The position numbers were made by a program, and so were the translations under genes. This document shows, piece after piece, positions 1 to 64,000 of a DNA stretch of 64,000 nucleotides. The stretch spans positions 1,054,001-1,118,000 of the forward strand of contig NC_057373.1 of the NCBI RefSeq assembly GCF_016906535.1, given 5' to 3'. How positions within the stretch are numbered: position 1 is the stretch's first letter; every line of letters starts with the position of its first letter. This DNA is from Rhizoctonia solani. Taxonomy: Eukaryota; Basidiomycota; Agaricomycetes; Cantharellales; Ceratobasidiaceae. The notes below the pieces were generated by a model, which saw only the letters and a list, made by a program, of their open reading frames with translations, was not told the DNA's origin and did no database searches.

Positions 1-253
1 TATTTCGATCGATGATGGTCCGTATTTCGGGAGGGGTGAGAAGTTGGCCAATGGGTACTATGAGCAACCGGTATGGTGGAACACCTCCATTGATAGAGAT
101 TGAGAGCTCTTCGCACTATCCATTTCATTAATTGGTGAAGCATGTGAGGGCGGCGGAACCTACTTGAGCAGGTATCGTCAGGAAGGTAAACTCAAAAGCC
201 CATGAGGAGAGTGTATTGAAGATAAGGGCGAAAAGTATGCTGCGAACGATCAT
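1..253 (-). CDS. Secreted protein with 'PPY' extracellular domain, 3' end cut by window
   Basis: Partial gene reading off the left edge. The first exon (253..164) encodes a hydrophobic signal peptide starting MIVRSILFALIF. A 48-nt intron (163..116) follows, then an exon (115..1). Mature sequence begins near QCEELSISINGG and continues VPPYRLLIVPIG. A Gln-Cys just after the signal peptide followed by 'GG.PPY.L.I.P' is the pattern I know from basidiomycete cell-surface proteins that usually continue into a Ser/Thr-rich stem and one transmembrane helix. Those later parts lie outside the window. Start chosen as the first ATG giving a signal peptide. The function of the family is not known to me. 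Confidence 0.6.
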
Positions 254-650
254 AATATCACTGAAAGCCGTCTTGGATCCGTGCGGCAGACGGTGGGGAG
301 TGGGGAATGAGGTGGTCGGGGTTGACTTTGTCTTTTCACAATTGATGTAACCAGCCGTGGATTACACAACACGTGCCCCCCAAATCCAACCCCTCGGCCA
401 AGTACTTCTTATCGCACCCAGACAAATCCTCTCTTTTATTCGTTACCATGCACTCTCCGGTTATCTGTACTCGCACAGGGTTACGTGTACCCGACTCAAT
501 ACTTCATTGACCGAACAACCCTCAAATGAAGCGATAATTCGGACACACGATCAGCCCTGTGGATGGGTTGGTTGAATTGGAAAACACGGGATAACGACGG
601 GACAACAAACTACTAATACATTGTCTGATCAGATCCTAAAAAAGAGGGCA
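254..650. other. Intergenic, no gene seen
   Basis: About 400 bases between the 5' end of the secreted-protein gene and the 3' end of RPB11. It must hold the promoter of the leftward gene and the RPB11 terminator region. I recognise no specific element; short open frames here look random. Confidence 0.4.
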
Positions 651-1220
651 CTACATATCCATGTAATCACCACCAGGCCTAGATGCTTCTGCACCATAGC
701 CACCATATCTCGATGTGCCATATGGTCCCGATATTTCCTCTCCTGCGTCACTCTCCAAAGCACGCAAATCGAACTTGGTGGTAAATTGCTGCTTGATATC
801 ACTAATCATCCGAATAAGCGCGCTACACGCGTCGAGGAGCACTTGGGTGGGTGTAAACGCTCCATTGGTCTGGACCTTGATGATAAAATAGGGCTCAAGC
901 GGGTGTGGAACCTTGTAACCCGCGAATATAACGGCTTCGTTGGAAAGCAATTGGCTGTTCGTGCGGGCGCGATGAGTGGGCGCCCGCACGCTTAGTTTAA
1001 GATGATAAACTCAAAATGGGTACTGACGCGCGAAGCATGTTGGCCAAGGTGTGATCTTGCTTTACGATTTTGAATGTTGCCGCATTGGGAATTTTGGTAT
1101 CCTCGATTACCTCGATGCTTCACGGCCCAATCAGAAATAGCTACGCGCTGGTCTGAGCCGCACTTACAGCCGCTCCCCATCGGCCAAGGTGAACATTTCG
1201 AATCGGTTCGGGGCATTCAT
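651..1220 (-). CDS. RPB11: DNA-directed RNA polymerase II subunit RPB11
   Basis: Subunit of the RNA polymerase II core that pairs with RPB3 in the alpha-like assembly platform; nuclear. Three exons (1220..1167, 1110..1028, 954..651) give 146 residues. The protein starts MNAPNRFEMFTLADGERL, passes through the alpha-homology motif DHTLANMLRAQLL, then AVIFAGYKVPHPLEPYF and VQTNGAFTP. All are hallmark RPB11 blocks in the right order. The C-terminus is about 30 residues longer than typical and rich in Gly and Tyr (ends YMDM). The frame is intact across both introns. It is divergent from RPL28. Confidence 0.93.
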
Positions 1221-1859
1221 GATTGCTATGAAAAACGAGTCAGTGCCAGCTTAGCAAAAGATGACAGTACAAGTCATTTTGAATAACACGTTGTCTTCGG
1301 AACGCCGAATTCGGTGCTCAGAGGATTGACAGATATAAGTGTAGGTTCTAATCATAGAAAAAATCCATGGAAACATACTCACCGAGTTTCGCGACGGGCT
1401 GAGGTAGTTAAGACAACTGGTGAATAATGTGTCAGTGCTAATTCGACGCGTATTTTGAGAGCAAAATCAGCAGTAATTTGTAAACAGTTTGTCGTCGCGA
1501 CACGACTTTCATAGACAATAAATAATTGAAACCATCATAGCAACTGTCCAAGGAGTGCGACTTACCTGGTTGTGGCCGTAAACAAAAAGATTTGCGGGTA
1601 AGATCACATGGCATACAGACCCTGAATTACCGATGCCATCAACCTGGCATCACTCCGGGACCAAATTGTATACCCAAAATCTCACAAGGACTCGACGACA
1701 CTCCTCAAGGTGAGTCCGTTTGTCGGCTAAAACTATGCCAGAGACGACACAGAGCGCATACATTCTGTCCTGAAGCACTAAATTTTGGTTTTGAGTGATG
1801 GACGAATGGATGGAATTCTGGCGGTTGGATGGACAAGAATGCTAACTTGTGTTGCAGAC
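1221..1859. promoter_or_regulatory. Divergent promoter and 5' UTR region between RPB11 and RPL28
   Basis: About 640 bases. The RPL28 start codon lies 3 bases after a strong acceptor (gttgcag, ending 1857), and a good donor (gtgagt) lies at 1710, so a 5'-UTR intron of about 148 nt (1710..1857) is likely. Such introns are common in fungal ribosomal protein genes. No TATA box is obvious. Intron placement is inferred from splice motifs only. Confidence 0.45.
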
Positions 1860-2452
1860 ATGCCCACCCGCTTCTCCAAGACTCGCAAGCACCGCGGCCA
1901 CGTTTCGGCCGGTCACGGTCGTGTAGGAAAGCACCGCAAGCACCCGGGTGGTCGTGGTCTTGCCGGTGGTCAACACCACCACCGGTACGTTCAGTTCGCT
2001 TTGTACGAAATTCATAGTTAATCGTAGCGCACAGAACCAACTTTGATAAGTACCATCCTGGTTACTTCGGAAAGGTTGGTATGAGGCACTTCCACCTTAC
2101 CCGAAACCAGTACTGGCGACCTGTTGTCAACCTCGACAAGCTCTGGTCACTTGTTCCCGAGGAGGAGAAGAAGGATCTCAAGGAGAACTCCGAGGTCGTT
2201 CCTGTTATTGATGTCTTGCAACACGGCTATGCAAAGGTTTTGGGCAAGGGAACGTGAGTGATGTGGAATCATTCATGAATCAAGCTAAGCCCGATCTCGA
2301 GCAGACTCCCCAAGCTCCCCTTTATCGTAAAAGCCCGATTCGTCTCCGCAAAGGCAGAGTAAGCTCGCTTGAATAGCAAATATGAACACAACTAATAAGT
2401 CATTAGGGCGAAGATCAAGGAGGCCGGCGGTGTCGTCTCATTGGTGGCATAA
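1860..2452 (+). CDS. RPL28: 60S ribosomal protein L28 (L27a, uL15)
   Basis: Cytosolic large-subunit ribosomal protein. Four exons (1860..1984, 2035..2253, 2305..2358, 2407..2452) give 147 residues, the normal length. Family hallmarks: start [20 protein letters not shown], the Gly/His-rich segment [33 protein letters not shown], and the C-terminal [14 protein letters not shown]. All splice junctions keep frame. Its 3' end lies 165 bases from the convergent MTG1 stop. Confidence 0.96.
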
Positions 2453-2617
2453 GCTTATGCTTTCTCCTTCTGGCATGTTTTCATTTCTCCATAGCCGCAA
2501 TCCATGCACCCTCGCCGCGTTGTAAAATTATGAGACTATGCACGACATCTTCTTTGAACGCATTGACCAGTGTGAAAGTGTATTTTTGTGCAAAGGAGAG
2601 AACGGATTTCTTTTACT

Positions 2618-4007
2618 TCATTTGGTAGTGCTTGCACGACGCTGGGTTCGCGCCTTGATCTTTGCTTCCCTCGCCGACTTTTTCTCCTGCCTCAAACTCA
2701 CCCTATCATCACTCCCTTCACTCCGCAAACTCTCGACATAATCTCCGACTGTACGATCCATCAGCGTTTCCATCCCTTCTTCATTAGGGGACTGAGTTCT
2801 GTCGCCTAGTTGACTCGTAAAGTCAAAATCGAATCCCCACCCGAATGGGCTAGGATGCTCAACCCCCCCTCCACTCCTCCACCAATGTACAAACCACCTC
2901 TCTGCTCTTTCCAAGTCCAGCAACCCACCCTTCTGAAGTGTACCTAATCGAGCCGCCAACATCTCCAAAAATTCTTCAGTAGTCGTTGGTTGGGGTGATG
3001 AGGGCGGAAGAACAGACATGTATGCGGGCACTATTGAGATTCGGTCAACAGACATTCGTCGTACACAAGGAACATTACCTTTGGGATTGAGTAAGTATAG
3101 CTTATGCAACAAATATGAGCACATGGTCTCTGTGTCGAACAAGGACTCCTTGATTCCAGCTAATTCTTAAACCTCAGCAACTGTCTTGAACAAATCCGAG
3201 TGAACGCACCGGCGAGGGCCAATTTCATGGCACGTTCTTTCCCTGCTTCTCCTCGACCCAAAAAAGGTACCATAACTCCAGGCGTATCAACTGAATATAT
3301 AAGCGGGTCGGTGTGTAACTTTAGTGGAGTAGAGGTTGTTCTAGTCAAGCCCGGAAGAGGGGAGGTTCTCAGTGCCTTGGCAGCTATAAAGCCTAATCAA
3401 ATTATGGTCCCAAAGAGACTATAAGCACATACCCCCCGCCGTATTACTCCACCTCAAAGCATTCAAAAGTGTCGACTTGCCGACATTTGGCATACCAATC
3501 ACTAGCACATTGTAAGACGATGATTGATCCGCGCGGTCTTTCACCAGTGCTGTTGAAAGGGTTAACGCGGACACCATGGGAGTAAGCTCAATGACGGACA
3601 TACTATATCCGAGTGTAGCCGGCGGATTGTATGGGGCTTTCCTTCGGCGGTGAAATGAACGCGATGGTTGAAGTGTTTAGACAGAGCTTTTCTCAGCGGC
3701 TATTTGGTAATAAGATCGAACACCGAACAGACATCATCACAGAACGTACCTCCTCTCCCCACTTTGGTACTAAATCTCTTTTGGTATATACTACAATACG
3801 CTCGCAGAGCCCACTCGAGCGACCCTTCCTCCAGCTTTCTAAGGCGTCTTCAAATTCAGGATTGATAGATGTTAAAGGAAGCCGAGAGTCGCGGGCTTCA
3901 AGTACGATGTGCGTACGTGCAAGGAGTTCGGGGAGCTGTGTGAAAAACCGACGCATGTGGCCGGGATACCATGATGGGGCGATCGGGAGTAGTGGAGGTG
4001 CTTTCAT
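2618..4007 (-). CDS. MTG1: Mitochondrial ribosome assembly GTPase MTG1 (YlqF family)
   Basis: Circularly permuted GTPase of the inner mitochondrial membrane needed for assembly of the large mitoribosomal subunit. In order: WYPGHMRRFF and HIVLEARDSRLPLT near the N-terminus, VVYTKRDLVPKWG (G4), GMPNVGKSTLLNALR (G1/P-loop), DTPGVM (G3), and a long C-terminal region ending RRASTTK. G4 before G1 is diagnostic. The first intron is clear (3749..3700, joining GEE to PLRKALSKHF). The second, near 3604, needs either an unusual donor or one extra base to hold frame, so its junction is unresolved. It is divergent from the RRM gene. Confidence 0.85.
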
Positions 4008-4097
4008 GTCAACAGTATTGAACTTAAAATTCGTTGATTATATATGATACTTGATTTGGGAGGTTCAGTCAATCTCAAAATGATGGGCGAGCACGGT

Positions 4098-4103
4098 CAC
4101 GTG
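4098..4103. promoter_or_regulatory. CACGTG E-box core in MTG1/RRM divergent promoter
   Basis: Palindromic CACGTG core preceded by T, in the 259-bp space between the divergent MTG1 and RRM genes. It is a potential bHLH (Cbf1/Pho4-type) binding site. The same core recurs in other divergent promoters of the window. Confidence 0.4.
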
Positions 4104-4266
4104 CACGCCGCTGACAGCGATCAAGCGCCGTTAGATCATTCGACCCCACCACTCCTAGGTCGCCAGAAAAAGCCTCGTTTACGGTTTCGATCACGATTTT
4201 GCTCGGGACAAGCCCACGACTCCAGCAACTGACACGTCAAGGCAATACCTTGGCCTAATTTTCACC

Positions 4267-5283
4267 ATGAGCGGCCCTCATCGTCGTGGCAATACTACCC
4301 GGGGCCATTCGGATTACCGAGCCTACTCCCGAAACCAAAGGATTATAGGATCCAACGCAGGAAGAGTACCACCTGCATGGAGATATCAACGACCCCGTGC
4401 ACCGCGGATCATGCACGAAAGCGAACTGGTCAACTTGGGTGGCGGCTATGCAAGACTACCCCACCAGGAAGGCTCAAAGATATATATCTCACACTTACCC
4501 CCAGATGTGGACGATTTGGATGTGAACGTGAGTCATCAAAAGCAACTTCGCGGCAAAAGTACTAATAGCTCATTAATTTTCATAGCAATTACTGACCGAG
4601 ACCATTGGACCTGTGGTCTACGCTTTTGTAGTGTACGATGCTCGAGGCATGACAAAAATGTCGGCGGTAGCAAGCTTCGTAGATCCAGAACATGCGTTCA
4701 AAGCGGTTGAACTGTATAATGGCAAAGTCATTGACGGGAGTGAGTCTGTTTGCTTGTCGACTGTTTTTACTGACCCAATGTTGACATATCTTTTAGAGGA
4801 ACCTATTCGAGTCGAACAAATTGGAATGAATCCTAAGTTACGCACTGGACCCCTCATGAACTCTAGGGACAATACTTCCGTTGCTAAGGCTGGGACTGTT
4901 GGGCAGGGGGCGAAGTCTCTTATCGACCGCGTTACTCAAGCGCCCAAGTAAGTGGTGAATGTTGGGGGACTCTCGTATTACCATCATAACCATCTTATGT
5001 CAACAGACCCCCAGCATCGCTCCTTAATCGTGTTTCTGCACGCCCTGCTCCCCTCTTTCCGACACCTGTTACTACTAACGATAGCGTCAAGAAACTTCCG
5101 GACCGAATACAGCCAATTTCTACCACCACAAACGGCGCTGCTCATGCTCACCCGCCTCCAAAGCTCAAACGCGTGAAGAAGGGGCCAAAACGGCTACAAA
5201 AGTTTGCGCAACTCCAGCAATTAGAACAAGAAATGGATCAGTACAGGAGCTCTGCTCCTACTGGACTTGGTTTGCGTGGATAA
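4267..5283 (+). CDS. RRM protein, ALY/REF (Yra1)-like mRNA export factor
   Basis: Four exons (4267..4527, 4586..4739, 4797..4947, 5007..5283) give 280 residues with all junctions in frame. The N-terminus is Arg/Gly-rich (MSGPHRRGNTTRGHSD). A single RRM runs from about residue 77: RNP2-like KIYISHLPPDV, and RNP1-like region MTKMSAVASFVD, then AVELYNGKVIDGKEPIRVEQI. The C-terminus ends with basic KRVKKGPKRLQK and then LEQEMDQYR, resembling the short acidic helix at the end of ALY/FoP-type proteins. In that family the role is coupling transcription to mRNA export through TREX. Family membership is inferred from this architecture; another nuclear RRM protein is possible. Confidence 0.65.
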
Positions 5284-5461
5284 CTTGTTAGCGGTCTATT
5301 TATTTCTTTATCGTTTCGCACCGTTTTGTTGCTATCGAAGGCTAGTCGCGTCTAAGTATTTGGGTTTTATATTGGACTAGGCAGGGTTAATGGAACAATT
5401 CTATACTATACGATAAACACAGTAAAAGTACACCACAAGCAGATGAAAGACAAAAGCTCGA

Positions 5462-6115
5462 TTAGAGGTCCTGAGACTGGCCTGGAACTCCTTTCTTGTC
5501 GCCGGGCTTGGTAGTCTTGTTGGGGAGGAGCTCGGGAGGAATGTAAGGAACAACACCACCCTGGCTGATAATAACGTGACCCAAGAGCTTGTTTAATCTG
5601 CGTTCGTGTCAGTATACTAATTGGCACAATTGGCCAAAATCAAGACTTACTCCTCATCGTTCTTGATAGCGAGTTGCAAGTGGCGAGGCACAATACGCGC
5701 CTTTTTGTTATCTATCGGTCTATATCAGCAAACGATTCTTGATTACTGTGTTTAATTGCAACTCACCGCGAGCAGCATTGCCAGCCAATTCGAGGATTTC
5801 AGCGGCAAGGTACTCGAGCACAGCAGCCAGATAAACTGCCAACTTAATCAGCGACTTTGAATTGTCAGTAAAGTTGAATAACACGTACCAGGTGCACCAG
5901 CACCGACACGTTGAGCGTAATTACCCTTCTTCAACATCCTGTGGATACGACCGACAGGGAACTGGAGACCGGCCTTGGCCGAGCGGGATTGAGTTTTGGC
6001 CTCGGAGGAGCCGGCCTTGCCGCCCTTAGCACCAGATTTTCCACCCTTGCCTGTACAAATTGAGTAAACTTTCATATCAATCGAATAAATTCAAAAAAAA
6101 ATGCTTACCAGACAT
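5462..6115 (-). CDS. HTA1: Histone H2A
   Basis: Core nucleosome histone. Five exons (6115..6109, 6050..5889, 5837..5767 read with small gaps to 5835, 5711..5651, 5597..5462) encode 144 residues. The first exon is only seven bases. Hallmarks: [20 protein letters not shown], the acidic patch region [33 protein letters not shown], and the C-terminal SQDL, i.e. the SQ(E/D)(L/I) motif phosphorylated after DNA damage (gamma-H2A). So this canonical H2A also plays the H2AX role, as usual in fungi. A TATA box lies about 130 bp upstream. Confidence 0.95.
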
Positions 6116-6241
6116 GTTGGTTCAAAAACTATGTAGTTCGGTTGATGAAGTTCGGTTGGTGCAACAAGTACTAAAACTCAAGCAGAGGACGAGTGGTGGT
6201 CGAGAGAGAGTGGTGTGGTAGATGCGTTCAGCGCCTCGAGT

Positions 6242-6248
6242 CTTTATA
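6242..6248 (-). promoter_or_regulatory. TATA box of histone H2A gene
   Basis: TATAAAG on the minus strand about 127 bases upstream of the H2A ATG, in the space shared with ATP10. Position and sequence fit a regulated histone promoter. Confidence 0.5.
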
Positions 6249-6288
6249 GCTCAGCGCGTGAGTGTTAAGCCACAAACAACAAACATAC

Positions 6289-6297
6289 TCACGTGAC
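6289..6297. promoter_or_regulatory. TCACGTGAC element between H2A and ATP10
   Basis: Near-palindromic TCACGTGAC in the 211-bp divergent promoter of H2A and ATP10, only about 30 bases before the ATP10 start. It matches bHLH factors of the Cbf1/USF class in other organisms. Confidence 0.4.
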
Positions 6298-6326
6298 TCG
6301 AGCATTATTTCTAGCGCCTAGAAATT

Positions 6327-7459
6327 ATGCTTTCAAATATCTGTCGCATTCGACAGAATGGACGATTGTGTATTGCCCGAGCCATAACTGCGCCTCGAGT
6401 GCGATGTATTCAGTTCAATAGCAGCTCTCGCTCTGCGCCTCTACCGGAAAACAAAACTGGTTCTAACCCTCAAACCACCGAGGAACCCAATCGAATTCCC
6501 ACTGAAACCCCCGAGGATACGGGAGTCCCCCTTCAATTCCTCTCCAGGCCACTTGGCGTTACCGAGGTGCCCTCTGCATTGCCAAAAAGCTGGGAAGCTA
6601 AACGAGAAGAATTGCTCGATAGAGAAAAGCATATAGAGAGGCGTCGACACTTGTGGGCATTATTATCCTTACTGAATGTGCTTCAAATTCACTCGATGCA
6701 TCAACAGGGTAAAACAAGTCACTAGGGGGTACTTTCATGATTTTCACAAGTTAAAACATCATGGTGGGAAAATGTGGATTGCACCACGAGTGCTCATTCG
6801 AGATGATGTGAGTAGGGTATGACTACCATGGATACATAGTCCAAATATTGATCAGCGCAAAAGAAAGCGCTATACTTCCCCGATGTAAAAGGAGTTTCGT
6901 TGGACAACCGAAGCACGGTACATACTACATCTGCTTGCGTGGGTCAGATCACCCTGCTATCGATTCTCTCTACCAAAATATCCGAATTACATGCACAATC
7001 TTTGTCGAACAAACTCTCGAAGAACACAAGCACAACAAAAAATTTCAATATATGCAGGTGCGCCCACCCACCTGAGTCCTGATTAGTGCACACTTGACGA
7101 TATGGTTTCAGATCAACCTTCAAGAGAATTTACTAAAATCATGGCTCGTCTCGTTGTCGTTATCCTCGCTCCGTAGCGTAGTTCCACCTGAATTTCATTC
7201 CACTTACCTTTTATCCAGTCAAAATATGGAATATCTACGTGTACCGCTTGGTAAATTAATCCCATGTTTAACTGAGCGGAATTTCCTAACCATGCGAGCT
7301 GTAGGTATGGAGAACAAACACATTGGTTATACCTATCTGGTGGACGAGAACCTCAAAGTCCGATGGGCGGGTTGTGCTTTCGCACGTCCCGAAGAGTCGG
7401 AAGCACTTGCGAATTGTACACGGGTATTATTGGACCGACTCGCGGGCAATAAGACGTAA
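6327..7459 (+). CDS. ATP10: Mitochondrial F1Fo-ATP synthase assembly factor ATP10
   Basis: Chaperone for insertion of Atp6 into the Fo sector at the inner mitochondrial membrane. The N-terminus is Arg-rich and acid-poor, fitting a presequence. Family blocks: FLSRPLGVTEVP, GYFHDFHKLKHHGGKMWIAP, ALYFPDVKGVSLDN, INLQENLLKSWLVS, and LVDENLKVRWAGCA. First introns are 6653..6707 and 6808..6863. One frame break exists: SELHAQS is followed out of frame by FVEQTLEEHKHNKKFQYMQ at 6999..7003, repaired by one extra T in a three-T run. I read this as a one-base consensus loss or a real lesion. Confidence 0.85.
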
Positions 7460-7643
7460 CTACTAGGAACAAGCAAGAGGCTTGATACACTAAAACCACA
7501 TTGAATCGTGACAGCGCCCTGATAACTTAGAGATTCAAACACCTGTCACCATTAACAAGACCACTTCTCTGAAATGTTAAGTTTGCTTCAACGCTCTGGC
7601 GTGCCCGAGCGTGAACTTGAATCATTGCGGGTCAGGCCATGTG

Positions 7644-8358
7644 TCACCATAGACGATCTAATCTTACCTGCCACCAGAGGCCAACTAGAACGCTGACCAC
7701 CCCATGAAGGGCCCCCCATATCTTCTCTGGAGTAATCGAAGCACTGAGCTCATAAATTGCTTAAATCCAGGGATTTTCTCAACAAATGATACACTCACGA
7801 TTCCGCAACGGACCCTAGTGAATGAGGGATAAAACGCGGGCTTTGGAATAATACTGTGGCAGCGATACTATGATAAGCGAGCAATTGGAGAGCAAATGCG
7901 CGTTTTCCAGGTAGGAATTCTGAGGGCCCGAGGTGCATTAGTGCATTGGCTATGGAGCGATGAGCATGATAGAAGGGTGCTTACCTGGCAAGTTAAAGCA
8001 CAACAGTGATGCAAGACATGATGCAAGCAGTAGCGCGGAGTATAGCTATATATGATCAAGGATGATTTCATTCAATTCACCCCAGATTTAATTCAACTGA
8101 CCTTGAGCAGCACGAGTGTCGTATTGGTAAGTTGAATAAACGGTAAGCTATGTCCAGCCCAGATTCCCTGTAAGCACCAATATAGATTCTTTGTTAGAGA
8201 CTGGATAACACTTATGTGTCCATGGCATACCTGTAGTGCAAAAGGTGCTTCGACAGCAATGTGCAACAGAAAAACCACAGACCTACGCAGAGAGTTAAGT
8301 CAGTAATGACATGGGTGGTTTATGCTATGACACACAGCGGATGGCGAGGAGTAGACAT
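7644..8358 (-). CDS. Small multi-pass membrane protein, function unknown
   Basis: Reconstructed from about six short exons with good splice sites. It starts MSTPRHPL and contains hydrophobic segments VVFLLHIAVEAPFALQ, LYSALLLASCLASLLCF, HSIAATVLF and LHGVVSVLVGLWWQ, so three to four transmembrane helices in about 150 residues. Between helices 2 and 3 lies LMHLGPSEFLPGKRAFALQ. I recognise no enzyme motif. The last exon end (7644) is the first stop after VGLWWQ and could be wrong if one more intron follows. It lies between ATP10 and the bHLH gene with no functional hint. Confidence 0.5.
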
Positions 8359-8706
8359 CTTCGACTGGATTGCGGGTGGCGGAAATGTTAGAGGGGGCTA
8401 CAGGAATCAAAGTTTATATGCGTGACCGATGTTGCTCCAGGGACGTCGTGTGCCATGTGGACTATTCCCGTTTGATAAGCGGACATGGTGTCCAAGATAA
8501 ACTGACTTGAATCACAATTCAAATTGCTTCAGTGTATTCAGTAATATCATAACTAGACTACACTTCACGAGCACATATGCAACGAATAGAATGTAAAGAA
8601 TATACACCAATTCTATACCTCCAAACCGAAAAAAAATCCACACCACTAACGATCGACCACCTGGCAACTTTTAAATAGGAAGAGAATATATATGTAAGCC
8701 AAGTGT
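8359..8706. other. Intergenic, nothing recognised
   Basis: About 350 A+T-rich bases upstream of the small membrane protein gene and downstream of the bHLH gene. It presumably holds the promoter of the former and the 3' UTR of the latter. No coding or structural signal seen. Confidence 0.35.
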
Positions 8707-10891
8707 TCAATCAGCTTCTTCACCATCTTCCTCGTCATGCTCTGCGATTGCAGCCACTTGTGATTTTAATTTCTCAGTTGGTCGAGATGCCATCCTTGCT
8801 GATTTATTCTCTTCGTTGTCCTCTTCTATAGCATCAATGTTTGCATCTAAATCGCACCCTGGTGGCAAATCCGCATTGGGTCCCAGCTGTTCTCTCAACA
8901 TTTGAATTTCTTTTTTGAGTTCTTCAATAGCACTGTCCCGACGTTCAACCCGTCGGCCAAGCTTGACGATCCACTCGTTAGAAAACCTAAGTAACGCAAG
9001 TTTGCTTACTGCACGATTAGGGTTATCTTCTCCGCCCGGGACGTTCCGTGGTGGCCCGCGCGGAGGTGCAGCACCAGGGTCAAGTTCTGCACAGGCTGAA
9101 AGGGTGATAGGAGGTAAAAGGAGACGCAGGTCATCAAAGCCAGCCTTCAGTGAATCTCGACGTTTTTGTTCAGCCGCTTTATGAGATGTTTTGCGTCCAT
9201 CTGGGCCGTAAGAGGAGTTACTGCTAGAAGGATTAATTCCAAGTGCCACGGCACGCCCTTCGAGTGTATTTTGGTAGTTGGATTTGGTAGATAAATGCGC
9301 GATGGCCTCGGCTGTAAGACCTAAAAATACGCACGCTTAAGCTTCGGTAAGAGCGAGAGCGGGCCAGTCACATACCTGACTTGATGGCTGGACTAATCAT
9401 CGGTAGAATCGCAGGGCTTTGGCGCACGCTCGTTCCTGCCTTGGGTATCGCAACCTTCCCCTTTGGCACTTTGAAAACATGGTTGGCTTCTTTTGTCTTA
9501 TCTTTCTTACTCGAAGTGGTCGCATCCCTTGACGCGCTGGCCGTCTCTGAGGGAAGGTCGCTAGTGCCCAACTGAGGGCCATCCGGGCCGTGTCGGAGCC
9601 CGGTTGGCTGTGTCGCATTGTGACCAAGATTCATTAGCGATGCAGGAGTGACAGGCGCTAACGAAGGGCTTCCATTAGTGCTGGCGGCAGGTGTGGCATC
9701 TGCACTCTCCGGTTGTTCCATAATAGTATCTACCTCCTGGCCAGGAGAGCTGCGTGCTATAGGTACGGCCGGCGGGGGCATCGAAAAGGTCGCAGATAGG
9801 TCAACAGGCGATGGTGTCGAGTTCGGGAGGTCTCCGACCGGCTCGATCGTCCCAGATGGGTGGGGGCTCGGGAGTGGAGAAGCGCGGGGCTGAATAACAC
9901 TGTCACCACGTGGCCGCGTGCGGGGTGTACGTTTGGCACTAGTCGCTGCCTTGGATGGAGGAGTGGGCTTAACGAGCGGAGAGGCACGTTTACGGACGGC
10001 TTCTACATCAGACGTTGCAGAGCGCTTTGATCTTGAGGGCCCAAATGAAGGAGATGGCAGTGGTGGGAAGCTTTTTTGAGCTGGGGATGGGATCGCAGAT
10101 GCTGTGCCTTGGGCAAATGATAGACGGGGGTTGGGAGAGGGCTGAATAGCGGGTGAAGTCAAGGGAGATAGAAAATCCGTGGGGGTTCCATGATGGGTCT
10201 GTGGAAAGGGCGAGGGGTGGATGCCGCACCCATTAAGTGGGGTCATAGCAGGAGAGAGTAATGAACGGTATAGATCCTAGAAATATGTTAGGGAGAGAGT
10301 ACACACAACCATAATACGTACTGCATGATTGCCAAGAGCTGATGAAACTAAGTTTGGATCGTATACCACAGGCCTAAGTTCAGTGCTTGATACTACAAGG
10401 GATGACTTGTTAGATATTAACCATGCAAACTGGTGGGACCCACCAGGTGTTATTAAGCCCTGGTACCCAACTGGTACATGGGGGGCCGGGGGTGGGCAGC
10501 CCATAATTCGAGCTATGTGGACGCATGTGTTAATCAGGGACCGGCACGGCACAAATATTCGGCCGTACCTGTTGTTGAAGAATCCGGTTTTGGAGCTGAT
10601 TCAACTCGTTCAGCCGGCGCTGTTGTTCAATATGATGCTGAAGACGGGCGATTTCAGCATTCCGACCATTTGTGGAGTACTATATCCTTGGGTGTGATCT
10701 GGGATAGGGTTAAGCATCGGAGACGGGTGTGTTGAGTGGGGTCCTGAGAGGGAATCCATCTGCATTTGGTTGCTGGCTGCATTATTAGGATCTCCTGTAG
10801 CGACAAATAGGTCGAAATTTGGAAAATCGAGGTTTAAATCGGGCATTTCATCCGCTTGTCGGGACATCTCCAGCGGATTGGAGGAGTTCAT
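8707..10891 (-). CDS. bHLH transcription factor (possibly Pho4/NUC-1-like)
   Basis: Nuclear DNA-binding regulator. The N-terminal acidic segment is DLNLDFPNFDLF, then a Gln-rich coiled coil (IEQQRRLNELNQLQNRILQQ), a long Pro/Ser-rich middle with KR patches, and a C-terminal bHLH: basic region RKTSHKAAEQKRRDSLKAGF, helix 1 FDDLRLLLPP, an extended loop of about 40 residues rich in Pro/Gly, helix 2 VSKLALLRFSNEWIVKL, and a leucine-repeat extension. A long loop plus this basic region resembles fungal phosphate regulators, but that assignment is a guess. A frame break at about 10630..10640 (QMV to RNAEIARL) is repaired by one added base. Confidence 0.75.
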
Positions 10892-11033
10892 TGGGGAGAG
10901 GAGAAGGTTAAATGGCTGTCGTATTTGTCAAATGCACCACGTGAAGATTTGGAAGAAGATCCTTTTGAAATTGCTTGCCCATTACGCAAGCACACCCTCG
11001 GATACGTGGTGCATTCGTTTCTCCTCATCCACA

Positions 11034-14000
11034 ATGGCTGAGCAACTCCCCCCGGGCTGGGTATCGCAATGGTACGCGTCAAATGACATTGTACGTACTA
11101 TCGCGACTTATTAATTCAATCCAGGGACGAAACCTACCAACGGCCGCTTTACATTCGTCAGTATGACGCGACTTGACTACTTTTATTTACTTACAGCCAA
11201 TCCAATTCACAGAGACTGAAACTGGACACACACAATGGGAGCCACCAGCGGAAGTTGCATCGCACATGCAGCAAGGCCTACATGACTCCCAAGCTGCCCC
11301 CGCCGCCCATCATTCCAAACGCCGGCAATATGCTGCTGGTCAGTCTCAAGCGTACTCGGGTGCAGCAGATTTGCCACCTATGCAAGTGCCAAACTATCCC
11401 GATCCATCGGCTGCTACAGGTCCAGCTCTCTTTACCCCTGGACTCGACCAATCACAAATGCAAGCCCAAGCCCAGCAGTACTATGGCCAACCTGCGCCAG
11501 GTCCAGTCCCGCCCGCATATGGTCAACCTCAGCCAGCATACGGTCAGCAAATGAACCAAATGGCGGACCAATTCGCACAGATGGGCATGGGCGGGCAAAA
11601 GGGTGTAAGTATTATAGACAAAGTAAGAATGAAGTTGCTGAAATTCGGGTCAGCATGCACTCCATACAGTCAATCTCATTGGTACCTATCTCGACCCCCA
11701 AGAGCTTTCATATCCACCGCCCGAGATTCGGCTTCCGCCTGGCGCATGCATCTCTCAGTCACCTCTCGCCAATGCTGACCCCTCCTACATGCGCTGCACT
11801 GTGAATGCTATTCCCACCACCAACGCGCTTTTGAACAAGTCCAAACTTCCCCTTGCTCTAGTTCTTGCCCCGAATCGTTCCGTTCGCGCGACAGACAATG
11901 ATCCTGAAGTACCGGTGATAACCGATACAGTTATCGCCCGCTGCCGTCGATGCCGCACATACATCAACCCCTATGTACAGTTTATCGACGGTGGCAATCG
12001 TTGGAAGTGTTGCATGTGCTCCATGAGCAACGAAGTTCCCCAACTATTTGACTGGGACCAAGCTCGTAATCAACCCGCCGATCGATGGGCCCGTGCCGAA
12101 CTAAATCATGCTGTCGTCGAGTTCATTGCTCCAACCGAATACATGGTCCGACCGCCTCAACCACCTGTGTACACGTTCTTAATCGATGTGTCACACAGTG
12201 CAGTACAATCTGGGATGGTAGCAACAGCAGCTCGTGCAATCTTAGAGTCATTAGATAGGATACCAAATGCAGATGACCGGACCAAGGTCGCAATTATTGG
12301 ATTCGATGTAGCACTCCATTTCTTCAGCGTTGTGGTAAGTCTACACTACATATCGAAGAACTTTTGATTGATGATATGCACTAAAGCCCGATTCGACTGA
12401 CGTTACAATGCTGGTTGTCTCCGATTTGGAAGACGTCTTCCTGCCCAAGCCAACTGACTTGCTTATTAATTTGAAGGAGGCTCGGGCTGGTATTGAGGCG
12501 CTTCTCGGCCGCCTCAACGATATGTTCCAGGACTCGCATGCCATTGGAAGCGCGATGGGTCCAGCTCTCCAAGCCGCTTACAAGCTTATAGTGAGTACTA
12601 CTACGCGGGCACCAGTACATTGATTAACGGCGTGGATGTTCAGCATACTATTGGTGGAAAGATCATGGTGTTGTCTTCCACTTTACCTACTCTGGGCGAA
12701 GGTGCTCTCAAGCCCCGTGAAGATCCTAAGTTATTGGGAACCGCGAAGGTTTGTAAATATTTCTCTACAAGTTAAAATTCCTGACACAGAGAATGACAGG
12801 AATCGAGTCTACTTCAACCAGCATCACCGTTCTACAAGACCTTTGCGATTGATTGCTCGCGTGCCCAAATTTCAGTTGATATGTTCTTGTTCAGCAATGC
12901 ATACACTGACGTTGCATCTTTGAGTAAGTACACAAATGAACCCTAGAGTTCGGATTCTAACTGCTTCGCATGTAGGCTGCTTGCCTCACTATACGTCTGG
13001 TCAAACCTTTTTCTACCCGGCTTTCAATGCCAGTCGGGCTGAGGACGCACTAAAGTTTGCTCATGAGTTTGGGGAAGTGCTTGGTAGCCCGATTGGCTTA
13101 GAGGCCGTCATGCGCGTTCGCGCATCTCGAGGTAAGACTCCGCACGTTCACCTTACCTCTCGAGCTGACTTGGGGTATATACAGGTCTCCGTATGTCACA
13201 ATTCTACGGAAACTTCTTCGTACGCTCGACGGATTTGCTCGCTCTTCCGGCTGTCCCTCTTGACCAATCGTACGCAATTGAGGTCCAAATAGAAGAAAAT
13301 ATTACCGCACCATTTGTAGTTTTGCAGACTGCAGTCTTACATACAACATCATTCGGTAGGCGTGATTTTATCAACTTTTTTCGTTAAGATTCGCTTACAC
13401 GCCAAAGGCGAGCGCCGTATTCGTGTCGTTACCCTCGCTCTCCCCACAACATCTAATGTATCCGAGTTGTACGCGTCAGCCGACCAGATTGCGATTGCTA
13501 CCTACCTTGCCAACAAGGCAGTTGAGCGATCTCTGTCTTCGAAATTAGAAGATGCTCGTGACGCAGTAACGAACAAACTTGTTGACATTCTAGGTACATA
13601 TAAGAGTACAATGACTGCAGCGGGAAGTGGCGCGAGTGCCCAGCTTTCCGTGTCTGAGAATCTCAAGTTCTTGCCAATGTTGTGTCTGGGATTGTTGAAG
13701 CATGTGAGTGGTACTTTCAAAGTATATTCCTTCTTGCTAAATAGCTCATACAGGTCGGTTTGAGACAAAGTGCCCAGATTCCACCCGATCTACGTGCGTA
13801 TGCTCAAGCGTTATTGACAACGCTTCCGTCTCAGCAATTAATGGCATATATCCACCCATCGTTTTATGCACTACACAATATGAGTCCCGAGGTAATCATC
13901 GAGCCCCTTGTTCTAAAAGCTCGAAGACTTATTCATGTTTTGTAGTGCGGGACAGTAGGCGAGCAAGGGATTATCATGCCTCCTGCCATGAGCCTCACTA

Positions 14001-14447
14001 GCGAGCGTTTCGAGCGACACGGTCTCTACTTGATCGAGGACGGCCAGAACATGTTCCTCTGGGTCGGCCGCGATGCAGTGCCTCAGCTCGTCATGGACGT
14101 ATTCGACCTGCCTAACTACGAAGCCCTACGAGGCGGCAAGGTTCGTCGAGGCCATTACCACCGCATGCAAGGATGTTTGCTGACCTGTTCATGGGATTTG
14201 CCAGCAAACCCTGCCGACACTGGACAACGAGTTCTCTCAGCGGATCAACGCCGTGGTCGCCAAGACTCGTGTGCTTAGACGGGGACCGTACTGGCCGCAC
14301 CTATACGTGGTGAAGGAGGATGGAGAGCCTGCGCTGAGGATGTGGGCACTGAGCATGTTGATCCAAGACCGCATGGACCAGACTCCGAGCTACGCTCAGT
14401 ACATATCTTCAGTCAAGGATAAGGTCAGTTATAATCTGTATTTGTAG
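11034..14447 (+). CDS. SEC24: COPII coat cargo adaptor SEC24 with N-terminal WW domain, copy A
   Basis: COPII inner-coat subunit that selects cargo at ER exit sites with SEC23. It begins [13 protein letters not shown], and after splicing gives [11 protein letters not shown] and TGHTQWEPP: a complete WW domain at residues about 5-35. Then a Pro/Gln/Ala linker, the zinc finger ([11 protein letters not shown] ... [12 protein letters not shown]), the trunk ([14 protein letters not shown]), beta-sandwich ([12 protein letters not shown]), helical domain ([13 protein letters not shown]) and gelsolin domain ([19 protein letters not shown]). About a dozen introns; no frame lesion found. The end, SVKDK, reads into a stop at 14445. 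The 3' tract 13943..14425 is almost identical to copy B. Confidence 0.92.
13943..14425. repeat. Inverted repeat arm A, SEC24 3' conversion tract
   Basis: 483 bases that match 17671..18153 in inverse orientation with no gaps and, by my hand count, 13 differences (about 97%). The stretch from about 14172 to 14410 shows none. It includes an intron of about 64 nt and the gelsolin-domain exons. Flanking exons are clearly more divergent. Confidence 0.85.
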
Positions 14448-14801
14448 CTGGTGTCACGCTGAGGTTGGAATCTAGGTCAATGGAACCAATTACTAGCAAA
14501 ATAGACTGAGGGATAGTTGGACTGATGTAGCGATATATATGGTAGTTTGACTTGAAAAACATGTTGTATAATTCTTCCTTCAAAGTTGAGCTAGCGTACA
14601 ACCTGGGTATAGAATAACAAGTCTACGTTGGATCCAGAGTCTGCATATGTGGTTTTAAAGTTAGGATGACCAATTCCAGCGCTTATTTGAAAGATGATGA
14701 TGTTGGTGTTCGCTGTGCGCGTCAATTGTTTCACCCCACCACCTGCCTTAATCCAGACTGAGCTACTCAGTGCCAGCAGGGAGGAGAGCGAATCAGCTAA
14801 A
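14448..14801. other. Intergenic between SEC24-A and ELYS-like gene
   Basis: 354 A+T-rich bases carrying the SEC24-A 3' UTR and the promoter of the ELYS-like gene. No coding signal and no recognised motif. Confidence 0.35.
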
Positions 14802-17419
14802 ATGGATTATGTGAGCAGTATACCTTGCGTTATAACTCTTAACTCGATATTAAATATGCATGTATAGGACCAAGAGTTTTTTGGGATGTTCGACTTGTCT
14901 CCTCAAGGATTTCCCTGGACCAATCCCCAACGGGAGATCATCATTCGTCGAAGAGAGGATGAGATGAATGGCGACTTGTTCTTCGATGAGTTATTGAAAC
15001 TTGCTGGCATCGATGCGCACACTGTATATCCCCCACGCGATGTCCGACCTTCCATCGTCTTGTCGACTCGATTCTTAATACTTCATGGGACGACTTCCAA
15101 CAGTCATGTCTCATTTACTACCTACTCAGACACTGGAACGATGGCAGGGAGAAACCATTCGCGCAGAGCAAGCAGCTCCCTCCACAGTTTGTGTTTGTTT
15201 CAGACGCGTATTATTTACTGGACGTGGGCCGGGCTGAGGTGCGTATTTTGGTATCATGCCATGAGGTTTACGCTGAATGAATGTACAGGAGGCTGTTCCC
15301 TACCTGTGTGATAGCCGAGTTCTGCATGAATTTACAAGCAAGATAATGTTGACGCTCTCGTCTATTCCGGAGCCATCAGTAGCGTCCCGGTGCTTGCTGC
15401 GCTTTGTTCGCGTTGCCAAACCCACACTTGCTAGCCAGGATGACCTCGACATATATGTCAACGCTCTCTGTTATTCCAGCATCACAGACGCTTGGCTGTA
15501 TCAGAGGTCCCTTCAGGAAGGTCCTGAACGGGAACGCTACATTCATAGGATAGTTGCTTTCTGCTTCCATCGTGAGTCCGAATAGAGTGCTCTGTTCATT
15601 ACTTGTTGACTTTTTTTTTTTAGCCAAGCCTCGCCCAGAACCTTTGAAAACGTTACTCAGTTTTCCTTTTACGATTTATGAGGATCGTATAGTGAAAGCG
15701 ATGGCTCTAGCCCCTCCTGAAACTCTTTCAGACGCATCGGTCGCTATTTTCCAAAACATGATTCACGTCCGACTCATTCATTCAGGTCACTACAGCGAAG
15801 CAATTCAACTGGATCGTCAGTTCGCCAATGCGGGAACAGCCACTGGACCAGCGGTCAAAGAGGCCGCAGCTCGTCGGAAAGAAACACTGGAGGAGCTCAT
15901 GGGAGTCATACCTGTGGTGCAGCGCCGTGTCTTGGAGATGGGCATCGAGGAGCAAGAGGCAGAGGCTCGGAAGGGTAAAGGTCCACTCATTCACGGCTAC
16001 GCCAATGGACAAACTAATACCGACCTGGCGATGTCGTGGGAGCACATTAACGGTTCAAGTTCGATGATAATAGACCCCGTGACGCAATCGCCCCCTCGTA
16101 ACCAATCTACCCAGCCGTTGGCAGTTTCTATGACTCCTCTAACAGCTTCAGCTGCCTTCCGCCAAGCTGGTTCGAATGCAGCCGTTCTAAAAGCATTTGT
16201 CCATACTTCGCGCCTTGAGGGATCCCCTTACGCTAAATCTGGAAGCTCAACACCTCTGGCATCCATGAATTTCAATGCTACAAATTCGAGTGCTCGCAGT
16301 CCCTTCGCCCGTGCCATGTCATCTCAGAGGCATGGTTCTCAAGCTGCTGGAAGCCCTACACCGTCCCGTTTCGCTCGGGCATCATTTGGCTCTTACCAGG
16401 CTCGCAGCACTACTTCGACTCCCGTATCCACGCTGAATCCAACTACCACACCAGGAGCCAAACCAATCACACGCCCTGCCTTCAACATTTCCAGTGGTTC
16501 TGCGGGGAAGATATCTGCATCGCGGTCACTGGCGATGCCTGTCACAGAAAACACCCCTTCGAAGCCCTTTGTCAACCCATTGTCCAGCGCAACAGTCAAT
16601 GGCTCTGGTCCGTCCGCACGGCGCGTTACACCAATCAAACGCCCCTTCTCTAGTTCAGGAGGGCCTGGCGATCGGTCTATGTCTACCTCAGCATATGATG
16701 AGAATATTCGCAGTTGGAATGGCATTCCTGTTCCTGAACAACAAGACATTGACATGGATTACGACGATGGGCTTGATGAAGATTTTATTGTTCAACCAGC
16801 ATATTCTCGGCCCCGATACAATCCTCCAGAAGACGTGTCTGAGCATGAAATTGAGCATGAAGAACACGTGGAAGAACACGTAGAAGAACACGAGCAAAAT
16901 CAAGATCCTGGTCAAGAGACAGAGCAGGAGGAAGAAGATCATGAAGAGGAGCAAGAACAAGAGCAAGAGCCTGAACCTGAACCTGAACTAGAGCAGAGCC
17001 TAGACCCTGTCCGCTCGTTACGAAATACCTCCCGGAAACATAAGGATGCGCCCTCTGTTTCGAGAACATCATCGGATGCTCACCTACCTGGCGCCTTCCC
17101 GAATTCACCTCGGATGCCGCGCTCGAGCCTCGCCCCTGTTGAGGAACAGGAGTCTCCGAAAAAACCCGCTGCTCGCCGCTCCACGCGACGTGTTTCGCGT
17201 GCAAATAGCATTGCTGCGACGGACGATGGAGAGGATGAACCAAAACCCAGACGGTCAAGTCGGCTTTCTCATGTTCCCGAATCGTCTCCGCCCCCGCAAT
17301 CTCCTCCCCGCACTACAAAACCATCTTCGCGTAAATCAAAATCTGGAACAACGAAATCTTCAACCACCACTAGAGTAAAGACTAGGCGCCAAACAGAGGT
17401 CATCCCGGAAGAGGCGTAA
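14802..17419 (+). CDS. ELYS-like nuclear pore/chromatin protein
   Basis: ELYS-domain protein, linked in other organisms to the Nup107-160 (Y) complex at the nuclear rim. A nine-base first exon (MDY) joins at 14868 to DQEFFGMFDLSPQGFPW. The ELYS domain follows: FFDELLKLAGIDAHT, VYPPRDV, LVDSILNTSWDDFQQ, CLIYYLLRHWNDG, then ITDAWLYQRSL and HSGHYSEAIQLDRQF. The second half is disordered, with Ser/Pro/Thr regions, a strongly acidic Glu/Gln/His segment (about residues 430-480 of the last exon) and RSTRR/KPRRSSR patches. One frame break at 15041..15048 separates VYPPRDV from FHRLVDSI. Introns at 15239 and 15572 are in frame. Confidence 0.8.
16845..16995 (+). repeat. Low-complexity Glu/Gln/His codon repeat in ELYS-like gene
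   Basis: Short tandem GAG/GAA/CAA/CAC codons encode EEHVEEHVEEHEQ, then EQEQEQEPEPEPELEQ. It is a microsatellite-like, in-frame acidic region likely to vary in length between strains. Confidence 0.7.
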
Positions 17420-17660
17420 CAGCGATTCACCCGAACCTGTCAAAGCTGCAGTACTTTGCTATTAAATACTTGTTGTTTTGTTTCTTTGTTTCTACTTAAT
17501 CCATATCCATTCATCAGGTATTTTCTAATCAAACCAATACATTGATATAAGATCTACGTGCCAGCACTATCTAGTGGCTTTTGCTGTCCTACTCAACCAT
17601 AGCTGGTACCGTTAACCTGAATGAATATTTTAGCCAATAGCAACGAATGGTATAATCAAG

Positions 17661-20600
17661 TTAAATACTAACCTTATCCTTAACTGCAGATATGTACTGA
17701 GCGTAGCTCGGAGTCTGGTCCATGCGGTCTTGGATCAACATGCTCAGTGCCCACATCCTCAGCGCAGGCTCTCCATCCTCCTTCACCACGTATAGGTGCG
17801 GCCAGTACGGTCCCCGTCTAAGCACACGAGTCTTGGCGACCACGGCGTTGATCCGCTGAGAGAACTCGTTGTCCAGTGTCGGCAGGGTTTGCTGGCAAAT
17901 CCCATGAACAGGTCAGCAAACATCATTGCATACGATGGCAATGGCCTCGACGAACCTTGCCGCCTCGTAGGGCTTCGTAGTTAGACAGGTCGAAGACGTC
18001 CATGACGAGCTGAGGCACTGCATCGCGACCGACCCAGAGGAACATGTTCTGACCATCTTCGATCAAGTAGAGACCGTGTCGCTCGAAACGCTCGCTAGTG
18101 AGGCTCATGGCAGGAGGCATGATAATCCCTTGCTCGCCTACCGTCCCGCACTATGAGGCTTGTCAGTTTCTACCTTGAACCTTTTTTCATGTACTGACCT
18201 CGGGCGGCATGTTATGCAAGGAGCGGAACATAGGGTGGATATATGGAATCAACTGCTGTGGCGGCAGTGTTGTCAAGAGCACCTGTGCGTATGCGCGCAA
18301 GTCAGGGGGAATCTGAGAACTGTGTCTGAGGCCAACCTAGACGGGGGGTTAGCATTAAACTCCCGAGGCTTTGCGCACAAATAGCAAGAAGCAAGCAACC
18401 CACATGTTTCAGCAATCCAAGACACAACATTGGCAAGAACTTGAGATTCTCAGCCACAGCGAGTTGCGCACTCGCTCCGCTCCCGGCAGAAGTCATCATG
18501 CTCTTGTATGTACCAAGAATATCAACGAGTTTGTTCGTCACAGCATCGCGGGCATCTTCGAGTTTGGAGGACACCCCACGTTCAACCGCTTTATGAGCAA
18601 GGTAGGTAGCGATAGCAACTTGGTCCGCTGACGCATACAACTCGGATGCGTTTGATGTAGTTGGAAGTGCAAGAGTCACAACGCGAACTCTTCGCTCCCC
18701 TGCATACCGTGGTAAGGATAACCTGGCTGTATTCTTGACTTTCTATACGTACCAAATGAAGTGGTATATAGAATACCAGCCTGCATGACCACGAATGGCG
18801 TAGTAAGGTTTTCTTCGATCTGGACTTCGACTGTATAGCTTTGGTCCATCGGAATGGCTGGAAAAGCCAAAAGGTCGGTAGAACGCACGAAAAAGTTGCC
18901 ATGGAACTGCGACATCCGCAAACCTGCCAATATTAGAGTATAAAACACCACCCCCAAATCGTGCAAGCTTATTCACATACCACGAGATGCCCGGATGCGC
19001 ACCAGGCCCTCTAAGCCAATCGGATTTCCAATAACTTGGCCGAATTCATGAGCAAATTTAATCGCGTCTTCAGCCCTGCTTGCATTGAATGCAGGATAAA
19101 AGTATGTTGACCAGAAGTATAGTGAGGGAGTGCACCTAAGGAGCCCCGGCCATTAGATTCACGATTATCGTTGGTCACGGCATACTCACTAAGGGAAGCA
19201 ACATCCGTATACGATGCGCTAAACAAGAACATATCGACGGAGATATTGGCTCGAGAACAATCGATGGAAAAGCTCTTGTAGAATGCCGAGGCTGGCTGAA
19301 GCAGAGTAGACTCCTACACAGACTGTCGTTGAAGGCGCGCATACATTCGATGGTTATCTTCACTTACCCTGGCCGTTCCCAAAAGTTTTGGATCCTCTCG
19401 AGGTTTCAGAGCACCTTCTCCAGCGTTGGAAGTGATGAGGACATGACAACCACCTTTCCCCCGATAACGTGCTACATAAACGAGCTAGACGTTAGGTTAT
19501 AATAAAACATGCTGTATTATCAAACGAACAATAAGTTTATATGCCGCTTGCAATGCAGGTCCCAATGCACTACCGATTGCGTGTGAATCTTGGAACATGT
19601 CATTGAGCTTTCCGAGTAAAGCTTCAATTCCGGCTCGTGCCTCGGTGAGGTTGACCAGAAGGTCTGTCGGTTTGGGTAAAAACACATCTTCCAAGTCAGA
19701 TACAACCAATTGGGTGATATCGGTGGATTCGGGCTAAAAACAGGTTAGAGATAAAGAAATAAAATCCAAAAGAGGCCAATACATACCACAACGCTGAAAA
19801 AGTGCAACGAGGAATCGAATCCAATGAACGCAACCTTGGTCCTATCATCTGCATTAGGTATCCTATCCAGTGACTCGAGTATCGCTCTTGCTGCTGTCGC
19901 CACCATCCCTGACTGAACCGCGCTGTGAGAGACGTCGATCAGAAACGTGTACACAGGCGGTGCAGGAGGGCGGACCATATACTCGGTCGGAGCAATAAAC
20001 TCAACAACCGAATGGTTCAATTCATAACGTGTCCAACGATCGGCCGGTTGATTGCGCGCCTGGTCCCAGTCGAACATCTGGGTACATCATTGCTCATAGA
20101 ACACATGCAACATTTCCAGCGGTTACCCCATCGATGAACTGCACGTAGGGGTTGATGTATGTACGGCACCGGCGACACCGTGCAATGACAGTATCAGTCC
20201 ACCACTGGCACTTCAGCGTCGTTGTCCGATTCGCGAACGGAGCGGAAGGGGGAAAGTATTAAGGCGAGCGGCAATTTTGTTTTGGTGAGCAGTGCATTGG
20301 TTGCTGGCATTGCGCCTACTGTACATCGCATATACGATGGATCAGCGTTGGAAGCTGGCGACGGATTGATAGCAGCATTAGGAGGGAGTCTGATTTCGGG
20401 GGGAGGCGCTAGAAGTTCTTGGGGATCCAAATATGCTCCAATTAGGTTTGTTGTGTGAACTCCATACTATGGTTGCATGAGTTAAAATATAAGATTCTCC
20501 CCAACCATCAGCTCACAGTTTGGTGCCCTCCCATGCCCATCTGAGCAAATTGATTCGCCATCTGGTTCACCTGCTGAGTGTATTGTTGAGGCGGCGGCTG

Positions 20601-21108
20601 GCCATATGCTTGAGGCGCTCCCGGTCCTCCATAGCCTTGGTCTTGTCCATAGTATGGGGGCTGTTGTGTCTGCTCGAGACCAGGGGTGAAGAGAGCCGGA
20701 CCAGGACCACTCCAGTGTTTGGATCACCATAACTTTGGGGCTGAACAGGTGGCAGGTCGGCTGCACCAGAGTATGCTTGAGACTGACCAGCAGCGTATTG
20801 GCGACGCTTGGAAGAGGCTGTTGTTGGAGGGGCTTGTTGATACTCTTCCACGGAAGGCTGGTGTTGTTCAGCATCTACAATCGGGGGCTCCCATTGGGTA
20901 TGCCCAGTTGCAGGCTCTATATCCATAAACTCGTGTCAATAAGTTTGTAAATGCAATAAGTTAGCGGTATGAACTCACGAATAAACAGCGGTCGTTGATA
21001 CGTTTCATCCCTGTAAATTTATGTACAAGTTTTTATCCGTTTCCTCACACGATCGAGTCTTACATACCATTGAGAAATCCATCCTGGAGGCAACTGTTGG
21101 TCGGCCAT
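17661..21108 (-). CDS. SEC24: SEC24 with N-terminal WW domain, copy B (frame-broken, possible pseudogene)
   Basis: Paralogue of copy A with the same domain order and intron positions. It starts [14 protein letters not shown], with the WW domain completed by [11 protein letters not shown] and TGHTQWEPP. Unlike copy A it shows at least six single-base frame breaks against its own homology: losses near 20706..20713, 20126..20129, 20080..20082, 19419..19421 and 19107, and an extra base near 20197..20201. Three of them hit the zinc-finger region, so a simple translation loses one CxxC pair. No substitution-type nonsense codon was seen. The 3' tract 17671..18153 matches copy A. It is either decaying or affected by consensus errors. 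Confidence 0.8.
17671..18153. repeat. Inverted repeat arm B, SEC24 3' conversion tract
   Basis: Partner of 13943..14425; the arms are separated by about 3.2 kb holding the ELYS-like gene. Same length, no gaps. The converted part begins at the last bases of an intron (tagtgcggg) and ends just after the last conserved codon. Confidence 0.85.
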
Positions 21109-21501
21109 GAGTGGGACTGAAACAGAGGCTACGTGTCACTATGATGGTTCAGTTCAACCACGGCTACGGCTCGGCGCTATGATCCTGCTGAAAGAATCTA
21201 GGACAAACGCTGGGTGATTTGCTCGAGAGTAGGTCTCGACGTGGTCCGATAATAGCGCTAGAATAAGCGATGTGCTCGATTCTGACCTACGTGGGGTGTG
21301 GCCAGCACGTGGAATTTGTAACAGCTTGGCAATAAATTGACCGACTCAAAAATGACTGGTCATTCATAAATGTGCTGGGAGATTGTTGTCTACAGGGTGA
21401 TAAAGGCACAAAATACTAATGACCAAGAACAAAACGTAATCATCTATCAAACATACACGCAGCAATAGGAACAGTTCGAAAAGGCTATGCATTCGGCAAA
21501 A
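21109..21501. other. Intergenic, SEC24-B promoter side
   Basis: About 390 bases between the SEC24-B start and the stop of the transporter gene. It contains one CACGTG core (21306..21311). No coding signal otherwise. Confidence 0.35.
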
Positions 21502-22895
21502 TTACTTTCCGCCCGTAGTCTTGAAGGCAACCAAACCTCCAAGGGCAATAGAGTAGCCTACGAATATATTAATAAAGAGACATGACAATGCAAATAGAAG
21601 GCTCACCGAAAACCTGCAATGGTGTAATTTCATTACCGAATAGTAGTACCGAGCCCGAAATCAGAAGGATATCCTAGAAAATGCATGAGATTTGGTCCCT
21701 TCATATAATATGGAGGGCCATACCTTAAAGACACCAGCAAGGGTGAGTACGAGACCACTTCCTACACCAATCAAGAAAACGGCGGCCACATTGAGCAGGA
21801 AAGCGACAGCAGCATTGGAGAAAAGAATAAGGGGGCCAAGCTCCGCAAGGTGGTAGAAAGGTTCCAATCCTTCGGTAAAGGGAAGAATGAGTAAATTGAT
21901 AGCTGCGCAGACCTAGTGACAACTTCCAGTTAAATTAATTCCGTCGTGATAACAAAGAAACACATACCGGAGCATAATAATGCAACGAAACGAGCGGGTC
22001 CATTTTCATTCCATGAAGCAGCAGCTGGATCATTACCAAGCGAGAAGCCTCAAACTAGGGACGGCTATCAATACTGATAACAAGTACATGGACATAGAAA
22101 CGTACCACAACGGCAAGCGCTTGGATGCTAAAGCCGAACATATCGAATTTGAGTTCTCCGTAGCTTGCAAGCGAGACACCTCCAGAAATCATGCAGACGA
22201 TTGCAACCAAGCGGCGATTGGGCTCTTGGATGCGGAAGGCGAACGAAATCAGAAGAATGGCTACAGGGGTGAACGCCTAAAGAATTAGAAGCGTTAATAT
22301 CCAGTCAATATAGAATCAGGCGCAGAATAAACAAATTTTGTTTCCGTACCTTAAGCATTTGAATATATGAGACGCTAAGGTAGAGGTAGGCTTTATTGCT
22401 CATAATCAAACTACCGCTAAACAACAGTCCGATGGGTAGGATGGCACGGAGAAAAACATCACGGGACATGCTGACGTCCTTGGCGCCGTCCAGAAGGTTC
22501 GTTGTGCGCTGCAACACACGTGTGCCGATCGCCTGGAATGCAAAATATAAGTGATATGATCACAATAAAGGGATGAAAGTTGCCTACCGCAAAAAATAGA
22601 TGAAAGGTGACCAAAAACACGGGATACTTGAAGTTGAGAGTATTATACAAGTAGTTGTTGTACATAATCACCGAGGAACTCAGGACGATCCATATCGGAA
22701 TAATTGTAGTGGCAGAGAGCTAATATGCCAATTAGCCACGCTCGGTAAAAACACAGGGATTTTACCGACCTTGGGCTTGGACTTGGTTGTGATGACTTCG
22801 GCAGGTTTATCGCTCTCGGGGACGAGAGGGTGCACGACTTGATCGATTTTCTCCATCACTGGCACAGTGGCACCGGCGTCCTTATCAGAAGACAT
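21502..22895 (-). CDS. TPT-family (triose-phosphate/nucleotide-sugar type) transporter
   Basis: Multi-pass membrane transporter of the drug/metabolite superfamily, TPT (SLC35E-like) group; Golgi or ER location is usual. After a soluble N-terminus ([16 protein letters not shown]) come helices including [33 protein letters not shown] text ([14 protein letters not shown]), [51 protein letters not shown], and later [37 protein letters not shown] and [18 protein letters not shown] at the end. [20 protein letters not shown] is the family signature. At least six introns. The substrate cannot be told from sequence. Confidence 0.88.
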
Positions 22896-23353
22896 GCTGG
22901 GCGAGTGTGTGTAGTGTCGTATATGTGGTTTGCGTATTGTATCAATCAATAGCAGGCTGCCATGCGCACGCGCTTGTTAGCTCTAATCGGGATGAAAAAG
23001 AGGTTTTGCGTACGAGTGTCGGGGGCACGGAGCCTAATAAAAAGAGTGCGGTTACGAAAGCTTGCGGAAGCTATTGACAGTCAGAGTGGACCGAGAGAAG
23101 CCAAACGTAAACACGAGGACAGGTATCTCAAATCAAGGACGAACCGAGAATGTGCAGGAGGGAGTAGATTGCACTCTCTCAAAGGGGAGGTTAGGTTATC
23201 TTATACTGGTTGCTCTTGGGCACGAATCTTTGGGGTCGAGACCCTTTATTTGATTAGTCAGCGGACTCTGATAAGTTTATTTCATCATCATCGCCCCAGT
23301 AATACATTGTAATTATTCTATGCCAGGTAAGTGCTCCAGCGCCGTGCCTGAAA
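22896..23353. other. Intergenic, transporter promoter and AIM6 3' region
   Basis: About 460 bases. Open frames here are short and unlike any protein I know. No element recognised. Confidence 0.35.
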
Positions 23354-24653
23354 CTACCAGACCTCCTTTAACCCCGCTGCAGCCTGGATATCGTCGGCGT
23401 TTAACAAGTCAACACCCAAGCCCTCCAGCGTCTTCCAGACATAATCTCTCTTGGACAACGGCCATCCCGGTGTTTCCCAGTATCGAACCTGAAAGAATTT
23501 CTTCGGTTGCCGGCCGTTTAGAATAAATGTCAAACTACCCACCTTGACTCCGGCTGCGTGGGCACCTTGTATTTGCCTGGCCAATATATCAATTTGCGTA
23601 TCGTTGAACGTGCTTCCAGACATGGAACCGCCCAGAGCATTGGCCAAGGATCCGGATGCAATAACTACCGAAGAAGTGTTGTATTCGCCGGAGAGTCTGA
23701 ACTGAATGAAGTGATGGGGGCGTCATAGAATGCATCACGATGTAAAGTTGTATGCGCTTGTATCTGATCAAATGGGGTATTGCCCGTTCCGACAACGGTG
23801 ACAGCACCCGGGCGCAGAACACCAGTCTCGGCGTCCCAATACGAGAGCCATCCGCCCTCACGAAGCGGTTCGAGCTGTTTGATTACCAGGGGCCACGTTG
23901 TGTTCCCGTCGGTCTTGACGTCAACAAACAGGTACAGTGTTTGGTCGATTACCGTGTCAAAAACACCATATCGCGTGTTATTTGTGTATGGAAATGAACT
24001 CTTGGGATTCTGTTGCTTGAGGATGGATAGGAGAGGGTTGACATAAAGGGACGAAAAGGTACGTTTTGTGTCAGGGACGATGGATCATGTCCGACCTGTC
24101 AGTTATTTTAGATGCGCCAGATCGTGTTAGGATCCTCTACCCAGCCCGTGGTGGTGTGAACCTACGTAAAGTTCGTTGTCCCACAGCCACACATCTGCCT
24201 CAACCGAAATAGCTCCGACCGCAATGGCACTGAATAAGGGAACGTCCCTCCAGTAGTCGTTGTGAGAGTCTGTTAATTAATGTCAAAAATTCCGGCTGCC
24301 TACATAAATCCAAGAACGCACGAATTCCTTTGGGAATAATTCCCCTTGTGATTGAGTCGGATAAGTCGATTGTGGCTGATTTTTCCAGTCTGTAATAACC
24401 TCATCAATCGTTCGGTACGCAAAGCTCGGAGTATCGAAGCTACGAGACCAAGGCCGGTGACAACTCCCCGCATAACAGAAAAACTGGGAGGCCACATTAC
24501 GAGGACAGCAAGAGCGAGAAGAACTAGAGGGGAAAGTGCTTTTAGCGAAGGGGAATTTCCAGCGAGCGTTTTAGGATTCCGTGTCCTTTTTCTAGCAATT
24601 AAAAAAGAACCAGGGTTGGGCTCGGGTGGCAGAGAAGCTCTTCGGTTCTCCAT
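23354..24653 (-). CDS. AIM6: AIM6-like PLC-type phosphodiesterase
   Basis: Membrane-anchored protein of the glycerophosphodiesterase/PLC-like TIM-barrel fold, related to yeast Altered Inheritance of Mitochondria 6. N-terminal anchor: LVLLALAVLVMWPPSF after a basic cytosolic stretch. The catalytic-type motif is LTDSHNDYWRDVPLFSA followed by ISVEADVWLWDNELYVGHD, giving the His and Glu-x-Asp expected of the fold. Later LYLFVDVKTDG and AVTVVGTGNTPF, ending LKEVW. A frame break near 24421..24425 (ILRA to FAYRTIDEV) is repaired by one extra T in a three-T run. The physiological substrate is not established for this family. Confidence 0.8.
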
Positions 24654-25354
24654 ATAGATATAAATTCCTGGAGCGAGTGCTTCAGAGTCTTAAATCAAAC
24701 CAGAAGAGCTAAGTGGACGAACGTGCTTGATGGGACACGGGTCAAGATGGGACCTGAAATTGGCGCTGCCGCACGGCGTTTCATCAAATCTTAACAAGTG
24801 CTGAGTACGGTAGTATCCATTGTGCTGAAGAGTCAGTTAAGTAAAATCTGTCTCAACTACGGCATATGGGGAGAATGTGAGAACGATTCGAATTAAAAAT
24901 GATCTACCAGTATCCCGACAAACTGATGCGCTAGCTAATTTTGGATAATGTCATAGATCTACCCATTGTCAGTGCTATAACGGTTATCGTCTGTGCTTAA
25001 GTATGAATTGAATCTAAGACTCTTATGGGTACTATTTATGGAGCTGTACTGAACGGGGATTCCTCTCGACATCATTACTATTCCAGCATCACTCCGTTCT
25101 AAGTACGCCTCTGTATTGTTCTGACAGTCTCAAAGCCGAGACAGTAGCGCCGCAGACAATGTAGGCCTTGATACGAGGCTGAAATCGATCCTGAAGTCCA
25201 GTAAAGATCTGGTTCTTGAGCCTAAATTTAAGCTTAGACAGATCATCTAGGGCCATTAAGCGCCTTCTTCACACTGATGTGCGAGCATTAGACTCCTCAA
25301 TAATAGGAATATCGATTGTATATACGCATTGAAAATGATCTGTATACAGACCGA
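24654..25354. other. Intergenic, nothing recognised
   Basis: About 700 A+T-rich bases between the AIM6 start and the stop of the PITH gene. I checked both strands for spliced coding signal and tRNA-like A and B boxes and saw none. Confidence 0.35.
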
Positions 25355-26143
25355 TTAGCGGATCAAGTTTTGTGATCCTGCAGCTTTTTCGGTCAGACGA
25401 TCAATAGGAGCATCTGCTGCGTTTGCAGCTCTTATATCCAAGTGCTCGCTGACATCTTTCCTGACATCTCTGGCGTCTCCTTTAAATCCGATGAAGTATA
25501 TGCGATTGATTTCACCCCCAGCAGTGTCGGTCTGTTTCAATTTAGCCAGATTTCTAAAGGAGCCAAACGGTGACTTACTAGGAGCAGGGTTAATGATATA
25601 ACGTTAGCGAATGTTGCGGCCTTGACTGGGTACTCGACAACTCCGCCCTCCCCTTCCAATAAAGCCATGTCCTGTTGTGGCCTAGTCGACTCTGCTTCAG
25701 CAAAATCAAGTCCAGCGGGGTGGTTCGCATAGACGCGTAATCTCCGAGGTTGTGCATCTCCCCGAGCTAGTTATAATTCAATCATTCTGACTATTTATCA
25801 CTTCTGCGAACAAGACTCACCGGTTTTAATCAAAACACTTCTTACTCTGACGTTGCGCGAGAAAGGGATATGTAATATGAGCTATGTCAATGCAACCTTT
25901 ATTTAGAAGATATTCAATACGCAACTGACGAATACAATGAGGATTATAACTGACCTCATCATCTACACCTGTTTCACAATATTTCTCGACATCTTCACGT
26001 TCGTCCCAAGGTTTTATGACTTCTTTAGCATCCTCCGGGACACTTAAGTTTAAGCCGTGTACTTTATCCCGATCAATTACTCCAAACAGATTATTAGCAG
26101 CGTCCGATAGAAAATCTTGAATTGATTCCTCTTTATGAGACAT
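25355..26143 (-). CDS. PITH-domain protein (TXNL1 C-terminal type)
   Basis: Small cytosolic/nuclear protein formed by a PITH (proteasome-interacting thioredoxin) domain alone, without a thioredoxin domain. It starts MSHKEESIQDFLSDAAN. PITH blocks: VHGLNLSVPEDAKEVIKPWD, IPFSRNVRVRSVLIKT, ARGDAQPRRLRVYANHP, LDFAEAESTRPQQDMAL, TFANVISLTLLL and RIYFIGFKGDARDV, ending SQNLIR. Four exons join in frame. The related human domain docks on the 19S proteasome lid; whether this one does is inferred. It is divergent from the uS5m gene. Confidence 0.85.
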
Positions 26144-26226
26144 TGCAGTATCGTAAAGGTAAGCCGATGGTATATGTTTTCTATGTACTCTGGGTGTCGT
26201 GGCCAGAGATGCACTCCCAGAGACGT

Positions 26227-26232
26227 CACGTG
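26227..26232. promoter_or_regulatory. CACGTG core between PITH and uS5m genes
   Basis: GTCACGTG in the 190-bp divergent promoter, another instance of the recurring E-box core. Confidence 0.35.
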
Positions 26233-26333
26233 CGCTTCTCGTAAATCTCAAATTACTTCAATCTGGCTCCCGGCTGGTCACTTAACTGTAACGCTAGGTC
26301 GCACTATCCGTCCATTTAGATTGCCACTTCGAA

Positions 26334-27343
26334 ATGTCGAGGAGTATCTATAGGTTGAATTTGGCACTCCGTCAGCGGGTCCTTCTAGGGTTCTAGTTCG
26401 GCCAAATTCTTCCTCATCCTCACCGAGCTCGACTCACCAAAGCACCCCCAAAGCACAATACGATCTTCCCCTCCCTCAACTATGTCGAATCATTTCCGGA
26501 CCTCTCAAAAACTGATATAATACTGGACGAAGGTCGTACACGTACTTTTACCGATGGGAAACTAGTGCCAGGAAAGAAACTCACTATCTCACTCTTCAAT
26601 ACCCCACCTCTGATCGCCCCCTCGCCCCCACCACCGGCCGAGCCATCTCGTCTATCGAAGAGTCCATTCTTTGAAGATCTGAATCGCCTACACCGTTTTC
26701 CTTTGATCACTAAGCGTGTGGTCCAACAGACGGGAAAGGGGAAACAACCGAGTTTCTATTCGCTTGTTGTGTTGGGAACGGGCGGGGAATGGTCGGATAT
26801 GGTGAGGGAAAGGATACCAATGTCCCTCGAAGCATAGACAAGGCCTTTGTTGCTGCAGTGAAGAGCATGGACTTAGTCGACAGATTTGAGAACAGAACAC
26901 TATGGGGGCAATTGGAGGGAAAGTTCGGAGCTACTCATATTATCATGCGCGCTCGGCCCAGTGGACATGGTCTAGCATGCAACCCATACATCCATCAAGT
27001 GCGTATTCATAACCGTATTAAATCATCTCGACTCTTATATATGTCCAATAGGTTTGCAAGGCTGCTGGAATCGCCGATGTCTCAGCCAAGGTTCATGGTT
27101 CCAGAAACGGTAAGATTCATTTGGTACGTTATTCGACCTATGGTAACAGTCCCAACGCTACCAGGTATGCAAATTGTCAAAGCGACAATCCGGATGTTGC
27201 ACGGGGGACACGCGCCTACGGGTATGGGTGACGGTGTCGGCGGCAAAGGTAAGCGTGAAGAAGCGGGAGTCGGGATGAGAGGGCGTGATGCAATTGAGCG
27301 GGAAAGAGGTCGCTTGCTGTACGAGGGTAGTTCTTATCTCTAA
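26334..27343 (+). CDS. MRPS5: Mitochondrial ribosomal protein uS5m (MRPS5)
   Basis: Small-subunit mitoribosomal protein. The S5 domain is clear: SFYSLVVLG, then MVGYGEGKDTNVPRSIDKAF, AVKSMDLVDRFENRTLWG, KFGATHIIMRARPSGHGLAC, AGIADVSAKVHGSRN and VKATIRMLHGGHAPTGMG. The N-terminus is less certain: the ATG at 26334 gives a presequence-like MSRSIYRLNLALRQRVLLGF but meets an in-frame TAG at once, so an unseen intron or a lesion is present. A one-base loss near 26769..26772 breaks VVVGNG from GMVGYGEG. The C-terminus ends YEGSSYL. Confidence 0.8.
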
Positions 27344-27645
27344 TGAAAGCCTGGCTTTGTTCGCCCTGTTCTGAGATAAAAGACTTGAAACATTCCCTTT
27401 TGTTCGTTCAGTTTTGGGGACTAGGTAAACAGTTATAAACTAATGGTACAGAGCATCAAAAAACCAGGGGAAAATGCCGTGATTCCATGGGTATTATCGT
27501 CAAAATGGAACGTGAAGGATCAGTATGGATAGAATCACAAACAGTGAGGGTCATAAGTATGTAAAGGCATATCGAGCATGATGTATGATTGCATAGGTGA
27601 GAAATGAGACGAAGGAAAGTATTTTGTGGGCTGTTCAAAAAACGC
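27344..27645. other. Convergent intergenic region
   Basis: About 300 bases between two converging genes, presumably both 3' UTRs. No signal seen. Confidence 0.35.
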
Positions 27646-28579
27646 TCACGTTGAGTCGAAGTCTGCTATCAAAGCATACTGCCGCTCAAAGCGTGGCGTC
27701 ATCTGTAGCGTTGGTGCCAGGCAAGTGATGTTGTCATCAAGAAAGGATAGCGTTAATTCGTTGGCATAATAGCCTTGCTTTGACAGGTGACCTAGGAACG
27801 GATCAACAAGGCCATCTCTATTGCATACAGCCGGCTTGGTTACCTTTTTTGTACTATTTGAGAGACCAGTAACAAATGCTTCACTCAAATCAGCCAAAGG
27901 TAGCTCCGTAAGATCCCGCGCCTTCTGATCGGCATCGGCTTCAGTCGTTTGTGAGGTGAATGATGCCCACAGAGCGCTAGCTCCAACCACCGGAGCTGGC
28001 CGGGTTGGTGATGGCTGCTCGACAAAGTCCGACTGAAGATCAAAGTCTGGCTCGGCAAAGTCTGAAAGGCTAGAAGCGCTGAAACCGGTGATCAGGCACG
28101 GCGCTGGTTGCTCAAGTGAGCCGATAAGGTCGATAGACAACTCAGACATGAATGAGGGCTTGGGAAAAGCATAAGCGCTCCACTTCTTCGAACATAGGTG
28201 AAATGAAAACTTACTATAGCCGGGTCCGGGTAAGGGCTAATGCGAGCGGGTTTGCCGGGTTTCGCCGGACCGGGAGCTGCGTTGCCGCCCCGTGAGGCTT
28301 TAGCTGGCTTGCTCGAAGGCTTTGGTGATGTTTCCTTGCTCTTGGAGTTCTTGGAGTTGTCGGCTTCTTGTTCTTGTGTTTGGTCGTTGTCGCTCGGCCC
28401 TTACCAGTAACCGGATCAACATTCTCCTTATCAGCATCCCGTGCCAATGTGGAGGTTGAACCGGATGCTGGGCGGCCGAAAGAGCGAGCAGAGCTAGAGT
28501 GAGAGGATAGAGGTTTGGATGTCACACGGGACTGGCATGCGACAGGGGGGTCTTGGTATATCGTGAAGGTTGGTGCCAT
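27646..28579 (-). CDS. Disordered KEN-box protein, possible cell-cycle protein
   Basis: Two exons, start MAPTFTIYQDPPVACQSRV. A KEN box sits at DADKENVDP (about residue 48), followed by a basic stretch rich in Lys/Pro/Ser and SRGGNAAPGPAKPGKPARI. Exon 2 continues PSFMSELSIDLIGSLEQPAP and ends with a better conserved-looking segment: DPFLGHLSKQGYYANELTLS, FLDDNITCLAPTLQM. A KEN box near the N-terminus with a disordered body is typical of APC/C substrates, but I cannot name the family. A frame break near 28391..28395 (KGRA to DNDQTQEQ) needs one added base. It is divergent from the MAT2B-like gene. Confidence 0.6.
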
Positions 28580-28591
28580 CGTAAGAGACAA

Positions 28592-28940
28592 TCGATGTTG
28601 AAATCAGGTGTTGAATATTTCAGGAAAGTCAAGGGGAAGTATTGTGCCGTCGAAGAAGAAGTTTAAAGACAAGAACAAAGTGTTGTAGAATAAGATGAAC
28701 GTTGAAGCTCAAGCAGAGGCGGTCGTGGGTTGAGAGTCGTGATTGAACATCAGTCGCTTCGCGCTCTTGAACGTGATGAAGTCAACGAGCACAAATACGT
28801 CGGTCTCGCTCACGCGCAACGTCACGTGACTTGTGGCGATGAGAGTAGGGCACATGTGGGCTTATTCCACCCACGACGTCCGTGTGGAATTCTTATTCTT
28901 CTGGTCTGTCTAATCGTAAATCGGAGAATTCCGCTATATT
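28592..28940. promoter_or_regulatory. Divergent promoter with GTCACGTGAC palindrome
   Basis: About 350 bases between the KEN-box gene and the MAT2B-like gene. A perfect 10-bp palindrome GTCACGTGAC lies at 28821..28830, with ACGCG just before it (about 28812). Both fit transcription-factor sites; no TATA box seen. Confidence 0.45.
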
Positions 28941-30325
28941 ATGAAGGTTCTTGTTACTGGTGGGATGGTCCCCCGAAGCCCCTTGCATGTGCATACATAA
29001 CCCTAACTTCAGGTGCGTCGGGTGTATTGGGAAGCGCCGTGTATCAGGCATTTCGATCTGTGAAGGGCGTTGAAGGTAATTTGCTCACTCTGCTGTGAAT
29101 TCCTCGTCGACAATCGGAATCTGCAGAAAATAGATTCCGCCACATCACATCATATCTCCCGCCTCGGCGTTACTCATTCCGGTCCGAGTCCAGCTCACTC
29201 ATTGTTCGCAGTCAAGGGTACAGCGCATACAAGGCCCAGCGGCGACGTCATAGCCATTGATTTATGTGATGAACCCTCGGTCGCTAAGCTAGTCAAGATT
29301 TCAAGCCAGATTGTATGCACAATTTCATTACTTATTGGCATTCATCCGAAATACATACATTGACAATGTGATGTTCTAGGGGTGGTTCACTGTGCTGCCG
29401 AACGCCGACCGGATGTCGCGGCAAAGGTAGAACTATTCGATACAATCACGAAGCACGTCACTAATCATCTCGTCAATCGAGAATGTCGAAGCGACCTGGA
29501 CGTTGAACGGCGCCGTGCCCGCAACGTTGGCACGCCTTTCATCTACCAAAGAGCATAGCTTCACGCTAATCTACATATCTACTGACTATGTGTTTGATGG
29601 AACTGCTGCGCCTTACAGCGTTGATGCAAAACCTAACCCTGTTAATCTATACGGGGAGACCAAATTGGCCGGGGAAAGGGCAGTGTTGGATGATGGCTAC
29701 CAGGGGAAACCAGGGCAACGCGTAGTTCTTCGGGTGCCGGTCCTGTGAGTATCAGTTCTAGTTCATTCGCCCCTTCTGTTGCACTGATTCGTTGAAGATA
29801 TGGTCCAGCGCCAAAGAATTCAGACTCCGCGATTAACATCCTTGTTGATATAGTCAATGACCAATCCGGCAAACAATATACTATGGACCATTACGCAACT
29901 CGTTACCCAACTAACGTCCTTGACATTGCCGATTTCTTGGTCCGTTTGGCAGGTAATTCCGGTGCTCTGATACATACGTAACGTTCCATTAATCCTATGG
30001 TATATAGTGCTAGATAAGCCGCTGCCCTCAATCCTGCATTACAGCGGCACTGAGCCATATACCAAATACGAAGTTTGTAGACCGATGCTTCCCGAAACGA
30101 TTATCCTGCTGACCTCAGTAACAGATTTGCCTTGTCTTGGCGAAGATCTTGAATGTCCCCCATAATCACATCACTCCAGATGCAGCTGATCCTCCCCCTA
30201 ACCTAGCCATATCTAGGCCAAAGAATACCCAACTCAGCCTAGAAATTCTTGATAATATTGGAGTTGAGGTCGGAGGGCGTGACTTTGCAATTTGGTGGGA
30301 GCAATATCTGCTCTCGAAGAACTGA
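28941..30325 (+). CDS. MAT2B-like NAD(P)-binding reductase (SAM synthetase regulatory subunit type)
   Basis: Extended short-chain dehydrogenase of the RmlD/MAT2B group. Splicing of the first intron gives [20 protein letters not shown] with the GxxGxxG dinucleotide-binding turn. Then [43 protein letters not shown], and [14 protein letters not shown] with the YxxxK pair. Later [36 protein letters not shown], and [19 protein letters not shown] near the end. In animals MAT2B regulates methionine adenosyltransferase; bacterial RmlD makes dTDP-rhamnose. No rhamnose-pathway neighbours are present, so the MAT2B assignment is preferred. Confidence 0.8.
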
Positions 30326-30458
30326 ATTGTGTCGTCTACCATAGTGTCTGTTATGTTGCTGAATGTCAATGTGCATGCGATCGATTTATTGCCATGATAT
30401 TGATACAGTATTCAAGCACAAATTTGGGAAAATAGTAAGAATACAAGATATATACGAC

Positions 30459-30809
30459 TTAGTGTCGTCCGAGCTCGACGGATTCTGCTGCCTTTTGAGC
30501 TCCAGCAATAGCCTCCTACAACCAATAATGAGTCCCAGCTTTAAAGACAATGTGAGGGGAATGGGGGACTTACATCGGGATTTACCTCCGGCGTTAGGAC
30601 GTCGCTAGCGTTCTTCTCTCCGCCAAAGTACGCTAATTTGGGATTCCAATGAGTATCAATAGCAGGTTTAGTCTAAAGGGAACACAAACCTGCGCGTTGT
30701 TCAATATCCTTGACACCCTCTTTCAAGGGTTGGCCAGTCTTGTCAGCGGCGCCAATAGGGCGGTGTCGCCAGTGGACTCGAGAGGGGGGGATTGAGTTCC
30801 AGAAGACAT
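30459..30809 (-). CDS. Small conserved protein of about 77 residues, function unknown
   Basis: Three exons. The start is MSSGTQSPP, and after correcting a seven-C run the body reads HWRHRPIGAADKTGQPLKEG, VKDIEQRA, AYFGGEKNASDVLTPEVNP and EAIAGAQKAAESVELGRH. It has no cysteine, is hydrophilic, and has neither signal peptide nor membrane segment. Exons 2 and 3 splice cleanly. As written the C7 run (30784..30790) puts the ATG out of frame with the rest; one more C restores it. A TATA box 66 bases upstream suggests strong or inducible expression. I do not know a function. Confidence 0.55.
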
Positions 30810-30874
30810 TGTGTAAATAAGTTGATTATTGAGAAGTGAGAGGTGTGATAATGAGATAGAGCTTGCTCTCAAGT

Positions 30875-30882
30875 CTTATATA
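30875..30882 (-). promoter_or_regulatory. TATA box of the small-protein gene
   Basis: TATATAAG on the minus strand 66 bases upstream of the ATG at 30809. Confidence 0.5.
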
Positions 30883-31253
30883 TGCATACTGGACTGTTCA
30901 ATGTAAACAGCGTCATTGCAACGTCATCGCTTTTACGAACCTTCGACTATGGCTTACTTCAGCTGAATCTAGCACGCCACTGAGATCGGACGTCGACCCT
31001 CACTAAGGCGCAATGCGATGATGTCAAGTGTTGTGGTGAAGAAGAGAATGTGAGTATTCGATGCGAACTATCTAGGGTATGGAAGGCTGTATGCAGGGAA
31101 GAATCTACATCCAAAGAGTATTATCACTGGTGCCAAGCTACATGAGGAAAGCCCCAGAGAAAACGTTGTGGAGTAAACAATTGCAAGTAAAGAAATGCAC
31201 AATGGTAAAAGCAAGCAGAAGAGACAAGAAACCTATAGTAGATCGATTCGCCC
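30883..31253. other. Intergenic, nothing recognised
   Basis: About 370 bases between the small-protein promoter and the stop of the RhoGEF gene. No coding signal or motif noted. Confidence 0.3.
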
Positions 31254-34200
31254 TTACCGAGCACGGTCGGATCCCGCCAGCAATGCATCAAACAAGCTGT
31301 TTGCCGATGATTCATTCTTTAGCTGAATCATATAGACTACGCCTGTTCTGCTCCCGTTGTCACTAAGCTCGATAGCGATTCCCATCTTCCCAACACGCTC
31401 GACTCCATCGGTAAGGACAATCGTAGAGATCAACATATTCTTGCTCTTCGAGTCGGCCTGGACCACGAGTTGTTTCACGTTCGTCGGCATCGCTTGGTAC
31501 AACTTCAACCTTGCTGAACCCAGTGACTTCCATTTCTGGTGCTCCTGTTGCGCATACACTTTACAACGTGTTTCACATGTCACAGTTTGACTAACAGGCC
31601 CCGTCTGTTGTGGTTCTTCATCGACAGGAGAGTCTGGTGGGCTTATGTCGTACTCGGATCCGAAAGTCGACCCAGGAGCGGAATTCGCGCTTCGAGGGAA
31701 ATTGTTCTGACTGGGGGACAAGAGAGGGCCAGGTGTACCAAATAAAGGGCGCGGAGGGGCAAACTCAGAGTACATACTCGAAGGTGCTGATCCTCCCGGT
31801 CGTGGGTCCGCGTTAGGCATCCGCGGGATGGGTGGGAGGGGACCATCACGATCGCGAGCTGAGAACTCCGAGTTCAATGATTTTGAAGAAAGTTGCGTAC
31901 GCAAAGGGGGGAGCATGCCTGGTCCAGGCTGGAAATTTTGCGGCCCAGGTGGCCCTCTTGGACCAGGACCACCGGGACCTCCTTGACTTGGAATACTAGC
32001 ACCACGGGTGGGCGGCTGCCAGTGTCCTCCGGGTGGCCCCCCAGGTCCAGGAGGAAGACTCATTGGTGAGCCTGAACGATCCTGATGGACGGAAGGGGCG
32101 CGGGAGGGGGGCGCAGACATTGCCCCTGGAGGAGGGCTTCGGATGGTCGGAAGGTAAGGTCCTGGACTGTTGACAATATTGTCCTGAACTCTTTGCTGAG
32201 GAGGGGCCGGACTAAATTGCGGTGATGGCTGCTGGGAGAATCCGTTAGGGCTCCTATCTCCCGGAGCTGGTGATCTGGGGAGGCCACCAGGAGAGGTTGG
32301 TGAGACGTTTGTCCGGACTGTGGGAGCGACTACGCAGAAATATATTAGAGCTATCCGACCTGAATAAAGGTAACTAGACTTACGATTCACGGCTTTCTCT
32401 GCACACTCCCGGATATCCCTTACCACCTGATCGCGTATGTATCGGGACTCGGTATGAATGGTCAACGTTTCTTTCTTCATGATAGTGAGTTGGAACACGT
32501 TTTCTAGCAACAATGTCAAACGCAAGGCCACAAATAATGGTAATTCCATGCGTACCTTGACCGCCACTGCTTTCGACAATCTGCAAGTGTTTTCCAGCCA
32601 ACGGCGGGTAACACAACCACATATCTGGACCATCTTGGCCGAAACCTGCGCGTTCTTCAGGAGTCATCTTCTCGCATATCAACAATAGGTCGGTAGTCAA
32701 GAATAGATGCCCTCTTTGATGCGTGACCTCCATCCCAGTCACACGAGGTGTAAAGAAGATCATTGCTTCGACGGAAAACTTGATCATACGTGTAAAAGGC
32801 AAGTTGGGTGGGTTCATCTGAAGCTTACAAGCCTGCAGGACACAATCAGCTAAACGCTCGACTGTGGTAACCGAATCTTCATACCCGAGGCGTCATTGAG
32901 AAAATATCCATAACTCGGTCGGTGCATAGCCTTCGCTCAAGCCCCTGTGCGGGCATCAAGGGTGTGTCTGTGGATCCTGGACCCATGGACGAAAATGTAG
33001 TGTCCCTGGACATTCGTCCGCTGAGAAATTGAATTAGGCTTGGCTAACACTACCAGACTACGTGGGCTTGCCTTGACACGCTTGCTCCACTATCAACGCG
33101 GCTTCCTGTGGTTGAAATGCTCACCCGCTCGCCATCTACTGGCCGCCTGAACGCGTTGGAAATTGCAATCTCCGGGCTTTGGACACGCGCCGGAGGGGGG
33201 GCAACGTCATTTGGATCTTTTGGTCCCACGATAGTTGCGGTGTCAGAGTTTATTGTTGGCGCATCTCCACTGAAGGTTCGGGTTGGCCCAGATTGATTAC
33301 CTGAGCCAATAGACAGAGGCGGAAGCTGAAACTCTGACGAGCCCAAGTGAGACATGGGCTGGTTGGGATGGGCGTTCGCCATGTCGTGTCCCAGAGACGC
33401 ATTGCGTGTAGGATACGAAGGTGCGGGTGGCGACGAGTCAGAAGCCTCGCGAGGCAAATCATGGTCGACCGGGTCGCCAATGAGCTTGCTGCGGCGCTCC
33501 TCGCACGTCGCCATGAGTCTATCCAATGTCTCGTTTGCGTTGACAAGCAGGCGGTGGTCCGAACGCCCAGGCGATGTCGTCTTGAGCAACCGAGAGTACA
33601 GTTTTTTGTAGTACTTTAATCGTTGGAGAGGGAGAGCGAAGAGCTTGTCTAGTGTCCATTCCTGAGGGTTTTCGGGGGTAAGTGTGTTGGACAATTCGCC
33701 TAAGATACGACCCAGGTTGGGGTTCTGTTGAACAGGTCTCCAAGTGTCAAAGCCAGCTGCGTACGCGTTGATGAACCGCGTGTATGGGGGCTCCAAGTCA
33801 TCAATCTGACGCACGTTTGTGAGCACCCTCTATCACATATATCACATCGAAAGCACGTTACCCATCGCATGAGAAGATCTCCAAGGGCTTTTGGGTCACT
33901 TGGGTTGGGTCCAATCTCTTTCAGTTTCTTTGTATGCCGTACGCGTTTAGTCATAATTGATACACGCGTAACCCCCGACTCACCGTGTTCAGCGCTTTGT
34001 TTGCTTTGTATACCGCCTCGATACCTCGAAACAAACTATCGAGTTCCTTTGGAGGAAAATTGGAGCGTGACCACGCCGCAGCGACTTTCTGTAAACGAAA
34101 ATTGTTGGTACACACACACCATAAGATAGTAGATGCATACCCGGATGATAGAAGAAAGTTGTTCTATATAATCCTTTTCCGTTTCTATTAAGTCTACGAG

Positions 34201-34382
34201 AGGATTCACTTTTTTGGCTTTCCCTTCAGACCGACCACCAGGCGATGGGGGCGGGTGGGATGAGGAGGAGGAGCTGGGCTACTCAAACTTCGTTAACACA
34301 TATATTCCATAAAACTGTACAATTGGTCACTCACATAGCCAACATCAAGGTGCTTGGAAGGAGGAGGCGGAGGCAGATCCAT
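31254..34382 (-). CDS. Rho guanine nucleotide exchange factor (DH-PH, plus C-terminal PH-like domain)
   Basis: Activator of Rho-type GTPases controlling polarity and cell wall growth. It starts MDLPPPPPSKHLDVGY. The DH domain spans NPLVDLIETEKDYIEQLSSI, FRGIEAVYKANKALN, YTRFINAYAAGFDTW and LFALPLQRLKYYKKLYSRLL (the conserved helix that binds the GTPase). A linker with RRLCTDRVMDIFS precedes a PH-like module: MIKFSVEAMIFFTPRVTG, GHLFLTTDLLLICEKM, MWLCYPPLAGKHLQI. A Pro/Gly-rich region of about 250 residues leads to a C-terminal folded domain (CKVYAQQEHQKWKSLGSARL, MGIAIELSDNGSRTGVVYMI). All checked junctions are in frame. Confidence 0.85.
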
Positions 34383-34735
34383 ATGGCAAACAAAACGTTG
34401 AGAGTAGTTCAGGAAAGCTAAGTACTGTTGGCAGAAATTATATATCCTAGAGCAAACAAGAAACCTAGGCAACAAGAATGAAGAAAAATGACAAGAGGTG
34501 GGCACGCCGGAAGCTGTGAAGCTTTCCGCAAATGCTATTAGTCGTTTGGGCAGGAACAAACCGAGGCCACAAGTTGAGGGTAAAACGCAAGCTTCGTCTT
34601 GGGTTGGTTTGCCTCTCAGGCCCCGAGACCCTGTGGCCGAGATTGGTCGCGGGTCCATATAACGTCACCTGATCCGCATTGACCCAACGTTTGGATCTTA
34701 GCTCAGCGTCACTCAACCATCGCTCTACAGCAACC

Positions 34736-35659
34736 ATGTCGAGCGAAACGAACACAGAGGCCAATAGCTATGACACAAACCAGATTGAACTAGACCTCGG
34801 GAACATACATATCCGGGATCAGGCAACTCGAGATATCCTACGCCGACAAATGGAAAAAGGTGGCATCACGCACTCTGATATCGTAACGTTCCAAAGCTTT
34901 AGAAATAGATGGGACTACTCGGTGGGCACTTATTATTGTACTTCCTAATGACCCTTACTAAATATTGTGTCCTTTGCTCAGAGAGTTGGTCTAATTGGTG
35001 GTGCCTTGGTGACTTCGATTTGGGGGCGATTCATTAGACGTCCGCCGCTCACTGCGGGCAGGTTATTCGGTTTATCCTCATTTGCCGCATTTACGGGCGC
35101 GAGCCTTGGAACGGGGCTCCAAGTACGTGCCTTGATACAGACCGTCAACTCCCTCGAAGATCCCAATAGGTTTAAGAAAGCAGTCGCCGAAATGAGCCAG
35201 GAGTTGCTTGCCAGACGTCAGGCCGCATTAAAGCAGACTCAAGGAACACGCCTTGGGGCGAATTCACCTCAGGATGGGGAACATACGAAGCTTGCGGATG
35301 GGTGGGATACTGTAAACCCCCAACGATTGGGAGCCCAACCGATACCGGCGACCACAGGTGTGTTTTGACAGACCTTTTGTTGAACTCGACGTAACCTCAT
35401 TGCTCTAGAATCGACAACTGGACATGACCGCTGGTCACAGCTGAGAGCACAGAAGACTCCGGCGCAGCCTGCCACTTGGGAGAACATTCGTCAATCACAA
35501 GAGCGCAGTAAATCAGATGAACAAAATGACCATGGGATTCCGGAAAGTGATGTGGAGAAAGACAGGCGCAAGGCCCAGGCAGAATTCGATGCGCTGTTAG
35601 AACGTGAACGTAGCTTTGGGCAAGACAATGCCCGCGAACTTAAATCTCGTTGGTCGTAA
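34736..35659 (+). CDS. Membrane protein of 270 residues, function unknown
   Basis: Three exons (34736..34921, 34982..35357, 35409..35659) in frame. It starts MSSETNTEANSYD, with a soluble helical part (ATRDILRRQMEKGG), then two hydrophobic segments, RVGLIGGALVTSIWGRFI and LFGLSSFAAFTGASLGTGLQ, separated by a short basic loop RRPPLTAGR. The C-terminal third is charged and predicted disordered (KDRRKAQAEFDALLERERSF, ending KSRWS). A hairpin of two small-residue-rich helices suggests a mitochondrial or ER membrane protein, but I do not recognise the family. It is divergent from the RhoGEF gene. Confidence 0.6.
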
Positions 35660-35796
35660 AATCAGGACGTTTGCTAGGTTTCATTATATTGTGTACCATA
35701 CAGCTAGTGTAGCAATAAACTACCAATCTCAGCGATCCATACTATCAAGAAATTTGAATTTGAGAGCTTTCTAGAACATGGTAAAATGCACCCACT

Positions 35797-36757
35797 TTAC
35801 GAGATCTTGGCATTGGAAAAGTCCATTTCTGGATGCGCGGCCTTGAACCTATTCAAAGCCTGTCCGCGACATCTATCAGTTTATGATAGCAAAGCAAAAC
35901 AAAGACGCAGACCTCCATCTTCTTTTGTTCGTCCGATGTTGGTTTGCCCATTTGCTATGGCACATGCGTTAGTATGAGTACGCATTTACCCTGTTCTAAG
36001 TGTCGACCTACCTTCTGTTGGTTATCGTACTTGGCGCATATATCACATTAAACCATCTTGCAACAGCTCTCGCCAAAGTGTGTACTTACCATCATCTTTT
36101 CGACCATACCGCTGTGGACAGATAAAAATCGTGAGCGTGGGCTCGATACGAATACGCCGCGACTTACCGAGTTTCGCCATCCAGGTCACTCAATTTGCTA
36201 TTGTTGGGAGTAATCTTGCGTGTGTCGATCTTGGGATGGTGGGTGAGGACGTTCTCCCACCATTGCCATTTGTTGACTTTCTCAAGGTGGATACAAAGAA
36301 ATTCCGCATCCTCTATAATCAAGGCTCGTTACATACCGTTAAACACCCCACATAAAGACACATACCAACAGTCCAAGTACTCTCTTCAAGTTTGATCTCT
36401 TGACATAGCTCACCCTCGAGAATAGGCTCTTTGCCCTTCAGCCCAGCAGCGAGTTTCTTTTTCTGAATTTTGACGGCAAGATCCCTAGCACGAGTGCCTT
36501 TGGGGAGTGGTACGGTGATATCTAAATCTCTAGCTCTTGTTTCCACTGGTAGGGAAGAGCTGAAAAATAGTATTAGATCAATGGAACTGAATTGTAATGG
36601 AGACCAAGCGCTTACTGGCTTGCTCTGCTGCCTCCCTAGCCTTGAGTTTTGCATCCTCAACCTCTCGCTCCGCAGGAGTCATCTCATCGTAGGTTTTCTC
36701 TTTGGTTTCAGACTTGGTCTCTGGAACGTCCTCGGTAACTTCCTCGATTGTAGGCAT
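35797..36757 (-). CDS. nudC: Nuclear movement protein NudC (CS domain)
   Basis: Co-chaperone of the dynein/LIS1 nuclear migration pathway, cytosolic. It starts [17 protein letters not shown], with a charged helical stretch ([18 protein letters not shown]), then the CS/p23 fold: [89 protein letters not shown]. The C-terminal NudC signature is [18 protein letters not shown], then [20 protein letters not shown]. All blocks are present in the usual order. It shares a 272-bp divergent promoter with the SUMO ligase gene. Confidence 0.95.
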
Positions 36758-37029
36758 GGTGGTTGGAGTCTTGGGTAATGGGTTTAGAGTCAGCTAGCGC
36801 TCGAGTGGCTAGTGATGTTTAACCGATCATGTGTTTACTGTTTGGCGCATCTTAGTCAGCTGAACCATGGCTGAGGATCACTCTCGCCTTGGACAGTGTG
36901 ACAATCTTGCCTCCCGTATCCTGACCTGGCACTACCGCTGTGCTTGGTTCTCGACCTGTGGCATAGCAATCATAGCACTCATTGCTCTTGCGCATAGCCG
37001 GATATTATTTTACAGCTGGTAGTTACGAA

Positions 37030-39651
37030 TGGCAGCTACAGGCCCGGAATGGAGTGACTTCCAGGTGGAGTTTTCTTCTCTACCGTCGATGGGAATAAGC
37101 TAACATGGCCCATTCATAAGGAACTCCGTGAATCGGTACGACATCTCACAGTCGAGCGGCTAAAGACAATATTCTCGCACCTGGACGAGGAGTTGGGGCG
37201 CAAGTTGAGCAAACAGGGAAACAAGGGCGCGTTGATCGATAGACTCCAGAAATTTCTAGATGAAATACGCAACCAACGCTTGGAAGAATCGTACTCGGTT
37301 ACGAAGAACATCATACGTTCTGTGCGGAACTATGGACAGTGAGTTATCCGTTGAGAATGGATCAACGTCCGATTTTGACTGCGCTTTAGTTATCAACCCA
37401 CCAATGGATATCGACCGGCTGCACCTACTGGAACATATCCCTCAAGTCATACGACATATCACCCGTACCCCGGTCTCTCTTCCAGCAATCTTCCAGCACG
37501 TCCAACTTACAACCCCTATTCGAGCCACGGCGCCAGTACTAGCGCGCCTGCCACTAATGGGACCAATGGGGCCACCAATGGAACTCAAGCCAATTCACGT
37601 CGTAAGCAAAATGCTCAATATGTTGTATTCTGTAAATGAACATTTGATCAGAGATTCGGTTCAAGCCCTCTCCGTTCTATAGAATAGACCAGCCCCTCAA
37701 CCCCCTGGTCCTCTGTCAGGGTGAGTTCAGACTTCAGGGTATATCGTACGAGACTAAATGTTGTTCTGGAACTAGAAAACAAGGACGGATCCGAGAGGCG
37801 TTCTCAGCACTTTACTTTTACTCTCACCCAAGATCAGTCGGAGAAGTTGCAAACGTGAGTGGTAATGCCTACTCAACCATGCCAATACTTATGTAACCTA
37901 TAGGAACAAATACCAAGTGCGCTTATACTGTACTTCTTCGACCCATTATGCTCCCAACTCCTTTACCAACTCACCCGTCCCCATTGAATTCCCTCCCACA
38001 TGCGAAATCCGAGTTAATAACAAAAACATCAATGCGAGTGTTAGGGGGCTAAAGAAAAAGCCTGGTACAGCCCCCCCTCCCAATTTAACGCCATTCATGT
38101 CCACGACGAAGGGCACGTTGTCCAAAGTGGAGCTTATCTACGTGAACAACGTGACGCCGTTTACTCCAAAGGTATGCATCTCACTGGATTTGAGCGATTG
38201 CATTCTCATGCGTATGGTAGAAATTTTATATGTTGGCACAATTGGTCGAGACAACTACAGTCCAAGAGATCGTTGCTAAACTAAAGGCGGGAAAACAACG
38301 TTCAAAGAATGACGTTTTGGAATCAAGTGAGTAAACAGCGCTCTGAACTCGATTGCCCCTGAAACGTTGTCCAGTGAGAAAGGCAGCACAAATTGACGCG
38401 GATATTGAAGCTGGCCCTCAAAAGATGTCTCTAAAATGTCCAGTAAGTCGTCAAATTCGTTTAGTATCATTGTCTGATGTATGTACAGGCTAGTTATATC
38501 CGTATCAACACACCATGCAGGTCTTCGACATGCGTGCATCCGCAGTGTTTTGACGCCGAGAACTGGTTCTCAATGATGGAACAGACAACTACCTGGGCGT
38601 GTCCTGTATGCGACAGAACTCTGAATACAGAGGAACTTATCATCGATATGCAAGTTACATTAAAGTAGATATACTGTCTAGTTTCCATACTTATACGTTA
38701 TTTAGGTATTTCGATGATATCCTCAAGTGTACTCCGGACATAGTCGAGGATGTCATTGTTGAAGCTAACGGAGAATGGCATACCGAGGACGATAAATTTG
38801 GCTCGCCGGCATGGGTGTCAACGGTTGCCTCAAGACCGCGTCCCGTTGAAAAGGAGAAGAAGGTTAAGGCTGAACCAGACACTAGGGCATTCATGGATTC
38901 TAGTGCCGAGGTAGTTAAACCCAAGACTGAGGAGTACCTGGTTGTAGACTCGGACGATGACGACGACGATATGCCACTTCCGAAGGCTCCGTCCAGAAGT
39001 ATCCCCCCGCCGAGGGCCACTTCATCCCGACCGCAACCCCAAGTCCAGGCTGCAGTAATTGATTTGACACTAAGCTCTGACGACGAGGGCGATGACCTTC
39101 CACCCCCTCCAGCTTCCACTGCCTCCTCCCCCGCTCAGTCAGCGCCGCCCGCTCAAATATCAGAAAATACAGGCGGGTCTTTCAAACGCAAAGAAAGATC
39201 TCCAGCATCCCAGCCTCAAGATGTATCTTGGAAGCGCCATCGAGTCGAACACCCTGCAAATGGATTTACAGGCGCTTCAAACGATGAGCGCCGATCTCAG
39301 GCGCAAGAGGCACCCAATGTCAACCGTCCAGCTCCTACTTCTAATCAAAATGGGTATGCGCCATATTCTCATAGCTCACCCCCAGCGCCCGTAAGGACGT
39401 CCGAGTACAGTCCACCCTACGGGTACAACCAGCAGCTCCGACCCATCCCTCACCCATACGGACATAGTTACAATGGCGGCTACGTGAATGGAAATAATAG
39501 GTACACTGGCTATGCCCAGTCTGCCCCGTATTCCGGCGAACCATCACATCTACCGTTCACAGCCAATGGTCGTCCCCCCACACTCCCACGTCCTACCGGC
39601 CCGGGTGCCCAAAACAGCAATAATAACCGGGGTAATGACATGTGGTTTTAA
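37030..39651 (+). CDS. SIZ1: SIZ/PIAS-type E3 SUMO ligase
   Basis: Nuclear E3 that transfers SUMO from Ubc9 to substrates. The first exon is MAATGPEWSDFQ; then a SAP motif (LRESVRHLTVERLKTIFSHL, GNKGALIDRLQKFL) for DNA binding, a Tyr/Ser/Pro linker, the PINIT domain (IRFKPSPFYRIDQPLNPLVL, YQVRLYCTSSTHYAP, FPPTCEIRVNN), and the SP-RING (RINTPCRSSTCVHPQCFDAE, TTWACPVCDR). Two SUMO-interacting motifs follow: YLVVDSDDDDDD and VIDLTLSSDDE. The C-terminus is Pro/Tyr/Asn-rich and disordered, ending NDMWF. Junctions checked are in frame. Confidence 0.92.
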
Positions 39652-40158
39652 TATTTTCTGCCTTTATATGTTTCTTTCGGGGTGCTTGTGTCTAATTAGT
39701 TTTTTTTATACTCGTATCGTTTTACATCCTCGTATATCGTAAATCTATTTATGCATCGTTTTTCCCAATCTATCTATCTGAGATGTCGTGCATATGCCCT
39801 AGCTCCGCAAAAACCCTCCGAGCCGGATGTAGCCTGCTTATGTAATTTATGCTTGCGCGGTGACCCCCGCAAATTTACGACGTAGTGAGTTCAGCAGACT
39901 GTGAGAAAATATGATTGAATGAGGGAATACTCACGAATGTCATCAACTGATGCGTCGTTACATAAATCTAACCGGGTTGAATTCTTTTCGTGTATTGTAT
40001 GCATTTACCGAGCCGATTACATAATCCTTGCGGGGAGGCTCGGAGGTAAATTTTCGCACATTCCGATTGGGCGTGTAGGTGGTCTTAAGCACGGATTCCC
40101 AGCTCTGTCTTGTTCTTCACCATCATCTTCACCCCCACTCTAACGATCTACTAAAAAA
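39652..40158. other. Intergenic: SUMO ligase 3' region and ADP/ATP carrier promoter
   Basis: About 500 bases. The 60 bases before the carrier ATG are pyrimidine-rich (cttgttcttcaccatcatct), a common feature of strongly expressed fungal promoters. No TATA box seen. Confidence 0.4.
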
Positions 40159-41436
40159 ATGGCCGAAGTTGCTAAGCGGGCCAAGTCCCCCAAGGATTTT
40201 GCCAGTGAGTTGACCGATTACCGCGCTCTACGCGTCCAGGAACTGACTCGCGTGCAGTCGACTTCATGATGGGTGGTGTTTCTGCTGTATGTATTTCGCG
40301 TTTTAGCGTGTTTCATAGAACGGGAACCTGAACAGCAATCTATAGGCGGTCGCCAAGACCTCTGCTGCCCCCATCGAGCGTATCAAGGTATGCGCGAGCG
40401 CGAGTGATCTACATTGTCAAATTTCTCACGCATAATTTGTGTATAGCTCCTCATCCAAAACCAAGATGAGATGATCAAGCAGGGTCGTCTTGCCACCCCC
40501 TACAAGGGTGTCCTTGACTGCTTCCGTCGTACCTACGCAGACGAAGGCTTGGTTTCGCTCTGGCGTGGTAACACTGCCAACGTTATCCGTTACTTCCCCA
40601 CCCAGGCCTTGAACTTTGCCTTCAGTACGTAAACTCGTATTTTAGTTGTTTTAGGGCATATATGCTGATTATTTTTTACTACAGAGGACTACTTCAAGAG
40701 CCTTTTCGGTTTCAAGAAGCAGGATGGCTACTGGAAGTGGTTCGGTGGAAACGTCGCCTCTGGTGGTGCTGCTGGTGCCTCCTCTCTCCTCTTCGTTTAC
40801 TCCCTCGACTACGCTCGTACCCGTCTCGCCAATGACGCCAAGTCGGCCAAGAAGGGCGGAGGAGAGCGCCAGTTCAATGGCTCGTCGATGTCTATCGCAA
40901 GACCCTTGCTTCTGACGGTATTGCCGGTCTCTACCGTGGCTTCGTGCCTTCCGTCGTCGGTATCATCGTGTACCGTGGTCTCTACTTCGGTGTCTACGAC
41001 TCCCTCAGTAAGTTTTAAATTTATGCCCAACGAACACTTTCTAACCTATTCTACAGAGCCCGTCGTCCTTGTCGGTGCTCTCCAGGGCTCTTTCTTCGCC
41101 TCTTTCTTGTTGGGCTGGGGTGTTACCATTGGTGCTGGTCTCGCTTCGTACCCTCTCGATACCATCCGGTAAGTTCCCACGATCTTGTTTATAGATAAAC
41201 GTACTTAGTTACATAATTGTAGTCGTCGCATGATGATGACCTCCGGCTCTGCTGTTCACTACAAGTCGATGTTCGACGCTGGTTCTCAGATCATCGCCAA
41301 GGAGGGTACCAAGTCCCTCTTCAAGGGTGCTGGTGCCAACATTCTCCGTGGTGTTGCTGGTGCTGGTGTGCTCTCCTTGTACGACAAGCTCCAGCAAGTC
41401 ATGTTCGGCAAGGTCTACTCTGGTGGATCTGGCTAA
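40159..41436 (+). CDS. AAC1: Mitochondrial ADP/ATP carrier
   Basis: Inner-membrane antiporter exchanging cytosolic ADP for matrix ATP. It starts [20 protein letters not shown] and has three carrier repeats: [36 protein letters not shown], and [17 protein letters not shown], which holds the RRRMMM signature unique to ADP/ATP carriers. Also [20 protein letters not shown] and [19 protein letters not shown]. Several introns. At 40879..40882 the frame breaks inside an invariant block: QFNG should continue [20 protein letters not shown], which lies one frame over; one extra C restores it. In an essential single-function gene this is most likely a consensus error. Confidence 0.93.
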
Positions 41437-41644
41437 ATGCTTTGACCGACCATTGTGGGGTTGGCGAGGCGTTTATTCCTTTTTCCATAGAGCACCTATC
41501 TTTCCACTTATTACTATCGTTCGGATGTGGGGTTGTTTTCTCCTGTGGAATGAGATATGGTTTTTTATCGTTGAATTTTTGAGTGATTTGTCAGTTTTGG
41601 TCTGAGTCTTCTGCCCTTGGCCCACATTCCGACTATCGCAAACG

Positions 41645-42870
41645 ATGCCAGCACAATTAGCTCCTAATTTTACCTTCGCATACAATGTGGACAGGGGCAT
41701 TCTCGCGGATGTCTATTTGCCCTCTACCCCACACGTATTAGGGGTTCCTATGTGAGCAATCAGCTAGCCTTGAGTTGCAGGGTATTGATTTACGTCGTTT
41801 CAGTGTCGTGTACTGGCATGGCGGAGGAAAGTCAGTTCAACACCATGGCCAATAGTCTAGACTGATATTTGTATTGCAGGACTGAGCTGTGCAGATCGAT
41901 CCTCGTACCTTCCCTTATGGTTAATTAGTAAGGCCTCGTGCTTATAGTCATTTTTTCACGCTTATCTGTAATAAATAAGCAAAACTACGGATCGCTGGAT
42001 GCGCCTTTGTTACCGGCGACTACAGATTGCTCCCTCCTAGCACCGGGCATGAGATTCTGCAGGATGTAATTGACCTTGTAGCATGGGTCGCTTCCTCAGA
42101 CGGCTTGAACGCTTCACTTCGTCAGCTAGATGATAAGTACATCATCGATCCAAAGCGCATAGTTGTATCCGGGACTTCGGCAGGAGGCTATCTGGCATAT
42201 CTCGCCGCCATTCATGCGCGACTGGAGCACCCCTTGTGCGGTTTACTCTCGATGTATGGGATGGGAGGTGATTTCTTGGTATATCAATTATTTGGTGACA
42301 TTTATAGTAGATTTACCCTCCGATTTTTAGACGTCACACTATCTCCAACGCAAGACCGAACCTTTCTTTCGTGGAAGGCCGCTGCTTGACCCTGCTCAAT
42401 TTGACGCTTTACTCAGTATTGCGCATCCGCCTCCAGTAACCAACGGAAGCGTGCTGGAATACGGACGAAACGGCATCCCAAGTTCACCACGTATGTTTAT
42501 TACCAGAGTGTTGCTCCAAGAGGGAACATTTCTCGATTATCTGACTGGAGAGCATGGACTTTCGGAACGCCTTCGAGTACTTGACCGACCGATAATCAAC
42601 GATGTGCCCCAACAACACCAGGGTTTATTTCCGGAGGCTGGCCTGAACTCAAGTTTCCCCCCAACCTGTCTCGCTCATGGGACAGAGGATTCAGCGGTTC
42701 TGATCGGCGAAAGCAGAGCAATGAGGGATCGTCTTCATAACCTCAACGTATCATGCAAACTGTTTGAAGTCAAAGGGGCAGAACATTCATTCGATTACCA
42801 AGATGGACACGAAGAGCTGCTCGAACAGGTGTTCCAGGTGTTATCGAGATGGTTGGAGCAAAGAAATTAA
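41645..42870 (+). CDS. Alpha/beta hydrolase (fold-3 / HSL-like)
   Basis: Probable esterase or lipase of the hormone-sensitive-lipase group. It starts MPAQLAPNFTFAYNVDRGIL. The oxyanion-hole motif is VVYWHGGG. The nucleophile elbow is VSGTSAGGYLAYLAAIHA with Ser in GTSAG. The acid and base are probably in CLAHGTEDSAVL (Asp) and VKGAEHSFDY (His). The protein ends LSRWLEQRN. The junction after HGGG (about 41835..41880) does not keep frame with any canonical splice pair I can find. No signal peptide, so cytosolic. Substrate unknown. Confidence 0.75.
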
Positions 42871-42973
42871 ACGGTTTTGGCGGAGGGCAATGTGCTTACT
42901 GCGTGCATATAATTCCCAGAGAAATGAAACAACTGCACTCTCAATTAAAGTTTTGCAACTGAACTTGACAAAA

Positions 42974-43612
42974 TTACTCTGTCACAGCGTCTAGAGGGGG
43001 AGGCTTCTTGAAGAATCGACTGCGCCTTTCTGCCCTGGTATCTATTCCTGCCGTATCCTGAACGCCTCCGGTCAAGGACCGGCCAGCGGCATCGAACGAT
43101 GCGACCAGTGTTCCGATGACTGCACAAGACGCAAAGGCCATCGGGATGGAACGAGCTGAGAGTTATCGGTTCGTAAATTAATTATATTTATCTGGTTAGT
43201 AAAATGCATACCTCGGAGACCGGCCAACATCCCGGCAGCACATCCACCAGCAGCCCCATTCAGCGAGTCGTCAGTCTGGCGTTGATTAGCTACCGCAGCT
43301 TCTGTGAACGCAAATGTCGCTCCCATCGCAGCTATATACCATGGAACATGGTTAACCCCTGCCAACTCATCCCCCATATGTATGCTCACTAAAGAATCCA
43401 ATTGTTCCTCCGGTACGTGTAAGGATACCAGCAGCGCCTCGATTGTGTTGGTCGAGCGCATTTTGAACAGCACTAACAAGCGTCCCGACACCGGCTGATT
43501 GCAACCCCACAAACGCCGCATTTTGAACAGATGATTTAGGCTCGTAGGCGGATGGCTCGATACTCTGCCTAGTCTGCTTTTTTTCAGGCTCGAATGACAT
43601 AGTCGACGCCAT
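42974..43612 (-). CDS. NADH:ubiquinone oxidoreductase subunit, NDUFA11/B14.7 type
   Basis: Accessory membrane-arm subunit of respiratory complex I, of the Tim17-like fold, in the inner mitochondrial membrane. It starts MASTMSFEPEKKQTRQ (an in-frame upstream ATG exists at 43675). Helices: FVGLQSAGVGTLVSAVQNAL, AAMGATFAFTEAAVANQR, NGAAGGCAAGMLAGLR and MAFASCAVIGTLVASF, with glycine-rich spacing typical of the family. It ends KKPPPLDAVTE. Three junctions are in frame. A generic Tim17/22 family protein is the alternative. Confidence 0.8.
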
Positions 43613-43886
43613 GTCGGAAACGAACGGTAAGTTAGATAGTGATGGGGTGGGATTGGGAAACGAGAGGCAAGTCACATGATCTCAGCGTTAAATGACCAAG
43701 ACCTTCAGGGCCATTGGTTAAGAATCAATACCACCATCCATTGTTTTCTTACTTGTATGCACTACAAATTATGCACTCTAACGGAAAAAAGGAAGGTTGT
43801 ATTAACTAAATATACCAAGCACCACCTGGGTTGTATACATCAAACAAACAGAAATCAACCAAAACCTTTGCTATCTACGTCGTCAT

Positions 43887-44562
43887 TCATGCGTGACGCT
43901 TGGAGCTGCGTGTGCGCCTCATGCGAGGAAGCTCCTTGAGAGCAACCTTGCGGCGATAAGGTTGAAGTACACCATCACTAAAAAAAAAGGCATGAGTACC
44001 AGAGGTTAATAGTGAAATTGTCATAAAACTCACGGAGCTTGCACGGGGGCACTATCGCCGACCTCAACAATAGCTGGATCCTGACGCGGGTAGTTTTGCA
44101 ATTGACCACTGGGTGCCTTCATGGGTTGGCTATCGCTAACTGTAACGATATCTCCTACTTGACGAGGGTAAACTGCCAATACACCATCACTATAATTAAT
44201 GATCAGCACACGCATCGGTACAGAGAATGAATATACTCACGGGGCTTTCATGGGTTCGCTATCTCCAACAGAAACAATGTCCCCCTGTCTGCGGTAGACT
44301 TCCAAGACACCTGCGGGTGCCTTCATAGGAGTACTATCACCGATCGCAACGACGTCGTCTTGACGTTTCTCGTATACTGAAATCATCTTGACATCGCGGA
44401 GTTTCAGTTCAGAAGCCTAGATAAACGTCAGAAACGAACTCCAACTCGTCGGAACGGACATACAGTGTTTGCGACAGGCATGGGCACAGGAATAACTGCA
44501 GCCTGGACCAAAGTTCCAATAAGGAGAGATACGAACACGGCAACGCGCCTGGTGAACATCAT
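43887..44562 (-). CDS. Secreted tandem-repeat precursor, candidate Kex2-processed repeat peptides
   Basis: Four exons (44562..44464, 44416..44241, 44189..44034, 43977..43887) give 173 residues, all in frame. A signal peptide starts MMFTRRVAVFVSLLIGTLVQ. After a pro-segment ending SVYEKR come four repeats of 25-26 residues, each beginning with Gln and bounded by KR, RR or PR. Shared core: (I/V)V.V(G/S)DS.P(M/V)(K/Q)AP.G.L..Y. Repeat starts are QDDVVAIGDSTPM, QGDIVSVGDSEPM, QVGDIVTVSDSQPM and QDPAIVEVGDSAPV. A basic tail follows (MRRTRSSKRHA). KR/RR sites suit the Golgi protease Kex2, and N-terminal Gln would favour pyroglutamate. There are no cysteines in the repeats, so it is not a hydrophobin. 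The fate and role of the peptides are inference. Confidence 0.8.
43950..44362 (-). repeat. Four in-frame tandem peptide repeats
   Basis: Coding tandem repeat of about 75-78 bases per unit, interrupted by two introns that sit at the same codon of the repeat (AP|DG, phase 2) in units 2 and 4. Confidence 0.85.
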
Positions 44563-45118
44563 TGGTGGCGTATTTAAAGATTGAAAAGTTGTTAGTTAAA
44601 GTGTGGCTGTTTGTAAGGGCCGTCCTGCGTGCCAGAGATTGGGCTTGGTATGAATCTATAGCGTATTCTATCAGTACAAGCTGGGGGTTTTAAGTCATAC
44701 TGGTTGCCACGCACTGGAGTATGAGAAAAGTCCCGCCGGTGGACTGAAAAGAACGAAAGAAAGGTGACGAAGGAAAGACACCAAGTGGTGGTTGAAATAA
44801 ACTGTGGGCAGACAGGAAGGTATTGATATACCTCTCATCACCAAGCCAACACGTGCCTTCCAGACCCCCGTTTCCATTGGTCTCTGACGGTTGGAATCAG
44901 GCCATACTGAATGGTAACCCTGTGTCTGACAGTCGTGGCATGCATGACCATTCACAGCGTCTTTTAATTGTATTCGTATCGTTGCGTTAACAGCGAAAAA
45001 TGCGTTTGTACAACTGCTGACTGGAGAAACTCTACCTGAAAATAACTCAGGGTTGTCGATCAGTGGCTGTGCACAATTTTTTGGAAAACTGTAGTGTTAC
45101 ACCATCGCCGATACACAC
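44563..45118. other. Divergent intergenic region, repeat-precursor gene and ESF1
   Basis: About 550 bases serving as promoter for both genes. One CACGTG core (about 44852). No TATA box at a convincing distance and no coding signal. Confidence 0.35.
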
Positions 45119-47476
45119 ATGTCCGATCCTCGATTTGCTCGCCTCAAGTCAGACCCGCGCTTTCGCAAACCCAGACGAGCAAAGAACAAGGTTGTTGTTG
45201 ACTCGAGGTTCAAGTCTTTACTTGGTGAAGAGGATGATGGTAATGGGAACAAAGCCACCCGTGCGTACATTCAGTATCTGGCACCCGCTGTGTAGTATTG
45301 CTTATTCTATTTAATTCATAGAAAAGGCGCGGGTAGATAAATATGGCCGTAAAATATCCAAGTCAAAAGACAAGGACAATCTGCGCCGTTTCTACCGTCT
45401 AGACGAGGGTGAGGAAAGTAGCTCCAAACCACCAGCGCCTGCTATCGACTATGCCCGAGGTGAGGTCCTCATGGAGAGTTCTAGTGAAGAGGAAGCCTCT
45501 GGAGAATCGGATGAGTCGGATACGGAAGAGGTTGCTATTGGCCGACAGGTTTCGCAGCCAAGTACAAGCAAAGGCAAAAAGGCCAACGAATTACTCGATA
45601 TCGACCTGGATGAATCCACCTTTGCTGATTTGGATGCACAGGCCAAAGCATACACATCTAATACTCAAGAAGACGAGGGTGATGAAGAGACGGCTGAGCC
45701 CACAACCAGGCTTGCAGCGGTTAATTTGGATTGGGACCATGTCACAGCCGCACACCTGTTCCGCGTTACTACCTCTGTGCTGCCAGCTGGAGGCAAGTCA
45801 AAGGTCTTGCGAGTGGCGGTATACCCCAGTGATTTCGGGAAAGAAAGGATGGAGAAAGAGGAGCGCGAAGGTCCGCCTAAAGAACTCTTCAAAAAGGGTC
45901 GGGGTGCACGTGCAGATGAAGTGGATTCGGACGAGGAGGTCAACGCGGAAACTATCTTCACTGCACAGAATGGAGAAGACGATTATGATGACGACGCGCT
46001 ACGACAGTATCAGCTGGATAGATTACGGTGAGTGCATCCAATCATGATATTACAATATCCTGCTAATGTACACACACCAGATACTACTATGCGATTATTA
46101 CATGTGACTCCCCGTCCACCGCATCGCACATCTATAATGAATTACATGGAACAGAGCTGGAGCGCTCGGCCAACATTTTCGACTTTAGTTACGTTCCAGA
46201 GGATATGGAGTTTACGCAAGAATCCCGGTGGGTTATATTGATAGATTAATCCGAAATGCACTCCACCTAATGATTCTACCTAGAGACGAATGCACTTCTG
46301 AAGCTCAAGCGTCCACGAAAGGAATGGACTTCGTCACTGACGTAGGTACATTAGCTTCATCAATAAGCTCGAAGATCTCACCCACCAATTCTAGGCTTTA
46401 CGGCATTCTAAAGTCAAGCTAACTTGGGATGACGACGATCCTGAAAGGAACAAAATCACTCGGAGACGGATGACAAGAAAAGAAGTTGAGGAGGAAGATT
46501 TCCGCGCTTTGTTGGCATCCAGCAGCGAAGATGACGACGAAAACGAAACCCCCTTGGAGGGCAAGCGTCAAGACCGTGAAACATTGCGAGGCCTGCTGCT
46601 TGGTGGAGACAACGACGATCTTCCAGAAGGATGGGGTGACGATGGAGGAAATAATAAGTCTGGGGACCTCGAAATCACGTTTATGCCGGCACTGAGCTCC
46701 AAGGCGCCGATCGATGAAGAGGAAGAAACAACCCTCGATCGATACAAGCGCAAGCAAAAGGAGAAAAGGCAGCAGAAGAAATCCAAACGCGACGCCGATC
46801 CCACACTCGCCAAGGACGATGGAGAGTCTGGAGACGACTTCTTTGGTAATGATGGCGAGGACGAAGTTGTGCCTCCACCTGCAAAACCAGGAAACAAGCC
46901 CAAGGGCTCCAACCTCTCTGATTCGACCCAGGAAGATCGTAAGGTGTCGAATGATGCCGAGTTGGAGCTGTTACTCGCACCAGATCCGAATACGGCCGCC
47001 GACATCGAACCAAAACATTTTGATATGCGCGCAGTTATCAAAGCCGAGAAAGCAAGTCGGTCGGGGAAGAAATCGCGCCGAAGGGACAAAAAGGGAGTGA
47101 ATATGAATGAGGCGGAGGATGGGCGGGACTTCCATATTGATGTCAAGGACGAACGGTTTGCTGCACTTCACGAGGATCACGCATTTGCTATCGACCCGTC
47201 TAACCCACAGTGAGTTTCGGCATGTTGACACCTTGGCAAAACTCTGACCCCTATTTCTACAGCTTCCAAAATACGAAAGCGATGAAGGCACTTCTTGATG
47301 AGCGAGCAAAGAGACAGCGAGAGCAGCAATCCAAGGAAGAGGCTCAAGCACGAGAAAAGATCAAGGCCGTTCGGGAGAATGATTCAGACGACCGAAGTCT
47401 GAAAAGTATTGTTGAGAGTGTGAAGCGAAAAAGTAGCATCGCTCGGCCGGGTATTGGCAAGCGACAGAAATTGTGA
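45119..47476 (+). CDS. ESF1: Pre-rRNA processing protein ESF1
   Basis: Nucleolar protein of 40S subunit biogenesis (18S rRNA processing). It starts MSDPRFARLKSDPRFRKPRR, followed by KVVVDSRFKSLL, DKYGRKISKSKDKDNLRRFY, an acidic Ser/Glu stretch, then the RNA-binding core: RLAAVNLDWDHVTAAHLFRV, VAVYPSDFGKERM, YYYAIITCDSPSTASHIYNE, FSYVPEDMEF, ALRHSKVKLTWDDDDPER. A long acidic/basic region leads to the C-terminal NUC153 motif: DVKDERFAALHEDHAFAIDP, FQNTKAMKALLDERAKRQ. All blocks in order; junctions in frame. Confidence 0.95.
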
Positions 47477-47992
47477 TTCGAGTAGTACTGGACAAAAGAA
47501 TAGCCGCAGAGTGGAGCTTGCTGTAGTAGTAACGTGTTGCCTATATCAGGCGTCTCATTAAGAAGCACGATTGATCGGAGTCGTCCAGATCGAGATACTA
47601 TGACACGTGTGGCGGTGGAACAGGGGTGTGTTTGCCTCCCTTTTGCGTCCCTCCCAATCCCAGAGCTCATCCTTACACGTGCTATTCCGTTTGTAAGACC
47701 GAAGCTAGGAGCAAAGCCAGACTCACATAGCCATAGCCGAGTACAACCAGATTACGTTTTTTACTCTGCCCTAGCCAAGGGTCCTAATACAGTTATTCTT
47801 CCGCGCTATCTCCTACTCTTGTCGATCAAGGCGTAATAGTGGCTCTTTCCTTGACACAACTGCGTCATAATCGGTCTGGGCTATCAATGACGCATAGAAT
47901 TCTCGCATGTTAAAAACGCTTCGTGGCCCATAGGCCTCTTCTCTATCCTTTGAGCGTAATCTCCTTCACGTACTGTATCTTCAGTACTCACC
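47477..47992. other. Intergenic: ESF1 3' region and aquaporin promoter
   Basis: About 515 bases. CACGTG cores occur near 47605 and 47675. No coding signal. Confidence 0.35.
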
Positions 47993-49260
47993 ATGAAGAC
48001 AGACTCCAAATCGCTTTTTGGCAACTTGCGCGGCGACCTCCACGCTGCTGCCCTCGAATTTGTGGGGACGGTATGTCTTCGTTTCTTCATCTAATTTAGT
48101 TATTTATTGTTGGCCTACAGATTCTTTTCCTGTTACTCGGCCTCGGTGGCATCCAAGCCGCCGCGTACTCTAACCAGGCATCTGTTGCGGCTGCTGCCAA
48201 TAACCCTGAAGGTGATGGAGCTCAGTCTATTAACAGGGTCGCCTCTATAGAGCAACTACTGTATATCTCAGTCTCTATGGGGCTATCGTTGCTCGTGTCT
48301 GTTTGGTTCTTCTATCGGTGAGTAGCAGATACACATTGTCTATGCATCAGCTAATAATCAAGCCAGCGTTACTGGTGGCGTCTTTAATCCCGCCGTTGCT
48401 ACCTCTCTGCTCTTGATTGGTGCCATTGGGCCTGTTCGCTGGGTACTCTACTGTCTTGCACAATTGATTGGAGGTATTGTGGCATCTGCCCTCCTCCTTG
48501 CACTACTACCTGGAGAACTTGTCGTCACGTATGTCACGACCCAACATATTTACTCATCGCTTACAAGATTTCAATAGGCCCTCTCCTGCTCAAGGAGTCA
48601 ATGCTGCTCAAGCTGTTTTTATTGAAGCCTTCCTTACATCCGCAGTGAGTGGTCACACATAATACATAAAGTCATAATACTGATTACCCATCTCAGCTTG
48701 TTCTTGCCGTGCTAATGCTAGCTGCTGAAAAGCATAGAAGTACTCCGTTCGCTCCTGTTGGTAATTTTATATTCGACCGCGTATATCAGTCTAATTCATT
48801 TTACAGATTGGTATCGGCCTTACTCTCTTTGCATGCCACCTCTGGGGGGTTGTATACACAGGTGCCGCGATGAACACCGCTCGTGCCTTTGGCCCAGCGG
48901 TCGTTAGCGGTTTTGACAAGGACCATTGGGTGGTATGTTATATGACCTCATGCTACGAATGAACGTTGATTTGAGATCTAGTACTGGCTTGGTCCTTTTA
49001 TTGGTAGCCTTATGGCGACACTGTTCTACGGTTTCCTGAAACACATCAAGTACTGGAAGCTCAACCCAGACCAGGATGTCGCTGACCCCAAGATGTCACC
49101 CCCTGATCCTTTGGGAAACATGCTTTCAAGATCCCGCACGGACGATGATACCAACGTCGCACCTGCGAATACCAACGGATATGCTATGAACGGAACCAAC
49201 GGTCACGCCGTGAACGGGGTGAATGGCAATCATAAGAACAAAGAGCAACATATAGTCTAA
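47993..49260 (+). CDS. Aquaporin (MIP family) with NPA and NTA boxes
   Basis: Six-helix water or small-solute channel. It starts MKTDSKSLFGNLRGDL. Helix 1 is EFVGTILFLLLGLGGIQAAA; the first half-helix is VTGGVFNPAVATSLLLIG with a normal NPA. Then GPVRWVLYCLAQLIGGIVAS, AVFIEAFLTSALVLAVLMLA, IGIGLTLFACHLW, and a second half-helix TGAAMNTARAFGPAVV, where NPA is replaced by NTA. Last helix: YWLGPFIGSLMATLFYGFL. The cytosolic tail is Asn/Gly-r rich with repeated NG pairs (NGYAMNGTNGHAVNGVNGN). Junctions in frame. It resembles orthodox fungal aquaporins more than aquaglyceroporins by spacing; selectivity is untested. Confidence 0.92.
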
Positions 49261-49541
49261 GAAAAATCCTGGATTTCAAGGATGTTCCATTGGCTTGACG
49301 AACATTCGATCTGAACGCTGTCTTGGTTGTTGTATTATTAGCACTGATGTTCATTCCGATTTCATTTTTCATTTTCCCGTTATAATCTCAATTAATCGCA
49401 TCCACTTTTGCATTTGTTTAGTCGACGTTTCGCAGATTATCTCACGTAAGACACCATAGAAGTTTGCAGTAAATTGAACAAAATGCATGGATAGACATAA
49501 GAACACGAGCATACAGGATGCAAGTAATGTACAAATACCGT

Positions 49542-50076
49542 TTACCGGTAACTGTAGAACTGGTTTGAGTTGAATTACATACACGCACCAATGAAGCACA
49601 TACCTCTTTTGCCTGCGAGCACGAGCACCCTGTCCACCAAACTTCTTGGGCTCCGCCCGCCTGGGGTCTGCAATTAACAGCGTCCTGTCATAGGTAACCA
49701 GTTGCTTCTTGAGCTCCAACGCGCTCGCGGCATCGTGGTACTTGGCATAGTACGCAACAACCGCCTTGGCGATCGCCTGGCGGATAGCATAGACTTGAGA
49801 GGTGTGTCCACCACCCTTGACACGGACTCGGATATCAACAGTCTGGAACTTGTCCTCGCCGACTACGAGTACAGGCTCGTAAACCTTGTAGCGCAGAATC
49901 TCGGGCTGAACAAGTTCGATGGGCGAACCGTTGATACGGAGGAGACCACGACCTTCACGCGCATGGGCGACCGCAGTGGCGGTCTGTTTGAGAGTCAATG
50001 AGCTGGGAAACACGCATAGATTGCACAAGTGACACACCTTCTTCTTTCCGAAAGTCTGAACGGCCTGTTTGCTCAT
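49542..50076 (-). CDS. RPS16: 40S ribosomal protein S16 (uS9)
   Basis: Cytosolic small-subunit ribosomal protein whose C-terminal tail reaches the P-site tRNA. The first exon is [13 protein letters not shown], then [80 protein letters not shown]. The last exon supplies only KSYR and the stop: splicing AG|T gives Ser, restoring the universal SYR tail. The first junction and the last are in frame. A 5'-UTR intron lies upstream. Confidence 0.95.
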
Positions 50077-50117
50077 TTTGTTTATTGTGCGCCGTGTGTC
50101 TTGCGGCGGCTATCGAG

Positions 50118-50279
50118 CTGGAATAATGTAAGTGATTGTCCAAAATTATCCATCCAAATGCCATTCGATCCATTCAACAGGCCTTGATCCATTCCAGCAA
50201 TTCCACCCGAAAAAGAGCTCCGGCTCACATAGAACACCCATGATATAAGTCCAGAAATTGAACTAGCAGCAATACTCAC
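50118..50279 (-). other. Probable 5'-UTR intron of RPS16
   Basis: Donor gtgagt just after a short non-coding exon (CCCAAGCCA) and acceptor ttccag about 42 bases before the ATG. Inferred from splice motifs and from the habit of ribosomal protein genes. Confidence 0.5.
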
Positions 50280-50941
50280 TGGCTTGGGGCTCGGGAACGT
50301 CGTTGATGGACTGTTCGTTGACGATCAAATTGCATCCGAGATTCCGTGTTGTAAGATGTTTGGACAAAGTAATAGTTACATTAAGCGCCAGACATTACAT
50401 TCGACTTAGATTCTGTTCGTACACGAATGAATGACCAGTCTGGCGGTTGGAGCTAACTTTTCCAGTATTACCATGATGTTTAGTTACCCATGGCTCACAG
50501 TAGCAATATAACATGTCTCAGATCTTAGGGCTCAATCAAGCCATAGTTCTCCCCGCCTACTGTATACTTTATTATTCTTTAATAATGCGACCGCAGATAA
50601 TATATGCCGCTCGAGATCAATAGCCACCTGAAGTGTTTGGGAGATTCTAATATTCACTATAACATTCTCAACTAAATAACATGATCTTTAACCAAAACCC
50701 TAATTCGTGCAGTGGACTGGGTTCTTAACCGCATATACTTCACTCGTTTAATTTTCCGTTTATGATTGTTTACCTTTCACAAGTATTTTACACAGGCTCA
50801 CCGAAAATACGGATGTGAGTGGATAAATTCTAAGTCTAGTCGATGAGCCCACGCTCCCCGCACTGACCGCCTCCTTCTCCGAGGTCGTTTTTGGAACGTT
50901 TCTCCGCCTCTCTCTACAGAAAGTCTACTAATAGGTTGGAC

Positions 50942-50973
50942 GTTTTGCGACGAAGCCTGCGGGGTCGCAAAAC
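50942..50973. other. Perfect 10-bp hairpin, 12-base loop
   Basis: Arms GTTTTGCGAC (50942..50951) and GTCGCAAAAC (50964..50973) are exact inverse complements. No T-run follows, so it is not an obvious terminator. Confidence 0.6.
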
Positions 50974-50999
50974 AGCGACTTAGCCGGAGCATGTAGCGA

Positions 51000-51009
51000 G
51001 TCACGTGAC
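51000..51009. promoter_or_regulatory. GTCACGTGAC palindrome
   Basis: Perfect 10-bp palindrome with a CACGTG core, identical to the one at 28821..28830. Possible bHLH factor site. Confidence 0.4.
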
Positions 51010-51382
51010 GACCACTTCATGTCGTGTCGACTTGCGTCCGCCTCCTCCACCATCCGGCCTCGTACACACCGAGTGTCGCGGCACGCCTCCGCATGTCGTT
51101 TTATCCCACCTACCATCCCATAGGTTACGAGAGCTGGTTTGGGCCGCCCACCCACGAGCCAGACTCGCGGTCGGGCGCCCCCGGTCCACCCTCGCTGCTT
51201 CGCAGCCGCGGGGGTTCCCAACCTCACCGGTCTGGGTCTCGTAGCCGACGCGGACGAGCGGGCAGAGGATAAGTGCGTAATTTGGTAAGCGTCTAGCGAC
51301 TATCCGATTAAATCAGGCTCCTTTCTCCAGCTTTCTGCTCTTTCTTCATCTCGGCCCTACTCATGTACACTGTGTTCCCCAA

Positions 51383-51401
51383 GGTGCGGATTATCCGCAC
51401 C
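51383..51401. promoter_or_regulatory. 19-bp palindrome with CGG-N5-CCG core, copy 1
   Basis: GGTGCGGATTATCCGCACC: perfect 9-bp arms around one central base. The core is CGG-N5-CCG, a format bound by fungal Zn(II)2Cys6 dimers. Confidence 0.5.
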
Positions 51402-51458
51402 CTGGGGTCTGGATTTTCATCTCCGAGACACGTGACCTGCGGGCCAAAGTATAGTCAG

Positions 51459-51477
51459 GGTGCGGATTATCCGCACC
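51459..51477. promoter_or_regulatory. 19-bp palindrome with CGG-N5-CCG core, copy 2
   Basis: Exact second copy of the 19-bp palindrome, 76 bases after the first. Flanks of the two copies are roughly inverse of each other (CAAGG...CCCTG versus CAGGG...CCTTG). Confidence 0.5.
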
Positions 51478-51946
51478 TTGTGGGTTCACGGTGCGTAACT
51501 TGGCTTCAATACTACCACATAGCCATTGTGCAGGATTCTGAAATAGTTACTGAGCTTGGAGAAATCTACGACCACCAGCCTCGATTGACCCAACTGCATA
51601 CTTAGATCCTTACCCTTGGATATATATAGTCAATCAGCTAGTCATCACTGACGGTACTAGTACTAGTGATATCTGCATCGTTTTGAAATATCATTCAGGC
51701 ATCCAGACGCAGTTGTATTTTTGAGTGGTGTTTAGCTTTGCCAAATACATATAGGAATATGGGCATCAGTATACCTATATATAATTACGAACAAATTTTA
51801 ACGTGGTCTTGAAGTATGATGTCGTCAAGTATATACCGACTGTTTCAAGTACAAATGACATGATTATCTTATCTTGGGTTTGAAAATATGTGGCTGTGCC
51901 CTAGAACACAGCCACTGTGTAACTTCTTTGCTTGTTCTCGTCCAAA

Positions 51947-53025
51947 ATGCTCAGGCAAATCCAGGCCTCCTGTAGGGGACTGTTCCGACACAACGTAAGT
52001 AACATCCCGGACTACTAATGAACCCTAATCATTCGTATGAAGGATAGGTTGTACCGCAATATACCGCTGTGAGGTACTCCTCTTCGTCCCCGATTCCCAA
52101 TGAGGATCTTGTACTGGGCGATCAACAGGATATTACTGATCCTGTAATGGAATGGATTCAATCGGAAGGGAATGTTGGGCCCCTGGACATTGACAGTATC
52201 GTCGATGTACCTCTACAAGGTTGGTTTGATCATCCAATATCATTTTCGGGATTTAGTAACACCTTGACAGCTCTCCCCATCGAGAAGAAACCTATATACC
52301 TCACCATGTCTAGTCTTCTTGGTCGCTCGAAGTCGGAGCCCAGATCATCAACCTTCGCTATCCCCCTTTCCCATGATGTATTCGGCCAGAATCTCCGTCG
52401 AGATATCCTGCATGCCTGCGTCGTCTATCATCTGGATGGTCTCCGCCAGGGTACAGCGAGCACCAAGACCCGAGCCGAAGTAAGTGGATCGAACAGGAAA
52501 ATTCGCCCTCAAAAGGGGACTGGTCGGGCTCGATTGGGCGACATTCGTTCTCCATCCATTCGTGGAGGAGGAACCGCATTTGGTCCCAAACCGCGAGACT
52601 TTAAAACACTCCTCCCACGCAAAGTTCGCGAGCTCGGTATGCGTATTGCTTTGAGCGCAAAACTACGAGACGGGCAGCTGGGTGCTGTTTCCACTCTCGA
52701 ATGGCCTACGCCCAAGACCAAGAGCCTGCGAATTCGGGTCGAAGAGCTGGGATGGACAGATCGCACTCTATTTGTTACGGGAAAGAGTGAGATTCCGGAG
52801 GCACTCAATTTAGCCAGCAGGAACATTCCAACACTCTTATGCGAGACGGCCTCCAACGCCACAGTGTATGATGTCCTACGGTGGAAGCGAGTTATTCTTG
52901 ATATTGAAGCCATCGAGTGGTTCGAGCGGGAGCTTGGTCCCCAACAAAAACACGAGTTGATCGTACCACTAGAATCTAGGGATAGTGCATTAAACTCGCC
53001 AACTAGTGAGGCCCCTGCGTCGTAG
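51947..53025 (+). CDS. YML6: Mitochondrial ribosomal protein uL4m
   Basis: Large-subunit mitoribosomal protein lining the exit tunnel. Two exons (51947..51994, 52048..53025) give 341 residues in frame. The basic N-terminus MLRQIQASCRGLFRHN suits a mitochondrial presequence. L4 blocks: FGQNLRRDILHACVVYHLDG, TASTKTRAEVSGSNRKIRPQ, KGTGRARLGDIRSPSIRGGG, FGPKPRDFKTLLPRKVRELG, MRIALSAKLRDGQL, then VYDVLRWKRVILDIEAIEWF near the end. Length and order fit the family. Confidence 0.95.
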
Positions 53026-53124
53026 TGACCTATCTTTATATTGCATCCCAAATGTATGCTAGTTGTAAATCCAAATTAACATTGGGTTATAAAATAGCTC
53101 CAAAGTCACATGACTTTCTGACTC

Positions 53125-53129
53125 ACGCG
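53125..53129. promoter_or_regulatory. ACGCG (MCB-like) site upstream of RAD51
   Basis: ACGCG about 100 bases before the RAD51 ATG. MCB elements (ACGCGT core) drive G1/S expression of DNA repair genes in yeasts; here only five of six bases match. Confidence 0.3.
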
Positions 53130-53226
53130 CCGCAGATCGAATAAATCTCCGGCCCCCGATCGCGCCGACTTGAATTGTGCCACCACATCCCACTACCACT
53201 CCACCAGCTAAATTCTTCTAGCCGCA

Positions 53227-54629
53227 ATGTCTCAACCCTCTCAGCGCTCTAATGGTGATTCCGGGGAACAAGAAGAGGATATGATGGCCGGTCCCAAGGT
53301 CGTTGAGGCCTTGCAAGTGAGTGATGTGGTACTAATGCGTTTGCTACAAGACATTGACCATATGGTCACAGCAATTTGGTATTTCCGCACAAGACTGCGA
53401 GAAACTCAAGGCCGCCGGTCTTTACACGCTTGAAGCGGTGGCTTATACGCCGAAAAAGAACCTTATTGCGATCAAGGGCATTTCCGAGCAGAAAGCCGAT
53501 CGTATTCTGGCCGAGAGTGAGCTCGATGACCGTTTCGAACCTGTTGGTCAGTTTACTAATAGAATCACCCCAGCCCATAAAATCGTGCCACTCGGTTTTG
53601 TGACGGCCACAGAAGTCCATAATTTGCGGTCCGAGCTGGTTTGCATCACTACTGGGTCAACGCAATTAGATACTCTTCTGGGCGGTAAGCCGTATCCATC
53701 AATGTTTTCTTCTCGGTTCTTACGGTTGCGCCTCAGGCGGGATTGAGACAGGATCAATCACAGAATTGTTTGGCGAATTCAGAACAGGTAAATCCCAATT
53801 ATGCCATACGCTTGCTGTGACCTGTCAGGTAAATCGCTGCGATAATCATGTTCTACTTCGCCTCTAATATTTTATAACGCAGCTACCTTCCAATATGGGC
53901 GGTGGAGAAGGCAAATGCATGTACATTGACACCGAGGGCGGGTTCCGTCCTGTTCGACTGCTGCAGGTAGCCGAGCGTCTCGGTCTAGACGGAGAAGAAG
54001 TCTTGCAAAACGTCGCCTATGCTCGAGCGTACAACGCTGATCATCAGAATGCACTCCTCGTCCAGGCTAGTGCGCTGATGTCGCAATCTAGGTACGCCTC
54101 CAGTTTTTGAGCGTGAATCCATCGCTCACGTGGAGCTTCGGTGCCTGTAGATTCGCGCTTTTGATTGTCGATTCGTGTACCAATCTTTACCGAACTGACT
54201 TTTCTGGTCGTGGGGAGCTCTCAGCGCGACAAGCGCATCTGGGAAAATTCTTGCGTGTGTTGCAGCGCCTGGCTGATGAGGTGAGTAATACTCGATTTCC
54301 CGAAATTTCTCTTAACATATGAAATCAATCAGTTTGGTATTGCGGTTGTGATCACCAATCAAGTCATGTCATCTCCTGACGCTGCGGCTGGACCATATGC
54401 TGGAGGTGTCAAACCCATTGGAGGGAATATCATTGCGCATGCTTCTACTACCCGGTAAGTTCTCAGTTGTGATGGAATTGATCACGTTTGACATTCTGGT
54501 AGACTCCAGCTCAAGAAAGGAAGAGGCAATACGCGCATATGTAAAATCTACGATTCTCCTTGTCTGCCAGAGAGCGAGGCTCAGTTTGCAATTCATTCAT
54601 ATGGTATTGGCGATCCTGAAGAAGAGTAG
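53227..54629 (+). CDS. RAD51: DNA recombinase RAD51
   Basis: Forms the nucleoprotein filament for homologous recombination; nuclear. It starts [21 protein letters not shown]-terminal HhH domain: [38 protein letters not shown]. ATPase core: [40 protein letters not shown] (Walker A GEFRTGKS), [47 protein letters not shown] (Walker B LLIVD), [44 protein letters not shown]. It ends GIGDPEEE. Eight or so exons; junctions checked are in frame. The normally invariant TEGTFRPERL reads [10 protein letters not shown]. Converges on the SER3 gene 113 bases away. Confidence 0.96.
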
Positions 54630-54742
54630 TACGCTCACACGGTGCGGGTGGCTTTGTTATGCATGTGTATTCTTTTCCATTCTACAGTATTTAAATTATA
54701 ATCCAGTGTTTTACAAGTTTTTAAACAAGGAGAATTTAGAAC

Positions 54743-56239
54743 TCATGTAAGAAGACGAGTGATGATATTAGCCTTTGTATGGCTAATGCGATCATGGATG
54801 TCCTGAATATCCGCTTCGCTAACATTCGATATATCGGCCATGAGGTACGCAACATCTGCCTTGGAATCTGAATATTGCTTCTCGACGTTATGGTCCATAA
54901 GAATCTCGTTGAGTTGCCGAAGCACACCAGGTTGATTCTGATGTACATAGCACACGCGAATAAAATCTTGCTCCGCGGTGATGGCGCGCAAGTCCACTTC
55001 TGGGAAGTTGACAGCACCCAGAGTTGCGCCATATGATAGATACCTGGCGAGTGCGCTTGAGACCTCGAATCCGATCATGCGCTGAGCCTCTTCGGTACTT
55101 CCACCAATATGGGGTGTGAGAATGACATTGGGGAGTGCGCGGAGGCGAGATGCCCACGGGTTGAGCTGGTCGTCAAACGGTTGACCATTTCCTCCCGGTT
55201 CGGCGGGGTAAACGTCGATGGCTGCACCAGCGATTTTCTTGGACTCGAGCGCTTCGATGAGTGCAGGAATATCAACAACCTTGCCGCGCGCATTATTGAT
55301 CAAATAGGCGCCACGACGCATCCATCCGAGCTCCTTGGTGCTAATCATTCCCGTCGTCTCTTGGAGTTCGGGCACATGCAGCGTGACAAAGTCGGACTGA
55401 GACAACAAGGTCTCGAGATCCGGGACCTGTGTGGCCGACCCGAGCGGCATGAGGTTCAAGACGTCGTAGTAGACCACACGCATACCAAACGCCTCGGCGA
55501 GGACCGACAACTGCGAGCCAATGTGCCCGTACCCGACGATTCCGAGCGTCTTGCCACGGATTTCCCAGCACCCGGCCGAGAGCTTGTTCCATATTCCGGA
55601 ACGCATTTCGTATGCTCGTTCAAATAGTTGGCGGGAGAGCGCAATAATTTCGGCAATGACGAGCTCGGCGACGGAGCGCGAGTTGGAGAACGGAGAGTTG
55701 AAGACGGGGATACCGGCTCGTGCGGCGGTGTCGAGGTCGACTTGGTTAGTACCGATGCAGAAGCAACCGATGACTAGGAGCTATATATGCGAATGTGGTG
55801 ATCAGTTTCTCAAGTCGACTTGTGCATCGGTCGGGGGGGGGGTGCTCACTTTGGTAGCAGCCTTCAAGACACGGGCTGTGATTTTGGTCTTGGAGCGAAT
55901 GCCAATGGCGTGGTATTTTCCGATTGAATCGACGAGTTCAGCCTCGGAGAAAGCCTTTTTGTGAAAGTCGACCTGAAATCCGAGGTCGGTGAATGCGCGG
56001 ACGGCGTCCTGGCTGATGTTCTCGAGCAGCAAGAGACGAAGTTCTTCGGTAGCAAAGGGCTTAAGGACCTTTGGCCTTACACCAAAGGCAGGCCCAGCAG
56101 AGGGATTGAACGTCGGCGAGGACTGGCGAGGGCTGGTGCCGTAGTCGGTAGCACGGTGAACGAACGGAGGAGAGGTCGACACCGCATGGTCATCGAACGT
56201 ATCTTGTGCTTGGCGGGGGATAGCAATGGGAGTCGACAT
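54743..56239 (-). CDS. SER3: D-3-phosphoglycerate dehydrogenase (SER3/SER33)
   Basis: First step of serine synthesis: oxidises 3-phosphoglycerate to 3-phosphohydroxypyruvate with NAD+; cytosolic. It starts MSTPIAIPRQAQDTFDDH with a disordered fungal extension. Substrate domain: LLENISQDAVRAFTDLGFQV, YHAIGIRSKTKITARVL, GCFCIGTNQVDLDTAARAGI, PVFNSPFSNSRSVAELVI. NAD-binding GIVGYGHIGSQLSVLAEAFG; catalytic Arg/Glu/His regions in LINNARGKVVDIPALIEAL and LPNVILTPHIGGSTEEAQ. A C-terminal ACT domain (VCYVHQNQPGVLRQLNEIL) gives serine feedback control in this family. One intron (about 55849..55790) contains a ten-G run. Confidence 0.96.
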
Positions 56240-56448
56240 GATGGTCGCAGAGAGAACAAGTTTGAGTCAATCGGACTCTGACGGCCGCTTTTGAGGTTTT
56301 TTGGGCCATTCGGATATGCGTGATCTCGCAATCATAAGTCATGTCTCACCTAAGGTGGTATCTTATGTCAGCATGATCGTGGTCCTGAGAGATCGCATTT
56401 GGAAAACGGAAACGCTGTTTCAGGTTCCATCGCTATTCTGCCAGTCCT

Positions 56449-58344
56449 ATGGCTCGAATTTTCAAGACATCATCTGGGCTTCCACTGGCGATATATATTG
56501 AACCTTCATGTCCGAATAGGCCTGGGCTCCTGAAATCCATATTGGTATGTCTGAATGTTGACAACCCTATCCACCCTATATGATATAACAGACACAATGT
56601 GCAGGCGAATGGGGGAGCACCTGCTCCCAGGATTGAGAAGGCAAACGTGATACTGGTGGATGCTCAGACACGGAATGGACGCGAATGTGCGCGCAATCAA
56701 TTGGACACGGGTTCGGAGCGGATTGTGCTCTTTGTAGAGTGGATCGAAGCCTGTGTTAGTGCGGGCAAACTCCTCGGCGAAGACGTAGATTGGGGCAATC
56801 TGCGTATCCAGGACCCCGAAATCGTCGACGAAAGTCTGTACGAAGAACCAGGCGATTCACATGTGCCACATGTTAAACAGGATATCAAGGAAGAGGACCA
56901 TGCGGACACCAACGGTATTTATCTCCAATTTATTTTACTGCTTCGGTGCGTGCTCACTGTTCCCAAAGGCCATGGCCGACCCCCACGTCACCGACTCGTC
57001 TTCCCGGAGGAGAACTGCCAGTCTCATCTGGTGCTCCGACCAGGACCACGGCCACCCCTCCACTCAACCCCGAAACACACACTGCTGTTTGTGCCCCATC
57101 TCACTATGCAGAATCCCCCAGGCAATCCTCGACCAGATACTTTTCCGCCAGTCTTTCCCCACGCAAATCCTCCAGGCACCCTCCCTGCTCCTGCAGACTA
57201 CGGTCGACTACCAACCGACCCCGAATATAGCACTCTGTTCCTCTCCTCTTGCGAGGAATGGGAGCGAATAAAGAGGGAAGGCCAGGCATACGTTTCCCCC
57301 AAGCGCAAGTCTCAAGTACACGAACGGCACGTGTCGCCTGATCAACCAACCACCAAGTTCGCCAGACGCGACTCCTCGCAGGGCCAACTGTCCCAGAGTC
57401 CCAGGTCCGGCCCCCATACGCAGCAGGCCCGGACAAAGAAGACGGTCTCCGCTCCCTGCTGGTTCCACCAAGCGCGGCCCCAAGCGACGAGAATCCCAAG
57501 TATTGCCCGGCGACTTTACCTCGCTGCATCTCAATCTCCCATCGGAATCTCAACCACTGGGAATGAGGCTTGAAAACGACTCGGACGATGTATTCGATAT
57601 TCTACCACTGTCTCATGCTTCTTCCTCGCGAACTCCCAAGAAGTTGTTCACATTTGGAGACGACCAATGCAGTTTTGGTTGCAGATCGACCTGCCGGATC
57701 GTAGAGCTGTTATTAAATCAATAAGGGTACGTTTATTTGTTTTGTATTGCATCGAGGCCTATTCATCCCTTATGCCTAGGATCATGGTGGCACCACGGCA
57801 TTCAAGATGGAAGACGCAGCCTACATTATTGTTTCCAGGTCTGCCCCTCAATATCAAGAGCTTGCGCAGGAGGCCGAAGCAATCGACCGAATTGCCGTCC
57901 CCGTCGCTTGGATCCGCAAGTGCATAGAGGAGCAACAGATCGTGTCGTACGAGGGGTTTGCGGTTGTCTCTGATCAACGGGTGGTCGATACCCTCACGGA
58001 AGAAGATATTATCAACGCTGCTATGGCTGATTTGCCTCCTTCTCCTGTGCCCAGCAGCTCTTCAGTGGGCAATAAGAAACCGGGACACAGATTCACCGAA
58101 CATGATCAGGAGTTCCTGCAAAAACGCCTGGCATGGACGTATGCTCGCGATCCTGGTTCTCACTCAGAGCCTTTTTCCAGGATCTGTATGAAAATGTAAG
58201 TGGATAGAAGTTACTTGGGTCGAATTACTCACACGCAAGTCGCAGTCACCAAACCACTCGTTCAACTCTTGGATGGCGTACTATTATCGCCCAGCAACCG
58301 ATGCGCAGCGCGTATTGAACATTGTGAATTCTCTGAAAACTTGA
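56449..58344 (+). CDS. RAP1: RAP1-like telomere protein (BRCT and Myb domains)
   Basis: Probable shelterin component. It starts MARIFKTSSGLPLAIYIEPS with an N-terminal BRCT: RPGLLKSIL, VQANGGAPAPRIEKANVILV, ERIVLFVEWIEACVSAGKLL. A Pro-rich central part follows, then a second BRCT-like segment, DAAYIIVSRSAPQYQELAQE, VPVAWIRKCIEEQQIVSYEG, and a RAP1-type Myb domain: HRFTEHDQEFLQKRLAWTYA, SHSEPFFQDLYEN, SPNHSFNSWMAYYYRP. It ends NIVNSLKT, immediately after the Myb helix, so no C-terminal RCT domain is visible. The frame shifts near 57420..57510 and the first intron junction (about 56545) are not fully resolved. Confidence 0.75.
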
Positions 58345-58626
58345 ACTCTTGGCTGGGTCTCGCTATTTATTCTCTCTGGGCCTGTGTGATACATTACCCT
58401 CCATGTTCGAAATTGTATTACTAGCCTCTAGTTCGCTTTAATTAATTTGTGTTGCGTCGTGCCTGTCCCTGTGTTTTCCCGGGTTTGCGCCGGGTCGAAG
58501 CGACCGGTTACGATTTCGCTTTATAATTTTGTGCTCATCCATTTGAGTGGATAAAGTTACGATTTCAGCTCTAGGTCGGACACGACAGGCAAAAAAAAGA
58601 AACAAGCCCAAGGTCGCGATCTAGTC

Positions 58627-59985
58627 ATGCTCCAACGAACGTTTCGAGCATACGGCCTTATCCTGTTCGCCGCAGGGGCACTGATCGGTCTCTCTGTGAC
58701 TTTCCAACAACGGCTCTCACTCGATGACCTCTTTTGGGAATCAACACCCAACCCCAACGTCGAGGTGCATGTTGAAAGCACATACCGCCAGCAACTCGCT
58801 TCAGTGCGAGATATCGATAATGTCCCGCATTCGCGCACGCTCGGTGTCGCCCAGCGCGTCTACGTTATCGGTTTGCCCCGACGCAAAGACCGGCGCCAGC
58901 ACATGGAAACGCTTATCAGGGCGATGGACATCGACGTGGTTTGGCACGACGCCCTGGACATGCACTCCAAGCTCGTGACCGACATTCTCGAGCGTGTGCG
59001 GTGGGTGCGCGCACAGAGCCGAATCGGACACGAGTCCCAGGTCCCGGACCCACAGGGACTGGTCTTCAAGTGGTTGCCCGATGTCGGATCCGATGCGCCC
59101 GTCCCTGCGCACGACGGCTCCGACTTGTGGTTCATCCCCGGCCGAATCGACCCTCTCCCGGCCCCGCCTGTCCCCGATACCAGACCGGTCTTGTTGAGGA
59201 CATCGGGGGAAGACACGGTGCTCCCCGGAGAACCGATAACCCGCGCCCAGGTCAGCTGTTGGTACTCGCACTACCAGGTCCTGCTCAAGATTGCGCGTGG
59301 CGAGGACCAAGTGGCTATTGTCCTAGAAGACGATGTAGATATGGAGGTACATCTTCTCATCCAATGTTTTTCTAGTCTAGCTCGAATTGACACAATTTGT
59401 ATAGTGGGACTTGGAAAAACGATTGCGCGGAATGTGGGCGTTCCTACCCAAGGACTGGGACATTGTTATGCTCGGTAAGGGATCGTCGCCCCTCTCTCTC
59501 TCCCCCTATGCTAATCCCCCCTTGATTTGCAAGGCCATTGCATGTCCAGCGAAAACGAAAATCCACCGGTACGGGGACACCCGCACCTCCACCCGTCCAA
59601 ACACGTCCTGTGCACACACGCATATGCCGTTTCTCGCTCGGGAGCGCGCAAATTGGTTAGGTACCTCCGTACGCCGCTATTTGCGTTTTCTCGCCCGATC
59701 GGTGCGTTTTATTGGGCTTGGCTTGATTGGCTGTCCGAACTAACTTGAGAGTGTCTTGGCACTTTTTGATATGCAGACCACGCGGTTCAACATTTCAACC
59801 ACCACAAAATTCTGAATATTTACAGCGTCGAGCCGGCGGTGGTGATTCAGACCAAGGACACGGTTAGCGATATCGTGGACGGTACAGGCGGGTCGCAGAC
59901 CGAGTGGTTGGCGGATAGCGCACTCCAGCGCGTTGCGTACTATGAAAAGCTCCTGCGCCAGCAGCAGAAACACCAGCAATCTTAG
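58627..59985 (+). CDS. Glycosyltransferase family 25 protein, Golgi/ER type II
   Basis: Putative glycosyltransferase of the LPS-biosynthesis/GT25 group, which includes collagen galactosyltransferases. It starts MLQRTFRAYGLILFAAGALI, a short cytosolic tail and one signal-anchor helix. Family blocks: QRVYVIGLPRRKDRRQHMET, IDVVWHDALDM, ITRAQVSCWYSHYQVLLKIA, and VAIVLEDDVDME, with the acidic EDD motif expected to bind the metal/sugar nucleotide. Then WDLEKRLRGMWAFLPKDWDI, HVLCTHAYAVSRSGARKLVR and HKILNIYSVEPAVVIQTKDT. It ends RQQQKHQQS. Junctions in frame. Acceptor unknown. Confidence 0.85.
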
Positions 59986-60393
59986 ATTTTGTATCGATAC
60001 GGACGCTTGTGTACTTGTAATGTAATCCTGTTTTTCTCGGTCGCCACACAGCCCATTCAGCGAAGCAATAATATTGAAGCGGACAGTTACACAAGAAAGA
60101 AAGAAAGAAAACGATGGTGCATATACAACATCTCTAGGTTCTGAATGTTTGCGTTCCAGAGACAACAGATCCAGTATCGAGTGTGTGAGTACTATACGGA
60201 GAGGGGACAGGGACAGGCCAGTTATCAAGCAGAAATAGGTATTTAAAAGATCAAAAGAGCCAGGAGAAACTAGTATTGGTACAAAACAAACGGTGTGTGC
60301 GACCTTTTATGAAAAAGGGGGGCGCAACAAAGAAAAAATATCGAACAGAACCTGCGCCTTTAGTGGATTATGGCGACTTATGGCTGGCACGGC
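59986..60393. other. Convergent intergenic region with GAAA microsatellite
   Basis: About 400 bases between GT25 and PAL1 stops. It contains a short (GAAA)n tract around 60092-60112. Nothing else recognised. Confidence 0.4.
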
Positions 60394-62304
60394 TTAGCGG
60401 CTCATGACGCCCTTGACCTTGCGCATCAGACTACCCTTGCGGTTGATTCCGGCAGGGGAAACTGGAGCATGCGTCTTCTCAAAGTATTCGGCGTTGGCCA
60501 CAGGGGGAGGCGCAGGCAAGCTCTTGTCGCGTGCGCCGACGCTGTACGGGTCCCGCTCCGGGACAGGCGGCGCTCGCTGTTGGCTCAGCAGGCGAATATC
60601 GCTTGGTGGAGGGGGCATCGGCGGTTCTTCCTCGTACGCGGCGGGAGGTGGTGCGTTGGGGTTATCCCGCATCTTGCGGAATCGCTGCATAAGCGATCTG
60701 CTGCGCTTCGGGGCACCTGGGCGCCCATAGGCCGATGGGGCAGTGGACATGGCCACTGGGTCATCGCCCTCTGGAAACTCGGGATAGAGTTGGATGGGCT
60801 GGGGCGGAGGCATGGCCTTGGAAGGTCGCCTCAATGGTTGCGGGCGAGCTGCAACGCGGCAAGTCAGATACACACAACTTTATCTTTAGCTCAAGACCAG
60901 ATACGCACCATCGGGGTATTCGGGATAAGCGTTAGTAGTCATGCCCGTTCGGGTGCCTGTGTTGTTGATCGACGCACGGCTGCCGTTCATGGGGCTGCCT
61001 TGTTCATATCCACTCTGGCGCCCAGCCGAGAATTCTTCAAACGGCTCGGGCTCTGCGATGCCCCATGCTTCTGCAAGCGCGCTCTTCTTGGGGGATGACT
61101 TTTTCTTGGAGGCATACGTTGGGCTGGGGGGCTGGCCATAGCTATTGGCAACATCGGTGTTGAGAGCAACAGCGTATGGGAAGAGCCTGGCGTCTGTCTC
61201 ATGGCCATAATCGTGGCCTGCGCACGGGGCGAAAGGTTCTTGTTGCCCATGTCCTCGGCCTGCTGGAGGGGCACGTCGTCGAATGCGTACATGGGGGCCT
61301 TGGTCTTGTTCTTGTTGCGCGAGGGGGCACAGGCATCAAAGGGACCATCATGGTGGAAGGCTGCATGACCGATAAGTATTCGTAATCAATAAAAGTGCGG
61401 TCTGCACGCACTGGCTGCCCCGATACCACTATAATCAAGCTTGTCAATGACGTCAACGTGATTCGACTTTTTAGCGGGCGGACGAGGGGACGTCTTGCGT
61501 GTCTTTTCGCCGGCCTGACGATCGAGACGATCGGTGGAGAGCGAGCGACTTGGGGGCTGGACGGGTTGTCCGCTGGAAATTTGATATTAGACCAAGTTGA
61601 GAGTTGGCAGCTGAAAAGGAGAGAGCTTACGAGGGGGCCGAGGTCATGCTCCTGCTGGGCTTGACTCGTGTGGGCTCGATGGGGATGCCGTTCTTGACGA
61701 CGACGTTGTCCATTGTGTGGGACTTGTGGGGTTGACGGGACGTCGAGTGCGGGGCTGCGGAGCGGGTTGAAGTGTGGCGAGCAACCGAGGGCGAGTGCTT
61801 CAGTCCGGTTGAGTGCTGTGTTGTTCTAGTCGGCTGGCTTGGGGGCTGTGTGCGCGTGCTCGTCGAGTGGGAGCGCGAGTGCGAGTGAGATCGTGTGTGT
61901 TCCCCAGTGCGGCTCGATACGGTGTTGCTTCGTGTGGGCCGGTCCGCAGTAGACGGTCGCTGAGATGTAACACGGACAGTGGTCGTTGGGTAGCGGGGGT
62001 CTCCAGAAGGGGGGACTGGTACTGGACGGAAGAAAGACAGAAAGAAAGAATAAGGGGGAATATAGTCAGCGGATAACGAATAGATCAGCTACGACAGGAT
62101 CAAGAGGGGCGACCACCCTGGTTCTCTTATGCCGTCCCTCACGTGCGCTCGGCACTTCCGCCCATCCAACACAATCAACCGAACCAAGTCAAAATTGCCA
62201 AACTCAACTTTCCACTCACCCTGACGCACGGACACTGACGCTTGCCGGTGAGGTACAGAACTCGAAGTCGACCGGTGTCGTGAGGGCGGGACTGCCATAC
62301 TCAT
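60394..62304 (-). CDS. PAL1: PAL1-family cell morphology protein
   Basis: Membrane-associated polarity protein of growing tips and endocytic sites in fission yeast. Exon 1 (from 62304) is MSMAVPPSRHRSTSSSVPH; it splices to a Ser/Thr/His/Arg-rich region and then MDNVVVKNGIPIEPTRVKPS. The PAL1 signature follows: DVIDKLDYS, AFHHDGPFDACAPSRNKN, KAPMYAFDDVPLQQAEDMGN, then LFPYAVALNTDVANSYGQPP and AEAWGIAEPEPFEEFSAGR. The last exon is Pro-rich with KRSRSLMQRFRKMRDNPNAP and ends LMRKVKGVMSR, a basic amphipathic tail. A frame break near 61192..61196 (MAMRQ to DARLFPY) needs one added base. The true start may be upstream at 62334. Confidence 0.82.
62140..62145. promoter_or_regulatory. CACGTG core near PAL1 5' end
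   Basis: CTCACGTGCG lies inside the first intron of the PAL1 model; one more instance of the recurring core. Confidence 0.3.
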
Positions 62305-63367
62305 CGTAACTAGGATCCACTTATCAGGAACCAATCATCTTGGAACACACACCCCTCCCTTCCCCTACATGTACAAATAAGCCTCTCACCTAAATTATCC
62401 GTTCCGTTCCGTTCTGCCAGTTCAAACAACAGGTTCAGTTCGAATCAAAAGTTAGAAAGTTGTTTGTGAGATGTCAACCAGGACGTTTAAATACCCATCC
62501 TGGCCAGAGCAAATACACCATGGCAAATGCGTGTGCGTCAGACCACGCCCTTTAGGGGCATCTGTCACCCCCCACGCCCTAATTGCTTGGCTTGCTTCGA
62601 CCCGCCAAAACGCCCCAGTTTTAGCCGCTTTCGGTGCCGATTCGAGCTAGCTCTGACCGCATACATACATAGCATGCGTAACCGTCCAGCAAACTCTCGT
62701 ACACATTCGTTGCTTGACCTGCCGCAGCTATCCTGGCCTCTAATTCTGGCGTGCTGCGGCTTACGAACGCCAACCACAGCCCCACCTAACCCCCCCCTCG
62801 TTAACCCACACCTTGGCTCTATCTCAAGCGCTAGGCCCCTGCCCTCGGCTTGCTTGACCATCTATCTCAGCCATCATACTTGCATTCCATGCGCATAAAT
62901 GCGTGAGATCTTTAGGCCCTCATGTGCATACCGTGCACATGCATGCAACCATAACGTACATCGTGCCGCCGGGTAATACCGCTGGGACCTCACTTGCTCT
63001 CTCATGTATATCGCTCTCTCAATGAGAAATGAATGTGATGGCCATCAGGCCCAGGCATCTCTACAGCCAAAAGTCTAGAAGCTGTTAGAGGGGAGTGCTG
63101 CCTATCGTCGCTTGCAAGCCAGCCTCGATCTACACGGAGGTAGTATCTATAGGTGTCGCCTAGGTACGATGGACCCCACCCCCTCGATTCTAAGAGCCAA
63201 ATTTGTGCCATCATATCTCGACTTCCTTCCCGAAAATATATACATGGACACGATAAAATATTCAAGCTATTACTCACTCATAGTCAAATCCATTTCAGTT
63301 GCATAGCATATATAACCCAACCGTTTCATTTCTATTTTAAGATTACAGAATTCAAGTCTATTGTGTA
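62305..63367. other. Intergenic, PAL1 promoter and HIS7 3' region
   Basis: About 1.06 kb. Short frames on both strands overlap each other and look random. C-rich runs near 62770-62800. No gene, TATA box or RNA gene recognised. Confidence 0.4.
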
Positions 63368-64000
63368 CTATTTCCTTACGTTTATTTGTGCTTCCCTAAG
63401 TGCAGTCTTCACATCTGGTATCTGAACCTCCTTCCTGTGGAAGATACCTGCAGCCAAGGCCGCCTCAACTCCCGTCTTTTCAAACACTTCGACAAAATCA
63501 CTCGGCTTGCCTGCCCCACTGCTCGCCACCACGGGGATCTTCACAGCGTTCTTAACAAGTTTAATAAGATCCAAGTCGTATCCGATATTCGTCCCATCTC
63601 GGTCGATGCTATTCAGCAAGATCTCTCCAGCACCCAATCGCTCCGCGCCCTTGGCAAGCTGAACAACCGAGAGTGGACGATTCGTTCGACCGCCTTGGGT
63701 AGTCGCTTGATACCACCACATCTTATCCTTTTCTTCTGGCCGAGCAGAAATAGCGGTCTTGCCGATGACTAATTCATCTGCATGGTCGGCCGGGTCGGTC
63801 ACGTACACTTTTCGGGGGTCGATGGACACCACGACGGCTTGACGCCCGTACACATGCGAAATAGTCTCCATCGGACTTGTGCCTGATAGCGTCTGCCCTG
63901 GTCGCGCGAGCATGGCTTCGACAGCTACAACAGCCTCGCTCCCAATGCTGACCTTGTCAGCCCCTGCGCGGAAATACGCCCCAGCGACCTCAAGCGCCGT
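63368..64000 (-). CDS. HIS7: Imidazole glycerol phosphate synthase HIS7, cyclase (HisF) part; 5' end outside window
   Basis: Fifth step of histidine synthesis; fungal HIS7 fuses a glutaminase to the HisF cyclase barrel, and only the barrel's second half lies here. Blocks in order: FRAGADKVSIGSEAVVAVEA, AVVVSIDPRKVYV, QGGRTNRPLSVVQLAK, GAGEILLNSIDRDGTNIGYD, KIPVVASSGAGKPSDFVEV, and AALAAGIFHRKEVQIPDVKT. It ends INVRK. DRDG with its Asp and the phosphate-binding SSGAGKP and AAGIFH loops are present. A single open exon in this window. Confidence 0.95.
   Translation of the reverse strand, partial: TALEVAGAYFRAGADKVSIGSEAVVAVEAMLARPGQTLSGTSPMETISHVYGRQAVVVSIDPRKVYVTDPADHADELVIGKTAISARPEEKDKMWWYQATTQGGRTNRPLSVVQLAKGAERLGAGEILLNSIDRDGTNIGYDLDLIKLVKNAVKIPVVASSGAGKPSDFVEVFEKTGVEAALAAGIFHRKEVQIPDVKTALREAQINVRK

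Follow-up and report, generated by a model that had tools for sequence, protein, structure and literature searches.

A probably KEP-like repeat-peptide precursor gene in Rhizoctonia solani with repeats partly bounded by Pro-Arg

Gene structure, repeats and neighbourhood

The window analysed here, a stretch of 64,000 nucleotides from Rhizoctonia solani, carries at 43887-44562 on the minus strand a four-exon gene whose ATG starts at 44562 and whose stop codon ends at 43887. Its exons (44562-44464, 44416-44241, 44189-44034, and 43977-43887) are separated by introns 1 to 3 at 44463-44417 (47 bp), 44240-44190 (51 bp), and 44033-43978 (56 bp), all of the GT..AG type, and the spliced open reading frame encodes 173 amino acids plus the stop. 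The predicted splicing is supported by the R. solani predicted protein RHS02_04155, which is also 173 amino acids long, shares 97% identity across the full length and is marked partial by its source. Frame 1 of the plus strand was considered as coding for the same interval and rejected, as it is interrupted by stops. An earlier note on this DNA had placed the interval exactly; the strand and the three introns are added here.

The precursor, all parts of which lie on the minus strand, starts with a putative signal peptide, MMFTRRVAVFVSLLIGTLVQA (aa 1-21; 44500..44562). By inspection it has what is expected of KEX2-processed repeat proteins (KEPs) at this place, namely a basic n-region, a hydrophobic core, and a V-x-A motif (VQA) ahead of the likely cut before Ala. 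The pro-segment (aa 22-51; 44363..44499) is split by intron 1 and ends in Glu-Lys-Arg (EKR). It is followed by repeat 1, QDDVVAIGDSTPMKAPAGVLEVYRR (aa 52-76; 44288..44362), ending in YRR; repeat 2, QGDIVSVGDSEPMKAPDGVLAVYPR (aa 77-101; 44162..44287), ending in YPR and split by intron 2; repeat 3, QVGDIVTVSDSQPMKAPSGQLQNYPR (aa 102-127; 44084..44161), ending in YPR; and repeat 4, QDPAIVEVGDSAPVQAPDGVLQPYRR (aa 128-153; 43950..44083), ending in YRR and split by intron 3. Gln is the first residue in all four. A basic tail, KVALKELPRMRRTRSSKRHA (aa 154-173; 43890..43949), closes the chain. The spliced 173-residue product thereby bore out, in every detail checked, the layout proposed in the earlier note: signal, pro-segment ending in EKR, four Gln-first repeats with RR, PR, PR, and RR at their ends, and basic tail.

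The multiple repeats that characterize KEPs were also evident from an internal self-match, the best 19-residue stretch of which scored 73, while the highest of 1000 shuffles reached 41. Pairwise comparison of the four 19-codon cores gave pS values of 0.45-0.80 and pN values of 0.16-0.33, with pN/pS between 0.20 and 0.58 in each of the six pairs. As synonymous exceeds non-synonymous change, each repeat seems to have been kept by selection, albeit judged on few sites, which suggests that the repeats are old copies under purifying selection.

Repeats 2 and 4 are interrupted by introns 2 and 3 at an identical codon position, in phase 2 within the Pro codon that precedes Asp-Gly; repeats 1 and 3 have no intron there. 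The matching positions would agree with an origin of the gene by doubling of a two-repeat unit. On the other hand, introns 2 and 3 are no more alike in sequence than expected by chance, their score being reached by 126 of 500 shuffles, and repeat 2 is not nearer to repeat 4 than to the remaining repeats.

The predicted peptides are acidic, with a net charge of -1 to -4, and contain no cysteine. Monoisotopic masses computed for their pyroglutamyl forms are 2357.146 for QDDVVAIGDSTPMKAPAGVLEVY, 2329.115 / 2426.168 for QGDIVSVGDSEPMKAPDGVLAVY(P), 2544.217 / 2641.269 for QVGDIVTVSDSQPMKAPSGQLQNY(P), and 2447.186 for QDPAIVEVGDSAPVQAPDGVLQPY. AlphaFold2, run on the relative P0001 with nine aligned sequences, returned a mean pLDDT of 42.9 with 139 of 173 residues below 50, no folded core, and helix solely in the signal and part of the pro-segment. 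Because the nine-row alignment is shallow, the model is weak evidence that the precursor may be disordered. A search for relatives of solved structure gave none, the single match having an E value of 0.59. A Pfam identity was likewise rejected: the scan at E ≤ 1 returned two matches for the precursor, DUF5317 and Cuticle_1, both below the cut-off.

Paralogues were not found in the 40.7-Mb, 16-contig genome of the strain, in which both a protein search (four exon matches) and an exact DNA pattern of the core (three matches) hit this locus alone. Around the gene, 13 of the 20 flanking ORF pieces scanned carry a Pfam family at E ≤ 0.001. The families are RhoGEF, mitochondrial carrier, Peptidase_S9 and Tim17 (both below the cut-off), NUC153 and ESF1 RRM (two pieces of one region), the ribosomal families S9/S16, L4, and S5, 2-hydroxyacid dehydrogenase, glycosyltransferase 25, Sec23/24, and HLH. 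These neighbours look like housekeeping genes, with no sign of a biosynthetic cluster among the pieces scanned. In agreement with the earlier note, which had seen no adjacent UstY-type or tyrosinase gene, neither a UstYa (DUF3328) nor a tyrosinase domain was detected in the 20 pieces. A genome-wide search for UstYa was also empty, but carries no information as its controls remained blank too.

The next gene downstream, at 43072-43671 and in the same direction, is Tim17-like (28.6 bits against a Pfam cut-off of 32.7). In the relative P0006 from strain OPQ81, annotation has fused a C-terminal Tim17 domain, by eye the downstream Tim17 protein of the window, to the repeat precursor. This fusion suggests that the precursor and Tim17 genes are neighbours in at least one further strain as well.

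Relatives in Ceratobasidiaceae and repeat boundaries

Nine relatives were retrieved, eight by a single-sequence search and all nine by a profile search: seven from R. solani, P0009 from Ceratobasidium sp. UAMH 11750, and P0005. Two of the entries, P0001 and P0008, are flagged as partial in their source. Together with the window protein the relatives form a set of ten, which are not independent because they are related; P0001 and the window protein, for instance, share 97% identity. The set contains 43 cores, three to five per protein except for the fused model P0004, which has six.

P0004 (R. solani, 278 aa) has a second signal peptide inside and looks like two tandem precursors joined by annotation, so that a tandem gene duplication is possible in the strain carrying it. 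The Cuticle_1 label attached to P0006 is taken as a chance match to the repeat. A basic tail ending in RSS(K/R)RHA, or in RSTRSHA in the case of Ceratobasidium, is shared by nine members of the set, the fused model P0006 being the exception; it is not a repeat, and a role in processing or sorting is possible.

The repeat boundaries were then compared across the ten proteins. Arg followed by Gln occurs at 31 of the 33 inter-core junctions, with RR as the linker in 4, PR in 15, PRKR in 9, and GTG[LI]TKR in 3. Two junctions depart from this: one marks the gene fusion in P0004, and the other belongs to a partial duplication in P0009 that leaves two cores with no basic site between them. Linker sequence and length thus differ between lineages while Arg-Gln stays. 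Gln directly follows PR at all 15 PR boundaries, as it does RR and PRKR, and the entry site, KR-Gln, is present in all ten proteins, including that of the window. No 19-residue core in the set contains KR, RR, KK, RK, or PR. The earlier note, which had read the gene as a repeat-peptide precursor, had named repeats conserved without their basic boundaries as evidence against this reading. The homologues keep the repeats together with a basic boundary and Gln at those 31 junctions, which supports it.

Cutting in silico at dibasic sites only gave core-bearing fragments of 1+3 cores for the window protein, P0001, P0002, and P0003, and one uncut block for P0005 (five cores) and P0006 (four cores). 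Single cores were obtained from P0004, P0007, and P0008, with three or more one-core fragments each, and P0009 yielded fragments with 1, 2, 1, and 1 cores. When PR was added to the dibasic sites, all cores were separated except for the pair in P0009. Full release of the repeats, as judged from these sequences, would need Pro-Arg cleavage. In the KEP rule of PMC9769878, one fragment obtained by cutting at KR, RR, KK, and RK has to be similar to at least two others. We applied it in simplified form, as a count of core-bearing fragments, of which the window protein has only two (1+3 cores) and by which it falls short; fewer than three are found in six of the ten proteins. We therefore say that the window protein works like a KEP, its own membership hanging on Pro-Arg cleavage, and that the dibasic rule holds for some of its near relatives.

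In the literature, six locus tags of relatives gave no match, and among the matches listed for Rhizoctonia together with Kex2 or KEP, none concerned this gene by title and start of the abstract. No word beginning with Rhizoctonia occurs in the main texts of PMC6339444, PMC7329392, and PMC9769878; an earlier listing of a relative is possible in their supplements.

Similarity to KEP 497993 of Coprinopsis cinerea

KEPs are described as widespread, with mostly unknown function and few peptides detected (PMC9769878). For KEP 497993 of C. cinerea, the same source reports pyro-QIPAELPTKSINGNIEPY(K) by mass spectrometry, mainly from premature fruiting-body caps, and pyro-QVPVDEPA from culture fluid and mycelium. 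The knockout lacked all three peptides and showed no phenotype under the conditions applied; the bacteria tested were not inhibited by synthetic peptides (PMC9769878).

With the KEP 497993 peptides as a surrogate query and the best 7990 candidates scored, six proteins (P0010-P0015) were found at E values from 2e-33 to 3e-5; the C. cinerea precursor itself was not recovered among these candidates. Two of the six are from Lentinula, and the weakest match (E 3.3e-5) is from Tulasnella sp. 419, a member of the Cantharellales, the order of Rhizoctonia. Units of these 497993-like proteins, such as QIPAEVPVKSPNGQVVPY and QIPDEQPVQAPNTGGIVPF, resemble Rhizoctonia/Ceratobasidium units such as QDPAIVEVGDSAPVQAPDGVLQPY and QEIVTIGDSEPVTAPDGIVRPY over the span P-x-(K/Q/T)-(A/S)-P-(D/N)-G-x-(I/V/L)-x-P-(Y/F).

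Whole-profile alignment of the Rhizoctonia family with the 497993-like proteins by hhalign gave a probability of 98.0%, which alone is no proof because one permuted profile reached 91%. After gap trimming, the whole-profile score was 80.3, and the highest among 400 block permutations that kept the basic sites was 46.8. As block permutation breaks the repeat period, the single-unit test is the harder one; here the score was 21.0, whereas 1000 column permutations averaged 7.1 and reached 17.7 at most. The score remained at 20.9 without P0011, fell to 12.4 when P0011 and the Lentinula units were dropped, and was 7.3 for Tulasnella alone.

Single proteins gave a mixed picture. By full score of the Rhizoctonia core HMM, P0011 alone of the six exceeded all 3000 shuffles, while 36 of them reached the score of P0014, 332 that of P0010, and 1197 that of P0013. 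By best single domain, 1 of 3000 shuffles reached the score of P0011, 5 each those of P0010 and P0013, and 41 that of P0014. The core HMM had no match in P0012 and P0015. The pro-segment similarity is marginal, with 13 of 1000 shuffles reaching the score for P0011, 53 for P0014, 51 for P0012, 190 for P0015, and 714 for P0010. Gln after KR or RR is frequent in P0010, P0011, P0013, and P0015, but was found at none of six sites in P0012 and at one of five in P0014.

Like KEP 497993 and P0010-P0015, the Ceratobasidiaceae proteins are predicted secreted precursors with mostly Gln-first units and basic boundaries, and the core (E/D).P(V/T/M)K(S/A)..G.(I/V/L).(P)Y is common to them and the 497993-like proteins. 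Unlike the 18-residue unit of KEP 497993, their units measure 22-24 residues up to Tyr, being 4-6 residues longer on the N-side, and they further differ by Pro-Arg at 15 of 31 basic boundaries and by the basic tail. Pyroglutamyl peptides have been shown for C. cinerea KEP 497993, whereas the Rhizoctonia peptides are predicted from sequence alone.

Processing, alternative readings and significance

The locus is a real repeat-peptide precursor gene, and its repeats are bounded in part by Pro-Arg. We consider it probable that the encoded protein is a secreted precursor working like the KEPs of Agaricomycetes. As in KEPs generally, a signal peptide precedes repeats placed between Kex2-type sites (PMC6339444, PMC7329392); unlike in them, two of the three inner boundaries are Pro-Arg, so that dibasic-only digestion frees one single repeat.

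The precursor chain would enter the secretory pathway, and a Kex2-type protease would cut it after EKR, after both YRR and, perhaps less efficiently, after both YPR. A Kex1-type carboxypeptidase would then remove the C-terminal Arg to leave ends in Y or YP, and the N-terminal Gln would be converted to pyroglutamate by glutaminyl cyclase or by spontaneous cyclisation. The output would be up to four linear, acidic, cysteine-free peptides of 23-25 residues.

Candidate genes for these steps are present in the genome of the strain. A Kex2 gene was recognised by a P-domain match at C16:3263318 (E 6.6e-15), and its reading frame matched solved kexin at E 2.9e-43 and furin at E 2.2e-38. S10 carboxypeptidases are represented by 29 matched segments, and a dipeptidyl-peptidase-IV (DPPIV)-like gene is present. 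Glu_cyclase_2 (PF05096) had no match in the genome, and no cyclase was seen by eye among the M28 loci inspected. A glutaminyl cyclase signature pattern gave a sole exact genome match (control zero) in an exon-split gene of the M28 type at C16:1018306, and glutaminyl cyclase sequences in the PDB confirmed this identity (best E 1.2e-22).

If the Pro-Arg sites remained uncut, repeat 1 and a joined chain of repeats 2-3-4 would be released, and the active product would be a longer, multivalent, disordered polypeptide. This would agree with the 1+3 fragments obtained by dibasic-only digestion here, with the single blocks of P0005 and P0006, and with the dibasic pair as the classical Kex2 site (PMC8528282). 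However, Kex2 can take residues other than Lys and Arg at P2, which this source does not state for Pro-Arg specifically, and C. cinerea precursors in Pichia gave products apparently cut after a single Arg, with Pro-Arg not specified (PMC9769878). By the dibasic rule, moreover, relatives bearing PRKR would release every repeat, and the Gln behind each PR boundary would have no obvious reason if it were never exposed. By analogy, Pro-Arg cleavage is plausible, and the uncut product appears unlikely. A surface or wall protein is the next alternative: the gene might give rise to amyloid or repellent peptides in the manner of Ustilago Rep1, or encode a wall-linked repeat protein of the PIR-like kind. 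A piece of the form IGDxxVxA, which may faintly resemble the PIR repeat, was counted in favour of this alternative, but the Pfam scan at E ≤ 1 returned no PIR family. The likeness to Ustilago maydis Rep1 lies in the type of precursor: Rep1, too, consists of repeats processed by Kex2, and its peptides assemble into fibrils on the hyphal surface (PMC8528282), whereas the peptides predicted for Rhizoctonia are short and acidic, unlike repellents, which are called amphipathic in the title of a reference within PMC8528282. We regard a surface or wall function as improbable. With dikaritin RiPP precursors of the ustiloxin type the gene has in common Tyr-bearing repeats between Kex2-type sites. The conserved Tyr near the end of each repeat and the DPPIV-like gene could be cited for a ribosomal cyclic peptide of this type or an alpha-pheromone-like precursor. 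Nevertheless, the 20 flanking pieces scanned are devoid of UstYa and tyrosinase domains, the repeat starts have no XA/XP dipeptide ladder, and basidiomycete mating pheromones are, according to PMC6339444, not KEPs. Either identity, a ribosomal cyclic peptide or a pheromone, is very improbable. The comparisons to Rep1, pheromones, and dikaritins drawn in the earlier note gained no support.

A further alternative concerns ancestry and is compatible with a KEP-like mechanism: the P-x-K-A-P-D-G...Y core may have arisen by convergence, independently of the Agaricales 497993-like proteins, in a lineage-specific precursor of Ceratobasidiaceae. Most KEP types are described as limited to one genus (PMC7329392), and the direct database search leaves the families unconnected, as no Agaricales protein was among the matches at E ≤ 0.01 in a profile search of 5.8 billion proteins (best 7995 candidates scored). 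The marginal pro-segment similarity and the single-protein matches, mostly in the shuffle range, point the same way. Against convergence stand the unit-profile match, above all 1000 column permutations, and the whole-profile match, above all 400 block permutations; in addition, P0015 and P0011 as queries revealed no second, 497993-like gene in the same genome, in a search without positive control. Convergence has a substantial, if less than even, chance of being correct. Common ancestry with the C. cinerea KEP 497993 family, with the Rhizoctonia proteins as its Ceratobasidiaceae branch, is in our estimate close to evenly balanced and at best no better than that.

On the reading as a KEP-like precursor, the most likely role is that of an extracellular signal or a biotic-interaction peptide, and not of a toxin, wall protein, or mating pheromone. 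Being acidic and free of Cys, the predicted peptides do not look like classical antimicrobial peptides of the cationic type. More tentatively, we propose, at somewhat less than even odds, that one peptide family may extend from Agaricales to Cantharellales, built on a P-V-K-(A/S)-P-(D/N)-G core with a Tyr end and carrying pyroglutamate in most of its members. It would be represented here by a single gene, and some Rhizoctonia lineages would have PR where others have dibasic sites, with release by Pro-Arg cleavage or by a separate protease.

Two features make the gene of interest, namely its possible kinship with a family of mushroom peptides known from mass spectrometry, and its unusual Pro-Arg boundaries. 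A family common to mushrooms and the crop pathogen Rhizoctonia would show which parts are fixed, namely the Gln start, the P-K-A-P-G core, and the Tyr end, and would allow Pro-Arg cleavage in basidiomycetes to be tested directly. Screens based on dibasic sites only can miss members, as would happen with the 6/10 Rhizoctonia/Ceratobasidium proteins that yield fewer than three core-bearing fragments. If the proposal is true, the peptides would represent a class-wide signal that has been partly overlooked in Rhizoctonia by such dibasic-only screens.
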